Shown: positions 1 to 64,000 of the stretch, in pieces | Layout: each line of letters starts with the position of its first letter | How positions within the stretch are numbered: the first letter of the stretch is position 1 | Assembly: GCF_024464595.1 (NCBI RefSeq) | Contig: NZ_JANHAW010000001.1 | Location: 885,083 to 949,082, forward strand | Source of the DNA: Halobellus litoreus | GTDB taxonomy: Archaea > Halobacteriota > Halobacteria > Halobacteriales > Haloferacaceae | Length of the DNA: 64,000 nucleotides | Reading direction: 5' to 3' | The notes under the pieces: generated by a model | Told to the model about the DNA's origin: nothing | The model's input: only the letters and a program-made list of their open reading frames with translations | The model's database searches: none | Made by a program: the position numbers and the translations under genes

Positions 1-1001
1 CCGTCGTCGGTGTACGAGACGAGCGTCAGAAGGGCGTCGGCGGCCAGGGCGTTGCCACCGGCGTACGCCGTCAGGTCGCGACGCGGCCCGAAGTCCGTCG
101 CCGCGTCGCCTCCCGACGAACCGCCTCTACCGACCGCCGCACCGTCGCCGTCGGCCGACGCTCCGGCGTCCTTCTCCTCGGGCGCGACGCTCCCTCCGAA
201 GGCCGTGCCGTTCCAGAGGCGGTCGATCAGGAAGTCGCGGGTCCCGAACGCGGGGGCCAGCAGATCGTCGTCGCCGGTGTAGAGGTAGCCGTTGGCGAAC
301 GCGCGCACGAGCGCCGCGTTCGCGTCGAGCACTTTCTCGGTATGCGGATCGGACCAATCGCGACCCTCCGCGTAGCGGTAGAATCCCCCCGACTCCTCGT
401 CGTAAAGCGACTCCCCGATCACGCCGAGCGTCTCGGTCGCCTGCTCGCGGGCGCGCTTGAGCGCGAACTCGATGGTCCGCGGGAGCGGGAACTTCGCGTC
501 GGTGCCCCACCCGGCGAACCGCGGGTCCCACTTCTCGTCGAGTTGGCCGGCGAGGTGCGATTCGATCCGCTCGTCGACCGGGCCCGCGGGGGTCGGATCG
601 CCCGAAAGCGCGCGCGGGATCCGTCCGGCCTCCGCGCCGCGCTCGCTCCAGACGTCGCGGACGGAGTCGAGCACCTGTCGCATCCCGTCGGGGCCGAGGT
701 ACGTCGCGCCGGTGATTACCCTTCCTTCGGGCGTACAGAACACCGTCGAGGGAAACCCGCCCATATTGTACCGTTCGCGGACGCGCGGTCGTCTGTCGAC
801 GTCGACGCGAACCGGGACGAAGCCGTCGTTGACGTTCGCGGCGATCCGGGGTTCGGCGTAGGTCTCGGCGTCCATCTCGTGACAGCTGTCGCACCACGTC
901 GCGGTGAGCGAGAGGAGCACGGGGCGGTCGGCGGCGCGGGCCTCCTCGAACGGCGCGGGCCCCCACTCGCGCCACTCGACGTGCGTCCGGTCGTCGTTCA
1001 T
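1..1001 (-). CDS. DUF255 thioredoxin-like protein (YyaL/SSP411 type), 3' end off window
   Basis: The window holds the first 333 residues, starting at ATG; the rest lies beyond the left edge. Residues 1-130 are a thioredoxin-like DUF255 domain with TATWCDSCHEMD, giving a CxxC pair at C37 and C40, followed by the start of a six-hairpin glycosidase-like domain. Family members run to about 550-720 residues, so roughly half is missing here. The family is widespread in archaea and bacteria but its biochemical role is not settled; a cytosolic redox or isomerase role is usually suggested. There is no signal peptide. A low-complexity Gly/Asp/Ala insert lies near residues 275-305. It diverges from the FxsA-type gene with about 110 bases between the starts. 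Confidence 0.88.
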   Translation of the reverse strand, partial: MNDDRTHVEWREWGPAPFEEARAADRPVLLSLTATWCDSCHEMDAETYAEPRIAANVNDGFVPVRVDVDRRPRVRERYNMGGFPSTVFCTPEGRVITGATYLGPDGMRQVLDSVRDVWSERGAEAGRIPRALSGDPTPAGPVDERIESHLAGQLDEKWDPRFAGWGTDAKFPLPRTIEFALKRAREQATETLGVIGESLYDEESGGFYRYAEGRDWSDPHTEKVLDANAALVRAFANGYLYTGDDDLLAPAFGTRDFLIDRLWNGTAFGGSVAPEEKDAGASADGDGAAVGRGGSSGGDAATDFGPRRDLTAYAGGNALAADALLTLVSYTDD

Positions 1002-1113
1002 ACCCGTACTCGGACGGGCCGGCGGGTAAGGCCTTCGAGGTGCGGTTCTCCGGACCCTCGTGCGTCGGCTGCGCGACACAAGGGCTATCAACGGTGGTCG
1101 CAAACGATGGCGT

Positions 1114-1599
1114 ATGCGAACGCGCTGGGTCATCGCGCTTCTGTTGGCGATTCCGCTCGCCGACACGCTCCTGTTGCTGCCGATCGCGGGGCGGATCGGC
1201 TTCGTCCCGACAGTGCTCTTGGTGGTTCTCACCGGCCTCGTGGGGATGCTGCTCGTCCGCGCGGAGGGTCGCCACACCCTCTCGAAACTCCAGCGGAAGG
1301 CCGCGACGGGCGAGGCCCCGACGAACGAACTGCTCGACGGTGGTCTCCTGATCGCCGCCGGCGCGTTCCTCTTGACGCCCGGCATCGTCACGGACGCGCT
1401 CGGCTTCGCGCTCGCGCTCCCGGTCACGCGCTATCCGATCCGGGAAGTGCTGAAGCGCTACGTCGTCCGCCCGTATCTGGACCGACAGACCGGCGGCTTC
1501 GTCTCCGGCAACGTCTGGGTCGGCGGCTTCCCCGGCGACGACGACGTGGTGAATCTCGACCCCGAGGAGTACGGCCGCTCGGGCGACGACAACTCCTGA
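1114..1599 (+). CDS. FxsA-family membrane protein
   Basis: A 161-residue protein starting MRTRWVIALLLAIPLADTLL, with hydrophobic segments near residues 5-22, 27-48 and 75-95 and a hydrophilic acidic tail. The order of a first membrane hairpin, a short basic/polar loop (EGRHTLSKLQRK) and the segment GGLLIAAGAFLLTPGIVTDA is the FxsA signature; the LTPG(x)TD motif is characteristic. FxsA in E. coli affects exclusion of phage T7; the role in archaea is unknown. An in-frame start 54 bases upstream exists, but the chosen ATG begins the first membrane segment and fits the family. Confidence 0.85.
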   Translation: MRTRWVIALLLAIPLADTLLLLPIAGRIGFVPTVLLVVLTGLVGMLLVRAEGRHTLSKLQRKAATGEAPTNELLDGGLLIAAGAFLLTPGIVTDALGFALALPVTRYPIREVLKRYVVRPYLDRQTGGFVSGNVWVGGFPGDDDVVNLDPEEYGRSGDDNS

Positions 1600-1663
1600 T
1601 TTCGGGCGGGACCGATCGATCCTAACCCCGGGACTCCGTGCCTGACTGCAGTCGAAAGGAAAC

Positions 1664-1692
1664 TCTTAAACTACTCATCGAACTACGAGTAG
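1664..1692 (+). promoter_or_regulatory. Putative promoter of tRNA-Ile with short inverted repeat
   Basis: A TATA-like CTTAAA lies about 37 bases before the tRNA, followed by the inverted repeat CTACTC/GAGTAG with a 10-base spacer. The spacing fits an archaeal promoter for the tRNA; any role of the inverted repeat is a guess. Confidence 0.4.
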
Positions 1693-1704
1693 ATGCGCTC
1701 GCCT

Positions 1705-1778
1705 GGGCCAATAGCTCAGTCAGGTTGAGCGCTCGGCTGATAACCGGGAGGTCCACGGTTCAAATCCGTGTTGGCCCA
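1705..1778 (+). tRNA. tRNA-Ile(GAU)
   Basis: The 74-base cloverleaf closes with acceptor arms GGGCCAA and TTGGCCC plus discriminator A. The anticodon loop CTGATAA gives anticodon GAT, and the T-arm contains GGTTCAAATCC. No CCA is encoded, as usual in haloarchaea. tRNA genes are common integration targets, and the DNA downstream (to about 7.3 kb) is visibly richer in A+T than the DNA upstream. Confidence 0.96.
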
Positions 1779-1779
1779 T

Positions 1780-1818
1780 CCCCAATTCGGTTGGCCTTTT
1801 GCCAACCGAAATTCGGGG
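1780..1818 (+). terminator. Strong hairpin right after tRNA-Ile
   Basis: TTCGGTTGGC pairs perfectly with GCCAACCGAA around a five-base CTTTT loop, and flanking CCCC/GGGG can extend the stem with small bulges. It starts two bases after the tRNA. It could end transcription or protect or process the tRNA 3' end. There is no downstream T-run, so calling it a terminator is an inference. Confidence 0.5.
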
Positions 1819-1974
1819 CCACAACTCCCCAGCCACCTAATCTCGTGCGATAACGAAAACAAACAGAGGCCTCTTTCTTCGAAACAGAAGGAAATTTCTG
1901 ACGGCCCCCTCTGCCGTCTGTCGGTTCGAATCACAGGTGGGTGGTCGCCGTGACGCTGGAGCGTCGACGCCGGC

Positions 1975-2158
1975 GGCACCGTCCGAATCTACACCGTCGG
2001 GTGTCCACTCTGCGGCGAACCGATCGGCGATCCAGCGCTGGATGGACAAGTACGGCGCCGAGTTCGATCTTGACGGGGACGGAGGGAAGATCCGTTTCGA
2101 CACAGTGCGTTCGAGCCGGAAGTTCGATTTCGAGCCCCTCTTGGGGAGTTCGATCTGA
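1975..2158 (+). pseudogene. Relic of a small zinc-ribbon-like protein, apparently frameshifted
   Basis: One frame reads GTVRIYTVGCPLCGEPIGD, with a CPLC knuckle, then stops after a run of arginines. An overlapping frame continues with MDKYGAEFDLDGDGGKIRF and ends at a TGA. The two halves look like one acidic haloarchaeal protein split by a frameshift near 2040. No clear start codon or promoter is seen. This could also be chance coding-like composition. The rest of the roughly 460 bases between tRNA-Ile and the protease gene holds only the hairpin and the protease promoter. Confidence 0.3.
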
Positions 2159-2202
2159 TGCCAACTGGATCCAGAGGATATCGATGTTAACAAATGTCAG
2201 TG

Positions 2203-2210
2203 TTTCTATA
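2203..2210 (+). promoter_or_regulatory. TATA-like box of the CPBP protease gene
   Basis: TTTCTATA is centred about 29 bases before the ATG of the protease gene, the spacing of a leaderless haloarchaeal promoter. Confidence 0.5.
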
Positions 2211-2235
2211 AGTGATCTGGTAGCGTTACCAGGGT

Positions 2236-3057
2236 ATGAATACGATTGTCGAACGTCGCCCGATAGCGTTCACGCTCGGCCTAACTATCGCACTGATCGG
2301 GATGGCCGTCGCTGGACGGCTCGTACTTGCTCCACTCCTGCCGCAACTCACGCTCGATGGGGTTGGACTCCTGCTGAATTGGCTGTTCGTCGGAGTAACC
2401 TTCGGACTGGTCGCGTGGTTAGGATGGTCGGAGAAGATTCGCCTCACCGCTCGCGTTAACCGCCGGGCACTGGTGTACCTGCTACCGTTCGCCATTGCCG
2501 TGTTCATTCCGGTCGTATTCGGACTCACCATCCCCGAGGTGTCGCTCGTTCGGGGCGAAGTTCTCCCGGACTGGGCAACCCTCCTCGTGGTCATTGTCGG
2601 CGTTGCGCTCGGTGCGGCGCTGTTCGAAGAGATCCTATACCGGGGAGTCTTGCTTCGGGCACTCGAATCACGAGGACACCTCTTTGCTGGCGTCGTCACC
2701 GCCACCGCGTTCGGCCTCACTCACGTCTCGAAGATCGTTCTCGGGGGCTCCGTCGCCGAGTGGTTGCCATCGATGATTCTCATCATTCCGTTGGGTATTG
2801 GACTCGCGGCAGTTGCATTCCGCCTCGAGAGCATCTGGCCACTAATTGTCTGGCACTTCGCTGTCGACGTAACAGGGCTTCTCAGTGCCGGCCAGTCACA
2901 AGCCTACACCCTCACGACACTCGGCTTCATTCTGTTCGTCGGCGTGATGGGCCTCTGGCTCCTCTGGCAAGATGACCGCGCCGCAAAGGCTGCTCTCTCC
3001 AGTGACACCACTTCGACGTTCACCGAGAGCGGAAAAATGGATCCGAACTCACGGTAG
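2236..3057 (+). CDS. CPBP-family intramembrane metalloprotease (CAAX-like, Abi)
   Basis: A 273-residue polytopic membrane protein with about seven or eight hydrophobic segments. The three family motifs are present: EEILYRG (E131, E132, R136), FGLTH (F159, H163) and HFAVD (H207, D211). These residues coordinate the active-site metal and activate water in the Rce1/CPBP superfamily, which cleaves within the membrane and includes prenyl-protein endopeptidases and bacteriocin self-immunity proteins. The natural substrate here is unknown. The gene sits alone behind tRNA-Ile and a leaderless promoter, in a stretch that is more A+T-rich than the window average, so it may have been acquired. Confidence 0.9.
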   Translation: MNTIVERRPIAFTLGLTIALIGMAVAGRLVLAPLLPQLTLDGVGLLLNWLFVGVTFGLVAWLGWSEKIRLTARVNRRALVYLLPFAIAVFIPVVFGLTIPEVSLVRGEVLPDWATLLVVIVGVALGAALFEEILYRGVLLRALESRGHLFAGVVTATAFGLTHVSKIVLGGSVAEWLPSMILIIPLGIGLAAVAFRLESIWPLIVWHFAVDVTGLLSAGQSQAYTLTTLGFILFVGVMGLWLLWQDDRAAKAALSSDTTSTFTESGKMDPNSR

Positions 3058-3199
3058 GAACCCGTCGATCTGTCTTCCCGTCCAGCGATGGGTTCGCACT
3101 GGTAGCCACTGGCGTATGAAACCTGCTTGCTGACTGCACTCTCTCTATTCAGGACACCAGTTTTGTCAAGTAGTAGGTGTTTAAACAGAGCCAGAGAGT

Positions 3200-6100
3200 C
3201 TATTCAGTACCGGTTTCGACACCCGTAATCTCGAAGCGCGCCCCCCCAGCAGTTCCCTCAGTGAGTGTAATCTCCCATCCGTGCGCTTCAGCGACGTCCT
3301 TGATGATACTCAGACCAAACCCAGTTCCGTCCGGTGAGGTCGAGTAGCCCACCTCGAAGACCTCTTCACGAGCGTCTTCTGGAATTCCGGGTCCATCATC
3401 CTCGATATAGAATCCGTTATCCAGATCCCCAACACGAACGGTTACATCTTCTCCCCCGTGTTCGATGGCATTCCGAAATAGGTTTTCCAAGAGTTGACAC
3501 AGTCGGTCATAGTCCGCCTCAATCGTTTGGAGTCCAGTCTGCTTTGGAATACGAAATTCAGCATCAGTACTTTCGTCTTCGATCATCGTCCAAGCCGACT
3601 CGACAGCCTCGTTCAAATCCACAGACGCTGTCGATCCGATGACCTGCCCTTCACGAAGCAACCACAACATATCCTCAATAATTCGCTCCATCCGGTCGAG
3701 TGCGCTGTCGGCCACGTCCAGATTCTCACTCTCGAACTCCTCGTGAGCGAGCGTTAGTCGCCCGCGAGCGATATTCAGCGGATTGCGAAGATCGTGAGAG
3801 ACGACACGGGCAAACTCTTCGAGCCGTTCGTTTTGCCGTTCGATCTCCCGCTCATACGCTCTCTGGTCGGTTACGTCCCTGAAGTACACCGAGACACCGC
3901 TTGTCGATGGATAAATCGTCGCTTCAACGCGGAAATCCAGGGGGTCATAATACACCTCGTAGCTCTGCGGAACCTGGGTCTCCATCGCTGTATGAAACGC
4001 ATCCCGCACCTTGTCGAGGTTGGCAGCCTCCGGATACTGCTCCCACAACTTCTCACCGAGAAGTTCCTCTTCGGATGCCTGGAGTAGCTCTTCAGCACGG
4101 TCGTTTACGTGGCTGAAGCGTAAGTCGTCATCAAGTGCATAGAACGCGTCAGTCACCCGGCCGAGAATCTCTGACAATCTCGTCTCCAGTTCGCGCTGTT
4201 CAGTGATATCCTCGAACGCGAAGATCGCTTGCTGTATATCTCCATCGTCGTCCCACTGTAGGGCTCCGTTCACTGAGGCCCACACACGGTCTCCAGATGG
4301 CTGGCGAAGGCCAACAACCTGATCGTATATCGGTTCCTCTTGGGAGATCACCCGATCGAACGGTGTGGTACCTGTTTCGAGGGGTTCTCCATCCTCATCG
4401 ACCAGTCCCCAGCGGGAATCATCGTGCGTGAAGTCGTTGATTTCCTCGCTGGATCGTCCATAGATCGCTTCGGCCCGCTCGTTGACGAATGCAAGCGTCC
4501 CATCCGCATCGATGACGGTGATACCGATCGGACTGGTTTCGACGATTCCTTCGACGAGATCCCGCTCCTGTTGGAGTTCTTTTTTGTTCTCTTTGTACTC
4601 GGTAATATCCTGGACTGCGCCCCGGAGCGTGGCAACCTCACCACCCTCAACGGTCGGGGTTCCTTGGACACGGAGCCAGCGGATCTCGCCGCCCGGTCGC
4701 TGGATCCGTACTTCAACGTCGAATGGCTCCCCCGAATCGAGTGCGTCTTCGACGGCTCTTTCGACGATCTGACGGTCGTCCTCGTGGTAGACAGCCAGCG
4801 CCTCGTCCAACGATGGCTCTTCGTCGGTATCGACTCCGAGGATCTCGAAGAGGTTCTCGCTCCAGAACACGTCCATCGTTCCGGTATCGATCTCCCAGCC
4901 CCCAACGTCAGCAATCCGCTCCGTGTGTTCGAGTAATTCTTCTGTCCGCTCGAGTTCCTGTTCGCGCTCTTTGCGGTCGGTGATGTCCTGAATGAACCCC
5001 CGAACCGTCCGCGGTTCCTCGTTACCAAGCACCTTGCCCCGCACTCGGACCCATCGCTGGTTGTCCTGGGCAGTAATCAGACGAAGTTCTTGATCGAACG
5101 ACTCGCCATTCTCAAGTGCGGTTTCGACTGCCTGCTCGATTGCCTCTCGATCCTCGGGGTGGTAGAACTCGATAGCTTGTTCGATAGTTGGGGTGAATCC
5201 GTCGTTGACCTCGTGAATACGGCGGGTGCCGTCCGTCCACACGTGGGCGCCGTCCGCGTCGAACTCCCAGGCACCGAGGCTCCCGAGGTCTTCGGCTTCT
5301 CTGAAGAACTCACGCATTCGTTCGAGCTCCTGTTCGCGTTCCTTTCGATCGGTAATGTCGTGCACCACGCCGATCATCCGCGTGGTTCCATCTGCACCGA
5401 CGACGGTTTTTCCCGGCGCCTCGATCCACCGCACCTCGTCGTCGACGATGATCCGGAGTTCCTCGTGTTTGTCCTCGCCAGATTCCAATGCCTGCCGTAC
5501 CGATTCGCGGGCTTGTTGACGGTCCTCGGGGTGGATTACCTCAAGAAAGTCCTGACTGGTCTGGACGCTCGTCCCGTACAGCTCTGTTTCGGTTGGATAG
5601 AACGTCGCTTCATCTGCATCCACGTCCCACTCCCAGACGATAGTCTCGGTCGCCTCGAGCGCAAACTCCATCCGTTCTTTCGTCTGTTGGAGTTCGCGTT
5701 GGCGACTGCGCTCCTCGGTCACGTCCCGTCCGATCAGTAGATGCTGCCCAGGGACGACATCAGGTGATGCCGAGTATTCCATCACGTATTCGTCCCCCTC
5801 CGTGTCACTCAACTTGATAATCTCTTGCTGCTCTTGCAGGAGTTCATCGAGTAAATCGGTCTGCTCAGTATCTGTAGTGATGAAATCCTGTATGTAGCGT
5901 CCGACGAGTTCCTCCGGGTCGATTCCGGCCACTTCGGCAGCCCGTTCGTTACGTTCGATGATTCGGCCATCATCGTCAACGACCACGATCGCCTCGAATG
6001 CAGCATCGAAGACCTGTCTGAATTTGTCGTACTCCGTTTGGAATTGGTCGTCGGAACCGGGTGTCGTCAGGTCCGGCGTTGTACGGGGAAGTGAGATGGT

Positions 6101-7228
6101 CACTGTCGTTCCTTCAGCGGAAACGTCAGTATCGATGTCGCCGTCGTGTTTCGTAACAATCGTGCGGGCGATCCAATGGCCTAACCCCATACTGTGGACG
6201 AGTGGTGTTTCGGTGCCTTCAGCGATGACGGCCTGTTCCTCTTCTGGGATCCCTGGTCCATCATCCTGAATGCTGACCGTCACGACCTCGTCGGTTCCGG
6301 TTACCTTGACAGAGATATCGGGTGTTTCTCCGGCGTATTCGGCTGCGTTCTCGATGATTTCTCGAATGGCGAGTGGGAGTGTTGGCCGTGCAAAATAGTC
6401 GATCGACTCGGGGATATCGACTGTAATGGATGCTGCTGGGACTTGGTCTGCTATGTCGGCGACTATTTGTCTGATTTCGCGTGTTAACTCAACAGTTCGT
6501 CGGTCGGATGATTCTTGTAGAATCTGTTCGAGTTTCCGTGCTTCTTCGCTGAGATTGAGTACCTCATCCACAGCGTCGATCGCTGCATCAGATGACAGGC
6601 CCTGGCTGGATTGCTGAGGTTGGGCGTTCAAATAACCTTTCACGATGGAAAGTTTGTTGCGGATATTGTGTCTGAGCACCCGTGTTAACACGGATACTAT
6701 CTCCGAAGATTCGTTGAGGTCCGCCTCATATTTCGACTCGACAATTTCGTTTTCGATGAATCGGGCAAGAAGTTCCAAGAAGAATGCTTCCTCGGGGTCA
6801 AATGACTCCCGGGCATCTTGTCCAACAAAACAGACGCTTCCAGAGATCTCATCGCCTTCGTACAACGGTGTTCCGAAATACGAGGTGATATCGAGGGTTT
6901 GATACGCAGGATCATTCTCAAGTCCTTGCTCAGTCGCGTTATGAACCATCAACGACGAGCCGTCTTTGACGACGCGGCGACAGTACGTGTTCGACAGATC
7001 GAGTGTCGTCCCCTCGGAGAACTGGCCGTCGTCTTTATCCGTGCTAACGATTGCCTCCCACGTGTTTCCCTCTTCGTACGTCCGTACGACGAGACCAGTG
7101 TCGACATCTAGATACGCCGAGCCTATGTCGAGTGCTCGCTCGATTTTTTCTTCTGCCGGCTGGTCGGCTGTCATAAGCTGTTGTAGGATGGTGCCGAGCG
7201 TCCCCGTGTCGTGATTTTGAATATCCAT
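3200..7228 (-). CDS. Very large multi-sensor kinase: GAF, transmitter, six PAS, second transmitter
   Basis: A soluble 1342-residue protein. Order: GAF domain (about 1-170, with TYCRRVVKDG); a first kinase module with RHNIRNKLS (phospho-acceptor H187), ENAAEYA, DDGPGIP (322-328) and MGLGHW; then six PAS/PAC units ending at about residues 510, 628, 754, 880, 1010 and 1124, most closed by ITDRKEREQEL-like linkers; then a second kinase module with SHDLRNPL (H1145), FRNAIEHGG, DDGPGIP (1277-1283) and GTGFGLS. PAS units 2-4 are alike in sequence, suggesting internal duplication. There are no membrane segments and no response regulator nearby. The input signal cannot be read from sequence; PAS and GAF domains in such kinases usually bind small ligands, haem or flavin. 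Base composition is more A+T-rich than neighbouring genes. Confidence 0.93.
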   Translation of the reverse strand: MDIQNHDTGTLGTILQQLMTADQPAEEKIERALDIGSAYLDVDTGLVVRTYEEGNTWEAIVSTDKDDGQFSEGTTLDLSNTYCRRVVKDGSSLMVHNATEQGLENDPAYQTLDITSYFGTPLYEGDEISGSVCFVGQDARESFDPEEAFFLELLARFIENEIVESKYEADLNESSEIVSVLTRVLRHNIRNKLSIVKGYLNAQPQQSSQGLSSDAAIDAVDEVLNLSEEARKLEQILQESSDRRTVELTREIRQIVADIADQVPAASITVDIPESIDYFARPTLPLAIREIIENAAEYAGETPDISVKVTGTDEVVTVSIQDDGPGIPEEEQAVIAEGTETPLVHSMGLGHWIARTIVTKHDGDIDTDVSAEGTTVTISLPRTTPDLTTPGSDDQFQTEYDKFRQVFDAAFEAIVVVDDDGRIIERNERAAEVAGIDPEELVGRYIQDFITTDTEQTDLLDELLQEQQEIIKLSDTEGDEYVMEYSASPDVVPGQHLLIGRDVTEERSRQRELQQTKERMEFALEATETIVWEWDVDADEATFYPTETELYGTSVQTSQDFLEVIHPEDRQQARESVRQALESGEDKHEELRIIVDDEVRWIEAPGKTVVGADGTTRMIGVVHDITDRKEREQELERMREFFREAEDLGSLGAWEFDADGAHVWTDGTRRIHEVNDGFTPTIEQAIEFYHPEDREAIEQAVETALENGESFDQELRLITAQDNQRWVRVRGKVLGNEEPRTVRGFIQDITDRKEREQELERTEELLEHTERIADVGGWEIDTGTMDVFWSENLFEILGVDTDEEPSLDEALAVYHEDDRQIVERAVEDALDSGEPFDVEVRIQRPGGEIRWLRVQGTPTVEGGEVATLRGAVQDITEYKENKKELQQERDLVEGIVETSPIGITVIDADGTLAFVNERAEAIYGRSSEEINDFTHDDSRWGLVDEDGEPLETGTTPFDRVISQEEPIYDQVVGLRQPSGDRVWASVNGALQWDDDGDIQQAIFAFEDITEQRELETRLSEILGRVTDAFYALDDDLRFSHVNDRAEELLQASEEELLGEKLWEQYPEAANLDKVRDAFHTAMETQVPQSYEVYYDPLDFRVEATIYPSTSGVSVYFRDVTDQRAYEREIERQNERLEEFARVVSHDLRNPLNIARGRLTLAHEEFESENLDVADSALDRMERIIEDMLWLLREGQVIGSTASVDLNEAVESAWTMIEDESTDAEFRIPKQTGLQTIEADYDRLCQLLENLFRNAIEHGGEDVTVRVGDLDNGFYIEDDGPGIPEDAREEVFEVGYSTSPDGTGFGLSIIKDVAEAHGWEITLTEGTAGGARFEITGVETGTE

Positions 7229-7267
7229 AGATTACTGTGGGTTCTGGGCGGAGAGCAGGTTTGCTTT

Positions 7268-7283
7268 CCGCTCTGGAGCGGAG
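7268..7283. promoter_or_regulatory. 16-base palindrome upstream of the large kinase
   Basis: TCCGCTCTGGAGCGGA has seven-base arms around TG, about 40 bases before the kinase start. It has the form of a dimeric repressor site, but no regulator can be assigned. Confidence 0.35.
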
Positions 7284-7335
7284 GTTCAGTATATCCGATT
7301 GATATGTCATAGGAGTATTGTAATATTTTTCGATA

Positions 7336-7352
7336 GCTACTGATTCAGTAGC
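7336..7352. repeat. Short inverted repeat between convergent-side ends
   Basis: GCTACTG-ATT-CAGTAGC has perfect seven-base arms in the 230-base gap between the kinase start and the phosphodiesterase stop. It lies downstream of the leftward phosphodiesterase gene, so it could be a transcription end signal, but no T-run follows. Nothing else is seen in this gap. Confidence 0.35.
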
Positions 7353-7459
7353 CGTCTGCGGTGCTCACACCTCCTCCTCGAGGACGCGCTCCTCGGGCGT
7401 CGTCTGCCGGAGATGCCAAAACTCCGAGAGCCACTCGATCGCAACGAGAGAGGTCGTCG

Positions 7460-8869
7460 TCAGTCGGAGGCAGACCGCACACCGGACAGCAGCGAAGCCG
7501 CCTCGAAGTCCATATCGAGTCGCTCCTCGACGCCGAGCAGTTCCGCGATCGTCGGCGCCACGGCCCGCGCGTCGACCGGGCCGTCGATCACCCGGCGATC
7601 CGGAGCGGCGGGGCCGCCGAGTCCGTACACTCCCAGCGTCTCCTCGTCCACGCGTCCGTGAGACCCCCCGATCCGTGTCGGGTCGAGCGAGGTCAGTCCG
7701 GCGTCGCCGACGAAGAGTTCGCACGGGTCGAAGCCGGGTTTGGCGTGGATGTCCATCTCTGTGGCGTACGACGGGGCCGCGTCGTGGCCGTCCCACCAGT
7801 AGTACTGGAACCAGGCGTCGGGTTCGGCGACCAGCACGAGGTCGCCCGCGTTCGCGTGATCGACGTCGCGGGCCGCCTTGCCGCGGTCGTCCAGCACCTC
7901 GGCCACGCCGTCGAGCGCTTCGACCGTCTCGCGGACGTCGGCGAGCACGTCCGAATCGGCGTACACGTGGGCGATCTGGTGGTCGACCATCGCGAAGGCC
8001 GACGAGCGCGCGAGGTCGACCTCCTCGCCGCCGCTGCCGTCGTCGGTCACCGAGAGCAGCCCCGCCTCACGGAGCGCGCGGTTGGGGACGACGGGCGTAT
8101 CGACCGGATGGAAGCCGTACTCGCTGACGACGTTCACGGCCGTCTCGGCCCAGCGCTCGCCGCCGCGGAGGAACGACAGGAACGACCCGAGTAGTTCGTC
8201 GACTGTTTCGAGCGCCGCGTCGGTCTCCGGCGCGTCGGGGCCGTGCCGCTGCGCGTCGTAGTCGAGGTGGGGGACGTACACCCAGAGCAGGTCCGGGTCG
8301 TACCGTTCGATCGCCTCGCGGGCGGCGGTTAGAATCCACTCGCTGCTTCCCTCGTCGGCCGCCGGCCCCCAGTAGTTATGCAGTGGGAAGTGACCGTGCT
8401 CGGCCTCCAGTTCGTCGTAGAAGCCGTCGGGATTGGTCCAGCAGTTCATCTCGAGGAGGTTGTTGTCCTCGTCTTCGATCGGCGAGGGCGTCACCGCGAC
8501 GTCGGCGCTCGTCCCGACGAGGTGCTGGAAGAACAGCACGCCGGTGGTGAGACCGGCGTCGGCGGCGGCCTCCCAGATGCGGGTGCGGTCGCCCCGGTCG
8601 CGCTCCCAGAAGGCCACCGCGTCGGCGTCGCGGTCGTACTCGCCGTTCGCCACGTCGCCGTGGGCCGTCGGCGAGCGTCCGGTCGCAAGCGTGGTCTGGG
8701 CCGGAACCGTGACCGCGGGGAACGGCGGCCGGAGGTCGGCCGTCGTCGCCTCGGGTAACAACTCGGTCAGGTTCGGCGCGCGGCCGTCGCCGAGGTGGTC
8801 GCGCTGGAGGCCGACGACGTCGAGGACGACGACGCGCTCGGCCGCGGTCGGTTCCCCGGTCGCGGTCAT
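7460..8869 (-). CDS. Alkaline-phosphatase-superfamily phosphodiesterase, EboF-like
   Basis: 469 residues of the type I phosphodiesterase/nucleotide pyrophosphatase family. N-terminal VVVLDVVGL supplies the metal-binding Asp (D17); FPAVTVPAQTTLATGRSPT (from residue 50) holds the nucleophile-type Thr (T54). Further metal-site motifs are VYVPHLDYDAQRHGPDAPE, VVSEYGF and GSHGRVDEETLGVYGLG. No signal peptide is visible, so a cytosolic protein acting on a phosphodiester metabolite is likely. The ATG overlaps the stop of the inositol-phosphate synthase gene by four bases (ATGA), so the two are co-transcribed. In bacteria a homologue (EboF) is part of the ebo cluster. The exact substrate is unknown. 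Confidence 0.88.
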   Translation of the reverse strand: MTATGEPTAAERVVVLDVVGLQRDHLGDGRAPNLTELLPEATTADLRPPFPAVTVPAQTTLATGRSPTAHGDVANGEYDRDADAVAFWERDRGDRTRIWEAAADAGLTTGVLFFQHLVGTSADVAVTPSPIEDEDNNLLEMNCWTNPDGFYDELEAEHGHFPLHNYWGPAADEGSSEWILTAAREAIERYDPDLLWVYVPHLDYDAQRHGPDAPETDAALETVDELLGSFLSFLRGGERWAETAVNVVSEYGFHPVDTPVVPNRALREAGLLSVTDDGSGGEEVDLARSSAFAMVDHQIAHVYADSDVLADVRETVEALDGVAEVLDDRGKAARDVDHANAGDLVLVAEPDAWFQYYWWDGHDAAPSYATEMDIHAKPGFDPCELFVGDAGLTSLDPTRIGGSHGRVDEETLGVYGLGGPAAPDRRVIDGPVDARAVAPTIAELLGVEERLDMDFEAASLLSGVRSASD

Positions 8870-10074
8870 TCGACGGCCGCCTCCCTCGCGTGGCGGTCGA
8901 CGTACTCGTCCAGAAGCGCGAACTGCCGGGAGAGGTCGTGCTCGTCGACGCCGAGCGGAGCCTTGAAGAACGACGCGAGGTGGCGCTGGAGACCGCCCTC
9001 GCCGCGCTCGTCGGCGTGCGCGATCAGACGCACGAGATCGAGCACGAGGGGTGCGGCCAGCGCCGAGTCCGACCCCTCCCACGTGAACTGCAGCTTCATC
9101 TCGGTGTTCAGGAAGCCCTCGAAGTGGACGTAGTCCCAGGCGGTCTTCCAGTCGTCCAGCGACGGCGTGTAGTCGATGCGGACCCGGTTGTGCTCGAGGT
9201 CGGGCAGGATGGAGTCGAGGACACCCCCCTTACTCGCCAGTTTGCCGGCCTTGTTGGCCTCGTCTTCGAGGACCCGGCCGTCGTCGTTGCCGAGGATGTT
9301 GTGGCCCTCCCACGACCGCACGCGGAGGTTCCGCCCGGCGAACATCGGCGCGAGCGCCGACTTGACGAGCGTCTCGCCCGTCTTGGCGTCCCGGCCCGTG
9401 TGCGGAACGTCCCGGTCCTCGGCGAGTTCCCGGAGGCCGCCGAGCGCCGAGCCGGTGCTCGGCGTGAAGTTGACGTACGGGTGTTCGTCGACGAGCGCGG
9501 CGTACGCGTAGAGGGCGCTCGCGGGGAGGTCGCGGTCGTCGTTGGCCACCGCGCGCTCGAACGCCTCGCGCGTGTCGTACTGGTCGGGATCGTCCAACGG
9601 CGGTTCGGTCGAGGCGACGTTCACCACCACGACGCGATCGAGGTCGTGATTCCTGCGAAACGCCCGATAGTCGTCTCGGATGCGGTCGACGACCTCGCTC
9701 ACGGGAAGCCGATCGTCGAGTGACCCCCGATCGGCGAGGTCGTCGACCGAGGCCCCGCAGTTTATCGCGGCGCCCATCGCGATACGCCGGTCGACGCGAC
9801 GGAGGTCCTCGGCCACCGCCTGGACGGTGTCCGGACTCGGGACGCCGTTCGACGAGAGGTCCCGCGCCGTCTCCAGGAGGCTTCGCTCCCGGATGTCGTG
9901 GCCGCCGAAGACGAGGTCCCCGACGTCGGGGAGTGCCAGTCGCGAGTACGGTTCCCGCGCCGTCACCAGACCGGTCGTGTCAGTTTCGCCGTGGGCCAGT
10001 GCACGCGCTCCCGCGATCGCCGTGGTCGCGACGTTCCCGCGCGCGCCGATCAACCAGACTCCTGTGCTTGTCAT
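8866..10074 (-). CDS. Inositol-3-phosphate synthase family protein
   Basis: 402 residues. The N-terminus GVWLIGARGNVATTA is a Rossmann NAD-binding loop; GRDAKTGETLVKSALAPMF and the EGHNILGNDDG segment are signatures of the myo-inositol-1-phosphate synthase family, which turns glucose-6-phosphate into inositol-3-phosphate with internal NAD recycling. Halobacteria may use inositol phosphate for archaetidylinositol lipids, but the link to UbiA, TatD and TIM-barrel genes here points to a variant of the enzyme in a secondary metabolite route. The ATG at MTSTG is preferred over an upstream in-frame start, because the NAD loop begins five residues later. Upstream is a triple 31-base repeat with TATA-like cores. 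Confidence 0.9.
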   Translation of the reverse strand: MTSTGVWLIGARGNVATTAIAGARALAHGETDTTGLVTAREPYSRLALPDVGDLVFGGHDIRERSLLETARDLSSNGVPSPDTVQAVAEDLRRVDRRIAMGAAINCGASVDDLADRGSLDDRLPVSEVVDRIRDDYRAFRRNHDLDRVVVVNVASTEPPLDDPDQYDTREAFERAVANDDRDLPASALYAYAALVDEHPYVNFTPSTGSALGGLRELAEDRDVPHTGRDAKTGETLVKSALAPMFAGRNLRVRSWEGHNILGNDDGRVLEDEANKAGKLASKGGVLDSILPDLEHNRVRIDYTPSLDDWKTAWDYVHFEGFLNTEMKLQFTWEGSDSALAAPLVLDLVRLIAHADERGEGGLQRHLASFFKAPLGVDEHDLSRQFALLDEYVDRHAREAAVE

Positions 10075-10108
10075 AAGCGTGAGCGTCTCTTGTCGAACTA
10101 TCCACATT

Positions 10109-10201
10109 GTTATGCCACGTCTGAACGGGACAGTCAGCAGTTATACGGCGGCTGAACGGGACGGTCGATCGTTATACGGCGGCTGAGCGGGGCAGAGAAA
10201 C
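10109..10201. repeat. Three tandem 31-base repeats in a divergent promoter region
   Basis: Three units of exactly 31 bases begin at 10109, 10140 and 10171. Units two and three share GTTATACGGCGGCTGA; unit one is more diverged (GTTATGCCACGTCTGAACGG). Each unit carries GTTAT(A), which reads as a TATA-like ATAAC on the minus strand. They lie between the inositol-phosphate synthase start and the TatD start, so they may bind a shared regulator or offer several promoter cores. Confidence 0.75.
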
Positions 10202-10327
10202 TGACAGGGTGCAAAGGAGTCAAACCCTCCGGAGTGTTCGTTACTGGCCTTCTCGTTTCGGTTTACCTTTTCGAGCTCAATCGAAGGAGACTCATAACGA
10301 AGTACGAACTGATTGACACGTAATTCG

Positions 10328-11128
10328 ATGCGTATAATCGATCCGCATATGCACATGGTGTCGCGGTCGAGCGAAGACTACCGCCGTGCCCGACGCGCGG
10401 GAATCGAGTGCTGTATCGAGCCGGCGTTCTGGAGCGGGACCGACAAACGGCACGCGGGTTCGTTCTTCGACTACTTCGAGCACATCACCGACTTCGAGAC
10501 CGAGCGCGCCGAGCGCGCGGCCGGGATGGACCACTACGTCACCATCGGACTCGAACCCAAGGAGGCGAACTACGCGGAGATGGCCGAGAAAGTGATGGAG
10601 CGCATCCCCGAGTTCCTCGACCGCGAGAACGTGGTCGGCGTCGGCGAGATCGGCCTCGATCAGGGGACCGAGGCCGAGGAGTACGCGTTCCGCAAGCAGC
10701 TCCGGATGGCCGAGGAGCGCGAACTTCCCGTCATCGTCCACACGCCCCACGAGAACAAGCCGGAGGGGACCGAGCGGCTCGTCGAGATGATCCAGGAGGA
10801 AGACGTCACCGAGGAGCGGATCATCATCGATCACAACACGGAGAACACCATCGACACCAGCCTACAGACCGACTGCTGGGTCGGCTTCACCCTCTACCCC
10901 GGCAAGATCGAGGACGAGACGGCCATCGACTTACTCGAGGAGTACGGTACCGACAAGATGATCCTCAACAGCGCGGCCGACTGGGATCCCTCGAACCCGC
11001 TGGCGGTGCCGATGGCCCGAGACAAGATGATCGATCGTGGCTGGGACCGCGAGGCGGTCCGCAAGGTCGTCTTCGAGAACCCCTACGAGTTCTTCGACCA
11101 GTCGCCCAACTTCGACTACGAGCCCTGA
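10328..11128 (+). CDS. TatD-family metal-dependent hydrolase, EboB-like
   Basis: 266 residues of the amidohydrolase-type TIM barrel. Metal ligands typical of TatD are visible: DPHMHM (H7, H9), GEIGLD (E107), IVHTPH (H138), IIDHN (H169) and SAADWD (D218). TatD proteins are generally DNases, but this branch is found in ebo-like clusters (EboB) where a nucleic-acid substrate is unlikely. The ATG at MRIIDPHMH is chosen because the first metal motif follows at once; a TTG five codons earlier is an unlikely start. It begins a rightward run of four genes; the next gene starts one base after the stop codon. Confidence 0.88.
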   Translation: MRIIDPHMHMVSRSSEDYRRARRAGIECCIEPAFWSGTDKRHAGSFFDYFEHITDFETERAERAAGMDHYVTIGLEPKEANYAEMAEKVMERIPEFLDRENVVGVGEIGLDQGTEAEEYAFRKQLRMAEERELPVIVHTPHENKPEGTERLVEMIQEEDVTEERIIIDHNTENTIDTSLQTDCWVGFTLYPGKIEDETAIDLLEEYGTDKMILNSAADWDPSNPLAVPMARDKMIDRGWDREAVRKVVFENPYEFFDQSPNFDYEP

Positions 11129-11962
11129 ATGCCTATGCGATTCGCCTTCTCAGCCAACGCGTTCCAGGCGTACGACCCGGGAGAGACCGTCGAGATTCTG
11201 GGCGACATCGGGTACGAGGGCGTGGAACTGCTGTTCGGCGCGTCGCACCTTCACCCGGCCGATACCGACGCGGAGGACGTCGCCGCGGTCGAGAACGCGC
11301 TCGACGACGCCGGCCTCGAGATCAGCAACTGCAACGCGTTCATGGTGACAGCAGAGGATTTCCAGCACCCCTCCTACGTCGAGACCGATCCCCAGTATCG
11401 CCAGCAGCGCATCGACTACACCCGCGAGTCGCTCCGCCTGGCCGACGCGTTCGGGGCCGACTCGATCTCCATCCAGCCGGGCGGTCCCGTGCCGGCGGGC
11501 AAGTCCCGGGAGTGGGCGATGGAGACGTTCGCGGAGGGGATGCGATCGGTCGCACAGACCGCAGAAGAGCTGGGCGTCGACGTGCTGATCGAACCCGAGC
11601 CGGATCTGCTGATCGAGACGACCGATCAGTACCTCGACATCGAGGGTCGGATCGACTCCGGTGCCGTCGGCTGCAACTTCGACGCGGGACACCTCTTCTG
11701 CGTCGGCGAGGATCCCGCCGAGGCCGTCGGACGGCTCGCGGAGCGCACGCCGCACTACCACCTGGAGGACATCCCGGCCGACCGCACGCACGAACACACG
11801 CAGCTGGGCGACGGCGCGATGGACGTCGACGGATTTCTCGAGGCGGTCGAGGAGACGGGCTACGAGGGGTTCGTCACCGTCGAGTTGTACCCGTACCAGG
11901 AGACCGCCGAGGAGACGGCCCGCGAGGCGTACGAGTACCTCGAAGCGCACGGGTGGGTCTGA
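11129..11962 (+). CDS. Sugar-phosphate isomerase/epimerase-like TIM-barrel protein, EboE-like
   Basis: 277 residues of the xylose isomerase-like/AP endonuclease 2 fold. It begins MRFAFSANAFQAY and has NCNAFMV, the metal-site segments VLIEPEPDLLI, VGCNFDAGHLF and HYHLEDI, and a C-terminal GYEGFVTVELYPY. These Glu/Asp/His positions bind a divalent metal in the family. No sugar substrate can be named. The ATG follows the TatD stop directly; an ATG two codons later (11135) is an equally good start. It is about 40% similar by eye to the second barrel protein of this cluster, so the two are probably paralogues. Confidence 0.85.
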   Translation: MPMRFAFSANAFQAYDPGETVEILGDIGYEGVELLFGASHLHPADTDAEDVAAVENALDDAGLEISNCNAFMVTAEDFQHPSYVETDPQYRQQRIDYTRESLRLADAFGADSISIQPGGPVPAGKSREWAMETFAEGMRSVAQTAEELGVDVLIEPEPDLLIETTDQYLDIEGRIDSGAVGCNFDAGHLFCVGEDPAEAVGRLAERTPHYHLEDIPADRTHEHTQLGDGAMDVDGFLEAVEETGYEGFVTVELYPYQETAEETAREAYEYLEAHGWV

Positions 11963-11969
11963 TCGCGCG

Positions 11970-12908
11970 ATGACGTACTCCCGACGCGGGACCGGCCGCG
12001 TGCGACGTACCACGGCCGCGTACGCCGAGTTGGTTCGCGTCCCCAACCTCTTCACCGCGCCGCCGGACGTGATCGCCGGGGCAGCGCTCGCCGTCGCCGC
12101 GGGCGGCGCGGTCGCGCTCCCGGCCGTCGCCGGCGTGGCCGCCGCGTCGGTACTGCTCTACGCCGCCGGGACGGCGCTCAACGATTTCTTCGACGCGCCC
12201 GTCGATGCCGAGGAACGCCCGGAGCGGCCGATCCCCGCCGGCCGGGTCCCTCGCTCGGCCGCCGGCGCTCTCGGGGGCGTGTTACTGCTCTGTGCGGTGC
12301 TCCTCGCGGCCGCAACCGCCGGGGCCGACGCCGGAATCGGCGCGGTCGCGGTCGCGGCGGCGGTCGTCGGGTACGACGGCGCGCTGAAGGGCGGACCGGC
12401 GGGCTTTCTGGCGATGGGCGCGGCGCGCGGACTGAACGTCCTGCTCGGGACGACGGCCACCGACGTCCCGGTGGCGTCCCTCCCACCGTGGGCGCTCGCC
12501 GTCCCGGTCGCGGTCGCCGCGTACGTCGCGGGCGTGACGCTTGTGGCCGCCGACGAAGCGACCGGCGCGACCCGGCGGTCAGTGGTCGTCGCGGGCGGCG
12601 GCGCGGGCGTCGCCGGGGCGGTCGCGGTGACGCTCCTCGCGACAGTGGGCCCCACTGCCAGCGTACTGGCCGTGGGCGTCGGCGTCGCGCTCGCGCTCGG
12701 ATTCCTCGCCGTGACGGGACGAGCGCTGGCGCGGGCCTACCGCGACCCGTCGCCGGGGACGGTCGGGCCCGTCATCGGAACGTGCGTACTCGCGCTCGTC
12801 GTCCTCGATTCTGCCGTCGCGGCCGTCGCCGGCGTCGGGTGGACGCTGGCCACGGTCGCGTTCCTCGGCCCCGCGGTCGGACTGGCGCAACTGTTCGACG
12901 TCTCGTAA
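11970..12908 (+). CDS. UbiA-family prenyltransferase, EboC-like
   Basis: A 312-residue integral membrane protein with eight or nine hydrophobic segments. The first Asp-rich motif is NDFFDAPVD (residues 71-79), followed by EERPERPIPAG, which is the NDxxDxxxD...RP signature that binds Mg2+ and the prenyl diphosphate. The second polar loop is YDGALKGGPAGFLAMGAARG, less Asp-rich than in UbiA or digeranylgeranylglyceryl-phosphate synthase. This matches the EboC branch. It should transfer an isoprenoid to, or otherwise handle, a small-molecule acceptor in the membrane. The gene starts eight bases after the preceding stop. Confidence 0.88.
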   Translation: MTYSRRGTGRVRRTTAAYAELVRVPNLFTAPPDVIAGAALAVAAGGAVALPAVAGVAAASVLLYAAGTALNDFFDAPVDAEERPERPIPAGRVPRSAAGALGGVLLLCAVLLAAATAGADAGIGAVAVAAAVVGYDGALKGGPAGFLAMGAARGLNVLLGTTATDVPVASLPPWALAVPVAVAAYVAGVTLVAADEATGATRRSVVVAGGGAGVAGAVAVTLLATVGPTASVLAVGVGVALALGFLAVTGRALARAYRDPSPGTVGPVIGTCVLALVVLDSAVAAVAGVGWTLATVAFLGPAVGLAQLFDVS

Positions 12909-13026
12909 CGAGGAGATACCAGATGTACCTGAGACACGTGATTCATCGAACCGGAGTCGACTCAACGACGCACAGACGAGTATCCGCGGCAGCTGGCCCC
13001 GTCGACGGGCTCGGAGGGGTGGGGTG

Positions 13027-13875
13027 ATGGTCGAGTTAGCCTTCTCGACGAACGCCTACACCGAGTACGCGCTCCCGGAGGCGATCCGCCGCATCGACGC
13101 CCACGGCTACGACGGCGTCGAGATCCTCGGCGACGACCCGCACGCCTACTTCCCGGCGTTCGACGACGGCGACGAACGCGCGGTGTGCGACGCCCTCGCG
13201 GAGACCGGCCTGTCGGTGTCGAACGTCAACGCGAACACGGCGATGGGCTACTACGACGACGCGCCGCCCTCGGCGTTCTTCGAACCGAGCGTCATCACCG
13301 ACGACGAGGCGGCCCGCGAGTGGCGCGTCGAGTACACGAAGCGCGCCGTCGACCTCGCGGAGGTCGTGGGGTCGCCCGCGGTCTGTCTCGCGACCGGACG
13401 ACCGCTCGCCGGCAACCCGCCGGAACGCGCCCGGGAGTACCTCCGCGCGTCGCTCCGCGAGATCCTCGACTACGCGGAGCCCCGGGGCGTCGACGTCGGC
13501 ATCGAGTTCGAACCGGAACTACTCGTCGAGTGCACCGACGAGGCGCTGGCCCTGATAGACGACGTCGGCCGAGAGTCGCTGGGAATCAACCTCGACGTCG
13601 GGCACGCGGCCGTCTACGGGGAAGACCTCGCGGAGACCATCCACCGGAGCGCGGGCCACATCACCGGCGTGCACTTAGAGGATATCGTCGGCGGCCGCCG
13701 GGGCAAGCACTACCACCGGGTCCCCGGCGAGGGCGACCTCGACTTCCGAGCCGTCTTCGACGCGCTGGACGACGTCGGCTACGAGGGGTTCGTCACCCTC
13801 GAGCTGTACACGTATTCGCACGAGCCCGATCGGGCCGCCGAACGCGCGTACGAGGAACTGGCGCAGTACTGCTGA
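13027..13875 (+). CDS. Second sugar-phosphate isomerase/epimerase-like TIM-barrel protein
   Basis: 282 residues, starting at ATG (a GTG directly before it is in frame). It has LAFSTNAYTEYALPEAI, NVNANTAMGYY, the metal-site segments VGIEFEPELLVE, LGINLDVGHAAVYG and GVHLEDIVGG, and a C-terminal GYEGFVTLELYTYSHE. It parallels the other barrel protein of the cluster along its length. The two could act on successive sugar-phosphate or inositol-phosphate intermediates, or form a heteromer. About 120 bases separate it from the UbiA gene, so it may also have its own promoter. Confidence 0.84.
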   Translation: MVELAFSTNAYTEYALPEAIRRIDAHGYDGVEILGDDPHAYFPAFDDGDERAVCDALAETGLSVSNVNANTAMGYYDDAPPSAFFEPSVITDDEAAREWRVEYTKRAVDLAEVVGSPAVCLATGRPLAGNPPERAREYLRASLREILDYAEPRGVDVGIEFEPELLVECTDEALALIDDVGRESLGINLDVGHAAVYGEDLAETIHRSAGHITGVHLEDIVGGRRGKHYHRVPGEGDLDFRAVFDALDDVGYEGFVTLELYTYSHEPDRAAERAYEELAQYC

Positions 13876-14014
13876 CACGGTCGACGGCGACGAGGTCGAG
13901 ACCGAGAGGTATCGATCGGGCTGGGGGTTCCGTCCGCGATTCGAACTGCGCGAACGCGGCCGACGTTCGACGGCTGCGTTGGGAGCGAGCACTGATCGAC
14001 GCGACTGACTGCTT

Positions 14015-14062
14015 TCCGACGTCCAAGCCGTTTGCTGTTGTCCGACGTCCAAGCCGTTTGCT
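14015..14062. repeat. Two perfect 22-base direct repeats before the LOV kinase
   Basis: The 22 bases starting TCCGACGTCCAAGCCGTTTG occur at 14015 and again at 14041, with GTTG between them. The second copy runs into the TATA-like CTTAAGT (14061-14067), about 27 bases before the kinase ATG. The position suits an operator. The rest of the 213-base gap shows nothing. Confidence 0.7.
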
Positions 14063-14089
14063 TAAGTCTGCGCGGCAGGAGACTACGGT

Positions 14090-16045
14090 ATGGCTGTCCG
14101 GTCCCCACGAGAACAGCTGTACGAGGTGTTCGCGGACACCTCTCGGGAGACGGCGGACAAGATCGAAGCGGCTCTGGAAGTCGGGACCGACTACCTGGAG
14201 ATTCCGATCGGGTTCTTCACGCGGATCGACGACGGCACGCAGGAGGTCGTCCACGCCGCGGGCGGACACCACCTGATTCAACCCGGGGAGTCGTGTCCGC
14301 TGCGCGATGCGTACTGCCGTCGGACGATCGAGATCGACGCGCCGCTCGCGGTGCAGGACGTGAGCGATTCGCAGATTCACCAGCGCGCCGTCGACACGTT
14401 CGGTCTCGGGGCGTACATCGGCGCGAAGGTCACCGTCGACGACGAGCTGTACGGGACGGTCTGTTTCGCCGACTACGACCAGCGCGAGGAGCCCTTCTCC
14501 GAGGCCGAGGAACTGTTCTTGGAACTGCTGGCGAACCTCGTCGGGAGCGCGCTCGAACGGCGCGCCTACCAGCAGGACTTACGCGACCGGAACGAGCGGC
14601 TCGAACGCGAAAAGCAGCGCTTTCAGGGGATCGCGGAGAACAGCTTCGACATCCTGTTTCGGGTGGGCGCGGACGCCCGTTTCACGTACGTCTCCTCGGC
14701 GGTCGAGCGGGTGCTCTCCTACCGCCCCGAAGAACTCGTCGGCGAGTACTTTCAGGAGTTTATGACCGACGCCGCGGCCGAGACGGCCGCCGCCGCCTAC
14801 TCACGAGTCGTCGACGGGGAACCGGTCGAGAGCCTCGAACTCGACTTCCTCGACCGCTCCGGCGAGGTCGTGGTCCTGGAGGTCAACGCGACGCCGACCA
14901 CGACGGACGGCGAGATCGACGGCATCCAGGGCGTCGGCCGCGACGTCACCGCACGGAAGGAGCGGCAGCGGGAACTCGAAATGAAGACGCGCGCGATCGA
15001 CGAGGCGGCCGTTGGCATCTCGCTGGCGGATATGCAGCGGCCGGACGAACCGTTGGTCTACATCAACGAGGGGTTCGAGCGCCTCACGGGCTATGCGGCG
15101 TCGGCGGTGCTCGGTCGCAACTGCCGGTTCCTCCAGGGCGAACAGACGGATCCCGAGGCTGTCGCCAGCCTCCGCGAGGCGATCGGCGACGAGACGACGG
15201 CGTCGGTCGAACTCGTCAACTACCGGCGCGACGGGACGCCGTTCTGGAACCGCGTCCAGCTCAGCCCGGTGTTCGACGACGACGGGAGGCTCACGCACTA
15301 CCTCGGGTTTCAGAACGACGTCACCGAGCGCAAGCGGACGGCGCAACTGATCAGACTGCTCAACCGGGTGCTTCGGCACAACCTGCGGAACGACATGACC
15401 GTGCTCTCGGGGACCGGCCGCCTGCTCCGCGACGGCGACGCCGACGACGTGGCCGCCCTCGGCGAACGGATCGAGCGCATCTCCACGGCGCTCGTCGAAC
15501 TCAGCGAGCACGCCCGGCGGCTGGAACGCTACGCCCGGAGGGACCGCGAGCCTCGACGGCTCGACCCGCGTGAACTGACGGCCGAGGTTGTCGAGGCCCA
15601 CCGCGAAACCGTCCCGAACGTGTCCATCGACGTTGACGTTCGAACCGAGCGGGCGATCTGTGCGGGAAGGGAACTCCGAGAGGGGCTCTCGGAGCTCGTC
15701 GAGAACGCGATCAAGCACAATCCGACGGCGGAGCCGCGAGTGCGGATCTCGGTCGTCGACGACGGTGAGCTGATCGAAGTCGTCGTCGCCGACGACGGAC
15801 CGGGGATCACGGAGATGGAAGCCGACGTCGTGTCGACGGGGCGGGAGACGCCGCTCGAACACGGCTCCGGGTTGGGGCTGTGGCTCGTCAACTGGATCGT
15901 CACCAGGTACGGCGGCTCGTTTCAGATCGACGCGGACGGGCCCGACGGGAACGGCGGCACGACGGCGACGGTCCGGCTCCCGGCCCTCGGGCCGGACGAC
16001 GCCGTCGCGGACGCGGAACGCGGTCCGACGCTTCTCTTCTTCTGA
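14090..16045 (+). CDS. LOV-domain (blue-light) histidine kinase with GAF and PAS domains
   Basis: A soluble 651-residue kinase. GAF (about 10-155, with SCPLRDAYCRR), PAS (about 175-290), a LOV-type PAS (about 298-414), then a kinase module with RVLRHNLRND (H430), ENAIKHN (538-544), DDGPGI (568-573) and GSGLGLW (592-598). The LOV domain has the full flavin photocycle set: GRNCRFLQG with adduct-forming C345, VNYRRDGTPFWN with N377 and N387, and YLGFQND with Q408. Such domains bind FMN and form a cysteinyl adduct in blue light. No response regulator is adjacent. A leaderless promoter and a 22-base repeat precede the gene. It follows the ebo-like cluster in the same direction. The final codons lie in a 27-base tandem duplication. 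Confidence 0.94.
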   Translation: MAVRSPREQLYEVFADTSRETADKIEAALEVGTDYLEIPIGFFTRIDDGTQEVVHAAGGHHLIQPGESCPLRDAYCRRTIEIDAPLAVQDVSDSQIHQRAVDTFGLGAYIGAKVTVDDELYGTVCFADYDQREEPFSEAEELFLELLANLVGSALERRAYQQDLRDRNERLEREKQRFQGIAENSFDILFRVGADARFTYVSSAVERVLSYRPEELVGEYFQEFMTDAAAETAAAAYSRVVDGEPVESLELDFLDRSGEVVVLEVNATPTTTDGEIDGIQGVGRDVTARKERQRELEMKTRAIDEAAVGISLADMQRPDEPLVYINEGFERLTGYAASAVLGRNCRFLQGEQTDPEAVASLREAIGDETTASVELVNYRRDGTPFWNRVQLSPVFDDDGRLTHYLGFQNDVTERKRTAQLIRLLNRVLRHNLRNDMTVLSGTGRLLRDGDADDVAALGERIERISTALVELSEHARRLERYARRDREPRRLDPRELTAEVVEAHRETVPNVSIDVDVRTERAICAGRELREGLSELVENAIKHNPTAEPRVRISVVDDGELIEVVVADDGPGITEMEADVVSTGRETPLEHGSGLGLWLVNWIVTRYGGSFQIDADGPDGNGGTTATVRLPALGPDDAVADAERGPTLLFF

Positions 16046-16074
16046 GACGGTCCGACGCTTCTCTTCTTCTGAGA
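16021..16074. repeat. Perfect 27-base tandem duplication spanning the LOV kinase stop codon
   Basis: Two identical 27-base units follow each other; each starts CGGTCCGACGCTTCTCTTCT. The first contains the kinase stop codon and the second is noncoding. A third, degraded start (CGGTCTGGCGCTTC) follows. This looks like replication slippage. Confidence 0.85.
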
Positions 16075-16194
16075 CGGTCTGGCGCTTCGCCGGTTCGCTG
16101 GCGCTTCGTTCGATGCGGTCGGACGCCGTTGCCGGGCGTCACCGCTGCCGACGACCCGACAAGATGAGGTTGCTGCGGCCGCAACGGTTCACCG

Positions 16195-16440
16195 ATGAGC
16201 GACGACACCCGAAGCGAGCACGACGGAGACGAGCGCCTGTTCGCGTTGACCCGCGACAACCTCCTGTTGGCCGCGATCCTCCTGGTCGGTGTCGCGGGAT
16301 CGGGAATCGTGCGCCGGTTACTCGGAGAACTCGGGTACAACGACGTCGGCGCGCTCGTGTTTATGTTCGGCTACGGGGGGATGATCTTCGCGATCTGGTA
16401 CGGGTGGATCCGCCCGATGGACATCTCCGGTCCGAACTGA
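16195..16440 (+). CDS. Small membrane protein, two transmembrane segments
   Basis: 81 residues: an acidic, charged start (MSDDTRSEHDGDERLFALTR), then hydrophobic segments at about 23-40 and 50-70, and a short GPN-ending tail. I do not recognise a named family. Codon use and acidic start are those of a normal haloarchaeal gene. A small inverted repeat GTTGC/GCAAC sits just upstream. It precedes another small membrane protein gene in the same direction, but there is no sign of operon overlap. Confidence 0.7.
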   Translation: MSDDTRSEHDGDERLFALTRDNLLLAAILLVGVAGSGIVRRLLGELGYNDVGALVFMFGYGGMIFAIWYGWIRPMDISGPN

Positions 16441-16521
16441 TCGCCCCCGGGTCCGAGAATCGGTGTCTCTCGGGAAGAACGGAACTTTAATACTCGATTC
16501 GCGCCGAAACTCCGGACAAGG

Positions 16522-16773
16522 ATGCTCCCCCTACAGCTCGTCGACAGTTTCCTGCTCAACTACAACGTGGGGCAGGCGCTCCTGCTCGTCTTCGTGGTAG
16601 CGACAGTGGGCGTGCTCCCCCTGAAGTCGCAGAAGATACTGGCGCTCAACACGATGGCGTTCGGGCTGATCTTCGCGTTGACGCCGCAGTCGCTCGTGCC
16701 GATTCACTACCTCTTTCTCGGCCTGGCCCTCCTCGTCGTCGGGCCGCTGCTGTACGCGACCGCGAGCAAGTGA
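16522..16773 (+). CDS. Small hydrophobic membrane protein
   Basis: 83 residues, almost wholly hydrophobic, with about three membrane segments (20-35, 42-57, 60-80) and ending YATASK. A TATA-like TTTAATAC lies about 32 bases before the ATG. The family is not recognised; similar small proteins are common in haloarchaea and have no known role. Confidence 0.72.
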   Translation: MLPLQLVDSFLLNYNVGQALLLVFVVATVGVLPLKSQKILALNTMAFGLIFALTPQSLVPIHYLFLGLALLVVGPLLYATASK

Positions 16774-16886
16774 GGCGGGAGCGCGACGTCTTGACAGCTG
16801 ATTGCGCCGTTCAGACGATCCGCGATAGCGACGTTTCGCCGACCCCAGAGCGCGACGTTTAACCCCCGTCACGGACAACTGATTCT

Positions 16887-17420
16887 ATGGCACAACCGCA
16901 GGTCCCGGGCGACGGCGGCGAGACGCTCGAGTTGCCGTGCGGCGAGACCAGGTCCGTCCGTACGCTGGATTTGGGGATGCGAGAGTTCGAGTGCTCCTGC
17001 GGCGACTCCCACGCGGTTGTGATGGACGTTCATCCCCCCGAGCGGTTCGTTCCCGAGTTTCTCGTCTCCGTGCTCCGCGAGGCCGTCGAGACGACGAGCG
17101 AGGAGATGCCGGAGTTCGGCACGGCGCACCTGATGGGAATCGTCCTCGAAGAGTTCCCCCAGCGGGTCGTGTCGGCGGACGTGAGCGACGACGGCGACGT
17201 CGGCGCCGGGATCCTCTGGGTGACCGACTTCGACTCCCGACGGCTGCACGAGATCGTCGTCGAACTCGTGGTCGAACTGATGGAACACGCCGTCAGCCAC
17301 GCCGAGGACGACGCCGCCGTCTCCGAGTTCGAACGCCAGATGCTCGATTTCGACGTGAGCGAGTTCGTCGCCGAATACCGGGCGGAGCGCGACCTCTCCG
17401 AAGACGACGTCTACGCGTGA
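16887..17420 (+). CDS. Conserved haloarchaeal protein, DUF5815-like
   Basis: A soluble, acidic protein of 177 residues. The N-terminal part has LPCGETRSVRTLDLGMREFECSC split by two Cys-containing loops (C18; C37 and C39), then a mostly helical region ending in DLSEDDVYA. I believe this is the DUF5815 family, from memory and not from a search. The Cys/His-poor layout makes a strong zinc site unlikely. A TTTAAC box 27 bases before the ATG fits a leaderless promoter. No function is known. Confidence 0.72.
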   Translation: MAQPQVPGDGGETLELPCGETRSVRTLDLGMREFECSCGDSHAVVMDVHPPERFVPEFLVSVLREAVETTSEEMPEFGTAHLMGIVLEEFPQRVVSADVSDDGDVGAGILWVTDFDSRRLHEIVVELVVELMEHAVSHAEDDAAVSEFERQMLDFDVSEFVAEYRAERDLSEDDVYA

Positions 17421-17538
17421 GCGGGGCGGGACCGCGGCGGTTCTCACGACACCCTGACCGGGTAATCCCCGTCCGTCATCCGATCGTCCGACGACTGTCG
17501 CACTGAGATCTAAACGTCGTCGGACCGTCTGTCCGCGT

Positions 17539-17763
17539 ATGAACGCGACCCGGCCACCCGGGTTCGAACAACTCCTCGAAGTCCTCGAGGACGCCGAAGA
17601 ACCACTCACCGCACGCGAGATACTGGATCGTCTCCAGGAGCGTAACGTCGACGCCTTCGAGACGCCGTATCGAGTCGCGACCGTCCTGGGACGGATCGAA
17701 GAGCGCGACGGCCCCGTTGCCGTCGTTGCGGGGAGTCCCTACCGGTACCGACTCGTCGAGTGA
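17539..17763 (+). CDS. Small winged-helix-like protein
   Basis: 74 residues. EPLTAREILDRLQERNVDAFETPYRVATVLGRIEER (shown here as its helix-turn-helix region, residues 22-57) followed by VAVVAGSPYRYRL resembles a winged-helix DNA-binding domain, with two helices and a C-terminal beta wing. CTAAAC about 26 bases upstream acts as the TATA-like box. It may be a small transcription factor; the target is unknown. It is followed after 93 bases by carB, but that gene has its own TATA-like element. Confidence 0.7.
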   Translation: MNATRPPGFEQLLEVLEDAEEPLTAREILDRLQERNVDAFETPYRVATVLGRIEERDGPVAVVAGSPYRYRLVE

Positions 17764-17856
17764 GACGGCCGGAGAGCGTTACGAATTTCGAAACCGGGTT
17801 TCGTATCTCGTAGTAATTCGCCGGGCTTATTACGATGTGCGGACTTCTCCAGAGTG

Positions 17857-20800
17857 ATGACTGACGAGGACACCTCGATAGACGGTGCGGCAGCGTCCGA
17901 AGACCGGACGATACTGCTCATCGGCAGCGGACCCATTCAGATCGGACAGGCGGCCGAGTTCGACTACTCCGGCGCGCAGGCCTGCCGAGCGCTCCAAGAG
18001 GAGGGGGCGCGAGTCGTCCTCGTCAACTCGAACCCGGCGACGATCATGACGGATCCGGAGATGGCCGACCGGGTGTACATCGAGCCCATCACGCCCGAAG
18101 CTATCTCGGAGATCATCCGCGAGGAGAAGCCCGACGGCGTCATCGCCGGCCTGGGCGGCCAGACGGGACTGAACGTCACGGCCGAACTCGCAGAGCAGGG
18201 CATCCTCGAGGAGTTCGACGTCGACATTATGGGCACGCCGCTGGACACCATCTACGCCACGGAGGACCGCGACCTCTTCCGCCAGCGGATGGAGAACATC
18301 GGCCAACCCGTCCCCGAATCGACGACCATCGTGCTCGACGACGACGAGGAGGTCCAGAGCCTGACCGAAGACGACCTCCGCGACCGCGTCGACGACGCCG
18401 TCGAGGCGGTCGGCGGCCTCCCCGTGATCGCGCGGACGACCTACACCCTCGGCGGATCGGGGTCGGGCGTCGTCCACGAATTCGAGGAACTGTACGAGCG
18501 GGTCCGCAAGGGCCTCCGCCTCTCGCGGAACAGCGAGGTGCTCATCACCGAGTCTATCTCGGGGTGGGTCGAACTCGAGTACGAGGTGATGCGCGACGCC
18601 GACGACTCCTGTATCATCATCTGCAACATGGAGAACATCGACCCGATGGGCATCCACACGGGCGAGTCCATCGTGGTCACGCCCTCGCAGGTCATTCCCG
18701 ACGAGGGCCACCAAGAGATGCGCGACGCCGCGCTCGAAGTGATCCGGGAACTCGGCATCCAGGGCGGCTGTAACATCCAGTTCGCCTGGCACGACGACGG
18801 CACGCCCGGCGGCGAGTACCGCGTGGTCGAGGTGAATCCGCGCGTCTCCCGCTCCTCGGCGCTCGCCTCGAAGGCGACCGGCTACCCGATCGCCCGCGTG
18901 ACCGCGAAGGTCGCACTCGGCAAGCGCCTCCACGAGATCGAGAACGAGATCACCGGCGAGACGACCGCGGCGTTCGAGCCCGCGATCGACTACGTCGTCA
19001 CGAAGATCCCGCGGTGGCCCAAGGACAAGTTCGACGACGTCGACTTCACGCTCTCGACGGCGATGAAGTCCACGGGAGAAGCGATGGCCATCGGCCGGAC
19101 GTTCGAGGAGTCGATGCTGAAGGCGATCCGCTCGACGGAGTACGAGCCCGCGACCGACGTCGAAGCGGTCTCCGACGAGGTGCTCGAAACGGAACTGCTC
19201 GAACGGCCAACACCTGACAGAACGTACGCCATCTTCGAGGCGTTCGACCGCGGCTACTCCGTCGAGGACGTCCAGGAACTGACCGGCATCAAGGAGTGGT
19301 ACCTCGAACGCTACCAGCGCGTCTCGGAGGCGATGGACGCCGCCCAGGAGGGCGACTTCACGACCGCCGCGACCGCCGGCGTCACGAACGCCGAGATCGC
19401 GGCCTCGACGGGATCGACCGTCAGCGAGGTCGAGACCGACGTCCCCGGGCGCACGTACAAGCAGGTCGACACCTGCGCCGGCGAGTTCGCCGCCCAGACG
19501 CCCTATTATTACTCCTCGCGCAAGCCCGAGTTCTACACGGGCCCCTACGAGGGCGACGCCGCCGCGGGCGAACTCCGCGTCGACCGCGACGTCGAGAGCG
19601 TCGTCGTCGTCGGCGGCGGCCCGATCCGCATCGGCCAGGGCGTCGAGTTCGACTACTGCTCGGTCCACGCCGTGCAGGCGCTCCGGGAGATGGGCATCGA
19701 CGCCCACGTCGTGAACAACAACCCCGAGACGGTCTCGACCGACTACGACACCTCCGACGGCCTGTTCTTCGAGCCAATCACCGCAGAAGAGGTCGCAGAC
19801 GTCGTCGAGGCCGCAGACGCCGACGGCGTGATGGTCCAGTTCGGCGGCCAGACCTCGGTCAACATCGGCCACCCGCTGAAGTCCGAGATCGATCGTCGCG
19901 GCCTCGACTGCGAGATCCTCGGCACGAGCGTCGACGCGATGGACCTCGCGGAGGACCGCGACCGCTTCAACCGCCTGATGGACGACCTCGGTATCCTCCA
20001 ACCCGAGGGCGGGTCCGCGACCAGCGAGCGGGAGGCGCTCGACCTCGCGAACGACATCGGGTACCCCGTGCTCGTCCGCCCGTCGTACGTCCTGGGCGGC
20101 CGCGCGATGCAGGTCGTCTACTCGGACGCGGAACTGAAGGAGTACATCGAGGAGGCCGTCCGCGTCTCCCCCGACAAGCCGATCCTCATCGATCAGTTCC
20201 TCGCCGACGCCATCGAACTGGACGTCGACGCCGTCTCCGACGGCGAGCGCGCCATCATCGGCGGCGTGATGGAACACGTCGAGAGCGCGGGCGTCCACTC
20301 CGGCGACTCCGCGTGTATGATCCCGCCGCGTTCGCTCGACGCCGACACGCTCGAACGCGTCCGCGAGGTCACCGAGGACATCGCGACCGCGCTGGACACG
20401 GTCGGCCTGCTGAACGTCCAGTTGGCCGTCAAGGACGGCGAGGTCTACGTCCTCGAAGCCAACCCGCGCTCCTCGCGGACGGTCCCGTTCGTCTCGAAGG
20501 CGACGGACGTCCCGATCGCGAAGCTCGCTGCGAAGGTGATGGCGGGCGAGACGCTCGACGATCTGGACGTCGACGAGAAGATCCCCGGCGACGTCAGCGT
20601 CAAGGAGGTCGTCCTGCCGTTCGACCGCCTGCCGGGGTCGGACCCGCGCCTCGGCCCGGAGATGAAATCGACGGGCGAGGTGATGGGCACCGCCTCGACC
20701 TTCGGGAAGGCTTACGACAAAGCCCAGGACGCGACGGGCAAGCCCATCCCCGAGTCGGGGACCGCGTGGGTCGACCTCTCCGCCGACGAGTTCCCCGACC

Positions 20801-21102
20801 CCGAAAGCGAGGACGGGACGGCGCTCGAAGCCGGCTACGACGCGCACTTCGACCTCGCGACGTTCGACGACGAGGAGGCCCTCGTCTCGGCGATCCGCGC
20901 CGGCGAGATCGATCTCGTCGTCTCCCGCGACCGCGACGCCCTCGAAGTCTGCGTCGAAGAGGAGATCACCTACTTCTCGACGACCGCGTCCGCGTTCGCG
21001 GCGCTGGAGGCCCTGGACTCGAAGGACGATCCGATCGACGTCGAGGCCGTCTCCGACCGCCCGCGCCGCGCCGAGCGGTGGGGCGCGCCCTCGGACGACT
21101 GA
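17857..21102 (+). CDS. carB: Carbamoyl-phosphate synthase large subunit
   Basis: 1081 residues, the usual length. It makes carbamoyl phosphate from bicarbonate, ammonia and two ATP for pyrimidine and arginine synthesis, working with the glutaminase subunit CarA, which is not in this window. Two homologous halves are plain: ILLIGSGPIQIGQAAEFDYS near the N-terminus and VVVVGGGPIRIGQGVEFDYC near residue 590, each followed by an ATP-grasp domain (VIARTTYTLGGSGSG; VLVRPSYVLGGRAMQ) and the EVNPRVSRSSAL / EANPRSSRTVPF motifs. A short C-terminal allosteric domain follows. The ATG is preferred to a GTG one codon upstream. TTATTA about 28 bases upstream is a leaderless promoter. Confidence 0.97.
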   Translation: MTDEDTSIDGAAASEDRTILLIGSGPIQIGQAAEFDYSGAQACRALQEEGARVVLVNSNPATIMTDPEMADRVYIEPITPEAISEIIREEKPDGVIAGLGGQTGLNVTAELAEQGILEEFDVDIMGTPLDTIYATEDRDLFRQRMENIGQPVPESTTIVLDDDEEVQSLTEDDLRDRVDDAVEAVGGLPVIARTTYTLGGSGSGVVHEFEELYERVRKGLRLSRNSEVLITESISGWVELEYEVMRDADDSCIIICNMENIDPMGIHTGESIVVTPSQVIPDEGHQEMRDAALEVIRELGIQGGCNIQFAWHDDGTPGGEYRVVEVNPRVSRSSALASKATGYPIARVTAKVALGKRLHEIENEITGETTAAFEPAIDYVVTKIPRWPKDKFDDVDFTLSTAMKSTGEAMAIGRTFEESMLKAIRSTEYEPATDVEAVSDEVLETELLERPTPDRTYAIFEAFDRGYSVEDVQELTGIKEWYLERYQRVSEAMDAAQEGDFTTAATAGVTNAEIAASTGSTVSEVETDVPGRTYKQVDTCAGEFAAQTPYYYSSRKPEFYTGPYEGDAAAGELRVDRDVESVVVVGGGPIRIGQGVEFDYCSVHAVQALREMGIDAHVVNNNPETVSTDYDTSDGLFFEPITAEEVADVVEAADADGVMVQFGGQTSVNIGHPLKSEIDRRGLDCEILGTSVDAMDLAEDRDRFNRLMDDLGILQPEGGSATSEREALDLANDIGYPVLVRPSYVLGGRAMQVVYSDAELKEYIEEAVRVSPDKPILIDQFLADAIELDVDAVSDGERAIIGGVMEHVESAGVHSGDSACMIPPRSLDADTLERVREVTEDIATALDTVGLLNVQLAVKDGEVYVLEANPRSSRTVPFVSKATDVPIAKLAAKVMAGETLDDLDVDEKIPGDVSVKEVVLPFDRLPGSDPRLGPEMKSTGEVMGTASTFGKAYDKAQDATGKPIPESGTAWVDLSADEFPDPESEDGTALEAGYDAHFDLATFDDEEALVSAIRAGEIDLVVSRDRDALEVCVEEEITYFSTTASAFAALEALDSKDDPIDVEAVSDRPRRAERWGAPSDD

Positions 21103-21492
21103 GGCGGTAGCAGTGGACCCTAAATAACGCGGTTTTCGACGTCTCGCCGTTTTCGCTACCGGACGTGAATTTATATACGAACCCGCGGCCAGTACCCCCG
21201 TGATCTGACGACGACCCTGCGTCGGGTCGCGGTTGCTCGGCACGTCGACGCGGGACGAGGATGACGGCGCTGCGAGGACGTCGTCGCGGGCGGTGTGCCG
21301 ACTGTTCGCCCACGAGACAGCGTCGGCGTTACGATGCAGCACGCCTTCGGCAGGCGATGGCCCCGGAGAACTGCCGGGCGGGAATGGAAGCGCGGGGGCT
21401 TCCGAAGTGTTCCCAGTCGTGACGGACTTCGCCGATCAGCATCAGTAGTGAACGCGTGTCATTCAAGTTCGCCCGGTCCTAACGCCGATCCG
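21103..21492 (+). other. 390-base gap with a strong TATA box and no recognisable gene
   Basis: AATTTATATAC at 21168-21178 is the best TATA-like element in the window. A transcript should start near 21200, nearly 300 bases before the next gene. The expected transcript begins with GTGATCTGA, so it has no leaderless ORF, and carries a hairpin CGACCC/GGGTCG at 21212-21229. No tRNA, SRP RNA or RNase P RNA motifs are seen. It may be a noncoding RNA or a long 5' leader for the next gene. Confidence 0.45.
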
Positions 21493-22104
21493 ATGAAACT
21501 CCGCCAGAACCTCCGCCACTTCGCGGCGAAGAAAGCGCTGACGATGCCGGTCGTCGGCGACATCGCGACGGACAAACTCGTCGACCTCCACGTCCGCGTG
21601 TTCGGCGAAAAGGCCGACCCAGAGCACCGCGAGGAGCGCGAACCCCATATGGCGGTGTTCTTCGAGCTGACGTTCGACACGTACGTCCGCGCGCTCGAAG
21701 AGGGGTTCACCGAGGCGGAGGCCCGCGAGATCACGCACATCCAGGCGAACTTCGACTTCTACAACCACGGCTGGACGGAGATGATGGAGTTCCCGGTCGA
21801 GGAACTCGAAGCGCACTACGAGCGCTACGAGGAGTTCTTCGAGCGCTACGACATCGACATCGCGAATCCGCTCGGCGACTTCCGCACGAAGGAGGTTCCG
21901 GACGCCCCGTCGACGCCGGAACGACTCGAAGACCCGGAGCACCCCCACGCCGCGGGCGGCTTCGCGGACGACGTCTACGTCGAGAGCGAGGACGGCGAGG
22001 TCCGCGTCGGCGGCCGCGAGGAGCCCGACGACGTCGACGTCGAGATCGCGCCGGGCCTCCAGGACGTCGACGCCGAGGGCGACGCGGACGAGACCGAGGC
22101 CTGA
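21493..22104 (+). CDS. Conserved haloarchaeal protein, DUF6149-like
   Basis: A soluble, very acidic protein of 203 residues. The core (about 1-135) is helical and charged, with HMAVFFELTFDTYVRALEEG and HIQANFDFYNHGWTEMMEF; the last 65 residues are Asp/Glu/Val-rich and probably disordered. I recall this as DUF6149, a haloarchaeal family of unknown function. The ATG at MKLRQN is chosen; the reading frame is open 200 bases further upstream, but that part is Arg- and Ser-rich and unlike haloarchaeal protein. Confidence 0.74.
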   Translation: MKLRQNLRHFAAKKALTMPVVGDIATDKLVDLHVRVFGEKADPEHREEREPHMAVFFELTFDTYVRALEEGFTEAEAREITHIQANFDFYNHGWTEMMEFPVEELEAHYERYEEFFERYDIDIANPLGDFRTKEVPDAPSTPERLEDPEHPHAAGGFADDVYVESEDGEVRVGGREEPDDVDVEIAPGLQDVDAEGDADETEA

Positions 22105-22166
22105 GCGTCGCGGCCGTCGCCCGCGGAGCGTCGCGATCGCCACTTCCTACCGCCGCGTCTCCCGCC

Positions 22167-23567
22167 TCACTCGTCGGAACCGAAGTCGAAGTCACTCTCA
22201 GCCGTTTCTCCGCCGGTATCCGCCGTCAGTGACGCGTCGATCCGGTCGGCCACCTCGTAGCCCGCGACGACGCCGCCGTTGAGCGATCGCTCCGGGTACT
22301 GCGCTTCCGAGGCCATTCCGGCGTAGTAGACGCCCGCGCCGACGGCCTCGTCGAGGTGGTACGGAACCACGAGGTCGAGGTAGCCGCGCTCGTAGATCGG
22401 CGCGGCGCGCGGGTTGCGCGCGATCCGGAACGCCGAGACCGCGGATCGATCGAACGCGGGGAACATCGACTCGATCTCTTCGAGCCACGTCTCCCGGACC
22501 TCGTCGTCGCCCATCCGCCACAGTTCCTCTTCGCTGTCCTGGACGTACGCAGCGACGTAGAGGAGGTGATCGCCGCCGTAGCGTTCCCGCTCGACGAAGT
22601 TCGTATGTTCGATGAGCGCGCCGAAGGGCGCGTCGTGCGCCACGTTCAGCCAGTAGGTGTCGAGCAGCGACTCCTCCATCGTGACGAGGCCGCAGACCGC
22701 CCCCTGGAAGTCGATGTCGCAGTGGAAGCCGGTCAGCGACTCCAGGACGTTCGGCATCGTCGCGACGACGGCGGCGTCGACGTCGTGCACGGTCCCGCCG
22801 CCGCTCTGGTGGGCCTCCGCGTCGTCCGAGTCGCCCGATTCGACCGTGAGCGACTGCACGCGTCCGTCCGCGACCGTGAGGTCCGTTACGGGCGCGTCGG
22901 TCGTGATGTTCTCCCGACCGACGGCGTCGACGAGGGCGTCGAGCAGGACGCCGAACCCGCCGTCGAAGTAGCCGAGGATCTCGCCGCGGAGCAGGTCCCG
23001 CTCCCCGCGGAACCGGACCCGGCCGAGGAACCAGGCCGCCGAGATGTCGTCCTTTCTGTCCCCGTACTTGCCGTCGAGGAGCGGATCGACGAAGTTCTCG
23101 TACACGCTCTTCGTCGTGTGTTCCTCGACGAACTCCCGGACCGTGACGTGCTCGTACTCCGAGAGGTCGTCGTAGGCGTCGAAGTCGGGGACGAGCTCGC
23201 GGACGTCGATTCCCTGGGTGAGCATCCCGAGCCGGAACTTGTCGTAGAGGCTCATATGCGGGTACGCGAGGATCTCCCACGGCGTGTCGAGCGGGTGGAC
23301 GACGCCGTCGACGTAGTAGCCGTTGGTGCCGACGCGCCACTCGATCCGATCGCCGAGCCCCAGCTCGTCGGCGAGTTCGACGATCGTCTCCTCGGACTTC
23401 GAGAGGTGGTGATAGAACTGCTCGATGTCGTCGCCGCGCGTCTCGTAGGTGGCCGCGAGCCCGCCGAGTTGCGCTGCGGCCTCGAACACCTGCACGTCGT
23501 GCCCGTGCTGCTGCAACCGATAGGCGGTCGCGAGTCCCGCGATCCCGCCGCCGACGACGCCGATCAT
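22167..23567 (-). CDS. NAD(P)/FAD-dependent oxidoreductase (amine oxidase/protoporphyrinogen oxidase type)
   Basis: 466 residues. The start MIGVVGGGIAGLATAYRLQQ is an FAD-binding Rossmann motif (GxGxxG) with a distal acidic residue in VFEAAAQLGGLA. C-terminal YYAGMASEAQYPERSLNGG closes around the FAD, as in amine oxidases and protoporphyrinogen oxidases. HPLDTPWEILAYPHMS and VREFVEEHTTKSVYENFVDPLL resemble UDP-galactopyranose mutase-like and carotenoid/porphyrin-type desaturase folds used by archaeal glycan or lipid genes. The substrate cannot be assigned. The last 20 residues are a polar tail. The gene diverges from thrB. Confidence 0.86.
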   Translation of the reverse strand: MIGVVGGGIAGLATAYRLQQHGHDVQVFEAAAQLGGLAATYETRGDDIEQFYHHLSKSEETIVELADELGLGDRIEWRVGTNGYYVDGVVHPLDTPWEILAYPHMSLYDKFRLGMLTQGIDVRELVPDFDAYDDLSEYEHVTVREFVEEHTTKSVYENFVDPLLDGKYGDRKDDISAAWFLGRVRFRGERDLLRGEILGYFDGGFGVLLDALVDAVGRENITTDAPVTDLTVADGRVQSLTVESGDSDDAEAHQSGGGTVHDVDAAVVATMPNVLESLTGFHCDIDFQGAVCGLVTMEESLLDTYWLNVAHDAPFGALIEHTNFVERERYGGDHLLYVAAYVQDSEEELWRMGDDEVRETWLEEIESMFPAFDRSAVSAFRIARNPRAAPIYERGYLDLVVPYHLDEAVGAGVYYAGMASEAQYPERSLNGGVVAGYEVADRIDASLTADTGGETAESDFDFGSDE

Positions 23568-23707
23568 ACGTCCCGTACTCGACTGGCCCGAAAGTGTGTT
23601 CCGTTCCGATCCTCCGGAGCGGTCCGCACCGCCCGGCCGCGCCGTCGGTCGGTCCGGTCGTTCCCTCGTTCGCTACCTTTTTACCCTCGTTGGGCAACCT
23701 GACGCGT

Positions 23708-24583
23708 ATGCAGACGGTCAGGGCCCCGGCGACGAGCGCGAATCTCGGCAGCGGATTCGACGTCTTCGGCGTCGCCCTCGACCGCCCCACCGACGTCGTT
23801 CGCGTCGAGAAGGCCGATCGGACGACCATCGAGATGACCGGCGTCGGGAGCCAGTACATCCCCGAAGACCCCGAGAAGAACGTCGTCGGTGCGGTCGCAG
23901 CGGAACTCGACGCGCCGGCGCACATCAAGATCGACAAGGGCGTTCGGCCCTCCTCCGGACTCGGTTCCTCGGCCGCCAGCTCCGCCGGGGCGGCCGTCGC
24001 GTTGAATGCCCTCTACGATCGGGGACTCTCCCGCGAGGAACTCGTCCCCATCGCCGCCGAGGGCGAGGCGGTCGTTTCCGGCGAGGCCCACGCCGACAAC
24101 GTCGCGCCGGCGCTTCTGGGTGGCTTCACGGTCGCCCGCGGCGACGCGGTCACCGCCGTCGACGCGTCGATCCCGCTCGTGGCCTGTCTCCCGGAAATCG
24201 CCGTCTCGACCCGTGACGCCCGGAGCGTCGTGCCCGCGTCGGCGTCGATGGAGGACGTCGTTCACACCGTCGGGTCGGCGGCGACACTCGCGGTGGGGAT
24301 GTGCCGTGACGACCCCGAACTCGTCGGGTGCGGGATGGACGAGCGCGTCGTCACGCCGGCCCGCGCCGAACTCATCACGGGGTACGACGCCGTCCGCGAG
24401 GCCGCTCTCGACGCGGGCGCAGCGGGCGTCACCGTCTCCGGTGCGGGTCCAGCCGTCATCGCGCCGTGTCGGGAGTCGAACCGTCGCCACGTCGCCGCGG
24501 CGATGGTCGACGCCTTCGCCGAGGCCGGCGTCGAGTCCCGCGCGTACCAGACGCGGGTGAGTCAGGGCGCGACGTTGTACTGA
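23708..24583 (+). CDS. thrB: Homoserine kinase
   Basis: 291 residues of the GHMP kinase superfamily. It phosphorylates homoserine in threonine synthesis. MQTVRAPATSANLGSGFDVFG is the family's start (first 20 residues match), and PSSGLGSSAA (residues 81-90) is the GHMP ATP-binding loop; the C-terminal GVTVSGAGPAVIAP is the third conserved motif. The start chosen gives the canonical N-terminus; the frame is open upstream but without homology. CTTTTTAC about 29 bases before the ATG is the likely promoter. No other threonine pathway gene is adjacent. Confidence 0.95.
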   Translation: MQTVRAPATSANLGSGFDVFGVALDRPTDVVRVEKADRTTIEMTGVGSQYIPEDPEKNVVGAVAAELDAPAHIKIDKGVRPSSGLGSSAASSAGAAVALNALYDRGLSREELVPIAAEGEAVVSGEAHADNVAPALLGGFTVARGDAVTAVDASIPLVACLPEIAVSTRDARSVVPASASMEDVVHTVGSAATLAVGMCRDDPELVGCGMDERVVTPARAELITGYDAVREAALDAGAAGVTVSGAGPAVIAPCRESNRRHVAAAMVDAFAEAGVESRAYQTRVSQGATLY

Positions 24584-24673
24584 TTCTCGCCGTGCGCTCG
24601 GTGAGCGCGTACCGTAGGAAACGCGCTCGAAGGCGCGTGAAGGAAAAGAGCGTTCCGTCGGCGATTCGGCCGT

Positions 24674-25582
24674 TCAGACGCCGCGGCCCTGCAGTTTCTC
24701 CTCTTCGGGGAGGTCCGTGTTGGACTCGCCTTTCATCCCCGCTCCGAGGTTCGAGGCGATCGCGGCGAGTTCGTCGGGGTCGTCCCAGTTGTTGACGGCT
24801 TCCACGATGGCTTCGCCCATCACCGGCGGGTTCTCCGCGCCGAAGATGCCCGAGCCGACGAAGATGCCGTCGCACTCGTGGTGCATCATCAGCGCCGCGT
24901 CGGCGGGCGTCGCGATCCCGCCGGCGGCGAAGTTCACGACCGGCAGCCGACCCATCTCGGCGGTCTCGTGGACGAGGTCCGCGGGGGCCTCGTGCTCGCG
25001 AGCCCACTTCTCGCGCTCCTCGTGGGTCTTCCCCTCGAGTTCGCGGATCGCGCCCTTGATGTTCCGCTGGTGGTGGACGGCCTGATTCACGTCGCCGGTG
25101 CCCGCCTCGCCCTTCGTGCGGATCATCGCCGCGCCCTCGTCGATCCGGCGGAGCGCCTCGCCGAGGTTGCGCGCGCCGCAGACGAACGGCGCGGTGAAGT
25201 CGCGCTTGTCGATGTGGTACCGCTCGTCGGCGGGCGTGAGCACCTCGCTCTCGTCGATCATATCGACGCCGACCGACTGGAGGATTTCGGCCTCTTTCGT
25301 GTGGCCGATTCGGGACTTCCCCATCACCGGGATCGAGACGGAGTCGACGATCTCTTTGACGTCCGCGGGGTCGGCCATCCGCGCGACGCCGCCGCGCTTT
25401 CGGATGTCTGCGGGGACGGCTTCGAGCGCCATCACCGCGACCGCGCCGGCTTCTTCGGCGATCTTCGCCTGTTCGGCGTCGACGACGTCCATGATGACGC
25501 CGCCCTTCTGCATCTGTGCGAACCCGCGCTTGACGAGGTCGGTCCCGCGGCGGAGTTCGGACAGATCAGTCTCCTCGGACAT
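24674..25582 (-). CDS. pdxS: Pyridoxal 5'-phosphate synthase subunit PdxS
   Basis: 302 residues; a (beta/alpha)8 enzyme that joins ribose-5-phosphate, glyceraldehyde-3-phosphate and ammonia to PLP with the glutaminase PdxT (not in this window). The catalytic lysines are seen in VMGKSRIGH (K89) and [10 protein letters not shown] (K157); [13 protein letters not shown] binds phosphate. The start is the ATG at [10 protein letters not shown]; the frame extends 14 codons upstream into promoter DNA. On this strand TTTAAG lies about 25 bases before the ATG. It faces the thrB gene with 90 bases between stops. Confidence 0.97.
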
Positions 25583-25779
25583 ACTATGGGGTTGCGGTCG
25601 AACGCACTTAAACCGTTTAGTCACGGCGTCGACGGGGCGTTCGGCGATCGTGAGCGGCCGATAGATTCATCTAAAATTAGTCCCGGATACCGACGGTCGA
25701 CGGGCGTTGGCTCCGCCCGAAAGCTCCCCGCCGCTACCGGAACCGGCACCACTTTTTCGCCTGGATTCGAGCGTCGGGT

Positions 25780-26547
25780 ATGGCCTCGTCCCGCGCGCCC
25801 GCTTCGGCGCTCTACGACCTCGTCTCCGGAGACGGACTCCCGGCCCCCGACGGCCTCCCGCGGTGGCTCGCGCCGCTGCCGACGTGGCTCGAAAACGTCG
25901 GGCTCCGGTTCGCCTGGGTCGTCGTCGCGATCAACCTCCTCGGGACCGCGTTCGGCTTCTGGTACTACGGGTTTCATCCCCTGCCGCTGTCGGACCCGCT
26001 CGTCACCTGGCAGTTCGCGGCCGAGCCGGTCGTGATGTGGCCGTTCGTCCCCGACAGCCCGATGGCGACGCTCTTCATCGCGCTGGCCTTCGCGAGTTGG
26101 AAGCTCGGTCGGACGAACGAGTACCTCGTCTCGCTGGCCTTTTTCGGCTGCTGGAAGCTCGGACTCTGGACACCGTACGTGCTCACGGTGTTCGCGGACG
26201 CCTTCCTGCAGACGACGTGGCTGCCGCTCTACGTCTTCCTGTTCGTGAGTCACCTCGCGATGGTCGTCCAAGCGTTCGTCCTTCACCGGATCTCGGACTT
26301 CCCGGTCCGCGCCGTCGCCGTCGCGCTCGCGTGGTACGGCCTCAACGACATCGTCGACTACTTCGTGCCGATCGTCGGCGACCCCCACCACACGTCGCTA
26401 CCGCTGGCCGACGGCGTCGTGATCGGCGGGACGACGGTTCTGCAGATCGCCGCCGTCGGGGCGGTTCTCCTCACATTCGCCGCGACGTTCTTCGCGCTCG
26501 CGACGCGGGTGAAGAAACTGGAACTGCGTCTCGAAGCTGGCGAGTAA
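25780..26547 (+). CDS. DUF1405 membrane protein
   Basis: 255 residues, seven hydrophobic segments. The GTAFGFWYYGFHPLPLSDPL, FVPDSPMATLFIAL and WTPYVLTVFADAF blocks are the DUF1405 pattern, a family found in haloarchaea and Bacillus (YpjA) with no known function. The N-terminal 45 residues are polar and cytosolic. CCACTTTTT at about -28 serves as promoter. The next gene runs the same way after 91 bases. Confidence 0.85.
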   Translation: MASSRAPASALYDLVSGDGLPAPDGLPRWLAPLPTWLENVGLRFAWVVVAINLLGTAFGFWYYGFHPLPLSDPLVTWQFAAEPVVMWPFVPDSPMATLFIALAFASWKLGRTNEYLVSLAFFGCWKLGLWTPYVLTVFADAFLQTTWLPLYVFLFVSHLAMVVQAFVLHRISDFPVRAVAVALAWYGLNDIVDYFVPIVGDPHHTSLPLADGVVIGGTTVLQIAAVGAVLLTFAATFFALATRVKKLELRLEAGE

Positions 26548-26638
26548 CTCGGCCGCTGCCGACGACTGCGGCGCTCCGAAGCGGCACCGCGGGAGGGAAC
26601 CCCACAGTATTTTGCGTCGCCGTCCCGACCGAGCGCGT

Positions 26639-28489
26639 GTGACACCGATATCGCCGGGAGTGGCGGTCGTCTTCCTCGTCGTCCTCTGCGCGCTCGTGCT
26701 CTTCGTGACCGAGCCGGTGCCCGTCGATGTCACCGCGATCGGCGTGATGGTGGCGCTGATGTTGATCCAACCGGCGTCGTCGATGCTCGCCGCGGCCGGG
26801 CTCCTCGCCGAACCGATCGTCGTCTTCGCGGACTACCCCGGCGACGCCCTCTCGGGGTTCTCGAGCGGGGCGACGCTGACGGTCCTAGCGATGTTCATCC
26901 TCAGCGACGGCGTCCAGCGGACGGGCGTGGTCCAGCGGCTCGGCGCGTGGATCGCCTCGTTCACCGGCGAGAGTCAGAACCGGCAGTTGAGTGCGACGAT
27001 CGGGGTCGTCGCGCCGATCTCGGGCTTCATCAACAACACCGCGGCGGTCGCGATCCTCCTCCCGATGGTGACGGACCTCGCCGAGCGCGGCGGAACGTCC
27101 CCCTCGAAGCTCCTGCTCGCGCTCTCGTACGCGTCGATGTTCGGCGGGATGCTCACGCTCATCGGAACGTCGACGAACATCCTCGCCTCCGAGCTGTCGG
27201 GGCGGCTCATCGGCCGGACTTTCACGATGTTCGAGTTCACGCAACTCGGCATCGTCGTGAGCGTCGTCGGGACGGCCTATCTGCTGACGGTCGGTCGGTG
27301 GCTGACGCCGGAGCGGATCAAGCCCCGACAGGATCTCACCGAAGAGTTCGAGATGGCCGACTACCTGACGGAGGTCGTCGTCCGCGAGGACTCCCCGCTG
27401 GTCGGCCAGCAGGTCCGACGGGCGCTCGTCGAGACCGACTTCGACGTCGATCTGATCCAACTGATCCGCGGCGGCGAGGTGTTCCTCGAACCGCTCGGGC
27501 CGAAGGAGATCCACGCCGGCGACGTGTTCGCGCTGCGGACCGACCGCGACACCCTGGTCGAACTGCTCGACGTCGAGGGGCTGGATCCCGTCCCGACGGC
27601 GGTCGACGAGGCGGAACTGGAGGCCGGCGAGTCCCGACAGAACCTCGTCGAAATCGTCGTCGCGCCGGGGTCGTCGCTCGTCGGCGAGTCGCTCGCCTCC
27701 GCGAGCTTCCGCCAGCGGTACAACGCGACCGTACTGGCGTTGCGCCGCGGGAGAGAGCTCTTCCGCCGGCGGATGGACAACGTCGAACTCCGCGTCGGCG
27801 ACACGCTGCTGGTGCAGGCGACCGCCGACAGCATCGAACGCCTCGACGCCAACCGCGACTTCATCGTCGCCCAAGAGATCGAGCGGCACGACTACCGCGA
27901 GTCGAAGACGCCGATCGCCGTCGGCATCGTGATTGCCGTCGTCGGCCTCGCAGCCCTCGACATCCTGCCGATCGTCGTCTCCGCGCTCGCCGGCGCGCTC
28001 GCGATGGTCGCGACGCGCTGTCTCCGGCCCGGAGAGCTCTACGAGTCGGTCCAGTGGGACGTGGTCTTCCTCCTCGCGGGCGTCATCCCGCTCGGGATCG
28101 CCCTGGAGAGCACCGGCGGGGCCGCGCTGCTGGCGGGGTTCGTCGTCGCGACCGGTGAGGTCCTGCCGCTCGTTGGCGTGCTGGCGACCTTCTACCTCCT
28201 CACCGCGCTCCTGACGAACGTGATCTCGAACAACGCCAGCGTCGTGCTGATGATCCCCGTCGCAGTCGAGGCCGCACAGGCGCTCGGCGCGAACGCCTTC
28301 TCGTTCGTCCTGGCGGTGACCTTCGCGGCGTCGACGGCGTTTATGACGCCCGTCGGCTACCAGACGAACCTGTTCGTCTACGGGCCGGGCGGCTACCGCT
28401 TCAGCGACTACATCCGCGTGGGCGGCCCACTTCAGCTCGTGTTCGCCGGAGTGACGACCGTCGGGATCGCCGCCATCTGGGGAATCTGA
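26639..28489 (+). CDS. SLC13-type (DASS) anion transporter with two TrkA_C domains
   Basis: 616 residues. N-terminal membrane block (about 1-205), two cytosolic TrkA_C/RCK_C domains (about 215-300 and 310-395), and a second membrane block (about 405-616). SGFINNTAAVAILLPMV and LTNVISNNASVVLMIP are the two inverted-repeat substrate loops of SLC13/DASS carriers, which take up dicarboxylates, sulfate or phosphate with sodium. TrkA_C insertion is known in the YfbS/SAC1-like branch, often sulfate-related. The substrate here is uncertain. The start is taken as GTG, with CAGTATTTT about 30 bases upstream; a TTG nine codons earlier would lie on the promoter. Confidence 0.88.
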   Translation: MTPISPGVAVVFLVVLCALVLFVTEPVPVDVTAIGVMVALMLIQPASSMLAAAGLLAEPIVVFADYPGDALSGFSSGATLTVLAMFILSDGVQRTGVVQRLGAWIASFTGESQNRQLSATIGVVAPISGFINNTAAVAILLPMVTDLAERGGTSPSKLLLALSYASMFGGMLTLIGTSTNILASELSGRLIGRTFTMFEFTQLGIVVSVVGTAYLLTVGRWLTPERIKPRQDLTEEFEMADYLTEVVVREDSPLVGQQVRRALVETDFDVDLIQLIRGGEVFLEPLGPKEIHAGDVFALRTDRDTLVELLDVEGLDPVPTAVDEAELEAGESRQNLVEIVVAPGSSLVGESLASASFRQRYNATVLALRRGRELFRRRMDNVELRVGDTLLVQATADSIERLDANRDFIVAQEIERHDYRESKTPIAVGIVIAVVGLAALDILPIVVSALAGALAMVATRCLRPGELYESVQWDVVFLLAGVIPLGIALESTGGAALLAGFVVATGEVLPLVGVLATFYLLTALLTNVISNNASVVLMIPVAVEAAQALGANAFSFVLAVTFAASTAFMTPVGYQTNLFVYGPGGYRFSDYIRVGGPLQLVFAGVTTVGIAAIWGI

Positions 28490-28646
28490 TCGACGGGGAC
28501 GGACCGAGGCCCGGGGCGGTCGTCCTCGCGGAACGAAGTTTGCATAGACTTTGGAGAGATGTGAGAGAGAAGTTGTCGGTAGCCGCAGAGAGTTTGTGTC
28601 AACTTTGAAAAACGTACTTTCGTCACCGGTGTCTGGAATCACGTGT

Positions 28647-29000
28647 ATGGCTAATCACGAGGCGACACGGCGACGGATCGTCGGCGGGATCGGTGCCGCG
28701 GTAGCTGTCTCCCTCTCCGGGTGTTCGAGCATTCCCGGTTCTGGGGGTAGCGGTTCCGGTACCGACTCGATGGACGACGATTCGATGGACGAGAGCTCGT
28801 CAGACGGGGAATCGATGGACACGGAGACAATGGACGAGGGCTCGATGGGCACCGAAACGATGGATGACGACTCTATGGGCACCGAAACGATGGATGACAA
28901 CTCTATGGGCACCGAAACGATGGATGACGACTCTATGGGCACCGAAACGATGAACGAGAGCACGACGAGCAACGAAACGATGACCGATGGTGGATCGTAA
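28647..29000 (+). CDS. Tat lipoprotein with Met/Asp-rich ten-residue repeats
   Basis: 117 residues. Arg-Arg-Arg at 8-10, a hydrophobic stretch and lipobox LSGC (C26) mark a twin-arginine exported lipoprotein. After a Gly/Ser spacer comes a repeat of DSMGTETMDD, about three near-perfect copies (69-98) with diverged copies on both sides; in DNA this is a 30-base unit starting CTCTATGGGCACCGAAACG. The repeat part has a Met at every third to fifth position and is strongly acidic, which might bind copper or another soft metal, but no family is recognised. The stop overlaps the next gene by 14 bases, so it is translated with the molybdenum oxidoreductase. Confidence 0.8.
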   Translation: MANHEATRRRIVGGIGAAVAVSLSGCSSIPGSGGSGSGTDSMDDDSMDESSSDGESMDTETMDEGSMGTETMDDDSMGTETMDDNSMGTETMDDDSMGTETMNESTTSNETMTDGGS

Positions 29001-30471
29001 ACTCCGGCTCGCCGGACTGGCAGGAGCCAGCGGCGTGGCCGGATCCTACGCGGTCGCCGGCTACACCCGCCAGTTCGTCGTCGCGCCGATCGACGCCGCG
29101 GTCGTCCGGGCGACGCCCGGACCCGTCGTCGCCTGGGCGATCACGAACGTCGGGACGGAGGCGCATCTCCTGCACGTCGCCCTCGCGACCGCCATCGCTA
29201 TCGGAACGCTCGGCGGCGTCGGAGTCGGAGGATATCTGGTCTCACGGCGTCTGACGGGACGGCGTCAGTTCGCAGGCGGCGTCCTCGCCGGAGCGCTCGT
29301 GTGGGGGCTCACGACGGCACTCACCGCCGCCCCGCTGCTGGCGCTCGGGAGCGCGGTCCCCGTCGGACTCGTGACCGCGCTCGAAGCTGTCGTGGCACCC
29401 GCTCCCGAATCGGACGGCACCGACTCCGAACGACGGGCAGCGCTGTCCAGTATCGGAACGCTGCTGTTCGTCGGTGTCGCGGGCGGCCTCGGCTGGGCAT
29501 CGTTGAGGGACTCGGAGCGATCGGCGGACGGACCGGACGAAGAAGCACAGTCTTTCGACGTGTCAGCGCTGCGTTCGCAGGCCGAATCACGCGAGCTGGA
29601 CTTCACGAGCGAGGACCTCCCCGGTCTCGTCAGTCCGATCGGAGAGTTCTACAACGTCGACATCGCGGAGTTCGATCCCGACCTCCCGCCCGCGGACTGG
29701 ACGCTCTCGTTCTCCGGCGAGGTCGATCGCGAACTGACAGTCTCCTTCGAGGAGATACAGGAACGGCCGACCGAACACCGGTTCGTCACGCTTCGCTGCG
29801 TCGGGGAGTCGCTGAACGGGGAGAAGCTCGACACGGCGATCTGGACGGGGACGCCGCTCAAACCCCTGCTCGACGAGGTCGATCCCGACGGTGCCTGTGG
29901 GTGTGCGATGCTTCGGGCCGAAGACGACTACTTCGTCCAGTTCCCGGTGGACGCGCTCGAAGACGGCTTCCTGGCGTGGGGGATGAACGGGAGACCGCTC
30001 CCGGACGCCCACGGTCACCCCGTGCGGGTGCTCGTCCCGGGTCACTGGGGCGAGACCAACGTCAAATGGCTCTCGGAGATCGAATTGCTCCGGGAGCCGG
30101 CGGACGGGTACTGGGAGAAGCGGGGATGGCACGGCACCGGTCCCGTCAACACCGTGGCGAAGCTCTGGGACGTGACGCATCTGGAGGACGGTCGAGTGGA
30201 GGTCGGGGGCCACGCCTACGCCGGAACGCGGGGGATCGAACGGGTCGAGGTCTCCACCGACGGCGGCGCGAGTTGGGAGACAGCCACCGTGTCCGAGCGG
30301 CTTCCCGGGGACGACGTGTGGCGGCAGTGGCGACACGTCTATCGGCCCGACGGCGCACACGAGGTCGTCGTTCGGGCGATCGACGGCGACGGGACTGTCC
30401 AACCCCGTGATCGCTCGGAGGCGTTCCCCAGCGGAGCAACGGGCTGGGTTTCGAGGGAGATCACGCCGTGA
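28987..30471 (+). CDS. Membrane-anchored molybdopterin-dependent oxidoreductase (sulfite oxidase family)
   Basis: 494 residues. About four or five membrane segments (20-35, 45-85, 95-135, 150-170), a linker, the Oxidored_molyb domain (about 210-370) and the Mo-co dimerisation domain (about 385-490). The molybdenum-binding cysteine is C271 in VTLRCVGESLNG; NVKWLSEIEL and GGHAYAGTRGIERVEVSTDG are the classical sulfite oxidase segments. The enzyme probably faces outside. The substrate may be sulfite or another oxyanion or sulfoxide; MsrP-like repair is possible. Overlap with the Met-rich lipoprotein gene suggests that protein is its partner or substrate. Confidence 0.9.
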   Translation: MVDRKLRLAGLAGASGVAGSYAVAGYTRQFVVAPIDAAVVRATPGPVVAWAITNVGTEAHLLHVALATAIAIGTLGGVGVGGYLVSRRLTGRRQFAGGVLAGALVWGLTTALTAAPLLALGSAVPVGLVTALEAVVAPAPESDGTDSERRAALSSIGTLLFVGVAGGLGWASLRDSERSADGPDEEAQSFDVSALRSQAESRELDFTSEDLPGLVSPIGEFYNVDIAEFDPDLPPADWTLSFSGEVDRELTVSFEEIQERPTEHRFVTLRCVGESLNGEKLDTAIWTGTPLKPLLDEVDPDGACGCAMLRAEDDYFVQFPVDALEDGFLAWGMNGRPLPDAHGHPVRVLVPGHWGETNVKWLSEIELLREPADGYWEKRGWHGTGPVNTVAKLWDVTHLEDGRVEVGGHAYAGTRGIERVEVSTDGGASWETATVSERLPGDDVWRQWRHVYRPDGAHEVVVRAIDGDGTVQPRDRSEAFPSGATGWVSREITP

Positions 30472-30532
30472 TGCGCGGGTCGAGCACCGGGAGTACTTTA
30501 CCACAATCGACTGAATACTCGGCCACGCTTCG

Positions 30533-30847
30533 ATGGAGAAGGCACTGTGGTATCTGCTGGCGGGGACGCGAGGCGGAACGAACCGCGCCCACATCATCCG
30601 CCTGTTGGATACCCATCCCCACAACGCCAATCAACTCGCCCGCGAACTTGACGTCGATTACAACACTGTGCGCCACCACTTGGAGATGCTAATCGATCAC
30701 GACGTCGTCGAATCGGGCGGCGAGGAGTACGGGGAGATGTACTTCCTCACCGACCGATTCGAACGGCACCGCGATGCGTTCCAGCGGATCATCGCGCAAG
30801 CGGACATCCCCGCCGGAGACGACGGCGACGACCACACCACCGAATGA
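30533..30847 (+). CDS. Winged-helix (ArsR-like) transcription regulator
   Basis: 104 residues with one HTH domain: RAHIIRLLDTHPHNANQLAR then LDVDYNTVRHHLEMLIDHDVV is the recognition helix region (about 19-58), followed by a wing (ESGGEEYGEMYFLT). It matches the small haloarchaeal wHTH proteins that pair with a membrane protein. The gene follows the oxidoreductase by 61 bases and ATG-starts a likely two-gene unit with the small membrane protein behind it. It may regulate that unit. TACTTTACC about 40 bases upstream is a possible promoter. Confidence 0.86.
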   Translation: MEKALWYLLAGTRGGTNRAHIIRLLDTHPHNANQLARELDVDYNTVRHHLEMLIDHDVVESGGEEYGEMYFLTDRFERHRDAFQRIIAQADIPAGDDGDDHTTE

Positions 30848-30877
30848 GAGTTCACAATCACCGACCACGGAGGAACG

Positions 30878-31177
30878 ATGGCTGAGATGACCCCGCTTCT
30901 GACGGCGGCGAGCGCCCTGTCCGTCCTGAACATCCTGCTGCTCCTGGTACTCAGTGTCGTCTGGGTGCGAAACTACCAGGCGTTCAAGACACCGTTGACG
31001 TTGGGACTGCTGGGGTTCGCGGTGGTGCTACTGATCGAGAATCTGGTGGCGCTCTCGTTTTTCTTCAGTATGGGAATGCTCTATACCGGCTCCCAGGCCG
31101 CCCAGCAGGCGGTGCTGGCGATGCGCGGATTGCAGCTGCTCGCGATCAGTTTCCTGACCGTCGTCTCGTTGCGTTGA
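30878..31177 (+). CDS. Small membrane protein paired with the winged-helix regulator
   Basis: 99 residues, three membrane segments (about 10-27, 38-60, 78-98). Starts 30 bases after the regulator stop, preceded by GGAGG-like CGGAGGAACG as ribosome site. In haloarchaea similar wHTH-plus-small-membrane-protein pairs are frequent; the membrane part may sense the signal. No family name can be given with confidence. Confidence 0.75.
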   Translation: MAEMTPLLTAASALSVLNILLLLVLSVVWVRNYQAFKTPLTLGLLGFAVVLLIENLVALSFFFSMGMLYTGSQAAQQAVLAMRGLQLLAISFLTVVSLR

Positions 31178-31284
31178 GAACGCGGGTCCGTCGCGTCGGT
31201 GACGGGCGATTTCGTCTGCGGATCACAACCGTCGGGGGAACCGAACGAAATCCTTTACTCGACGACAGTCCGACGTGGAAGTCC

Positions 31285-31357
31285 GGGACCGTGGGTTAGC
31301 CTGGTATACTTCGGGCCTTGGGTGCCCGTGACCCCGGTTCGAATCCGGGCGGTCCCA
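31285..31357 (+). tRNA. tRNA-Pro(UGG), copy 1
   Basis: 73 bases with acceptor arms GGGACCG and CGGTCCC, discriminator A and T-arm GGTTCGAATCC. The anticodon stem-loop CGGGC-CTTGGGT-GCCCG gives anticodon TGG. A TATA-like CTTTAC lies about 33 bases upstream. It is identical over its full length to the copy at 33477. Confidence 0.95.
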
Positions 31358-31463
31358 CTCTCGTGCGAGGAACGACGTGACGAGCCGAGAGTGGCAACCG
31401 TCCGGATTCGAATCAGGGAGTGGAGCGAAGCGGAACGACCGTGGTTCGAATCCGGGCGAGTCT
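31358..31463. repeat. Downstream half of duplicated tRNA-Pro locus, copy 1, with T-arm relics
   Basis: About 105 bases match the DNA after the second tRNA-Pro at roughly nine of ten positions. It contains two tRNA-like pieces: GGATTCGAATC and, at the end, ACCGTGGTTCGAATCCGGGC, which copies the T-arm and part of the acceptor of tRNA-Pro. The acceptor end is decayed in this copy (GAGTCTCC). Confidence 0.8.
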
Positions 31464-31547
31464 CCTGTGGGGGACGGCGAGAGCCCCGAGTTCGTTCGTC
31501 GATCATTGCTCCAGTCCGCTTATTCTCGCAGCCGACCAAGAGATGGT

Positions 31548-32258
31548 ATGAACGACATCGATGCCGTGCTCTTCGACCTCGACGGGACGCTCTGTCGGCA
31601 CACGGGCGACGCGGACGCGGCGTATCGAGCGGCCTTCGAGCGAATCGACGCCGAGCTGTTCGGCGAGCCGGCGGATCTGTGGGCGGCGCTCGACGGACCG
31701 CCGGACCCCGACGACCGCGTCGGCTACCTCGGTGCGGGGCTCGCGCGGGTCGCCGCACAGCGCGGCCGCGGTGACGTCGACCCGGTCGAACTGGCCGAGG
31801 CGCTCGTCGAGCAACTCGACGAGATCGAGGTGGAGTTACTGCCGGGCGCGTCGGCCGCACTCGACGCGGCCACCGCGAGGGGTCCGACCGGGGTCGTCAC
31901 CAACGGGCCGCGAGACCGGCAGGAGCGGAAGGTGCGGGCGCTCGGTCTGGACGACCGCGTCGACGCCGTCGTCTACGCCGGTGACCTCCCGCGACGAAAA
32001 CCCCACGTCGGTCCGTTTCGCGAGGGGTTACGGGCGCTCGGCGTGTCGGCGGAGCGGGCTCTGTACGTCGGCGACTCGCTCGCGTACGACGTCGCGGGGG
32101 CACACAACGCCGGGATCCGGGTAGCCTGGATCCGCGGGGGCGCAGCGGGAGGTACCGAAGAGGACGACGGGGGACCCGATGGGGGATCCGGAGACTACCG
32201 TCCGGACCACGTCCTCGATGGAATCGGTGACCTTGCGGGGCTGCTGGAGGAGACGTGA
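31548..32258 (+). CDS. HAD-superfamily hydrolase
   Basis: 236 residues. Motif I FDLDGTL (D10, D12) gives the nucleophile and acid; TNGPRDRQ is motif II; RRKPHVGPF has the motif III Lys; and YVGDSLAYDVAGAHNAG is motif IV. The cap region between residues 20 and 95 is helical (C1 cap), as in phosphoglycolate phosphatase or beta-phosphoglucomutase relatives, so a small phosphorylated metabolite is the likely substrate. It is translationally coupled to the kinase-like gene behind it (TGATG). The ATG chosen opens the fold; the frame is open into the tRNA repeat upstream but that part is not protein-like. Confidence 0.9.
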   Translation: MNDIDAVLFDLDGTLCRHTGDADAAYRAAFERIDAELFGEPADLWAALDGPPDPDDRVGYLGAGLARVAAQRGRGDVDPVELAEALVEQLDEIEVELLPGASAALDAATARGPTGVVTNGPRDRQERKVRALGLDDRVDAVVYAGDLPRRKPHVGPFREGLRALGVSAERALYVGDSLAYDVAGAHNAGIRVAWIRGGAAGGTEEDDGGPDGGSGDYRPDHVLDGIGDLAGLLEET

Positions 32259-33319
32259 TGTACGGGGATCGGAGAGAGGGGGTCGCCGAGACGGCGGTGT
32301 CCTCGACGGCAACTGCTCCCTGGTTGCGGGCGGCCCTCGCGGCGGTACGACCGGACCGGTCGGTCACCGCCGTCGAACCGATCGGGGCAGGCGGGAGGCG
32401 GACGACGATGGCGATCCGCTTCGCGGACGCAACCCCGATCGTGGTCCATCGGACGGCCGACGCGACCGCGGCCGCGACGGAGGCCGCGTTGCTGTCCGCC
32501 GTGGACGCGGAGACCGCGGTCCCGGTCGCCGAACCGCTCGGTCACGGAACGGTGGGCGACCCGGACCCGCCGGTCGACTGCGGAAGCGGTGCGGAGGGCG
32601 ACCAGGCGGGCAGTTGGCTCGCGACGCAGTTCGTGGCGGGTGAGGACCTCCACGGGCGATTCGTCGATCTCGATCCGAGAGGTAGGCGAAGGATCGCCGG
32701 CGACTTCGGCCGCTTCCTCGCGGAGCTACACGCGGGGTTTCGCTTCGGCGGATACGGTCCGATCGTCGCCCGCGGCGACGAGTTGCAGGCTGCGAGGCCG
32801 ACGCGAGAGAGAGATCGCGCGGCTGCGTGGCGCGACTGGCTCCGCAGCCGGGGGCGTCAGAGCCTCGATCGACTACCGGGGTCGTTCGACGACGTCGCCG
32901 ACGCGGGCCGAAAGCGGCTCGACGCCTGGACCGTGGAGAGACCGCCGGTACCGCGGCTCTTCCCCTGGGATCTCCGCCCGGGGAACACGCTCGTCGGCGA
33001 CGGAGAAATCACCGCTATCGTCGACTGGGAAGCGCCACTGGCCGCCGGCGCGGCGCTGTCGGTGGCGAAAGCAGAGTACCTCCTCGCCGACTGGTACGTG
33101 CCAGCCGAGGCTGGGGCGTTGCGGCGAGCGTTCCGGACGGGATACAGCGAAGTCCGTCCGGTCCCGACCGTCGGAGCCGCCCATCGGATCGTCGCCGTCG
33201 CGGAGGCCGCCGTGGATTCGCACGGACGCGTGACGAATCCGCGGTACCCGCCGGTGGGCCGTAGCGACGCCGTGGCGTTTCATCGGCGTCACCTCGACGA
33301 CGCGGCGCGAATGGAGTGA
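32258..33319 (+). CDS. Aminoglycoside phosphotransferase-like kinase
   Basis: 353 residues of the APH/choline kinase fold. GAGGRRTTMAIRF is the nucleotide loop, FLAELHAGFRFGG is a family helix, PWDLRPGNTLV is the catalytic loop (Asp and Asn) and AIVDWEAPL the metal-binding motif. The usual His of HGDLxPGN is replaced by Pro-Trp, which is seen in some family members. Real substrates of archaeal APH-like proteins are mostly unknown sugars or small alcohols; drug resistance should not be assumed. The gene shares one base with the HAD gene, so one may make and the other remove the same phosphate. Confidence 0.84.
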   Translation: MYGDRREGVAETAVSSTATAPWLRAALAAVRPDRSVTAVEPIGAGGRRTTMAIRFADATPIVVHRTADATAAATEAALLSAVDAETAVPVAEPLGHGTVGDPDPPVDCGSGAEGDQAGSWLATQFVAGEDLHGRFVDLDPRGRRRIAGDFGRFLAELHAGFRFGGYGPIVARGDELQAARPTRERDRAAAWRDWLRSRGRQSLDRLPGSFDDVADAGRKRLDAWTVERPPVPRLFPWDLRPGNTLVGDGEITAIVDWEAPLAAGAALSVAKAEYLLADWYVPAEAGALRRAFRTGYSEVRPVPTVGAAHRIVAVAEAAVDSHGRVTNPRYPPVGRSDAVAFHRRHLDDAARME

Positions 33320-33476
33320 GGAGCCCACCGGAGACGCCGTCGAGACAGCGTCGACAACGGGTGACGACAGGGCTCGGCTCCGAGGAGACGGCAGAGCGAC
33401 TCGCGGCCGATGCCGAGACGGCTGGCGACGCGTCGAACGAAACGCTTTAGCGGTGCATCCGGATACGTATACCTAC

Positions 33477-33549
33477 GGGACCGTGGGTTAGCCTGGTATA
33501 CTTCGGGCCTTGGGTGCCCGTGACCCCGGTTCGAATCCGGGCGGTCCCA
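33477..33549 (+). tRNA. tRNA-Pro(UGG), copy 2
   Basis: Identical to the tRNA-Pro 2.2 kb to the left: same acceptor arms, anticodon TGG and T-arm, no CCA. A TATA-like GCTTTAGC lies about 32 bases upstream, but the flank upstream of the tRNA is otherwise unrelated to that of copy 1. Confidence 0.95.
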
Positions 33550-33657
33550 CTCTTTGTGCGAGGAACGGAGTGACGAGCCGAGAGTGGGAACCGTCCGGAT
33601 TCGGATCAGGGAGTGAAGCGGAGCGGAACGACCGTGGTTCGAATCCGGGCGGTCCCA
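33550..33657. repeat. Downstream half of duplicated tRNA-Pro locus, copy 2, ending in a tRNA 3' fragment
   Basis: This is the counterpart of the repeat after copy 1. It ends with 28 bases (33630-33657) that match the last 28 bases of tRNA-Pro at 26 positions, including the whole acceptor CGGTCCCA. Such a 3' tRNA copy is what tyrosine-recombinase integration leaves behind. The stretch between 33320 and 33476 holds only the tRNA promoter. Confidence 0.82.
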
Positions 33658-33698
33658 TCTTCGACGAAGTCGACGTGGGAACACGAGGACGAGCGGAG

Positions 33699-35354
33699 TT
33701 ACGATTCGCCCGTCGGGACTGTGATCTCAACCACGGTACCAGTCGGATCCGTCCCGCTGAACTGGACCCTTCCCCCGAGGAGGTCCGCGCCCCACTTGAT
33801 TATCCAGAGCCCGATTCCGCTCCCGTGCTTGAGTGAGGATTCGGCCCCTTCCGAGATCACGGACAGTTCGTAGTCGGAGATTCCCGGCCCGTTGTCCCGG
33901 ATTTCGACCGTGATGAGATCGTCCGTGACGCTGGCGGTGATTTCGATACGGGGGTCGTCACCGTCGTTGTGCTCGGCGGCGTTTTCGATCGCGTTCAGGA
34001 GCACCGCATCGAGGAGACTATTGACCGTCGCGTCTCGATCGGCGCGCTGGTATTCGACTGTCGCGTGCGGGAACCGCGATCTGGCTTCGGTGACGCACTC
34101 TTCGACTATCGCGTGCACCGACTTGAAATCGGACTGTTCGCGGGCGCGGCTGAAGAGCCGGATCGCCTCGCGTCCTTTCTGTCCCAGTTCATCGATCCGC
34201 AGCGCGCTCTGCTTCATGCGCCTGGCGTCCTCGTCGGACAGCCCGTCGGCGTATCCGAGTATCAGGTTCGTTTCCGTTTTGATGTTGTGACGGAGGACGC
34301 GGTTGAGAACCTCGAGGCGCTGCTCCTGTCGCAGGAACTCGGTGACGTCCTGGAACGCCACCACATACCCGATCGCCTTCCCTCGCTCGGAGGTGATCTC
34401 GGTGACCTCGATCTCGAAGTCACGGTTCCCGGAGGGGGTCTCGATCGTGAGGAAGTCATCGAGCGAACCGGACGCCGGGAATGCCTCGTAGTCGGGGATC
34501 ACCTCCGGTGCGGACGAGCCGAGCAGTTCCGCTCTCGTCACCTGGAGTATCTCCAGCGCCGGTTCGTTGATGTCGATGATGTTATCACTGATGTCGAGCA
34601 CGATCACCCCCTCCTGAACGCCGTCGAACACCAGCTCTCGGGCCCTGTTGTTCGGTGCCGGATTCGTCCGCAACAGCTCAAAATGTCGGATCGAAAATAG
34701 GTAAATGACCCCGGAAAGCGAGAATGCGATCGGCGTCGGATCGATGGGTGTATTGAGGGTGTTCGTGAGGTAGCCCAGATTTGTGACCCAGGGGACGACG
34801 AGCGCGCCGATGAGAGCGTAGGCCTGTTTCCGAAACGTAAACATCCGGCTCAAGACCAGATCAAGCAACAGGACGCCTCCGGCCGCACCCAGCAGATACG
34901 TATAGATCGCGACGATCCAGAACCAGACACCGCCGTTTTCGTTTTGAATGATGCCGGCGTCAGTGGAACCGGCGATACCGATTTGCAGCAGTTCCTGACG
35001 CGGTCCGAGTGCGACGATGATTACTGTCACGACCGGAACGGCAGCGAGAGCCGCCACGTATCGTGGGTTCAAAAACCGGTCGCGCCCGGTGTACGCCAGC
35101 GCGAAGAGAATCCATCCGAGCGGGACTGCCACGACGCCGATCCACATAACGTGCATCCAGAGTAGCTTCGCCTCGATCGAAGACGCCTGGAGTCGAAAGA
35201 TGAGCGAAATCGACCAGCCGACCTGCCCACTCAACAAGAGGACGAGGGCTCTCGCTCCCGGCTTCGACCCCTCTCTCCACGCCAGGATTGCCGAGGCGGA
35301 GCCAAGGACGACGGATATGAGTAGCGAGAGGAGGAGTGGGAGTGAATCCGGCAC
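33699..35354 (-). CDS. Membrane histidine kinase: 7TM sensor, PAS, transmitter
   Basis: 551 residues. Seven hydrophobic segments in residues 5-225 form a histidine-kinase N-terminal 7TM domain; PAS at about 240-340; kinase with RVLRHNIKTE (H356), ENAAEHN, DNGPGIS and GSGIGLW. The start is GTG; no ATG is in frame before the first membrane segment. No response regulator is encoded beside it. The stimulus may be a membrane or extracellular ligand. Convergent with the tRNA-Pro region, and followed on its 5' side by the UbiA gene running the same way after 92 bases, which might share control. Confidence 0.92.
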   Translation of the reverse strand: MPDSLPLLLSLLISVVLGSASAILAWREGSKPGARALVLLLSGQVGWSISLIFRLQASSIEAKLLWMHVMWIGVVAVPLGWILFALAYTGRDRFLNPRYVAALAAVPVVTVIIVALGPRQELLQIGIAGSTDAGIIQNENGGVWFWIVAIYTYLLGAAGGVLLLDLVLSRMFTFRKQAYALIGALVVPWVTNLGYLTNTLNTPIDPTPIAFSLSGVIYLFSIRHFELLRTNPAPNNRARELVFDGVQEGVIVLDISDNIIDINEPALEILQVTRAELLGSSAPEVIPDYEAFPASGSLDDFLTIETPSGNRDFEIEVTEITSERGKAIGYVVAFQDVTEFLRQEQRLEVLNRVLRHNIKTETNLILGYADGLSDEDARRMKQSALRIDELGQKGREAIRLFSRAREQSDFKSVHAIVEECVTEARSRFPHATVEYQRADRDATVNSLLDAVLLNAIENAAEHNDGDDPRIEITASVTDDLITVEIRDNGPGISDYELSVISEGAESSLKHGSGIGLWIIKWGADLLGGRVQFSGTDPTGTVVEITVPTGES

Positions 35355-35446
35355 ACGCTCTCAATTTCCCTCTACGTATACGAAACTTCTGTCAGTTGAG
35401 GTATAATTGTTCGGTAGTGGCTCCCGAAAAAATATTTCGCAGGCGT

Positions 35447-36385
35447 CTAGAGGAACACGGCAAGGAGTAATCCGCCGGCGACGAAAACGTGGTTCATTTC
35501 GCCGAGGAACTCCAGTCGGCGGTAGTCGTCGCTGCGCCCGACGCGACTATTCAGGAGGACTGCGAGCGCTCGTCCGGCCAGGAGGACCACAGCGACGAGC
35601 GCGGGCAAGTAGCCGCCGACGAACGCCCCGACGACGACGAGTACCGAGAGGATATTGATCACGTACAACAGGTGCCGCGTCCGTCGGACGCCGACGACTG
35701 TCGGGAACGTCGCGACGTCGTTGCGGGCATCGTCGTCGACGTCGCGGACGTTCGGAATCTCCGTATTGACGAAGATATCGAAGAAGAAGTAGACAGCGAG
35801 GACCAAGGCGACGGGGGTGACGGTGGCTCCGGCGAACACGATCGGCAACAGGACCATTGCCGTCGCCCACGCCAGCGCCACGAGAGTGGAATTGAGGACG
35901 AAGACCGTCTTCAGGCGTTTGATCGGTGCACGCGAGCTTTCGGGCAGCTCGACCGCGTACACCACCCAGGTCGCGCCGGGTATCAAGGTGATCGCGAGGG
36001 CGAGCGGACCGTTGAGCGTCGAGATCGCGACCGCGAGCCCGTACGCTGCTGCAGACGTTATCGAAAGTAGACGCCTGTGCCGACCGATGAAGGCACTTCG
36101 AGCGGATGTCGCATCCGGTTCGTATTTCGTATCGCTGATTCTATCGCCGACGTAGACGCTGTAGGCGACCAGCCCGACGACGACCGGCGCCAGGGTTGGC
36201 GAAAGCGAAAGGATCACCATCGTGATGAGCGTGCCAGCGACACCCATCCCGACGATGTCGAGCTGTGTGAAGACGGTTATCTGTTTTATTCGTTGCCATA
36301 TGCCACTGTACAACCGGAAGTCGCGCCGAATTCCGGGGGAGGTCCCACCGGAATTAATCGGTGATTCTGACGTTTCACTTGACAT
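35447..36385 (-). CDS. UbiA-family prenyltransferase (second in window)
   Basis: 312 residues, about eight membrane segments. The first Asp motif YVGDRISDTKYEPD (D81, D85, D91) replaces the common NDxxD with a DRxSD form; the second, NVRDVDDDARNDV (212-224), is the classical DxxxD loop with lysine/arginine neighbours. This pattern occurs in haloarchaeal UbiA proteins that act in carotenoid, quinone or lipid prenylation, but not in the EboC-like member at 11970. The acceptor cannot be named. The ATG starts a 25-residue polar head before the first membrane segment. Confidence 0.84.
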   Translation of the reverse strand: MSSETSESPINSGGTSPGIRRDFRLYSGIWQRIKQITVFTQLDIVGMGVAGTLITMVILSLSPTLAPVVVGLVAYSVYVGDRISDTKYEPDATSARSAFIGRHRRLLSITSAAAYGLAVAISTLNGPLALAITLIPGATWVVYAVELPESSRAPIKRLKTVFVLNSTLVALAWATAMVLLPIVFAGATVTPVALVLAVYFFFDIFVNTEIPNVRDVDDDARNDVATFPTVVGVRRTRHLLYVINILSVLVVVGAFVGGYLPALVAVVLLAGRALAVLLNSRVGRSDDYRRLEFLGEMNHVFVAGGLLLAVFL

Positions 36386-36746
36386 AACTTCGAGGTGGCG
36401 ATCCGAGAGAACGCACGCGGCGGTTCCTCGGACCCCACGTGTGACATAACTCTACCTGATAATAAATTTCAACTGAAAATATCTGTTTTCAGATGGGTGA
36501 ACGGAGTCTCTGTGTCGTGTGGGCATTCCCGGCGATTCGCCCATCGGAGTCGCGGTCACGAGCGAAGCGAGTCCTCGACGGCTCCACGTCTGTCAGACCA
36601 CGCAGCGAGCACCGCATAGCGTGCGAACGGCGTGCGGCTGTGTCGCCGGGAGCGGTCACTCCCGTCGATCCCCGACCAATCGGGAAAATCTTAGATCTGA
36701 TTTCCGGTCAAAAAGCCTAAACGACTGCCCTTCGACTGCGACATAA
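36386..36746. other. 360-base gap without a gene; kinase promoter at its right end
   Basis: No convincing ORF, RNA gene or repeat is seen. CTTTTGACC-like and CCTAAACG (about 36716-36722) lie close to -28 of the next gene and may be its TATA box. Several short reading frames here are Arg- and Ser-rich and look random. Confidence 0.5.
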
Positions 36747-37919
36747 ATGTCTCTCTCAGACGAAAATCGATCGGCCGGTGGGAGAGCCCTGTCTGAGGGA
36801 GAAGCGCTCCGTCGGATGTACCGCATCACCGCGGACCACGGGCGAGGCTTCGAGGAGAAACTCGTCGAACTGCTGACGCTCGGACGGACGTTTCTGGGCG
36901 TCGAGGCCGGGTTTCTAACCAACATCGCCGACGGCACACAGGAGATCATCGAAGCCAGCGGCGAGCACGAGAAATTGCAGGCGGGTCAGACGTGCCCGTT
37001 ATCCAGGGCGTATTGCCGGAAGGCCGTCAAGCGGGAGAACGCGCTGACGGTGCAGCACGCCGAACTCGAAGGCTGGGAGCGAGACGCGGCGTACGAGGAG
37101 TTCGGTCTCGAATCCTACATCGGGACGAAAGTCGTCGTCGACGGGGAGGTGTACGGCACGTTCTGTTTCGCCGATTCGGAGCCGCGCTCGCGGGCGTTCA
37201 CCGAGGGCGAAGAGACGTTCGTCGAACTGATGGCCGAGTGGGTGAGCTACGAGCTGTTCCAACAGCAGGCGACCGAGCGAATCGAAGAGCAGCGCGATCA
37301 GCTCGAGAAGTTCGCCAGCGTGGTGTCGCACGACCTCCGGAACCCGCTCGGCGTCGTCCAGGGGTATCTCGACCTGGCGGCGGAGACGGGCGATCCGGAG
37401 CACTTCGATCGGTGTCGGGACGCGCTCGATCGGATGGACACGTTGATCGACGACCTCCTGACGCTCGCTCGCGAGGGCGACACCATCGCGGAGACGGAGT
37501 CGGTCGAACTGTCGGCGCTGGTCACCGAGTGCTGGTCCTACGTGACCGCCGCAGACGCGACGCTCGACGTGGAGACCGACCTGGAGATCCGAGGCGACCG
37601 GAACCGACTGCAACAGCTGTTCGAGAACCTGTTCCGGAACGCCACCGAGCACGGCGGGGACGACGTGACCGTTCGGGTCGGCACGCTGCGAGGCGGGACG
37701 GGCATCTACGTCGAAGACGACGGGCCCGGAATTCCGGAGCCCGACCGAACGGAGGTGTTCGAGGACGGGTACTCGACCGAGGAGGACGGAACCGGATTCG
37801 GGCTCTCGATCGTCAAGCAGGTGACGGACGCGCACGGCTGGGACGTAGCCGTGACCGACGGCACCGACGGCGGTGCGCGGTTCGAGATGACCGGCCTGGA
37901 CCGAGTTGGCGAGGTCTGA
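36747..37919 (+). CDS. GAF-domain histidine kinase
   Basis: A soluble 390-residue kinase. GAF domain at about 25-170 with TCPLSRAYCRKAV, YIGTKVVVDGEVYGTFCFAD; HisKA with SHDLRNPLG (H195); ATPase with ENLFRNATEHGG, EDDGPGIP (323-330) and GTGFGLS. Its GAF resembles those of the LOV kinase at 14090 and the large kinase at 3200, and its kinase half closely matches the second transmitter of the large kinase (same DGPGIP, GYST and HGW blocks). It may be a shorter member of the same expansion. No response regulator is next to it. Confidence 0.93.
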   Translation: MSLSDENRSAGGRALSEGEALRRMYRITADHGRGFEEKLVELLTLGRTFLGVEAGFLTNIADGTQEIIEASGEHEKLQAGQTCPLSRAYCRKAVKRENALTVQHAELEGWERDAAYEEFGLESYIGTKVVVDGEVYGTFCFADSEPRSRAFTEGEETFVELMAEWVSYELFQQQATERIEEQRDQLEKFASVVSHDLRNPLGVVQGYLDLAAETGDPEHFDRCRDALDRMDTLIDDLLTLAREGDTIAETESVELSALVTECWSYVTAADATLDVETDLEIRGDRNRLQQLFENLFRNATEHGGDDVTVRVGTLRGGTGIYVEDDGPGIPEPDRTEVFEDGYSTEEDGTGFGLSIVKQVTDAHGWDVAVTDGTDGGARFEMTGLDRVGEV

Positions 37920-38006
37920 CGGATTCGTTGCGGCGGGCGGCGGACCCGATCGCGCGCTGCCGGTTCTGTGAGTGACGGCGAACGGCTCGGCGAGGCTCGT
38001 AGTCAG

Positions 38007-39218
38007 TCACGCTCTCGAACGTTCGGGAAGCCGAAGCGTGAGGATGATCACGACGACGAGCACCGCCGCCAGCAACACGTATCCCTCGTCGAAGTAGCCG
38101 CGGTCGGCGAGCGCCCCGAAGACGACCGGTCCCAGTGCGCCGAGCGTCGCCGTCGTCGTCCGAACGACCCCGAGTCCGGTGCCCTGTACCTCGTCGGGGA
38201 TCGCGTCCGAGAAGAACGACTGCGTGATCGTCCCCGACCCGAGCATCGTACTCACCAGCGCAGTCACCCCCACGAGCGGCCAGAAGCCGTCGACGAACGG
38301 GAGGAGTGTGAGGCCGACGACGGGACCGACGAGCACCACGGCCAGGGCCCGGCGCAGCCCGATCCGGTCGTAGGCGGCACCGGCCAGCGGCTTGACGAGC
38401 ACGCCGAAAGCGAAGAAGACGCTGAACAGGATGCCGGCGAGCGAGGAGGACAGCCCCTTCCGTTCGACGAGGTACGTCGGATAGAGGCCGGTGAACGACT
38501 GCCAGATCAGGATGTAGAGAAAGAGGATGAACGCGACGAAGACGAGGTTCGATCGGCGGAGCTTCCCGATGACGGACGAGGCACTCTCCGCGGACAGGGA
38601 GTCGACCGGACTCCCGGTCGAGGGTTGGACGGGAAGCGTCACCCAGAGGACGACCGCGACGACGACGAGGAGCGGGGCGATGAATCCGAGGCCGAGTTGC
38701 CACGCGACGGCCGCGGCGATCGCGCCGCCGATCGGCGGAAAGACGGTCTGCCCGAGGTCGCCCGTCGCCATCGTCACGCCGAGGGCGCTGCCGATGCGGT
38801 CGGGGTAGATCTTCGAGAGGATCGTGATCCGCGCGATCGGGTACAGCGACTGGCCGAGGCCGACGAGGCCAGTGGCGGCGAACAGGACGAGCGGCGTCGA
38901 CGCCGTGACGACGAAGACGAGGGCGACGGCGACGACGAGCGCGCCCGCGACCATCACGGCGCGCTCGCTGTAGCGGTCGGCGAGGATGCCGCCGGGGAGT
39001 TGTCCGAGCGCCGATCCCAGCCAGAGCACCGTCACCAGCAGGCCGCCGACGGTGAGCGAGAGGTCGAACGACGACCGGAGGTAGGGCAGCAGGACCGGGT
39101 ACACCATCCGGGTCCCGAGCAGGACGCCCCACCCGCCCGCGATGGCGACGAGGAGCGGTCCCTTCCCCTCGGCCCACAGTTCCGTCGCTTCCCGTTGGAT
39201 TGCGTGGGCGACTCCCAT
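38007..39218 (-). CDS. Major facilitator superfamily transporter
   Basis: 403 residues, 12 membrane segments. MFS loop signature GGILADRYSERAVM lies between helices 2 and 3, with a second half marked by KPLAGAAYDRIGLRRAL. It exports or imports a small molecule; the substrate is not evident. The start is uncertain: the ATG given opens MGVAHAIQREA, while an in-frame GTG eight codons earlier lies about 24 bases from a TATAAA box (39262-39267 on this strand) and could be the leaderless start. Confidence 0.88.
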   Translation of the reverse strand: MGVAHAIQREATELWAEGKGPLLVAIAGGWGVLLGTRMVYPVLLPYLRSSFDLSLTVGGLLVTVLWLGSALGQLPGGILADRYSERAVMVAGALVVAVALVFVVTASTPLVLFAATGLVGLGQSLYPIARITILSKIYPDRIGSALGVTMATGDLGQTVFPPIGGAIAAAVAWQLGLGFIAPLLVVVAVVLWVTLPVQPSTGSPVDSLSAESASSVIGKLRRSNLVFVAFILFLYILIWQSFTGLYPTYLVERKGLSSSLAGILFSVFFAFGVLVKPLAGAAYDRIGLRRALAVVLVGPVVGLTLLPFVDGFWPLVGVTALVSTMLGSGTITQSFFSDAIPDEVQGTGLGVVRTTTATLGALGPVVFGALADRGYFDEGYVLLAAVLVVVIILTLRLPERSRA

Positions 39219-39298
39219 TCGAGAACTCAGTGTCGGATGCACTCCCAGTTCGACAATAACTGTTTATATCCGCGCGCCGGGACCGATTCCGGCCCCGC

Positions 39299-41767
39299 TC
39301 AGAGCTTCTCGGCGTTTCGCGCCTGTTCGGCCCGTCGGGTCGCTTCCTCGACGCGCGTTTGGACGGCCCGTTCGAGCGGATCGGGCAGGTCCGCCGCCGC
39401 CTGGGTGACCAGTTCGACGACCCGTTCGAGCCCGGTCGCGACGGCCGCGAGCTGCTGGTCCGCGTTCGCTCGCTCACCGGCACGGGCGTTCTCGGCCGCA
39501 CGCTCCGCCGCGGTGACGATCGCGTCCAGCGCGCGTACCAGCCCCCGAAGGGCGTTCTCACGCCCGGCGAGAGCGTCTTCGCCCCTCCCGCCGGTCGATC
39601 CGCCCGCATCAGCCGCATCGAGCAGCGCCGCCAGCTCCGCGCTCGTCTCGCCGGCGATCGACGCGAGGAACGACGCGAGCGACGCCTTTCCGGTCTCGGG
39701 GCTGTCGATCCGGATCGGCGCGGGCGTCTCGGGAGCGTCGTCGTCCCCGCCGTCGGTCCCGGGGTCCGGGTTCACCCGGAACGCGCCGACCGCACCGTCG
39801 GCGTCTCGGACCTCGGTCGTGTACGCGCCACCGCGGTGGACGTACACCGCGTCGGAGCCGTCCAGCGACGACTCGTACAGCCGACCGGCGAAGTCGTCCT
39901 CGACCGCGAGACTCGTGAGTTCCGCCTCGGTCCCGTCGGCGTCGACCTCCAGCTTCCGGGCGTTCTCGCGGGCGACGAGCGGAATCTCTCCGCCGGTACC
40001 GGCTGCGGTCACGCGCTGTGCGGCCCGGGCCGAGTCGGTGTCCGAGCCGGGGTCTGCGTCCGCGCCGGAGTCGGCGTCCTCAGCGGCCGTGACCGACTCG
40101 GTATCGGCACCCCCGGACTCGGTGTCGACCGTCGCGGATTCGGCGGTGGCCGTCGCGGACTCCGGATCGCTCGCCCCAGAGGCTGTCGCGGCGTCAGTCG
40201 CTGTCTCGGTCGCGGCTGCCCCCGTCTCGGTCGCTGTCGTCGCAGTCGCCGTCGAGGCGTCGTTCCCCTCGCCGCCGACGGACAGCCGCTCGCTGTAGGG
40301 GGCTCGTCCGGCGGCGTTGACCGTGAGCCGGTGGTCGCCCGCGGCGACGTCGTGGACCGCCGCGACGCCGCCGAACGTGGGAACGGCGGCCGGGTCGCTC
40401 TCCAGCAACGCGACGGCCTCGACGGTCGGTTCCCGCGTCGTCAACCCCTCGCCGTCGGGGGCATCGTCGCTCGCGACCGCTTCCGTCACCGCGGCTACGA
40501 CGGTGTTGATCGGGGCGGCGTCGCCGATGGCGTCGTAGCGCTCGGCCAGCGACGCCCGGTGGTTCGGGTCGGTGATGTCGGCCGCGGGGTTTTCGTACCG
40601 CGGTTGGTTCCACGGTTCGCCCGTCGTCGTGAGGTGTCCCGCGATGGCGTCTTCCCCGACCTCCGGAACGGCGAACTCGAAGCTCAGTTGCGGCCCGGTG
40701 AACGCCGTGATGTGTTCGAGTTCCGCCGCGGGAACGAGTTCGTACGCGTGCTCGGTCGCGCCGTCGACCGATGTCGCGACGCCGGACGACGGGTCGTCGT
40801 TCTCGGCGCTCGTGTCGCCAGCGGTCGGATCGTCGCTCTCGCTGTCCCCGCGGGCCTCGTGGCGGAACACCACTCCGGTCGATCGATCCGGAAGGTCCCC
40901 GGGCGGCGACGAGAGCGACTCGGCGGACCGCACCGTCAGGTCCTCGTCGACGAGCGACTCCCGGTCGACGTTCGGCAGTCGCTCGTGCTCGTAGACCGGC
41001 ACGCCCTCGTACTCGGGGACGACGTAGGGGAGGCGCGCCCCCTCGTCCCGGGGCAGTCCGTAGGCCAGCGGGACCTCCGAGAGCGCCTCGACGCTCTCGA
41101 TGGCGGAGTTGGTGATGTCGGCGAGGAGGTCCGCACCCGGGAGCCGCTGGAACTGGTCCGGTTCGTCGTTGACCGAGAGCGCGCTGGAGTGCGAGCCGAG
41201 TTCCGAGAGGATCCGCGGGACCATCTCGGGGTCCGGGTCCAGGAACTCGTTGTTCGGGACGCGGCGGGAGTGGGAACTGGCGACGTACAGCTGCGGCCGG
41301 TCGGTCTCGGTGTCGACGAAGACGTGCAGCACCTCCCAGTCGTGCCAGTGAAAGTTGGTGGTGAACTGATCGAACGCGGAGTACAGCCAGAACTGGACGA
41401 CCGCGAGCGGGGAGTCGTCGTACTCGACGGCGTTGTAGAACACCGTCGGGTTCGGCGGCCCCTCGGAGTCGGCGTCGCGGGCGTGGTAGCCGTCGAGGGC
41501 GTCGAAGCCGTCGACGACGGTGTCGCCGTCGCGTTCGCTCTCGTAGGGGCGCGGGTCGGTGGGGAGCCACGGCTCCGCGGCGTCGAAGTACAGCGTCGGG
41601 GCGAATCGCGTGGCGAGTTCCTCGGCGCGGCTCGGTTCGGTCTCGGTGGTCGTCCCGTCCGGCTCCCGCTGGCCGAACGAACAGCCCGCGAGCGTGCCGG
41701 CACCGGCGCTGGCGAGCGTCGCGAGGAGCGTCCGGCGGTCCAGGGTTCGCGTTTCGGGGTCGATCAC
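39299..41767 (-). CDS. Tat lipoprotein with Vps62-like domain
   Basis: 822 residues. RR at 11-12, hydrophobic stretch and lipobox LAGC (C29) mark a twin-arginine exported lipoprotein. Residues 50-260 hold RFAPTLYFDAAEPWLPTD and FHWHDWEVLHVFVD (140-152), the HDWE pattern of the Vps62/DUF946 family, which is mainly known from plants, fungi and some bacteria. A Thr/Ala/Asp/Glu-rich linker spans about 505-590; the last 200 residues are helical (DPLERAVQTRVEEATRRAEQ). The function is unknown; a cell-surface enzyme or binding protein is likely. It follows the DoxX-like gene by 18 bases in the same direction. Confidence 0.82.
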   Translation of the reverse strand: MIDPETRTLDRRTLLATLASAGAGTLAGCSFGQREPDGTTTETEPSRAEELATRFAPTLYFDAAEPWLPTDPRPYESERDGDTVVDGFDALDGYHARDADSEGPPNPTVFYNAVEYDDSPLAVVQFWLYSAFDQFTTNFHWHDWEVLHVFVDTETDRPQLYVASSHSRRVPNNEFLDPDPEMVPRILSELGSHSSALSVNDEPDQFQRLPGADLLADITNSAIESVEALSEVPLAYGLPRDEGARLPYVVPEYEGVPVYEHERLPNVDRESLVDEDLTVRSAESLSSPPGDLPDRSTGVVFRHEARGDSESDDPTAGDTSAENDDPSSGVATSVDGATEHAYELVPAAELEHITAFTGPQLSFEFAVPEVGEDAIAGHLTTTGEPWNQPRYENPAADITDPNHRASLAERYDAIGDAAPINTVVAAVTEAVASDDAPDGEGLTTREPTVEAVALLESDPAAVPTFGGVAAVHDVAAGDHRLTVNAAGRAPYSERLSVGGEGNDASTATATTATETGAAATETATDAATASGASDPESATATAESATVDTESGGADTESVTAAEDADSGADADPGSDTDSARAAQRVTAAGTGGEIPLVARENARKLEVDADGTEAELTSLAVEDDFAGRLYESSLDGSDAVYVHRGGAYTTEVRDADGAVGAFRVNPDPGTDGGDDDAPETPAPIRIDSPETGKASLASFLASIAGETSAELAALLDAADAGGSTGGRGEDALAGRENALRGLVRALDAIVTAAERAAENARAGERANADQQLAAVATGLERVVELVTQAAADLPDPLERAVQTRVEEATRRAEQARNAEKL

Positions 41768-41785
41768 GATGGTACTCGACGAACG

Positions 41786-42190
41786 CTACCGGTACGCCTC
41801 GCGCAGGAATACGAGCGCGGCCCCGAACATCGCCAGATTCCCGAAGAACGCGAGTCGGTCGCCGCTGCCGGAGCCCTCTTCGGCGTTCCAGAAGTCGTGC
41901 ATCGTCGGCGTCACGACGGCCAGGAACGTGACGACCGCGCCGGTCGCGATTCGGGGCGCGCGCCAGAGCGCGACCCCGAGCCCCCCGACGAACATCATCC
42001 CGGAGGCGAAGGGCGCGGCGAGTTCCGGAACGGGAACGCCCTCCGACTCGGCGTACTCGATCGAGTCGTCTATGTCGCGGAAGTCCTCGGAGGCCTGGAG
42101 AGCGAGGCCGAGGCCGAACAGCACCCGTCCGAGTCGCGAGAAGGTGCCGGGTCCCTCGGCAGCGTCGTCGTGGTCGGTGTCGGCGGCCAT
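41786..42190 (-). CDS. DoxX-like small membrane protein
   Basis: 134 residues, four hydrophobic segments (about 22-35, 60-75, 82-98, 112-130), with GRVLFGLGLALQASEDFRD and AAPFASGMMFVGGLGVAL typical of the DoxX family. DoxX proteins are tied to quinone or redox stress in membranes, but this one is unassigned. The ATG at MAADTDH is chosen. It shares a divergent region of 75 bases with the FKBP gene and is likely co-transcribed with the Vps62-like gene. Confidence 0.76.
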   Translation of the reverse strand: MAADTDHDDAAEGPGTFSRLGRVLFGLGLALQASEDFRDIDDSIEYAESEGVPVPELAAPFASGMMFVGGLGVALWRAPRIATGAVVTFLAVVTPTMHDFWNAEEGSGSGDRLAFFGNLAMFGAALVFLREAYR

Positions 42191-42264
42191 ACACACGCTC
42201 ACTCGCGGGCGCTCAATAAGCGTTCGGACGACAGCCTATTTCGGCTCCCCTCCCAACGCGAGAT

Positions 42265-42753
42265 ATGAGCATCCAGGAGGGCGACCGCGTCGCCGTCGAG
42301 TACGTCGGTCGGTTCGAAGACGGCAGCGTCTTCGGGACCTCGAAGTACGCCGTCGCCGCCGAGCGCGGCCTCGACGAGGCCCAGGACCGCGACGCCGACG
42401 ACTACGGCCCGCTCGCGTTCACGGTCGGCGACGGCGACGTGATCGACGGCCTCGACGAAGCGGTGCGAGGGATGACCGTCGGCGAGTCGGCCACCGTCAC
42501 TGTGCCGCCGGAGTCCGCGTACGGCGAGGTCCGCTCCGAGCGGATCCGCGAGTACGACCGGGAGACGTTCGAGGGGATGGTCGGCGAAGCGCCTGAAGTC
42601 GGCCTCCACGTGCACGCCCAAAACGGCCTCCACGGCGACGTCGTCGCCGTTCGCGAGGAGACCGTCGAAGTGGATTTCAACCACGAACTCGCCGGGCAGA
42701 CGCTCGTGTTCGACGTCGAAGTCGTCGACCGGCGGCCCAGCGGGAGCGACTGA
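42265..42753 (+). CDS. FKBP-type peptidyl-prolyl isomerase, SlyD-like
   Basis: 162 residues. EGDRVAVEYVGRFEDGSVF and VIDGLDEAVRGMTVGESATV are the FKBP core, and VPPESAYGEVRSERIRE leads into the inserted flap (IF) domain (about 85-130), followed by FNHELAGQTLVFDVEVVD, the SlyD-like closing strand. It speeds proline isomerisation and has chaperone activity, in the cytosol. No His-rich tail is present. CCTATTT about 28 bases before the ATG is the promoter. Confidence 0.93.
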   Translation: MSIQEGDRVAVEYVGRFEDGSVFGTSKYAVAAERGLDEAQDRDADDYGPLAFTVGDGDVIDGLDEAVRGMTVGESATVTVPPESAYGEVRSERIREYDRETFEGMVGEAPEVGLHVHAQNGLHGDVVAVREETVEVDFNHELAGQTLVFDVEVVDRRPSGSD

Positions 42754-42834
42754 GTCCCGACGGCTACGGCCGTCTGCCGGTCGCGCCGGTCGACCCGCCG
42801 AACGTTCAAATAGGAGAGGGGATCCAGAGCGCCC

Positions 42835-43623
42835 GTGGAATCTCCAGCCGACCGGCCCGCCCGCAGCGACGACGCGTCCCCGGCCGACAGCACGGCGGCG
42901 ACCGACACGATCCCGATCTCTCACCTCGCACGCGCGGCGTACTGCCCGCGGCAGTACTACTACGCCGAGCGCGACGACGACCACGAACCGCCGGCCTCGG
43001 TCGGGGCCGTCCGCGACCTCGCGTTCCGGTACGAACGACACCGGACCGCGACGGACGAGGCCCTCCGTCGCCTGCCGATCGCCGTCGCTCCGGATCGATA
43101 CCGGTCGAACCTCGCGTCGCTCGCCGAGCGCGACGACTACGACCGACTCGCGGCCCCGGCGGTCCGGGAGGCGTTCCTCCGCGGCCGCGACTGCCACGGC
43201 GTCGCACACAAAGTGCTCGGACGGGCGGACGGGACGAGCGGAACGAGCGAGAGGGACGAACCCGGCGGCCGCGACGACGCCGCGCCGCCGACGCCGACTA
43301 TCGTCTCACCGGGCGATCCGCCGCCGCAGGGAGTCTGGGAACCGCAGCGGGTTCGCGCCGTCGCCGTCGCGAAGGCCCTCGCCCGGGAGCGCGAGCGCGA
43401 GATTCCCCGTGCGCTCGTCGAGTACCCGGCGCACGGCGTGGTTCGAACCGTCCGGCTGACGACGCGGAACAAGAGCGCGTACCGACGCACGCTGTGGACG
43501 GTCAGGTCGATGCGCGGCGTCCCGAGTCGCATCCGCGACGAATCGAAGTGCGACGCCTGCGAGTACCGAACCACCTGCGGGACGAAGACGCGGTCGCTGA
43601 AGACGTTGCTCGGACTCGGGTGA
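42835..43623 (+). CDS. Stand-alone Cas4-like Fe-S protein with degenerate nuclease site
   Basis: 262 residues, starting at GTG with a TATA-like TTCAAATAG about 27 bases before. The N-terminal ISHLARAAYCPRQYYY and the C-terminal CDACEYRTTCG give the four cysteines (C37, C239, C242, C248) that hold the Cas4/AddB-type 4Fe-4S cluster around a PD-(D/E)XK nuclease fold. The nuclease motif, usually VEYKxG, reads LVEYPAHG, so the catalytic Lys is missing, and no clear preceding Asp is seen. No CRISPR array or cas gene lies in the window. It could be a DNA-binding or structural relic of the nuclease. A Gly/Asp-rich insert sits at about 130-165. Confidence 0.75.
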   Translation: MESPADRPARSDDASPADSTAATDTIPISHLARAAYCPRQYYYAERDDDHEPPASVGAVRDLAFRYERHRTATDEALRRLPIAVAPDRYRSNLASLAERDDYDRLAAPAVREAFLRGRDCHGVAHKVLGRADGTSGTSERDEPGGRDDAAPPTPTIVSPGDPPPQGVWEPQRVRAVAVAKALAREREREIPRALVEYPAHGVVRTVRLTTRNKSAYRRTLWTVRSMRGVPSRIRDESKCDACEYRTTCGTKTRSLKTLLGLG

Positions 43624-43735
43624 AGAGCGGCCGCGCGTCGGGACGGGCGGCCAGCCCTCGCGCCCCACGAGCCGATGTCGCAGGCCCGGCACGACGCCGA
43701 TGTCGCACACTCGACGCGTGGCCGGTAATCGCCCG

Positions 43736-44389
43736 CTACCCGTCCTCGACGGTCGGTGCCGCGCCGCTCTCCTCGGTCAGCCACGCGACGATGGCGTCGG
43801 CCATCGCGCCGCGTCGGTGGACGACGTTCCGCTCGGGGTCGACGACCGTGCTCTCGGTGCCGGGCGTCGGTCCGGCGTCGACGACCACCGCGACGGCGTC
43901 GCGGAGCGCCGGGTCCAGCGTCGCGGCGTCGGTGACGCTCGGCGACCCGCTGACGTTCGCGCTCGTCGCCGTCACGGGCGTCGGCGCGACGCGCTCGAAC
44001 AGGGCGAGCGCGACCTCGTGGTCGGGGATGCGGATCCCGACTCGGTCGCGGCCGGCGGTGAGGGCCTCGGGGAGCGACGGGTCGGCGTCGACGACGACAG
44101 TGACCGGTCCGGGGAGGAAGGCGCGCATAAACCGGAGCGCGCGGTCGCTCGGCCGGGCGTACCGAAGCGCGGCGTCGACGCTCGGAACGCCGAGCGAGAG
44201 GGGCTTCGACCGATCGCGCCCCTTCACCTCGAAGACGCGCTCGACGGCCGTCGGGTCGGTCGCGTCCGCCCCGAGACCGTACACCGTCTCGGTCGGGTAG
44301 ACGACGGTCTCGCCGTCTGCGATCGCGGCCACGGCGGCGTCTATGGCGTCCTCAAGTCCGGGTTCGGGCGTCTCCTCGAACTCCGTCAT
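43736..44389 (-). CDS. L-threonylcarbamoyladenylate synthase (Sua5/YrdC family)
   Basis: 217 residues, one YrdC domain. It makes threonylcarbamoyl-AMP from Thr, bicarbonate and ATP for the t6A37 modification of tRNAs reading ANN codons. YPTETVYGLGADA, KGRDRSKPLSLGV, LPGPVTVVV, IRIPDH and ATSANVSGSPS are the YrdC signatures. It lacks the C-terminal Sua5 domain, so it is of the TsaC length. The N-terminal 15 residues are an acidic extension. The gene follows a set of 20-base repeats at its 5' end. Confidence 0.94.
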   Translation of the reverse strand: MTEFEETPEPGLEDAIDAAVAAIADGETVVYPTETVYGLGADATDPTAVERVFEVKGRDRSKPLSLGVPSVDAALRYARPSDRALRFMRAFLPGPVTVVVDADPSLPEALTAGRDRVGIRIPDHEVALALFERVAPTPVTATSANVSGSPSVTDAATLDPALRDAVAVVVDAGPTPGTESTVVDPERNVVHRRGAMADAIVAWLTEESGAAPTVEDG

Positions 44390-44440
44390 CTGTTCGAATC
44401 GAGGCGTTCGGAGGAAAAGAGCGTGGCGGATCCCACGTCG

Positions 44441-44520
44441 GAGCAGACGAGCGAACGGCGGAGCCGACGGGCTAACGGCGGAGCCGACGGATGAACGGCG
44501 AAGCCGACGCGCTCACACTC
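44441..44520. repeat. Four tandem 20-base repeats upstream of the YrdC gene
   Basis: Four 20-base units fill this stretch; units two and three start GAGCCGACGG, and units one to three end AACGGCG. Unit one is GAGCAGACGAGCGAACGGCG and unit four is degraded. They lie between the stop of the peroxiredoxin-like gene and the start of the YrdC gene, both leftward. Confidence 0.75.
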
Positions 44521-44558
44521 GCCGGGGCGAGCCGAAACCGCGGACGGCGGTCGGGAAG

Positions 44559-45071
44559 TCAGTCGAGGTCGTCGATCGCGGCCTCGACCGCGTCGTAGTC
44601 GGGGAACGCCGGCCACTCTTGTGCGACCCACGCGTACTGGACCGTTCGCGACTCGTCGAGGAGGAAGGTGGCTGGTCGGTGTTCGGTCACGCCGGCCATT
44701 CCGTCCAGGTCGTTCTCGACGCCGTAGGCCGCAGCGACGTCCGCCGCGGGGTCCGAGAAGAGGCGGACTCCCGCGGCGCGGTCGTCGAGGAGGGCTTTGT
44801 GCTCGTACGGCGTGGAAACCGAGACGCCGACCACCCGAACGTCGTCGACGAAGCCCCGCTCGTCGATCTCGTTCCAGATGTACGTCGTCGGGAACGCGCC
44901 GTCCATCGGGTGGAAGACGAGTAGCGTCGGCCCCTCGGCGACGACCGACGACAGCGACGCGTCCTCCCAGTACTCCTCGTTCACCAGCGGGCGCGTGAAG
45001 TCCGGGGCGGTCTCGCCCGCTTCCGGGTGGTCGCTCTCGGGCAGGGAGACGACCTCGAAATCGAGATCCAT
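44559..45071 (-). CDS. Peroxiredoxin-like (AhpC/TSA) protein without any cysteine
   Basis: 170 residues with the redoxin fold: AGETAPDFTRPLVN, a beta-strand LLVFHPMDGAF, then PTTYIWNEI, VVGVSVSTPYEHKALLDD and RPATFLLDESRTVQYAWVA. In AhpC/TSA proteins the segment after the strand is FTPVCPTE, with the peroxidatic Cys; here it is GAFPTTY, with Phe at the Cys position, and the whole protein has no Cys. It therefore cannot be a thiol peroxidase. The stop of the glutaredoxin gene is directly before the ATG, so the pair is one unit. It may be a regulator, chaperone or scaffold for the glutaredoxin. Confidence 0.87.
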   Translation of the reverse strand: MDLDFEVVSLPESDHPEAGETAPDFTRPLVNEEYWEDASLSSVVAEGPTLLVFHPMDGAFPTTYIWNEIDERGFVDDVRVVGVSVSTPYEHKALLDDRAAGVRLFSDPAADVAAAYGVENDLDGMAGVTEHRPATFLLDESRTVQYAWVAQEWPAFPDYDAVEAAIDDLD

Positions 45072-45335
45072 CTACGCGCCCTCCCCGTAGGTCTTGGTCA
45101 GATACTCGACGATGTTCGCGGATTCGGACATCGTCACCCCGGTGTGCTCGTCGACGATTGCGGGAACGCTGCGCTTGCCCGAGACGCGCTTGACGACGTT
45201 GCGGTCGGCGTGCATCGGTTCGACGAAGCGCGACCGGTACGAGAGACCGAGGTCCTGAAGCGTGCGAACGACGCGCTCGCAGAACGGACACGCCTGGAGC
45301 CGATACAGCGTGATCTGTGGGTCGGAGTCGCTCAT
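45072..45335 (-). CDS. Glutaredoxin-like protein
   Basis: 87 residues. QITLYRLQACPFCERVVRT carries the CPFC active site (C16, C19); SVPAIVDEHTGVTMSESANI has the cis-Pro and the glutathione-type SES site. It is the N-terminal GST/glutaredoxin fold, reducing disulfides with a low-molecular thiol (gamma-glutamylcysteine in halobacteria). Its stop abuts the ATG of the Cys-less redoxin-like gene. Confidence 0.92.
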   Translation of the reverse strand: MSDSDPQITLYRLQACPFCERVVRTLQDLGLSYRSRFVEPMHADRNVVKRVSGKRSVPAIVDEHTGVTMSESANIVEYLTKTYGEGA

Positions 45336-45553
45336 ACCCGGCGTATGGCGGAAACGTCCCTAAGGCTGTCGGCCGGCGGCTGTCGACCGTCGATCGCCGG
45401 CCCCCCAGTTCCGACTGCCAGCGCGATCGACCCGGAGACCGGCACTTCGGTTCCGATCGCCGTCCGGGCGGTCGGTCGACGCTGTCGCGGCGTCACAGTC
45501 GGACGGCCGAGGGTAACTCTTAATTCCGGGGCCAGACAAGGTGACGTAGTTAT

Positions 45554-47056
45554 ATGGGTTTGTCTCCGCCACTCGCGTCTCTCGCAGCTCGACGTCCGAC
45601 CGGAATCGACGACCGGACCGCGATCGAGGCGGGAACCGAGGTCCAAGCGGAAGCCGCCAGCGTCGATCTGTCGTCCGCAGCGGCGCTCCTCGCCGACTCG
45701 GTTCCGATCCTCCAGGCGGTTCCGATCAACGACACCACGGTGACCGTCGCCGGAGCCGTCGCGATACTCCTCTTGATCGGGTTCTCGGCGTTCTTCTCCT
45801 CCTCGGAGATCGCGATGTTCTCGCTGGCGAAGCACCGCATCGACTCGCTCGTCGAGGACAACGTGCCCAATGCAGAGGTCGTCAGCGATCTCAAATCGAA
45901 CCCTCACCGGCTCCTGATCACGATCCTCGTCGGGAACAACATCGTCAACATCGCGATGTCCTCGATCGCGACCGCGATCGTGAGCATCTACTTCGACCCG
46001 GGGACGGCGGTGCTGGCGTCGACGTTCGGAATCACGACTCTGGTGCTCCTGTTCGGCGAGAGCGCGCCGAAGTCCTACGCCGTCGAGAACACCGAATCGT
46101 GGGCGCTCCGCATCTCCCGGCCGCTGAAGTACTCCGAGTACGCGCTGCTCCCGCTCGTCGTCGTCTTCGACTACCTCACCCGCGTCATCAACAAGGTGAC
46201 CGGGGGGCGCTCGGCGATCGAGACCTCCTACATCACCCGCGACGAGATCCAGGACCTCATCCAGACCGGCGAGCGCGAGGGCGTCATCGAGGAGGAAGAG
46301 CGGGAGATGCTCGACCGGATCTTCCGCTTCAACCAGACCATCGCCAAGGAGGTGATGACGCCGCGACTCGATATGACGGCCGTTCCGAAGGACTCGACGA
46401 TCGACGAGGCCATCGAGACCTGCGTCCACTCGGATCACGAGCGCGTCCCGGTCTACGACGGCAACCTCGACAACATCATCGGAATCGTCACCATTCGAGA
46501 CCTCGTTCGCGAGAAGAACTACGGCTCCGGCACCGCGTCGCTGACGGATCTCGTCCAGCCGACGCTGCACGTCCCCGAGTCGAAGAACGTCGACGAACTC
46601 CTCACCGAGATCCAGGACAACCGGCTGCGGATGGTCATCGTCATCGACGAGTTCGGGACCACGGAGGGGCTCGTCACACTCGAAGACATGGTCGAGGAGA
46701 TCGTCGGCGACATTCTCGAAGACGACGAGGAGGAGTCCTTCGAATACGTCGACGACCGCGAGACGCTCGTCCGCGGCGAGGTCAACATCGACGAGGTCAA
46801 CGAGGAACTCGGCCTCGAACTCCCCGAGGGCGAGGAGTTCGAGACGCTCGCGGGCTTCATCTTCAACCGCGCCGGCAGACTCGTCGAAGAGGGCGAGGAG
46901 ATCACCTTCGACGGGATCACCATCCGCATCGAGCAGGTCGACAACACCCGGATCATGAAGGCGCGAATCACTATCCCCGAAGGGTCGGAGTCGGAGGGAG
47001 AGGACGCGGAGCCGACGGCCGACGAGGAGGAGTCGGAGTCGCCGACGCAAGAGTGA
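45554..47056 (+). CDS. CNNM/HlyC-type transporter (DUF21, CBS pair, CorC_HlyC)
   Basis: 500 residues. DUF21 membrane domain with three or four segments (about 55-75, 115-150) and SSSEIAMFSLAKHRID; two CBS domains (about 215-330, TPRLDMTAVPKDS and VVIDEFGTTEGLVTLEDMVE); a CorC_HlyC domain (about 350-440); acidic tail. The family exports Mg2+ or other divalent cations or acts as a sodium-linked Mg2+ transporter; in halophiles it is probably for magnesium or cobalt homeostasis. The first 45 residues are polar and precede the membrane part, so a later start is possible. Confidence 0.9.
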   Translation: MGLSPPLASLAARRPTGIDDRTAIEAGTEVQAEAASVDLSSAAALLADSVPILQAVPINDTTVTVAGAVAILLLIGFSAFFSSSEIAMFSLAKHRIDSLVEDNVPNAEVVSDLKSNPHRLLITILVGNNIVNIAMSSIATAIVSIYFDPGTAVLASTFGITTLVLLFGESAPKSYAVENTESWALRISRPLKYSEYALLPLVVVFDYLTRVINKVTGGRSAIETSYITRDEIQDLIQTGEREGVIEEEEREMLDRIFRFNQTIAKEVMTPRLDMTAVPKDSTIDEAIETCVHSDHERVPVYDGNLDNIIGIVTIRDLVREKNYGSGTASLTDLVQPTLHVPESKNVDELLTEIQDNRLRMVIVIDEFGTTEGLVTLEDMVEEIVGDILEDDEEESFEYVDDRETLVRGEVNIDEVNEELGLELPEGEEFETLAGFIFNRAGRLVEEGEEITFDGITIRIEQVDNTRIMKARITIPEGSESEGEDAEPTADEEESESPTQE

Positions 47057-47098
47057 GCGTCGCGGGCGGGAGCGAGCCCGCCCCATCCCACCTCGCCT

Positions 47099-48295
47099 TC
47101 ACAGAACCAGATCGAGCGCGCTGAACGCACCGTACGCCAGGCCGAAGGCGAGGGCCAGCGAGCCGACCCAGGCCAACACCGTCTTGAGCATCTTCTCGCG
47201 GCTGACGCCCGCACCGTCGGCGGCGTAGCCGCTGCCGATGATCGCGCTGACGATGATCTCGTTGAACGAGACCGGAATCCCGAGCGCGACCGCCACCTGC
47301 GCGATGGCGAAAGCGGGGATCATCGCCGCGATGGAGCGCCGGGGGCCGAGCGAGGAGTAGTCCTGCGAGATGGCCTTGATCATCCGCGGCGCCCCCGTCC
47401 ACGAGCCGACGAGCAGGCCCAGTCCGCCGCCGCCGAGCAGCGTCGGGAGCGGGACGGCCACCTCGCCCAAGAGCGGGACGAGCGGGCCGATCGCGAGGCC
47501 GACCTGGCTGCCGCCGGCCGAGAAGGCGACGAGACCGCCCAGAACGAGCAGGAAACGGCGCTGCCCGCGGGCGGGATCGACGACGATCTCGCGGCGGACG
47601 ACGGCGACGGCGACCAGGGCGAACAGCGCGGAGACGACGGCGACGCCGACGTCGACGCCCGCGACCGGGAGCGAGAGCGAGGGCGTCGCGGCCGCGCCGA
47701 CCGCCGCGAGCGACCGCCCCGATTCGCCACCCAACGCGGCGAAGCGGATGTTCGCGACGAGGAGGCCGACGACGCCGCCGAGGGCGGGCACGGCAACGCG
47801 TTCGGGGACGGACTCGTTGCGGAGGAAGCGCGCCGTCGCGTAGGCGATCCCGCCGCCGACGAACGGGGTGAGCACCCACAGCGAGACGATCTGCTGGTAC
47901 TTCGCGATCGCCGGGCCGCCGCCGTTGGCGAGACCGACGCCGACGACCGCGCCGGTGACCGTGAACGCCGTCGCGATCGGGTAGCCGGCGAAGACGCCGA
48001 TCGCGACGAGTGCCGCCGCGACGATGAGCGCGACCGTCGAGGCGGTGGCCGTGAGGACGGAGCCGACGACGAGTTCCGTTCCGACGGCCTGCGTCACGTT
48101 CGCGCCCTGGAGGATCGCCCCCGAGAGACCCAGCACGCCGACGACGAACCCCGCGCGCATCACCGAGATCGCGTTCGCGCCCACCGCCGGGGCGAACGGA
48201 GTCGACCCCGACGAGCCCGCACCGATCGACCACGCCATAAAGAGGCTCGCGAGGGCGGCGACGAGGAGCGTGGCGAGCGTGGCGGCCGCGACCAT
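47099..48295 (-). CDS. PiT-family phosphate (or sulfate) transporter
   Basis: 398 residues, about 10 to 12 membrane segments. The two PiT signature loops are seen: FAPAVGANAISVMRAGFVVG near the N-terminus and FNEIIVSAIIGSGYAADGAGVS near the C-terminus, in inverted repeat. Such proteins bring in inorganic phosphate with Na+ or H+; some haloarchaeal members may carry sulfate. It lies 5 bases behind the small membrane protein gene, which may be a subunit. Confidence 0.92.
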   Translation of the reverse strand: MVAAATLATLLVAALASLFMAWSIGAGSSGSTPFAPAVGANAISVMRAGFVVGVLGLSGAILQGANVTQAVGTELVVGSVLTATASTVALIVAAALVAIGVFAGYPIATAFTVTGAVVGVGLANGGGPAIAKYQQIVSLWVLTPFVGGGIAYATARFLRNESVPERVAVPALGGVVGLLVANIRFAALGGESGRSLAAVGAAATPSLSLPVAGVDVGVAVVSALFALVAVAVVRREIVVDPARGQRRFLLVLGGLVAFSAGGSQVGLAIGPLVPLLGEVAVPLPTLLGGGGLGLLVGSWTGAPRMIKAISQDYSSLGPRRSIAAMIPAFAIAQVAVALGIPVSFNEIIVSAIIGSGYAADGAGVSREKMLKTVLAWVGSLALAFGLAYGAFSALDLVL

Positions 48296-48300
48296 CCGAC

Positions 48301-48522
48301 TTACTTCCCCCGGTACCCTTCGTCGAACCCGTCACGGAGCCCTGTCAGCGTCCGTCTGACGAAGAGGTACGCGAAGAAGACGAAGCCCAAGAGGAACACG
48401 AGAAGCACGATCAACGCGGGGTTGGACGCCGCGAAGTCGACGACCACGTCGACCTGCCCGGGGTCGCCGTCCGGGCGCAGGGCTGGAGATCGGCCGACAA
48501 CTCCCGGCTGACGGGCAAGCAT
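48301..48522 (-). CDS. Small one-span membrane protein before the PiT transporter
   Basis: 73 residues. One strong membrane segment, NPALIVLLVFLLGFVFFAYL (about 38-57), then a basic FVRRTLTGLRDGFDEGYRGK tail. It ends 5 bases before the PiT start, so the two are transcribed together, and may be an accessory of that transporter. The ATG gives a short polar head; the frame is open far upstream but that part is out-of-frame noise over the neighbouring gene. Confidence 0.66.
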   Translation of the reverse strand: MLARQPGVVGRSPALRPDGDPGQVDVVVDFAASNPALIVLLVFLLGFVFFAYLFVRRTLTGLRDGFDEGYRGK

Positions 48523-48708
48523 AGGCGGGCCTTTCCTCGGCGTCAGTAAATGCGTTTCGCCGTCGGCGCACGTTGCGACCGACGCGACAAAGCGGAGGCC
48601 GCGGTCCCGAGGGCCGGAGTCGGTTCCGGATCCCGGCGGACCGGGCCGGCCCCCGCTCGACGCACGAAAGCAAGACTCATCACACACGCGGCGAAACGTC
48701 CCCGAAAG

Positions 48709-49692
48709 ATGGCCGACATCCTTCCCTCCCGGCCAGACCTCCCCGACGACGAGGACAAGGAACCGCGCGTCGTCGGCCTCGACAGCGAGGAGGTCGACGA
48801 CCTCCTGGCGGCGATCTCCTCGACGACCGCCCGGGAACTCCTCGCGGAACTGCACGACGAACCGGGAACGCCCTCGGAGGTCGCCGAGCGCGTCGACACG
48901 TCGATCCAGAACGCCCAGTACCACCTCGACCGGCTCGAAACCGCGGGACTCATCGAATCGGCGGGAACGGCCTACTCCGAGAAGGGACGCGAGATGACGG
49001 TGTACGCGCCCTCGGACCGCGCCCTCGTGGTCGTCGCCGGCAACGAGGACGACACCACCGGGCTCCAGTCGGCGCTGACGCAGTTGCTCGGCGGACTCGG
49101 CGTCGTCGCGCTCGGCAGCGTCGTCGTCGATCGACTCGCCAGGGCCGGCAGTGCCTCGGTGGTCTCGCTCGGCTCCGGGGGCGACGGCGGGAGCGCCTCG
49201 GGCGGTGCAGCGGGCGGGGACGGCGGGGCGAATCTCACCGGCGCGACCGAAACGGGGACGCCGGTCGGAACCGCGACGGAGGCACCGGAACCCGAGACGG
49301 TGACGGAGACGGCGGCAGCGACGGAGACGTCCGGTGACGGCGGCGGGATCCAGATCGCGGAGGCGACAGAGACGCCGACGGCCGAGCCGACCGCGACGCA
49401 GACGGCCGAATCGACTGCGACGCCCGCCCCGGCGGCCGATACGCCGGTTCCGGAACAGCCCCCGGCGCCGACGGACGCGCCGTCGACGCCGACGGAGACT
49501 GTCGCGGAAGCGACGCGAACCGCAACGGACGCCACCGAGACCGTGATCGAGACCACGCAGGCGGCCGCCGGTGGCGGCGACGGCCCGCTGGAGGCGGTGG
49601 CGGCCGCGGTCGCGGCGCTCCCGCCCGGAGCGCTGTTCTTCGTCGGGGGCGTCGTCGCGCTGTCGTTCGTCGCGCTCGTCTGGCGACAGTAG
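48709..49692 (+). CDS. Membrane-tethered ArsR-like HTH protein with Thr-rich linker
   Basis: 327 residues. HTH domain at about 30-90 (STTARELLAELHDEPGTPSE, SIQNAQYHLDRLETAGLIE), then a hydrophobic segment at about 118-140, a long Thr/Ala/Glu/Pro-rich low-complexity part (about 165-290) and a C-terminal membrane segment (LFFVGGVVALSFVALVW) at about 305-325. Haloarchaea have several such membrane-anchored HTH proteins, which may react to membrane or external signals. Its target is unknown. The ATG at MADILPS is used; the open frame extends upstream but is Arg-rich. Confidence 0.82.
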   Translation: MADILPSRPDLPDDEDKEPRVVGLDSEEVDDLLAAISSTTARELLAELHDEPGTPSEVAERVDTSIQNAQYHLDRLETAGLIESAGTAYSEKGREMTVYAPSDRALVVVAGNEDDTTGLQSALTQLLGGLGVVALGSVVVDRLARAGSASVVSLGSGGDGGSASGGAAGGDGGANLTGATETGTPVGTATEAPEPETVTETAAATETSGDGGGIQIAEATETPTAEPTATQTAESTATPAPAADTPVPEQPPAPTDAPSTPTETVAEATRTATDATETVIETTQAAAGGGDGPLEAVAAAVAALPPGALFFVGGVVALSFVALVWRQ

Positions 49693-50092
49693 CGGGTCGC
49701 GTTCGGCGGTCGGGGACGGGGAGACGGCCGACACCGACTGCGACGCGGGGAACCGAGCGGACGCTGAAACGCGGATTTGAGTCTACGTCGTCTATTTTAT
49801 TCACCGGACCGACGGTACACCCGCAGGGTCGCCGCCACCGCTTCGGCCCTCCACCCGGGATTCGTCTCCCCACCCACCCCACGTGAACACCCCACCGACG
49901 CCCGCCCGGGTGCGCGGCCTCCGAACGGCCCATCCGACGATCGACGGTCGTCGTCTCCCCCTGCCCCCGAGACCGATCCGCCGGCAGTCGACGGCCGTTC
50001 GGCACCGCCCGTCCGCCCGCCAGGCCGAACGCGGGCGGCGGCGGCCCGAACTCCACTTCCTTCTTTCTGTGTCGTGCCGGTCGCCAGCGGCG
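49693..50092. other. 400-base gap without a supported gene
   Basis: Only Arg/Pro-rich frames are seen, typical of noise in high-G+C DNA. TCTATTTTATTC at 49789-49800 is the one A+T-rich spot and may be a transcription end signal for either side. No RNA gene or repeat is recognised. Confidence 0.5.
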
Positions 50093-50626
50093 TCACCGGT
50101 CCGTCGAACTGCCCCGGGGAGCGATCGTGAACGACTCGAAGACGTCGCCGTCGACGGTGACGAGTCGACCCTCGACGCCGCCCGCCGTCCGCGCTTCGAG
50201 TTCGGCGTGTGCGGCCCGATTCCCTCGCGGTTGCGCGTGGCTGCCGGGATTGAGGAGGACGACGTCGTCGGTCGCCTCGTACGTCGGCCGGTGGCTGTGG
50301 CCGAAGAGGACGACGTCGGCACCGCGCTGACGGCCGAAGAGCGGGAGCGCCGTCGGTCCGCCCGGGCGGCGGTGCGTCATCGCGAACGTGAGGCCGCCGA
50401 ACGTGAAGTTCCGAGCCTCCGGGAGGCGTGATCGGATCCCCGCGTCGTCGTTGTTGCCGGTGACGCCGAGGAGGCGGGTCGCCTCGCGCTCGAAGTCGTC
50501 GAGGACGGACTCTCGCATAAAATCCCCCGTGTGCGCGACCACGTCGGCGTCGCGGACGGCCTGCAGCGTCCGCCCCGTGAGGCGGTGCGAGTCGGTACTG
50601 TGGGTGTCGGAGACGACCGTGAGCAT
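50093..50626 (-). CDS. YfcE/MJ0936-type metallophosphoesterase
   Basis: 177 residues. VVSDTHS (DxH), VAHTGDF (GDxx), VTGNND (GNHD-like), FAMTHRRPGG and LFGHSHRP (GHTH) are the five metallophosphoesterase motifs, binding two metals. Relatives hydrolyse phosphodiesters or act as phosphatases on small substrates. The gene is alone; the ATG begins the DxH motif almost at once, which fits the family. Confidence 0.93.
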   Translation of the reverse strand: MLTVVSDTHSTDSHRLTGRTLQAVRDADVVAHTGDFMRESVLDDFEREATRLLGVTGNNDDAGIRSRLPEARNFTFGGLTFAMTHRRPGGPTALPLFGRQRGADVVLFGHSHRPTYEATDDVVLLNPGSHAQPRGNRAAHAELEARTAGGVEGRLVTVDGDVFESFTIAPRGSSTDR

Positions 50627-50800
50627 CGACCCGGTCTACGACGGCCGACCCCAAGAACGGTCCGACTGGCCGCCGATCCTCTCGTCGCACGCGGACGGCG
50701 ACTCTCTCGCGATAACCGAACCGCCGACCCTGCCGCGGTGAACGGATCACGGCTGTCCCGCCGTCCAAACCACTTTATCCCCGTCGGCGGAGGTGTGGGT

Positions 50801-51742
50801 ATGGCCGGAAGCAAAGGCGTCGTCCTCGCGGCACTGTTCGCGAACGGGGCCATCGCGATTCTGAAGTTCGGCGGGTTCCTCCTGACCGGGAGCCCCTCGA
50901 TGCTGTCGGAGACGTATCACTCGATATCGGACACCGGCAACCAGGTGTTTCTCCTCGTCGGAATTCGATTCAGCGAGAAGGAATCGAGCCGGGAGCACCC
51001 GTTCGGCTACGGGAAGGCGCAGTTCTTCTACTCGTTTCTCGTCGCCGTGCTCCTGTTCGGGATCGCGGGCTGGGAGTCGGCCAAACACGGGTACAACGCC
51101 ATCGTCCACGGCGGGCACGGCGCGGCCGGGACGCTCACGCTCGCCGGGGCGACGTTCCCCTCGTGGTACGTGAACGTCGTCGTGCTGCTCGGTGCCATCG
51201 GCTTCGAGACCTACGCCTTAGCGAAGGCGAACGCGGAGATGCAGCGGCAGATCGACCACTACGGCTGGAGCGGGATCCGCGAGGCGTTCGACAAGATGAG
51301 CGACGTGACGACGCTGACGGCGTTCACCGAAGACACCATCGCGCTGGTCGGCGCGGCCCTGGCGCTCGTCGGGATCCTGCTCTCGAAGGCCACCGGCAAC
51401 GAGGTGTACGACGCCGTTTCGGCCCTGCTCATCGGGCTCCTGCTGATGGGGTTCGCGCTCGCGTTGGCGTGGGAGAACAAGCGACTGATCCTCGGCGAGA
51501 GCCTCCCGGCGGACGCCGAGGCCGACCTCCGGGACGTCGTCATCGAGAGCCCGGGCGTCGTCCACCTCGACACGTTCCGGACCGTCTACGTCGGTCCGCA
51601 GACCATCCTCGTCACGATGGACGTGAGTTTCGATCCGGAAACAGAAGCGGGCGAAATCGACGAGGTCATCTCCGGCATCGAGGACCGCCTGCTGGCGGCC
51701 GACGATCGCGTGCAACACGTCTACATCGAGCCGGAGGTGTGA
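50801..51742 (+). CDS. Cation diffusion facilitator (CDF) transporter
   Basis: 313 residues, six membrane segments and a C-terminal cytosolic domain (about 215-313). The metal site helix reads SETYHSISDTGNQ (H40, D44), as in Zn/Co/Mn exporters; the second half-site in helix 5 is FTEDTIALVG, a less usual form. CTTTATCC about 28 bases before the ATG makes the leaderless start firm and rules out the longer upstream frame. It probably exports a divalent cation such as Zn or Mn. Confidence 0.92.
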   Translation: MAGSKGVVLAALFANGAIAILKFGGFLLTGSPSMLSETYHSISDTGNQVFLLVGIRFSEKESSREHPFGYGKAQFFYSFLVAVLLFGIAGWESAKHGYNAIVHGGHGAAGTLTLAGATFPSWYVNVVVLLGAIGFETYALAKANAEMQRQIDHYGWSGIREAFDKMSDVTTLTAFTEDTIALVGAALALVGILLSKATGNEVYDAVSALLIGLLLMGFALALAWENKRLILGESLPADAEADLRDVVIESPGVVHLDTFRTVYVGPQTILVTMDVSFDPETEAGEIDEVISGIEDRLLAADDRVQHVYIEPEV

Positions 51743-51784
51743 GCCGGATCGCACTCGATCGGTCGATTCGACCGGGAGCCGCAC

Positions 51785-52813
<1,029 letters not shown>

Positions 52814-52892
52814 ATCCGATCCTCGACGCCGGGAGCAAAGTATCCGCGGATCCGTGGGGTCGTCGTCCAATTAAACCCACCAGAAAAGGAGA

Positions 52893-52926
52893 GAGACGGA
52901 AGAGAGCGAGAGACGGAAGAGAGCGA
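52893..52926. repeat. Two 17-base tandem repeats
   Basis: GAGACGGAAGAGAGCGA occurs twice in direct succession, in the gap between the DoxX-type and aldolase genes. It is purine-rich on the plus strand and likely a slippage product with no clear function. Confidence 0.7.
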
Positions 52927-52940
52927 GAGGGGGTCCGAAA

Positions 52941-53486
52941 CTACCCGAGCAGGAACTTCGCGATACGCGTTTTCCCGAGCTCGGTCTTTTCGAGGATCGC
53001 GTCGAGGCCGAGGATCCGGCCCGCGCCGAGCGTCGCCACGGTGACGAAGAGCATCAGGCCCATCAGGTCACCGTTGACCAGGCCGTGCGCCCAGTCGGCG
53101 TTCCCCAGGTAGAAGAACGTCATCAGGGTGACCCCGAAGAACGAGGCCAGTCTGACGAGCGCGCCGACGACGAGGCCCAGGCCGATCAGGAACTCGCCCA
53201 TCGGGATCATGAAGTTCGTGAACTCGAGCATCCACGGCGTGCTCCCGACCCACGCGAACAGCCCGGCGATCGGGCTGCCCGAGGCGTTGAGGAGGTAGCC
53301 GCTGGCGTCGAACGGTTCGCCGGAGACGAAGGCGAATTTCGTGAAGCCGGCGTGCAGGAACCAGTAACCGGTGATGATCCGCAGCGCGACGATCCAGTAG
53401 CCGGCGAGGGTGCCCTGCAGGTCGAAGTCGAGGAGGTTTCCGAACGTCGTTTCAGCGGAGGTCTGTGTTGTTGGGGTCGTGGACAT
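52941..53486 (-). CDS. DoxX/DoxD-like membrane protein
   Basis: 181 residues, four membrane segments with ALRIITGYWFLHAGFTKF, IPMGEFLIGLGLVVGALVRL and NGDLMGLMLFVTVA. These are DoxX/TQO small-subunit patterns; archaeal relatives are part of thiosulfate:quinone oxidoreductase, but this solo protein is more general. The first 25 residues are polar. It is not adjacent to other respiratory genes here. Confidence 0.86.
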   Translation of the reverse strand: MSTTPTTQTSAETTFGNLLDFDLQGTLAGYWIVALRIITGYWFLHAGFTKFAFVSGEPFDASGYLLNASGSPIAGLFAWVGSTPWMLEFTNFMIPMGEFLIGLGLVVGALVRLASFFGVTLMTFFYLGNADWAHGLVNGDLMGLMLFVTVATLGAGRILGLDAILEKTELGKTRIAKFLLG

Positions 53487-53592
53487 AATCGTTCACCTTA
53501 CAGATGAACAGTTGAACGCACGGGGGTTATAACTGGAATATGGTTCTCGGTTTTTCAGAAATCGAGAGAACGATTCGCAAAGGCGTCATCGC

Positions 53593-54225
53593 TCACGACT
53601 CCGCTGTGAGGAGTCGCTTCCGGAGAGATTCGGCGACGCCGGTGAGGTGTACCTGGCCGAAGACGGCGACGAGGAGCGCGCCCAGGGAGTTGAACATCGC
53701 GTCGCGGACGGTGTCGTCGAGACCGTGTTGGGCCAGCGGCATCGTGAGCCCCGTCGTGTCGGCGGCGATGTCGAGACCGAACTCGAACAGCTCCCAGATG
53801 ACGCCGAACGAGAGCACGATCACGAAGATATAGACGAAGAAGAACCGTCGCGGGATGTGGATCTCCTCGTGGTGGAGGTCGATCGCCCGAGCGACGGTGT
53901 AGCCGGCGGCCGCGACGAGCGAGGCCGAGGTCGCGTGCGTGAGATGGTCCCACCAACCGATCTGACTGTAGAGTCCGGCGGATCCGAGCGTGTGCAGGAA
54001 CACCGCGGTCGTGATCCAGAGGGCGAGCCACGGGTCCAGCGGGAAGTCGTAGTTCCGCCGGAGCACGGCCGGGACGAAGGTGATCAGCAGGGCGATCCCG
54101 CCGTTCGAGACCGCCTTCGGGTTGCCGGCGAAGAAGCCGTAGCCGACGAGCACGAGCAGCACGGCCTGCATTCCCCGGGTGATACGGCGCTGATTCCGCA
54201 GCGACGGTCGGGGCAGGAGCGTCAT
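53593..54225 (-). CDS. DUF2238-like (YjdF) membrane protein
   Basis: 210 residues, six or seven hydrophobic segments, with WWDHLTHATSASLVAAAGY and SFGVIWELFEFGLDIAADT. These His/Asp/Glu blocks are the DUF2238/YjdF pattern, of unknown function. Its ATG overlaps the stop of the next membrane protein gene by four bases (ATGA), so both are translated from one message. Confidence 0.8.
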   Translation of the reverse strand: MTLLPRPSLRNQRRITRGMQAVLLVLVGYGFFAGNPKAVSNGGIALLITFVPAVLRRNYDFPLDPWLALWITTAVFLHTLGSAGLYSQIGWWDHLTHATSASLVAAAGYTVARAIDLHHEEIHIPRRFFFVYIFVIVLSFGVIWELFEFGLDIAADTTGLTMPLAQHGLDDTVRDAMFNSLGALLVAVFGQVHLTGVAESLRKRLLTAES

Positions 54226-54860
54226 CGTCGCACCACCCGGCGGAGGAGCCGCCAGAGGAGGCGATCACGTCGCCTGAAGTAGCCGTCGAACAGCACGCCC
54301 GCGGCGAGACCGGCGAGCGTGACGTACAGCCACTCGATCATCAGCGTCTCGTTGTCGACGAGAAAGGCGGTCCCGAGGAACCGGTCGGCGTTCCACCGGA
54401 AGACGGTCCAGGCGGCTGCGGCGGCCAGCGTCGTCAGAACGACCAGTCCCACGGCGAACCAGTGAGTGACCCGCAGCGCCGTGAAGGTGTGGAGTTCGAC
54501 GATGACGAGCAGCGCGAGCCCCGCCAGCGAGAGATAGGTGGCGAAGGTCCCGACCGTCCCGCCGACGAGACCGCGGACGAGGATCGGAAACAGGGCGACG
54601 ACGAGTAACTCCCAGGGGAGCATCACGCGCCACTCGCGGTGGGCGACCGGCGGGAGCAGCACGACGAACCCGACGACGCCGACGAACAGGATCCAGCCGT
54701 AGTCGACGTCGAGGGCGCTCTCGACGAACACCGACGCGAGCACGCCGACCAGGAACCACGACAGGACGGCGTTCGCGCGGCCGTCGCGGAACAGGCGCTC
54801 CAGGGCGTCTTCGAAGTCCGTGAGTCTGGAGCCGTCCGGCTCTCTGACGCCGTCGTTCAT
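54222..54860 (-). CDS. Membrane protein, partner of the DUF2238-like gene
   Basis: 212 residues, about six membrane segments, charged N-terminus (MNDGVREPDGSRLTDFEDAL) and an Arg-rich end (YFRRRDRLLWRLLRRVVRR). I do not recognise a family. The four-base overlap with the DUF2238-like gene downstream and the similar topology suggest the two proteins act as a pair. Confidence 0.76.
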   Translation of the reverse strand: MNDGVREPDGSRLTDFEDALERLFRDGRANAVLSWFLVGVLASVFVESALDVDYGWILFVGVVGFVVLLPPVAHREWRVMLPWELLVVALFPILVRGLVGGTVGTFATYLSLAGLALLVIVELHTFTALRVTHWFAVGLVVLTTLAAAAAWTVFRWNADRFLGTAFLVDNETLMIEWLYVTLAGLAAGVLFDGYFRRRDRLLWRLLRRVVRR

Positions 54861-54920
54861 CGCTCGGATCCGAGACGCTCTCGCGACATAAGCCCAGCGG
54901 CGCTCACGAGGCCGACCGGC

Positions 54921-55736
54921 TTACGAGTCGGCCGCGTCGACGACCTCGTAGCTCAGGTTCTGTTCCCGGAGCTTGTCGGTGTGCGCCGAGAGCAGGTCGG
55001 TCGAGGTCAAGAGGAGGATGTCGAGTCCCTTCGTGGCCGCCTCTTGAACGCCGGCGCTGCTGCCGAACCGGATGTCCGGTTCGAGATTCGCCGTGTCGGC
55101 CGCGACGATGGCTTCGACTCCCCCGACGGCGATCAGGTCGTGTTGCTCGGCGAGATCGGAGACTCGCTCCGGATCCACCGCCGAACTGCCGCCGTTTTGG
55201 ACCTGTGGGACCGAGACGATCGTCACGGTCCCCAGCTCGTAGTCGACGACGCCCTCGAAGTTCGTGATTCCGACGTCGGCTCCTGCCTCGGCGTCCGTCA
55301 CCGCAACCGCGGTTGCGTTTCCGGTGTCGCCCGACATCGCCCGGAGGACCCCGTCCCGCATCGTCAGCGAGACCGTCTCGCCCTCCCGGATGTCCGTCGT
55401 CGCGATGGCCGTCTCGATCTCGACCTGGCCGATGACGTCCTCGGAGACGTGTTCGACGAACCCGCGGAGCTCGTCGGTCTGGGAGATCAGCCAGTCGACG
55501 CCCTCCTTCGTCACCTCGTAGCGGCCGCGACCGTGCTTGTTGACGTACCCGTGTCCGACGAGGTCCTGGAGGTAGTCGCTGACCGCCTGGGCGGTGATAC
55601 CGATCGCGTCGGCGATCTCCTGTTGATTCACCGCGGGCTGGCGCTCTGCGATCTGTACCAGAATCTGGTAGCGGGTCGCGTTCCGTTTGCTCTGGAGAAC
55701 GCCGAATTTCTCGGCATCGTCCGCGTTCCTCGCCAT
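54921..55736 (-). CDS. HTH transcription regulator, divergent from the cobalamin operon
   Basis: 271 residues. N-terminal MarR/wHTH domain (about 18-85): NATRYQILVQIAERQPAVNQ, then IADAIGITAQAVSDYLQDLV and a GRGRYEVTKEGVDW wing. The C-terminal 170 residues form a mixed alpha/beta ligand-binding-like domain of a haloarchaeal type (I recall it as DUF7839). Its place, head to head with cbiT, suggests it controls corrin synthesis, perhaps sensing cobalt or cobalamin. The 150-base space holds inverted and direct elements for such control. A role for other genes is not excluded. Confidence 0.83.
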   Translation of the reverse strand: MARNADDAEKFGVLQSKRNATRYQILVQIAERQPAVNQQEIADAIGITAQAVSDYLQDLVGHGYVNKHGRGRYEVTKEGVDWLISQTDELRGFVEHVSEDVIGQVEIETAIATTDIREGETVSLTMRDGVLRAMSGDTGNATAVAVTDAEAGADVGITNFEGVVDYELGTVTIVSVPQVQNGGSSAVDPERVSDLAEQHDLIAVGGVEAIVAADTANLEPDIRFGSSAGVQEAATKGLDILLLTSTDLLSAHTDKLREQNLSYEVVDAADS

Positions 55737-55840
55737 TGACGTATCTCCGACCGCCGAGGCAAAGTAATTTTGCCTTAGTTCGCCCGAAATTGAGCTTCTG
55801 CGCGATTCTACGCCATTGAGAGCAATCTGAATTTTTCTAA

Positions 55841-55877
55841 TACAACCAAAATTGTTTTACGCCCTACGACGGTTGTA
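55841..55877. promoter_or_regulatory. Promoter and inverted repeat before cbiT
   Basis: TACAACC (55841) and GGTTGTA (55871) form a seven-base inverted repeat with 23 bases between. ATTGTTTTAC between them lies about 29 bases before the cbiT ATG and is the TATA-like box, so a protein bound at the arms would enclose the promoter. No cobalamin riboswitch fold is seen; archaea rarely use one. Confidence 0.5.
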
Positions 55878-55884
55878 TTCGTCG

Positions 55885-56568
55885 ATGGCGCACGTCTCGC
55901 TCCCACACGACGCGAAGGCCGGGCCGACGAAGTCCGAAGTGAGAGCCGTCCTTCTCAGTAAACTCGATCTCACACCGACCGACCACTTCGCGGAGGTCGG
56001 TTCGTGTACCGGCGCGGTCACCGTCGAGGCCGCCCGACGCGCCGGTCGAGTCACGGCACTGGAACGGAAGCCCGAACGGGTCGAAACGAGCAGAAAGAAC
56101 CTCGCGGCCAACGAGGTGGGCGGAAGCGTGGAACTGCGAGAGTCCGAAGCGCCGGAGGGGCTCCCGACGGACGCCGACGCGCTGTTCCTCGGCGGCAGCC
56201 GGAACTACGAGGCCGTCCTCGACCACGCGGTCGAGCACCGGATCGACCGCGTGGTGATGAACGTCTCGCGGCTGGAGGTCGCCGGGGCGGCGACGGCGGC
56301 GTTCAGGGAACGGGGCCTCTTAGACGAGGTAGTCCAGTTCCAGGTGAGCCACGGCTACGAACTCGCCGGCGCGACGAGTTTCGACTCCCAGAACCCGGTG
56401 TATATGCTGGTCGGGGGGGCCGGGGAGGTCGCGGCCGACGGTGGGAAGGCGGCGATGGACGACGGGGGGGCGGCGACAGACGGCGGGGAGACGTCGACCG
56501 ACGGCGACGAGCGCGTGCGAGGCACTGAGCGGTCGCCGGGAGACTCCACGGGAGGCGGACGCCGATGA
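55885..56568 (+). CDS. cbiT: Cobalt-precorrin-6B C15-methyltransferase (decarboxylating)
   Basis: 227 residues. LPHDAKAGPTKSEVRAVLLS and FAEVGSCTGAVTVEAARRA (the SAM loop, about 35-53) are CbiT signatures; NPVYMLVGGAG ends the fold near residue 190. It methylates C15 and removes a carboxyl of the corrin ring in the anaerobic route. A 40-residue Gly/Asp/Thr-rich tail is disordered. It is first in the operon; its stop overlaps cbiL by four bases (ATGA). The ATG fits the leaderless promoter. Confidence 0.93.
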   Translation: MAHVSLPHDAKAGPTKSEVRAVLLSKLDLTPTDHFAEVGSCTGAVTVEAARRAGRVTALERKPERVETSRKNLAANEVGGSVELRESEAPEGLPTDADALFLGGSRNYEAVLDHAVEHRIDRVVMNVSRLEVAGAATAAFRERGLLDEVVQFQVSHGYELAGATSFDSQNPVYMLVGGAGEVAADGGKAAMDDGGAATDGGETSTDGDERVRGTERSPGDSTGGGRR

Positions 56569-57428
56569 CGCTCTACGGCGTCGGACTCGGCCCCGGCGAG
56601 GCCGACCTCGTGACCGTGCGCGGCCGCCGCGTTCTCGAAGCGGCGGACGTCGTGTACTCGCCCGGTCGCCTCTCTCGGTCGGTCGCGACCGAGCACGTCC
56701 CCGAGGCGCGGATCGGCGACGTCGACTTCCCGATGACCCGCGACGAGGAGGAACTCCGACGCGCCTGGAAGGCCGCCGCCGCGGAGATCGCACCGCGCGC
56801 CCGCGACGACACCGCGGCGTTCGTCACGCTGGGCGATCCGAACGTCTACTCGACGTTCGGTCACCTGCGGCGGACGCTCGCGGCGTTCCATCCGGACGTC
56901 GACGTCGAGGTCGTCCCGGGAGTGAGCGCCGTCACCGCCTTCACGACCGCCCTCGGGGTCGAGATCGCCTCGGGATCGAGCGTCGCGCTGCACGAGGCCG
57001 CCCGCGGGGCGGCCCCGACCGGTCCGGACCGAATGGTCCTGTTCAAGGTCACCGACGTCCCCGCGACCCACGAGGGACTCGTCGACGCCGGTTACGACGT
57101 CGTCTACGGCCGCAGACTGTATATGGAACAGGGCGAGACCGTCGTGACCGACGACCCCGAAGCCCTGGCCGACCGCGACTACTACACCCTCGCGTACGCG
57201 GAGAAGCGCGGGCTGGATCCGCGGCCGGCGACCGCGGCGTTCGGCGAGGAGTCGGGGACCGATCCCGGCCCCCCGGCGCAGACCGACGGAGGGGTGGAGC
57301 CGACGGCGGAGACCGACGGGGGAATGGGGTCGGCCGCGGAGTCGCTCGCCGCCACCGACCTCGCATCGGTCGAGCGCGCGGAGGGCGAGGCCTGCGGCGA
57401 CACGGTTCGAGAGGGACCGTCGCGATGA
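56565..57428 (+). CDS. cbiL: Cobalt-factor II C20-methyltransferase
   Basis: 287 residues. TLYGVGLGPGEADLVTVRG opens the SAM-dependent tetrapyrrole methylase fold; FVTLGDPNVYSTF and EVVPGVSAVTAFTTALG complete the SAM site. The GVGLGPGDxxxxT pattern and the long middle part match CbiL/CobI. It acts after sirohydrochlorin chelation. The last 55 residues are a Gly/Ala/Asp-rich tail. The stop overlaps cbiF by four bases. Confidence 0.92.
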   Translation: MTLYGVGLGPGEADLVTVRGRRVLEAADVVYSPGRLSRSVATEHVPEARIGDVDFPMTRDEEELRRAWKAAAAEIAPRARDDTAAFVTLGDPNVYSTFGHLRRTLAAFHPDVDVEVVPGVSAVTAFTTALGVEIASGSSVALHEAARGAAPTGPDRMVLFKVTDVPATHEGLVDAGYDVVYGRRLYMEQGETVVTDDPEALADRDYYTLAYAEKRGLDPRPATAAFGEESGTDPGPPAQTDGGVEPTAETDGGMGSAAESLAATDLASVERAEGEACGDTVREGPSR

Positions 57429-58291
57429 CCGACCCGCAGGAGGCCATCGACGCGGAGTCGACCGCGCGAGCGAGCGAACGCGACCCCAGAATCGAGGCGA
57501 AGACCGCCGGTGACGTGCAGGAGGGAATTCCCTTCATCGGGGCGGGCCCGGGCGACCCGGGGCTGCTCACCGTCACCGGAAGGGAACTCGTCGAGTCTTC
57601 GGACCTCGTGGTTCACGCCGGGTCGCTGGTCAACAGCGAACTCTTGACGGAGTACTGCGCGGACGCCGAGCAAGTGTCGAGCATCGGCAAGGACTTAGAG
57701 GAACTCGTGCCGCTGATGCGGGACGCCCACGAGTCGGGGCAGAACGTCGTCCGCCTCCACAGCGGTGATCCCGCGGTCTACGGGGCGGCCGTAGAGCAGA
57801 TGGACGCCCTGGAGCACGAGGGCGTTCCTACGTACATCGTTCCGGGCGTGACCTCCGCGTTCGCGGCCAGCGCGACGCTCCGAACGCAACTCACCCTGAA
57901 CGGGGTGGCGAACCACGTCGCGTTCACGCGTCCGCAGGGGAAGACGCTCGACCCCGAGGACGACCACATCGGCGAGTTCGTCGGGATGGGCGACGTGACG
58001 ACCTGCGTCTACCTCGGGACCCACGCGGTCGACGAGACGATGGATCGGCTCCTCGACGACGGCCACGACCCCGACACGCCGGTGGCCGTCGTCTACCACG
58101 CGTCGTGGCCGGACGAGGAGGTCATCGAGGGCACGATCGGGACGATCGGCGAGCGACTGGCGGTGGCGGGCTACCGCGCCTCCGCGATGGTCGTCATCGG
58201 CGACGCCGCGCGGAAGGCTGGCTACGAGCGCTCCTACCTGTACGGCGACTGGGCGAATCGAGACGAGACCGCGAGCGAGGCCGACGACTGA
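57425..58291 (+). CDS. cbiF: Cobalt-precorrin-4 C11-methyltransferase
   Basis: 288 residues. FIGAGPGDPGLLTVTGRELV, VRLHSGDPAVYGAAVEQMDA, and YIVPGVTSAFAASATL are the methylase motifs; AFTRPQGKT and the YHASWPDEEVIEGTI segment are typical CbiF/CobM. A 38-residue polar N-terminus precedes the fold. It adds a methyl group at C11 in ring contraction. The next gene starts 13 bases on. Confidence 0.93.
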   Translation: MTDPQEAIDAESTARASERDPRIEAKTAGDVQEGIPFIGAGPGDPGLLTVTGRELVESSDLVVHAGSLVNSELLTEYCADAEQVSSIGKDLEELVPLMRDAHESGQNVVRLHSGDPAVYGAAVEQMDALEHEGVPTYIVPGVTSAFAASATLRTQLTLNGVANHVAFTRPQGKTLDPEDDHIGEFVGMGDVTTCVYLGTHAVDETMDRLLDDGHDPDTPVAVVYHASWPDEEVIEGTIGTIGERLAVAGYRASAMVVIGDAARKAGYERSYLYGDWANRDETASEADD

Positions 58292-58304
58292 CGACGACCG
58301 AACT

Positions 58305-59291
58305 ATGAGCACGGACACGAACGACACCGACACGGACGCGGGCGAATCGAGCGGCCACTGTTCCACGCCGGACTCCGATGGGGAGGTGGCCGAGGAGATC
58401 GCGATCATCAGCTTCGAGCGGAAACTCGACGCCGCCGAGGAGATCGCGGCGGGGATCGGCGACGGCTACGAACGCGTCGACATCGTCGAGTACCACGGCG
58501 ACGTCTTCGCGGAGCACTGGGGCGAGTACGACTGCTTCGTCGGGCTGATGGCCTCCGGCATCGCGATGCGCAAGACCGCGCCGCTGCTCGACGACAAGTG
58601 GGACGACCCCGCCATCGTCGTCGTCGACGAGGAACTCACGTGGGCCATCCCGATCACGGGCGGGCACCACGGCGCGAACCAGGTGGCTGACGACCTCTCG
58701 CGGTTGGGCGCGGTGCCCGCGATGACGACCGCGAGCGAGGCCGCGGGCAAACAGGGCGTCGAGAGCAAGGCGAAGGCGCTGGACGCGCACGTGGTCAACG
58801 GCGACTCCACGGTCGCGACGAACCTCGCCGTCCTGAACGACGAACTCGGCCCCGTCGCGCGCCTCGACGGCCCCCGGGCGGTCCTCGTCGACGACGACGT
58901 CACCGTCCTCAAGCGGAACGCCGAAGAGGGAGTCGTCCTCGGGACCGGGACGGTCTCGGGGGTGAAGAAGTCGCAGGTGCTCGACGCCTGGGCGGCCGCC
59001 CTCGACGACCTGGGGTTGGACTTCTCCGACGTCGATTTCGTCGCGACCGGCACCCGAAAAGAGGGTGAAGAAGGCCTCTACGAGGCCGCCCAGGAGATCG
59101 ACTCCGGCGTCGTCCTCTTCGAGAGAGAGACCCTCGAAGCGTTCGAAGGCCCTTCGCCGTCGCGGTCGAAGGAACTCATCGGCTGGCCCGGCATCGCCGA
59201 GGCGTCGGCCATCGCGGGCGGTCGCGAGCACGACCTGGTACTGGAAAAAGAGCGGTTCGACGACGCCGTGACCGTGGCGGTGGGGCGGTAA
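58305..59291 (+). CDS. cbiG: Cobalt-precorrin-5A hydrolase
   Basis: 328 residues. It opens the delta-lactone made in ring contraction and releases acetaldehyde. The N-domain has YDCFVGLMASGIAMRKTAPL; VVVDEELTWAIPITGGHHGANQVAD is the conserved CbiG N-terminal core, followed by a C-domain (about 240-328) with DVDFVATGTRKEGEEGLYEA. The first 28 residues are polar. The next gene starts one base after this stop. Confidence 0.93.
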   Translation: MSTDTNDTDTDAGESSGHCSTPDSDGEVAEEIAIISFERKLDAAEEIAAGIGDGYERVDIVEYHGDVFAEHWGEYDCFVGLMASGIAMRKTAPLLDDKWDDPAIVVVDEELTWAIPITGGHHGANQVADDLSRLGAVPAMTTASEAAGKQGVESKAKALDAHVVNGDSTVATNLAVLNDELGPVARLDGPRAVLVDDDVTVLKRNAEEGVVLGTGTVSGVKKSQVLDAWAAALDDLGLDFSDVDFVATGTRKEGEEGLYEAAQEIDSGVVLFERETLEAFEGPSPSRSKELIGWPGIAEASAIAGGREHDLVLEKERFDDAVTVAVGR

Positions 59292-59292
59292 G

Positions 59293-60258
59293 ATGGCGGA
59301 AACTGACGACGCCGTCGCCGACACGGGTGCGTCGGATTCGGGCGCGGGCACCGACGCCACCGGCGATTCGCCCGGAACGCTGTACGTCGTCGGCATCGGT
59401 CCCGGACTGCCGCACGCGATGACCCAGCGGGCGAAAGACGTCGTCGCGACCGCCGACTGCGTGATCGCCTCGAACCTCTATCAGGAGTTCCTTCGACGTG
59501 ACGGGACGCTCCCGCCGGAGAGCGCCGAGGTGGAAGCGGCCGCGGCGGGCGATGCCGCTCCGGACGGCGGAACGAGTGCTGGAAGCGAGTCCGGGACCGT
59601 CCTCGAACGTCCGAGCGGGACCCGCCAGACGCTCGTCCGCTCGTCGATGGGGCGGCAGGTCGAACTGGCCCGCGAGGCGTTCGAGCGCGTCCGCGCCGGC
59701 GAGGACGTCGCCCACGTCTCCGGCGGCGATCCGAACGTCTACGGCAAGAGCGACCTGCTGTTCACGATGGCGGAGGCCGAGGGGGCCGACGACGTCCCGA
59801 TCGAGGTGGTCCCCGGCGTGACGGCGGCGCTCGGCGGCGCGGCGAACCTCGGCGCGCCGCTGTCGAACGACTTCTGCACCGTCTCGCTGTCGGACAAGTG
59901 GCGCGGCTGGGACGAGATCGAGGAGAAACTCCGCGCCGCGGCGATCAGCGGGTTCGTGATCGTGCTGTACAACTGCTGGCGCGATTACCAGCGCGCCATC
60001 GACGTGGTGCGAGAGGAGCGCACCGACGACGTTCCGGTGGGGATCTTCAACGACGCCGGCCGCGGCGACGCGGGTCGGAACCTCGACGACGAGACGCACA
60101 CGATCACCACCCTCGGCGAGGCGAACGACCACGACGACGAGGTCGGCGGGATGGGGACCTCGATCCTGATCGGCAATCACGAGACGGCGGTCTGGGAGAA
60201 CGAGTACAGAAAGCACCTCGTCACCCCGCGCGGCGGGCGTGACGTCGACGACTTCTGA
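59293..60258 (+). CDS. cbiH: Cobalt-factor III C17-methyltransferase (first CbiH paralogue)
   Basis: 321 residues. LYVVGIGPGLPHAMTQRAKD, VAHVSGGDPNVYGKSDLLF, IEVVPGVTAALGGAANLGAP and VSLSDKWRGWDEIEEKLRAA are the CbiH/CobJ motifs. It drives ring contraction with C17 methylation. A Gly/Ala/Glu-rich insert lies at about 77-115, and the N-terminus has 30 polar residues. It has a close paralogue directly downstream; one may have altered substrate or be a regulator. Confidence 0.9.
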   Translation: MAETDDAVADTGASDSGAGTDATGDSPGTLYVVGIGPGLPHAMTQRAKDVVATADCVIASNLYQEFLRRDGTLPPESAEVEAAAAGDAAPDGGTSAGSESGTVLERPSGTRQTLVRSSMGRQVELAREAFERVRAGEDVAHVSGGDPNVYGKSDLLFTMAEAEGADDVPIEVVPGVTAALGGAANLGAPLSNDFCTVSLSDKWRGWDEIEEKLRAAAISGFVIVLYNCWRDYQRAIDVVREERTDDVPVGIFNDAGRGDAGRNLDDETHTITTLGEANDHDDEVGGMGTSILIGNHETAVWENEYRKHLVTPRGGRDVDDF

Positions 60259-60289
60259 AAACCAGCACTGACGCCACCAACATCTGACA

Positions 60290-61354
60290 ATGAGCACGAA
60301 CGACACCACCGAGACGAGTACAGGCACGGAGACGAGTACGGACGCCGAGAGCGAATGCGGCGCGTCGACCGATTCGAGTGCGGCCGACACCGCGACCGAG
60401 ACCGGCTCCGGATCGAAATGCGGGGCGTCCACCTCGGTCGACGGAAGCGAGTCGGCCTGCGGGGCTTCCGGTTCCGGCTTGACGTCCGGATCCACCTCTC
60501 CGTCCGACTCGAAGTGCGGCGGATCCAAGCACGCGAAGACCGACGAGAAGGTCGAGTCCACCGTCGACGACTTCGAAGCCGACCCCGGACGCCTCGTCGC
60601 TGTCGGCCTGGGCCCCGGGCAGCCGGAAGGGATGACCCAGCGGGCTCGGGGAGCGCTCTTGGAGGCCGAGCACATCGTCGGCTACACCACGTACGTCGAG
60701 CTCTTACCCGACGAGGTCACCGAGTCAGCCGAAGAACTGTACGACACCCCGATGTGCGGCGAGGTCTCCCGGACGGAGGAGGCGATCGACCGGGCGCTCG
60801 CGGGCAACGACGTCGCGATCATCGGAAGCGGCGATCCGAACGTCTACGCGCTGGCCGGCCTGGCGCTGGAGATTCTGGAATCGAAGGGCGCGACCGCGAG
60901 TATGGTCGACTTCGAGGTCGTCCCCGGCGTTCCGGCCGCCCAGTCCTGCGGGGCGCGGCTGGGCGCGCCGCTCGTGAACGACACCGTCAGCATCTCGCTG
61001 TCGGACCACCTGACGTCGATGCCGACCATCGAGTCCCGACTCCACGCCGCCGCGAAGGAGGGGTTCACCATCGCGATCTACAACCCCTGGAGCCGCAAGC
61101 GCCGGGAGAACTTCCGGAAGTGCTGTGAGATCCTCTTGGAGCACCGCGCGGCCGACACGCCCGTCGGGATCGTCCACGGCGCGGGCCGCGACGACGAGGA
61201 AGTCGACATCGTCGAACTCGGGGAGTTAGAAGAACTCGGCGAGACCGACCTCGTCGATATGACGACGACCATCCTCGTCGGCAACGAGGAGACGTACGTC
61301 TGGGACGACCGGATGGTGACCCCCCGCGGCTACGAGTCCAAGTATGACTACTGA
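60290..61354 (+). CDS. cbiH: Second CbiH paralogue with Cys-bearing N-terminal extension
   Basis: 354 residues. The methylase fold begins at about residue 100 (LVAVGLGPGQPEGMTQRARG), with GSGDPNVYALAGLALE, VVPGVPAAQSCGARLGAP and ISLSDHLTSMPTIESRLHAA, as in C17-methyltransferases. The first 95 residues are a Ser/Thr/Gly-rich extension with four spaced motifs ECGAS, KCGAS, ACGAS and KCGGS (C23, C44, C57, C76). These could bind cobalt or an Fe-S cluster, or be redox-active. Some CbiH proteins (CbiH60 of Bacillus megaterium) carry a Fe-S cluster, but in a C-terminal domain. The 3' end overlaps the ferredoxin gene by 11 bases. Confidence 0.9.
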   Translation: MSTNDTTETSTGTETSTDAESECGASTDSSAADTATETGSGSKCGASTSVDGSESACGASGSGLTSGSTSPSDSKCGGSKHAKTDEKVESTVDDFEADPGRLVAVGLGPGQPEGMTQRARGALLEAEHIVGYTTYVELLPDEVTESAEELYDTPMCGEVSRTEEAIDRALAGNDVAIIGSGDPNVYALAGLALEILESKGATASMVDFEVVPGVPAAQSCGARLGAPLVNDTVSISLSDHLTSMPTIESRLHAAAKEGFTIAIYNPWSRKRRENFRKCCEILLEHRAADTPVGIVHGAGRDDEEVDIVELGELEELGETDLVDMTTTILVGNEETYVWDDRMVTPRGYESKYDY

Positions 61355-61637
61355 GTACCGAGTTCGCCTCGACCGAGGCGCTTGCGAGGGCGTCTTCGCC
61401 TGCCTCGTCCGCGACGATCGGTTCGTCGAGGCCGCCGACGGGTTGGCGACCATCGAGGCGTCGGAGGGGCTGGCGGCGGCCGATGGCGGCAGTCGGTCCG
61501 GCGGCGACTGCGGGCCCAACGAGCACGACGAACTCGTCGTCCCGTTCGCCGACGACCGCGTAGAGGCCGCGAAACAGGCCGCCCGCGCCTGTCCCGTCGA
61601 CGCAATCGAGGTACTGACGGAGGGTGATGATGAGTGA
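61344..61637 (+). CDS. Small ferredoxin of the cobalamin operon
   Basis: 97 residues with the single-cluster ferredoxin pattern: RGACEGVFACLVRDDRFVEA at the start (C14, C20) and AARACPVDAIEVL at the end (C83, then P). A further Cys (C56) lies in a polar insert. The spacing suggests a 3Fe-4S or 4Fe-4S cluster with one ligand exchanged. It probably feeds electrons to CbiX, the CbiH pair or cobalt reduction. It overlaps both neighbours, so it is firmly in the operon. Confidence 0.86.
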   Translation: MTTEYRVRLDRGACEGVFACLVRDDRFVEAADGLATIEASEGLAAADGGSRSGGDCGPNEHDELVVPFADDRVEAAKQAARACPVDAIEVLTEGDDE

Positions 61638-62346
61638 CGCGAGTCGGACGTCGGTCACGCCCGAACCGGTCGAGGACCTGCTTTCGGCGACGCCGGCGAC
61701 GGCGTACTTCTGGGGGCGCGTCGCCGGCGACGGCGAACTGACGCGCGACTGCGTGACCGTCCGCGCGGCAGACGAGACGGCGGCCGACGCGCTGGCTGCG
61801 GTCGCCGGGACCGCCCGGGTCGATCACGACCACCGGGTCGCAGCCCGCGAGTCGGCGCACGACGCCTCGATCGTTCGCTTCGACGACGAGTACGAGTTAC
61901 AGGTGTTCGGCGCGCCGGCCGATCGCGCCGCCGCGGCCCTGGGCCTGCCGATCGACGGCCAGCCGGGCGGGTACCGCTTCGACGCGTTCGCCGAGTACCG
62001 CGCGCAGTTCCTCCGGGGGATCCTCGAAGCCTGCGGCACCGTCTGCTTCCGGGAGTCGTCGGGATCGGTCGGCGTGTCGTTCGTCCACGAGGACGAGGCG
62101 TTGCTCAGAACCGTTCGCTCGCTGCTCGACGCCGCAGCGCCCCACGTCCCGACTGACGATCTCTCGGAGACGTCCTCGGGCGGCTACTGGTTCGGCCTGG
62201 CCGACGACGCGGACACGGCGGCGTTCGCGCGGTGGACGTACGCCGGAAGCGACGACTCCGGGTTGTACTCGACCGCGCGGCGTGGGAAACTCCGCCGAAG
62301 CGTCGAGCGGGCTACGGGGAGCGAGGTGGGCGAGCTCTCAAGATGA
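61627..62346 (+). CDS. LAGLIDADG-like protein of the cobalamin operon, function unknown
   Basis: 239 residues (ATG at 61630 is equally possible). Two segments match the LAGLIDADG pattern: FWGRVAGDGELT at about 28-39 and FLRGILEACGTVCF at about 128-141, roughly 100 residues apart, the spacing of a two-motif single-chain fold like homing endonucleases or WhiA. In the first the Asp is kept; in the second ADG has become ACG, so DNA cleavage is unlikely. I recall haloarchaeal homologues labelled just 'cobalamin biosynthesis protein'. It could be a regulator or a corrinoid-binding protein. It overlaps the ferredoxin by 11 bases and cbiX by four. Confidence 0.8.
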   Translation: MMSDASRTSVTPEPVEDLLSATPATAYFWGRVAGDGELTRDCVTVRAADETAADALAAVAGTARVDHDHRVAARESAHDASIVRFDDEYELQVFGAPADRAAAALGLPIDGQPGGYRFDAFAEYRAQFLRGILEACGTVCFRESSGSVGVSFVHEDEALLRTVRSLLDAAAPHVPTDDLSETSSGGYWFGLADDADTAAFARWTYAGSDDSGLYSTARRGKLRRSVERATGSEVGELSR

Positions 62347-63587
62347 CCGCGAACGCCAGAGCCTCGCCGGACGCGCGGGACGACACCGGCGTACTCGACG
62401 ACGAGGCCGTGTTGCTGGTAGGCCACGGCTCCCGCCGCGAGAAGTCGAACGAACAGGTCCGGGCGCTCGCGGCCGATCTGGAGGATCGACTCGGCCTACC
62501 GGTCGACGCCGGCTTTCTGGAACTCGCGACGCCCTCGATATCCGACGCGATCGCCGGGCTCGCGGCGACAGTCTCGCGAATCAGCGTCGTGCAACTGTCG
62601 CTGTTCGCCGCGAGCCACGTGAAGAACGACGTCCCGCTGGCGGTCCAGCGAGCCAGGAACGAACACCCCGACGTCACCGTCCACAACGGCGCACACCTCG
62701 GCGTCCACCCGGCGCTCGTCGACCTGCTCGACGACCGGGCGGCGGCCGTGGAGGCCGAGTTGGGCGTCGACCGCGAGACCGACGACGTCGCGGTGGTGCT
62801 CTGCGCGCGCGGCTCCAGCGATCCGGACGCCAACAGCGACGCGCACAAACTCGCCCGGTTGCTGTACGAGGGCCGGGCCTTCGACCGCGTCGAGACGGCC
62901 TTCATCGGCGTCACCGAGCCGCGGTTGGAGGAGGCGCTGCACGCCGCCGCCAAACACCGGCCCGACGCCGTCGTCGTGCTCCCGTACATGCTCGGCGACG
63001 GCGTCCTCACCGGGCGGATCCGCGAGGGGGCCGCCGAGTTCGACGACGAGTACCCCTACGTCGACGCGGCGGCCGGCGACCCGCTCGGAACGGACGGCCG
63101 GCTGCTGGACGTCCTCGGCGACCGCTGGCAGGAGGCCCGGACGGAAAGCGTCGATATGTCCTGTGACACCTGCAAGTACAAGGTCGAACTCGACGGCTAC
63201 GAGGCGGACGTCGGCGGCGCGAAAGCGACGTTGCGCGCGCTGACGCATCAGGAGTCGCACGCCGACCGCGACGACGTGGACGACGAGCCACACGCACACG
63301 ACGCGCCGGCGAAGCACGTCGCGGTGTGTACCAATCAGACGTGCGCCGCCGACGGCGCGCCGGCCGTCCTCGAAGGGTTGCGGCAGGCCGCACGCGATTC
63401 CGACGCCTGCGACGCCCGGATCACGCGTTCGTCGTGTCTCGGCCGCTGCGGCGACGGCCCGATGGTCGCCGTCTACCCCGACGGCGTCTGGTACGGCGGC
63501 GTCGACGGGAGCGACGCGGAGCGAATCGTCTCGTCCCACCTCGATCGGGACCGCATCGTCTCGGACCTCGTCGACCAAGTGTTATAA
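62343..63587 (+). CDS. cbiX: Sirohydrochlorin cobaltochelatase CbiX with Fe-S and His-rich extension
   Basis: 414 residues. Two CbiX domains (about 20-130 and 145-260): VLLVGHGSRREKSNEQ (H28) and LSLFAASHVKNDVP (H92) are the metal-insertion site; LPYMLGDGVLTGR closes the second. After it comes MSCDTC (272-277), the MxCxxC motif known for the Fe-S centre of Bacillus CbiX, then a His/Asp-rich stretch (306-325) which may hold cobalt, and a thioredoxin-like 2Fe-2S ferredoxin domain (about 324-395; C329, C334, C365, C369, with SSCLGRCGDGP). The chelatase puts Co2+ into sirohydrochlorin, the first committed step. The ATG overlaps the previous stop by four bases. Confidence 0.94.
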   Translation: MTANARASPDARDDTGVLDDEAVLLVGHGSRREKSNEQVRALAADLEDRLGLPVDAGFLELATPSISDAIAGLAATVSRISVVQLSLFAASHVKNDVPLAVQRARNEHPDVTVHNGAHLGVHPALVDLLDDRAAAVEAELGVDRETDDVAVVLCARGSSDPDANSDAHKLARLLYEGRAFDRVETAFIGVTEPRLEEALHAAAKHRPDAVVVLPYMLGDGVLTGRIREGAAEFDDEYPYVDAAAGDPLGTDGRLLDVLGDRWQEARTESVDMSCDTCKYKVELDGYEADVGGAKATLRALTHQESHADRDDVDDEPHAHDAPAKHVAVCTNQTCAADGAPAVLEGLRQAARDSDACDARITRSSCLGRCGDGPMVAVYPDGVWYGGVDGSDAERIVSSHLDRDRIVSDLVDQVL

Positions 63588-63959
63588 ATGAGCTGTCACG
63601 AAATCGAAGCCCTACGACTCGGACTGATGAACGTGCTCGGAACGGAAGATCGAAGCGCTCGCGAGCACGCGGAGAAGGAACTGGAGGGCCACCTCGACGG
63701 CCCGATCGAAGCCCTCGCGAACGCGGAGACGCTCTCGGAGATCGAGCGACACCTCGACGCGGCGCTCGTGGACCTAGAGGCGGAAGTCGCCGCGACCGAT
63801 CCCGACGACCCGGCGTACGGCTACGTCCGCGGGCGACTCGTCGCCGTTCGCGACGCCGAACGCGCGGTGCACAGGCTGACCGATCAGGGCGAGAGCGTCC
63901 TCGACGGACTTGGCGAGGCACACGACGTGCTGCACGAGACGTTCCCCGTCGAGGAGTAG
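63588..63959 (+). CDS. DUF3209 protein of the cobalamin operon
   Basis: 123 residues, helical and acidic: MSCHEIEALRLGLMNVLG at the start, then HLDGPIEALANAETLSEIER and VRDAERAVHRLTDQGESVLD. This is the DUF3209 family, seen next to cbiX in haloarchaea, of unknown role. The start CHE and later Glu/His residues could bind metal. The ATG follows the cbiX stop directly. About 40 bases remain to the window edge, where the operon is likely to go on. Confidence 0.88.
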   Translation: MSCHEIEALRLGLMNVLGTEDRSAREHAEKELEGHLDGPIEALANAETLSEIERHLDAALVDLEAEVAATDPDDPAYGYVRGRLVAVRDAERAVHRLTDQGESVLDGLGEAHDVLHETFPVEE

Positions 63960-64000
63960 CGATCAGGGGGGCCGATCCCCCTTCTATCGCGGATCATTCA

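Follow-up and report, generated by a model that had tools for sequence, protein, structure and literature searches.

What might a haloarchaeon make with a compact gene set that resembles the bacterial ebo operon and includes an inositol-phosphate synthase homolog? The ebo operon (eboABCDEF) occurs in Bacteroidota, Cyanobacteria and eustigmatophyte plastids. In the window, the whole 64,000-nucleotide stretch of Halobellus litoreus DNA that was analyzed, all six open reading frames of the set were verified at 7460-13875. They are a discrete unit, with the phosphodiesterase and INO1 genes on one strand and the TatD, barrel 1, UbiA and barrel 2 genes on the other:

7460-8869, minus strand: EboF-like phosphodiesterase (PDE), alkaline-phosphatase superfamily (PF01663, 182 bits), 469 aa, Thr54 nucleophile
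8866-10074, minus strand: INO1, predicted myo-inositol-1(3)-phosphate synthase (PF07994/PF01658, 170/113 bits), 402 aa
10075-10327, no strand: divergent intergenic spacer with two putative promoters, 253 bp
10328-11128, plus strand: EboB-like TatD-family metal-dependent hydrolase (PF01026, 70 bits), 266 aa
11129-11962, plus strand: barrel 1 (TIM1), xylose-isomerase-like (PF01261, 149 bits), 277 aa
11970-12908, plus strand: EboC-like UbiA-superfamily prenyltransferase (PF01040, 67 bits), 312 aa
13027-13875, plus strand: barrel 2 (TIM2), xylose-isomerase-like (PF01261, 151 bits), 282 aa

Every Pfam score exceeds its cut-off. The PDE and INO1 reading frames overlap by 4 nt (ATGA), the TatD and barrel 1 genes abut, and gaps of 7 nt and 118 nt separate barrel 1 from UbiA and UbiA from barrel 2. 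These coordinates bear out an initial annotation, which had described a divergent six-gene set with overlapping or abutting starts; the Thr54 that it named as nucleophile does occupy the nucleophile position of the PDE family.

The spacer contains three copies of a 31-bp direct repeat (10109-10201). A CATAAC element precedes TatD by 35 nt and INO1 by 40 nt and is common only to the closest relatives. It seemed general in three genomes and was rejected as a cluster-wide promoter signal when it was found upstream of TatD/INO1 in just 3-4 of 31 loci.

Homologs of EboB, EboC and EboF

Phylogeny, motifs and gene order tie the predicted UbiA, TatD and PDE proteins to bacterial EboC, EboB and EboF. 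Over ~380 residues, the PDE is 46% identical to the protein at the EboF position in Streptomyces and 37-42% identical to bacterial EboF, with which it shares the family motifs PHLDY, SEYG, DHQxAHVY and GSHG; its match to the best solved NPP structure scores ~44 bits. The TatD protein aligns at full length (264 residues, 42-44% identity) with three bacterial EboB proteins, its metal-site and family residues are invariant, and in the tree it is the sister of EboB from planctomycete INO1 clusters.

The UbiA protein (structure model pLDDT 91.3) scores 168.5 bits against the NCBIfam SCO3242 family (NF045897, cut-off 260) and 163.8 bits against the EboC equivalog (cut-off 250), below both thresholds, and the next UbiA family follows at 58 bits. 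Its tree places the haloarchaeal protein within the EboC clade with 100/100 support against DGGGP synthases, so that the unrelated branch named in the initial annotation as grounds for doubt is not where it falls; the kinship to ebo genes proposed there is likewise supported for all three proteins. The DGGGP-synthase-like gene of H. litoreus is a separate paralog outside this clade. The haloarchaeal UbiA clade has no specific sister relation to other INO1-type clades. Because the second Asp-rich motif is missing from UbiA, as in bacterial EboC, and several canonical NPP metal ligands have been lost from the EboF family, it cannot be taken for granted that these two proteins perform canonical prenyl transfer and phosphodiester hydrolysis.

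A superficial resemblance, in which common enzyme families were assembled independently, is already disfavored, and we regard it as highly improbable. UbiA, TatD, NPP-like and xylose-isomerase-like proteins do all belong to large families, and no protein of the cluster reaches the formal NCBIfam cut-off for EboC or EboE. Such an origin is difficult to reconcile, however, with the nesting of UbiA in the EboC clade, with the 37-46% identity and common family motifs that link TatD and PDE to EboB and EboF, and with the intermediate operons of Actinobacteria, Gemmatimonadota and Planctomycetes.

INO1 and the two barrels

The INO1 protein matches Archaeoglobus INO1 (1u1i) with 293 bits and has both the NAD-binding and catalytic domains. 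Lysines K278, K282, K310 and K371 are invariant in all 42-43 scorable homologs. By its domains and catalytic lysines, it is a predicted myo-inositol-phosphate synthase. The reaction of this family is well defined and converts glucose-6-phosphate to myo-inositol phosphate.

The initial annotation held that EboA and EboD are missing, and profile searches with working positive controls agree. EboA (NF035938) has 0 matches in H. litoreus, seven other cluster-bearing haloarchaea and three planctomycetes, with 4 of 4 control records matching at 133-151 bits; EboD (PF01761) has no match in the whole H. litoreus genome, and 11 of 14 control genomes match. The cluster was not reduced by these two genes only, since canonical EboE is absent as well. 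Against the EboE model (NF035939, a barrel of ~380 aa), the two barrels score 18-26 bits versus a cut-off of 250 (positive controls, 404-470 bits), and both fall outside the EboE clade.

The barrels are instead predicted to be ketose-epimerase-type enzymes; they also resemble IolI-type proteins and sugar epimerases. The best PDB matches of barrel 1 (AlphaFold pLDDT 92.7) are ketose 3-epimerases and AsbF, and its residues E155, E157, D185, H188, H211 and E252 are present in 30/30 haloarchaeal copies. Its closest relatives outside haloarchaea are planctomycete cluster barrels. Barrel 2 retains its metal and catalytic residues; in the tree it falls together with the small barrels encoded in INO1-type clusters of planctomycetes, Actinobacteria and Gemmatimonadota (98). 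The suggestion that either inositol phosphate or a second barrel replaces EboD thus holds in its first part: INO1 stands in EboD's place, and the second barrel is no alternative, as the barrels keep epimerase-type sites. The sequence comparisons support INO1 as the probable cyclase of the cluster, standing where EboD, to which it is not homologous, would be.

Distribution in haloarchaea

Among 242 haloarchaeal genomes, the EboC-like UbiA is found in 27 and INO1 in 28. Both occur together in 27, with no UbiA-only genome and one INO1-only genome (Fisher p ~6e-35, a statistic that ignores relatedness). All six genes lie inside 20 kb in 25 of the 27 UbiA-bearing genomes, with one and the same divergent layout in almost every case, and the arrangement is therefore not due to chance; the initial annotation would have been undermined by a lack of such conserved co-occurrence. 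In a neighborhood survey, the six families recur in 28-32 of 32 loci and every other family in at most 9, overlapping antisense reading frames aside. The six genes are inherited together, and pairwise protein distances among the six families correlate at 0.63-0.89. The distribution is patchy, and the cluster is frequently plasmid-borne.

This distribution bears on a more conventional role, in which the product of INO1 becomes the headgroup of archaetidylinositol, an ordinary inositol polar lipid, and the neighboring genes are ancillary. Inositol-headed polar lipids have been discussed for haloarchaea, the Haloferax volcanii INO1 homolog HVO_B0213 is listed among polar-lipid genes (PMC8305020), and INO1 has this role in methanogens (cited in PMC8305020). 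However, the single INO1 gene of H. litoreus belongs to a family that is practically always accompanied by the EboC-like UbiA in the few haloarchaea that have it, whereas high conservation is described for the candidate archaetidyltransferase operon. The recurrent genes of the cluster include no CDP-alcohol transferase, and UbiA, TatD and the barrels would be left without a role. We consider this explanation unlikely.

Some loci are flanked by Gfo/Idh oxidoreductases, a PQQ sugar dehydrogenase, DUF1080 and ThuA proteins or sugar ABC transporters. These neighbors, together with the kinship of the barrels to sugar epimerases and IolI-type proteins, could indicate a sugar or cyclitol utilization island. 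None of them is conserved across loci, however, INO1 is biosynthetic, and it is hard to see what an intramembrane prenyltransferase would do in a catabolic pathway. We regard a catabolic island as distinctly improbable.

INO1-type clusters in bacteria

We use the term INO1-type ebo-like cluster for INO1 clustered with EboB, EboC and EboF homologs and short xylose-isomerase-like barrels without EboD, as found here. The initial annotation had framed the variant as archaeal, but the type is not confined to archaea. On planctomycete contig L196 the six genes recur, all pointing the same way (INO1-B-TIM1-C-TIM2-F), with one in-frame stop in the INO1 copy of this metagenome assembly, and a second planctomycete locus (L207) has a five-gene form of the operon. 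Streptomyces operons read INO1-prenyltransferase-barrel-EboA-EboB-EboE-EboF, with EboD at the place of INO1 in EboD-type operons, and in Gemmatirosa INO1 instead of EboD adjoins a true EboE. EboE is thus kept in the actinobacterial and Gemmatimonadota INO1-type operons, and EboA also in the former. Of the loci examined, none combines INO1 with EboD. One Streptomyces INO1-type cluster adjoins a ScyD/ScyE-family gene, which recalls the scytonemin context of cyanobacteria.

A tree built without Archaeoglobi gave a single INO1 clade for all clusters. This grouping was abandoned after Archaeoglobi were added, when Gemmatimonadota INO1 moved beside them with moderate support.

Judged by gene content, two non-homologous sugar-phosphate cyclases, INO1 and EboD, appear to occupy a single slot; this lends support to the published proposal that ebo makes a prenylated cyclitol.

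Proposed pathway

We propose, with a probability of about 0.52, that this INO1-type ebo-like cluster makes a prenylated cyclitol lipid that carries other metabolites across the membrane or assists their passage. INO1 would form myo-inositol phosphate by cyclizing glucose-6-phosphate. The cyclitol or its keto form could be epimerized or altered in some other way by the barrels and perhaps by TatD, and the phosphate would be the target of the EboF-like enzyme. The membrane UbiA protein would then add an isoprenoid from a presumed prenyl donor. By analogy with ebo in Nostoc, the resulting lipid may act as a carrier or cofactor in moving other metabolites.

Several observations count against this scheme. 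The reaction proposed for the barrels calls for a keto substrate, yet no conserved dehydrogenase, nor a transporter, recurs in the cluster across the 32 loci surveyed. A bacterial EboC homolog farnesylated quinolines in vitro, and cyclitol acceptors are not reported there (PMC9235831). The lack of a specific sister relation between the haloarchaeal UbiA clade and the other INO1-type clades, and the moderately supported affinity of Gemmatimonadota INO1 to Archaeoglobi, also count against it.

Alternatively, the isoprenoid-cyclitol could be an end product that plays no part in transport, for instance an antimicrobial, an antioxidant or a protectant. This agrees with the original ebo proposal of an isoprenoid-cyclitol by Yurchenko et al. 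(PMC5133447), and a patchy, often plasmid-borne cluster is typical of accessory metabolites. In Nostoc, however, ebo deletions trap the scytonemin monomer in the cytoplasm, and every deletion tested stopped its movement rather than its synthesis (PMC6282210). We therefore judge a pure end product rather unlikely.

A broader and more tentative reading is that EboD and INO1 occupy the same slot of an ancient pathway across archaea and several bacterial phyla. All ebo systems would then make isoprenoid-linked cyclitols, an unrecognized class of membrane carrier lipid that is also archaeal; we consider this generalization less likely than not.

The question of the ebo product dates from 2016, and the exchange of EboD for INO1 would narrow its chemistry to a cyclitol and offer a concrete labeled precursor to trace. 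With this cluster the range of ebo-like systems comes to include Archaea, among which Haloferax offers routine gene deletion and lipidomics. H. volcanii in particular is a probable host because its INO1 (HVO_B0213, PMC8305020) was matched in the INO1 search and because, like cluster-bearing haloarchaea and alone among the control genomes, it matches the EboE barrel model.

Comparison with known systems

No publication combining ebo with inositol, or haloarchaea with UbiA and INO1, was found in the open-licence literature. The archaeal DGGGP synthase/archaetidylinositol pathway also uses a UbiA fold and a myo-inositol phosphate building block. The EDB cluster of Pseudomonas fluorescens NZ17 includes ebo genes, and disrupting them causes a phenotype (PMC6282210); unlike the haloarchaeal cluster, it is EboD-type, with EboA and EboE.

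The actinobacterial SCO3242-type cluster shares the replacement of EboD by INO1, a short barrel, and EboB, EboC-type and EboF proteins, but it keeps EboA and EboE, has one short barrel rather than two and forms a single directon. The planctomycete operon has the same six families and B-TIM1-C-TIM2 order, and its TIM1 and EboB are closest to those of haloarchaea, although it is unidirectional. The ebo operon itself likewise has EboB, EboC and EboF homologs in a compact conserved cluster, whereas the haloarchaeal genes are divergent, with INO1 and two short barrels instead of EboA, EboD and EboE. We judge the H. litoreus cluster to be not a canonical ebo member but an ebo-like variant with INO1.

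Layout of the cluster

All six ORFs that the initial annotation had placed at 7460-13875 of the window were found there as described, in a haloarchaeal genome of 3.86 Mb, and each protein scores over its curated Pfam cut-off. They encode an EboF-like phosphodiesterase (PDE, or F), an inositol-3-phosphate synthase (INO1), an EboB-like TatD hydrolase (B), an EboC-like UbiA prenyltransferase (C) and two short xylose-isomerase-like barrels (TIM1 and TIM2). PDE and INO1 overlap by 4 bases, TatD abuts barrel 1, and gaps of 7 nt (barrel 1 to UbiA) and 118 nt (UbiA to barrel 2) complete the second arm. A 253-bp spacer separates the two diverging arms. It holds a 31-bp repeat that is present three times here, whereas the sister genome (L032) has a single copy. 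Read in the INO1 orientation, the repeats place CATAAC or TATAAC before the INO1 start, at distances of 40, 71 and 102 nt.

Features of the spacer and flanks
3200-7228, minus strand: large sensor-kinase-like ORF with GAF/PAS-type sequence, flanking the cluster
10109-10201: three head-to-tail copies of the 31-bp repeat, in the divergent spacer
14090-16045, plus strand: large sensor-kinase-like ORF with GAF/PAS-type sequence, flanking the cluster

Co-occurrence in haloarchaea

Among 242 genomes of the same class as the host, the UbiA search gives strong matches (at least 195 bits) in 27; the next best reaches 59 bits, a background level set by other UbiA enzymes. INO1 has strong matches in 28 genomes, 27 of them identical to the UbiA-positive set. 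The exception, G208, has INO1 but lacks the EboC-like UbiA; this INO1 (L151) is of the same haloarchaeal clade and stands without the cluster. Same-clade INO1 genes without the cluster also lie on Halomarina plasmids (L221, L222), beside glycosyltransferases and a Gfo/Idh oxidoreductase. An ordinary inositol lipid is a role in which the Haloferax INO1 has already been placed (PMC8305020), but it fits poorly with an enzyme found in ~12% of haloarchaea and practically only alongside this UbiA.

The expected conservation of the set is borne out, with all six genes lying within 20 kb in 25 of the 27 UbiA-positive genomes, the window included. The F-INO1 arm diverges from the B-TIM1-C-TIM2 arm in 24 of these 25, and G183 (L058) has all six genes on a single strand. 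In four of the 25, barrel 2 is shifted away by a few genes. Of the two remaining UbiA-positive genomes, G020 retains no more than B-TIM1-C, its INO1 lying elsewhere, and G209 has two cluster copies that are interrupted by contig ends (L037/L038 with L153/L154). In one G209 copy, barrel 2 (L037, 8646-9492) matches in several frames and is thus either frameshifted or badly sequenced.

The six families are present in 28-32 of 32 haloarchaeal loci, and no other neighbour occurs in more than 9, higher counts being antisense ORFs that overlie the six genes. Pairwise distance correlations among the six proteins (0.63-0.89) are those expected for genes inherited together, and the six genes are a co-inherited unit. 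Their distribution is patchy, with several copies on plasmids of 240-530 kb. Some flanks suggest that the cluster is part of a catabolic island, but no conserved ones do. The haloarchaeal copies at L223, L067 and L224, for instance, have genes for PQQ sugar dehydrogenase, ThuA, DUF1080, Gfo/Idh and sugar ABC transporters in their flanks.

Relationship to the Ebo proteins

The proposed relation to the bacterial eboABCDEF operon stands for EboB, EboC and EboF, on identity, phylogeny and motifs, and fails for the canonical EboE. TatD shares 42-44% identity with EboB, and PDE shares 37-46% with EboF. UbiA scores 168.5 bits with the SCO3242 prenyltransferase model and 163.8 bits with EboC, both under the equivalog cut-offs, and 58 with the next UbiA family. 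As the proposed kinship would predict, it falls inside the bacterial EboC clade, split at 100/100 from haloarchaeal DGGGP synthases including the host's own. Like bacterial EboC, UbiA retains the first Asp motif and the arginine of MGxxRGLN but no longer has the second Asp motif. The predicted UbiA structure (pLDDT 91.3) is closest to DGGGP synthase and Aeropyrum UbiA. An EboB-like TatD also occurs in many Planctomycetes and Verrucomicrobia without a further ebo gene in its vicinity (L080-L100 and others).

The PDE (7460-8869) and its bacterial EboF relatives keep the Thr nucleophile and have lost several canonical NPP metal ligands. In both, the NPP motif SDHG becomes SEYG and the HxDxxxH region lacks its second His; a Gln replaces the His after HLD, the first Asp is variable and DHQxAHVY is conserved. 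The phosphodiesterase annotation of EboF-like proteins may be wrong.

EboA and EboD, which the initial annotation had reported missing, were found nowhere in the host genome, and EboA was also not found in seven further cluster-bearing haloarchaea, although known positives were detected. Neither barrel is a canonical EboE: they score 18-26 bits with the EboE model (404-470 in positives), and EboE forms a clade apart from both (support 100).

INO1 keeps four lysines (residues 278, 282, 310 and 371) equivalent to the catalytic lysines of the Archaeoglobus enzyme. The barrel 1 model (pLDDT 92.7) matches ketose 3-epimerases, AsbF and IolI. E155, E157, D185, H188, H211 and E252, which correspond to the metal and catalytic residues of D-tagatose 3-epimerase, are kept in 30 of 30 haloarchaeal barrel 1 copies and in essentially all barrel 2 copies. 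By sequence, the module joins an INO1 that is intact to epimerase-type barrels and to B, C and F proteins of Ebo lineage.

INO1-type clusters in bacteria

The cluster type is not confined to archaea and occurs also in Streptomyces, Nonomuraea, Gemmatirosa and planctomycetes. Streptomyces plasmids have the order INO1-prenyltransferase-barrel-EboA-TatD-EboE-PDE; on one, a ScyD/ScyE-family gene lies directly upstream (L060, 3817-5016). Nonomuraea and Gemmatirosa have INO1, barrel, EboB, EboC, EboE and EboF, EboA not being among the genes scored. In planctomycete L196 the order is INO1-B-TIM1-C-TIM2-F, with all genes pointing the same way, and a five-gene form stands in L207. The L196 INO1 (~5277-6458) contains one in-frame stop in the metagenome assembly.

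The nearest outside relative of haloarchaeal barrel 1 is the L196 barrel 1 (93), and the L196 EboB groups with haloarchaeal EboB (83; long branches). Barrel 2 clusters with short barrels of INO1-type clusters (98). In an INO1 tree with Archaeoglobi added, the haloarchaeal, planctomycete and actinobacterial proteins group together (88/93).

A second INO1 system, in Bacteroidota and Alphaproteobacteria, combines INO1 with a Gfo/Idh oxidoreductase, a YcaO-like protein, an MBL hydrolase or methyltransferase, and a short barrel that shares 48-52% identity with the one in the Streptomyces ebo cluster. In Hymenobacter and Roseomonas, where INO1 is accompanied by Gfo/Idh, YcaO and the barrel, this identity is 49-52%, and INO1 is tied to the short barrel independently.

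Second INO1 system (Bacteroidota/Alphaproteobacteria)
L216, 6013-12921
L217, 5854-12480
L218, 5995-13173

Comparison with the ebo operon

The ebo operons of Azospirillum, Aureibacter and Mycetohabitans, unlike the INO1-type clusters, have EboD and lack INO1. No locus combines EboD with INO1 among the ~80 bacterial loci retrieved by scanning with EboB and the further planctomycete loci. These non-homologous enzymes would each turn a sugar phosphate into a cyclitol, and their exchange suggests that the building block they have in common is a cyclitol. UbiA would link this cyclitol to an isoprenoid. The idea of an isoprenoid-cyclitol product of ebo goes back to Yurchenko et al. (PMC5133447); neither inositol nor haloarchaea are mentioned in the main text of that paper. 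This mechanism has weak points: EboC and EboF have altered active sites, an EboC homologue acts on quinolines in vitro (PMC9235831), and the cluster contains no dedicated dehydrogenase. The resulting prenylated lipid may act as a carrier, by analogy with Nostoc, where the scytonemin monomer stays trapped in the cytoplasm of ebo mutants, a finding from which such a role has been suggested (PMC6282210). Because EboA, EboD and EboE were searched for and not found, the haloarchaeal cluster is, as judged from its genes, not a canonical ebo operon; it shares the EboB, EboC and EboF components and probably the logic of that operon.
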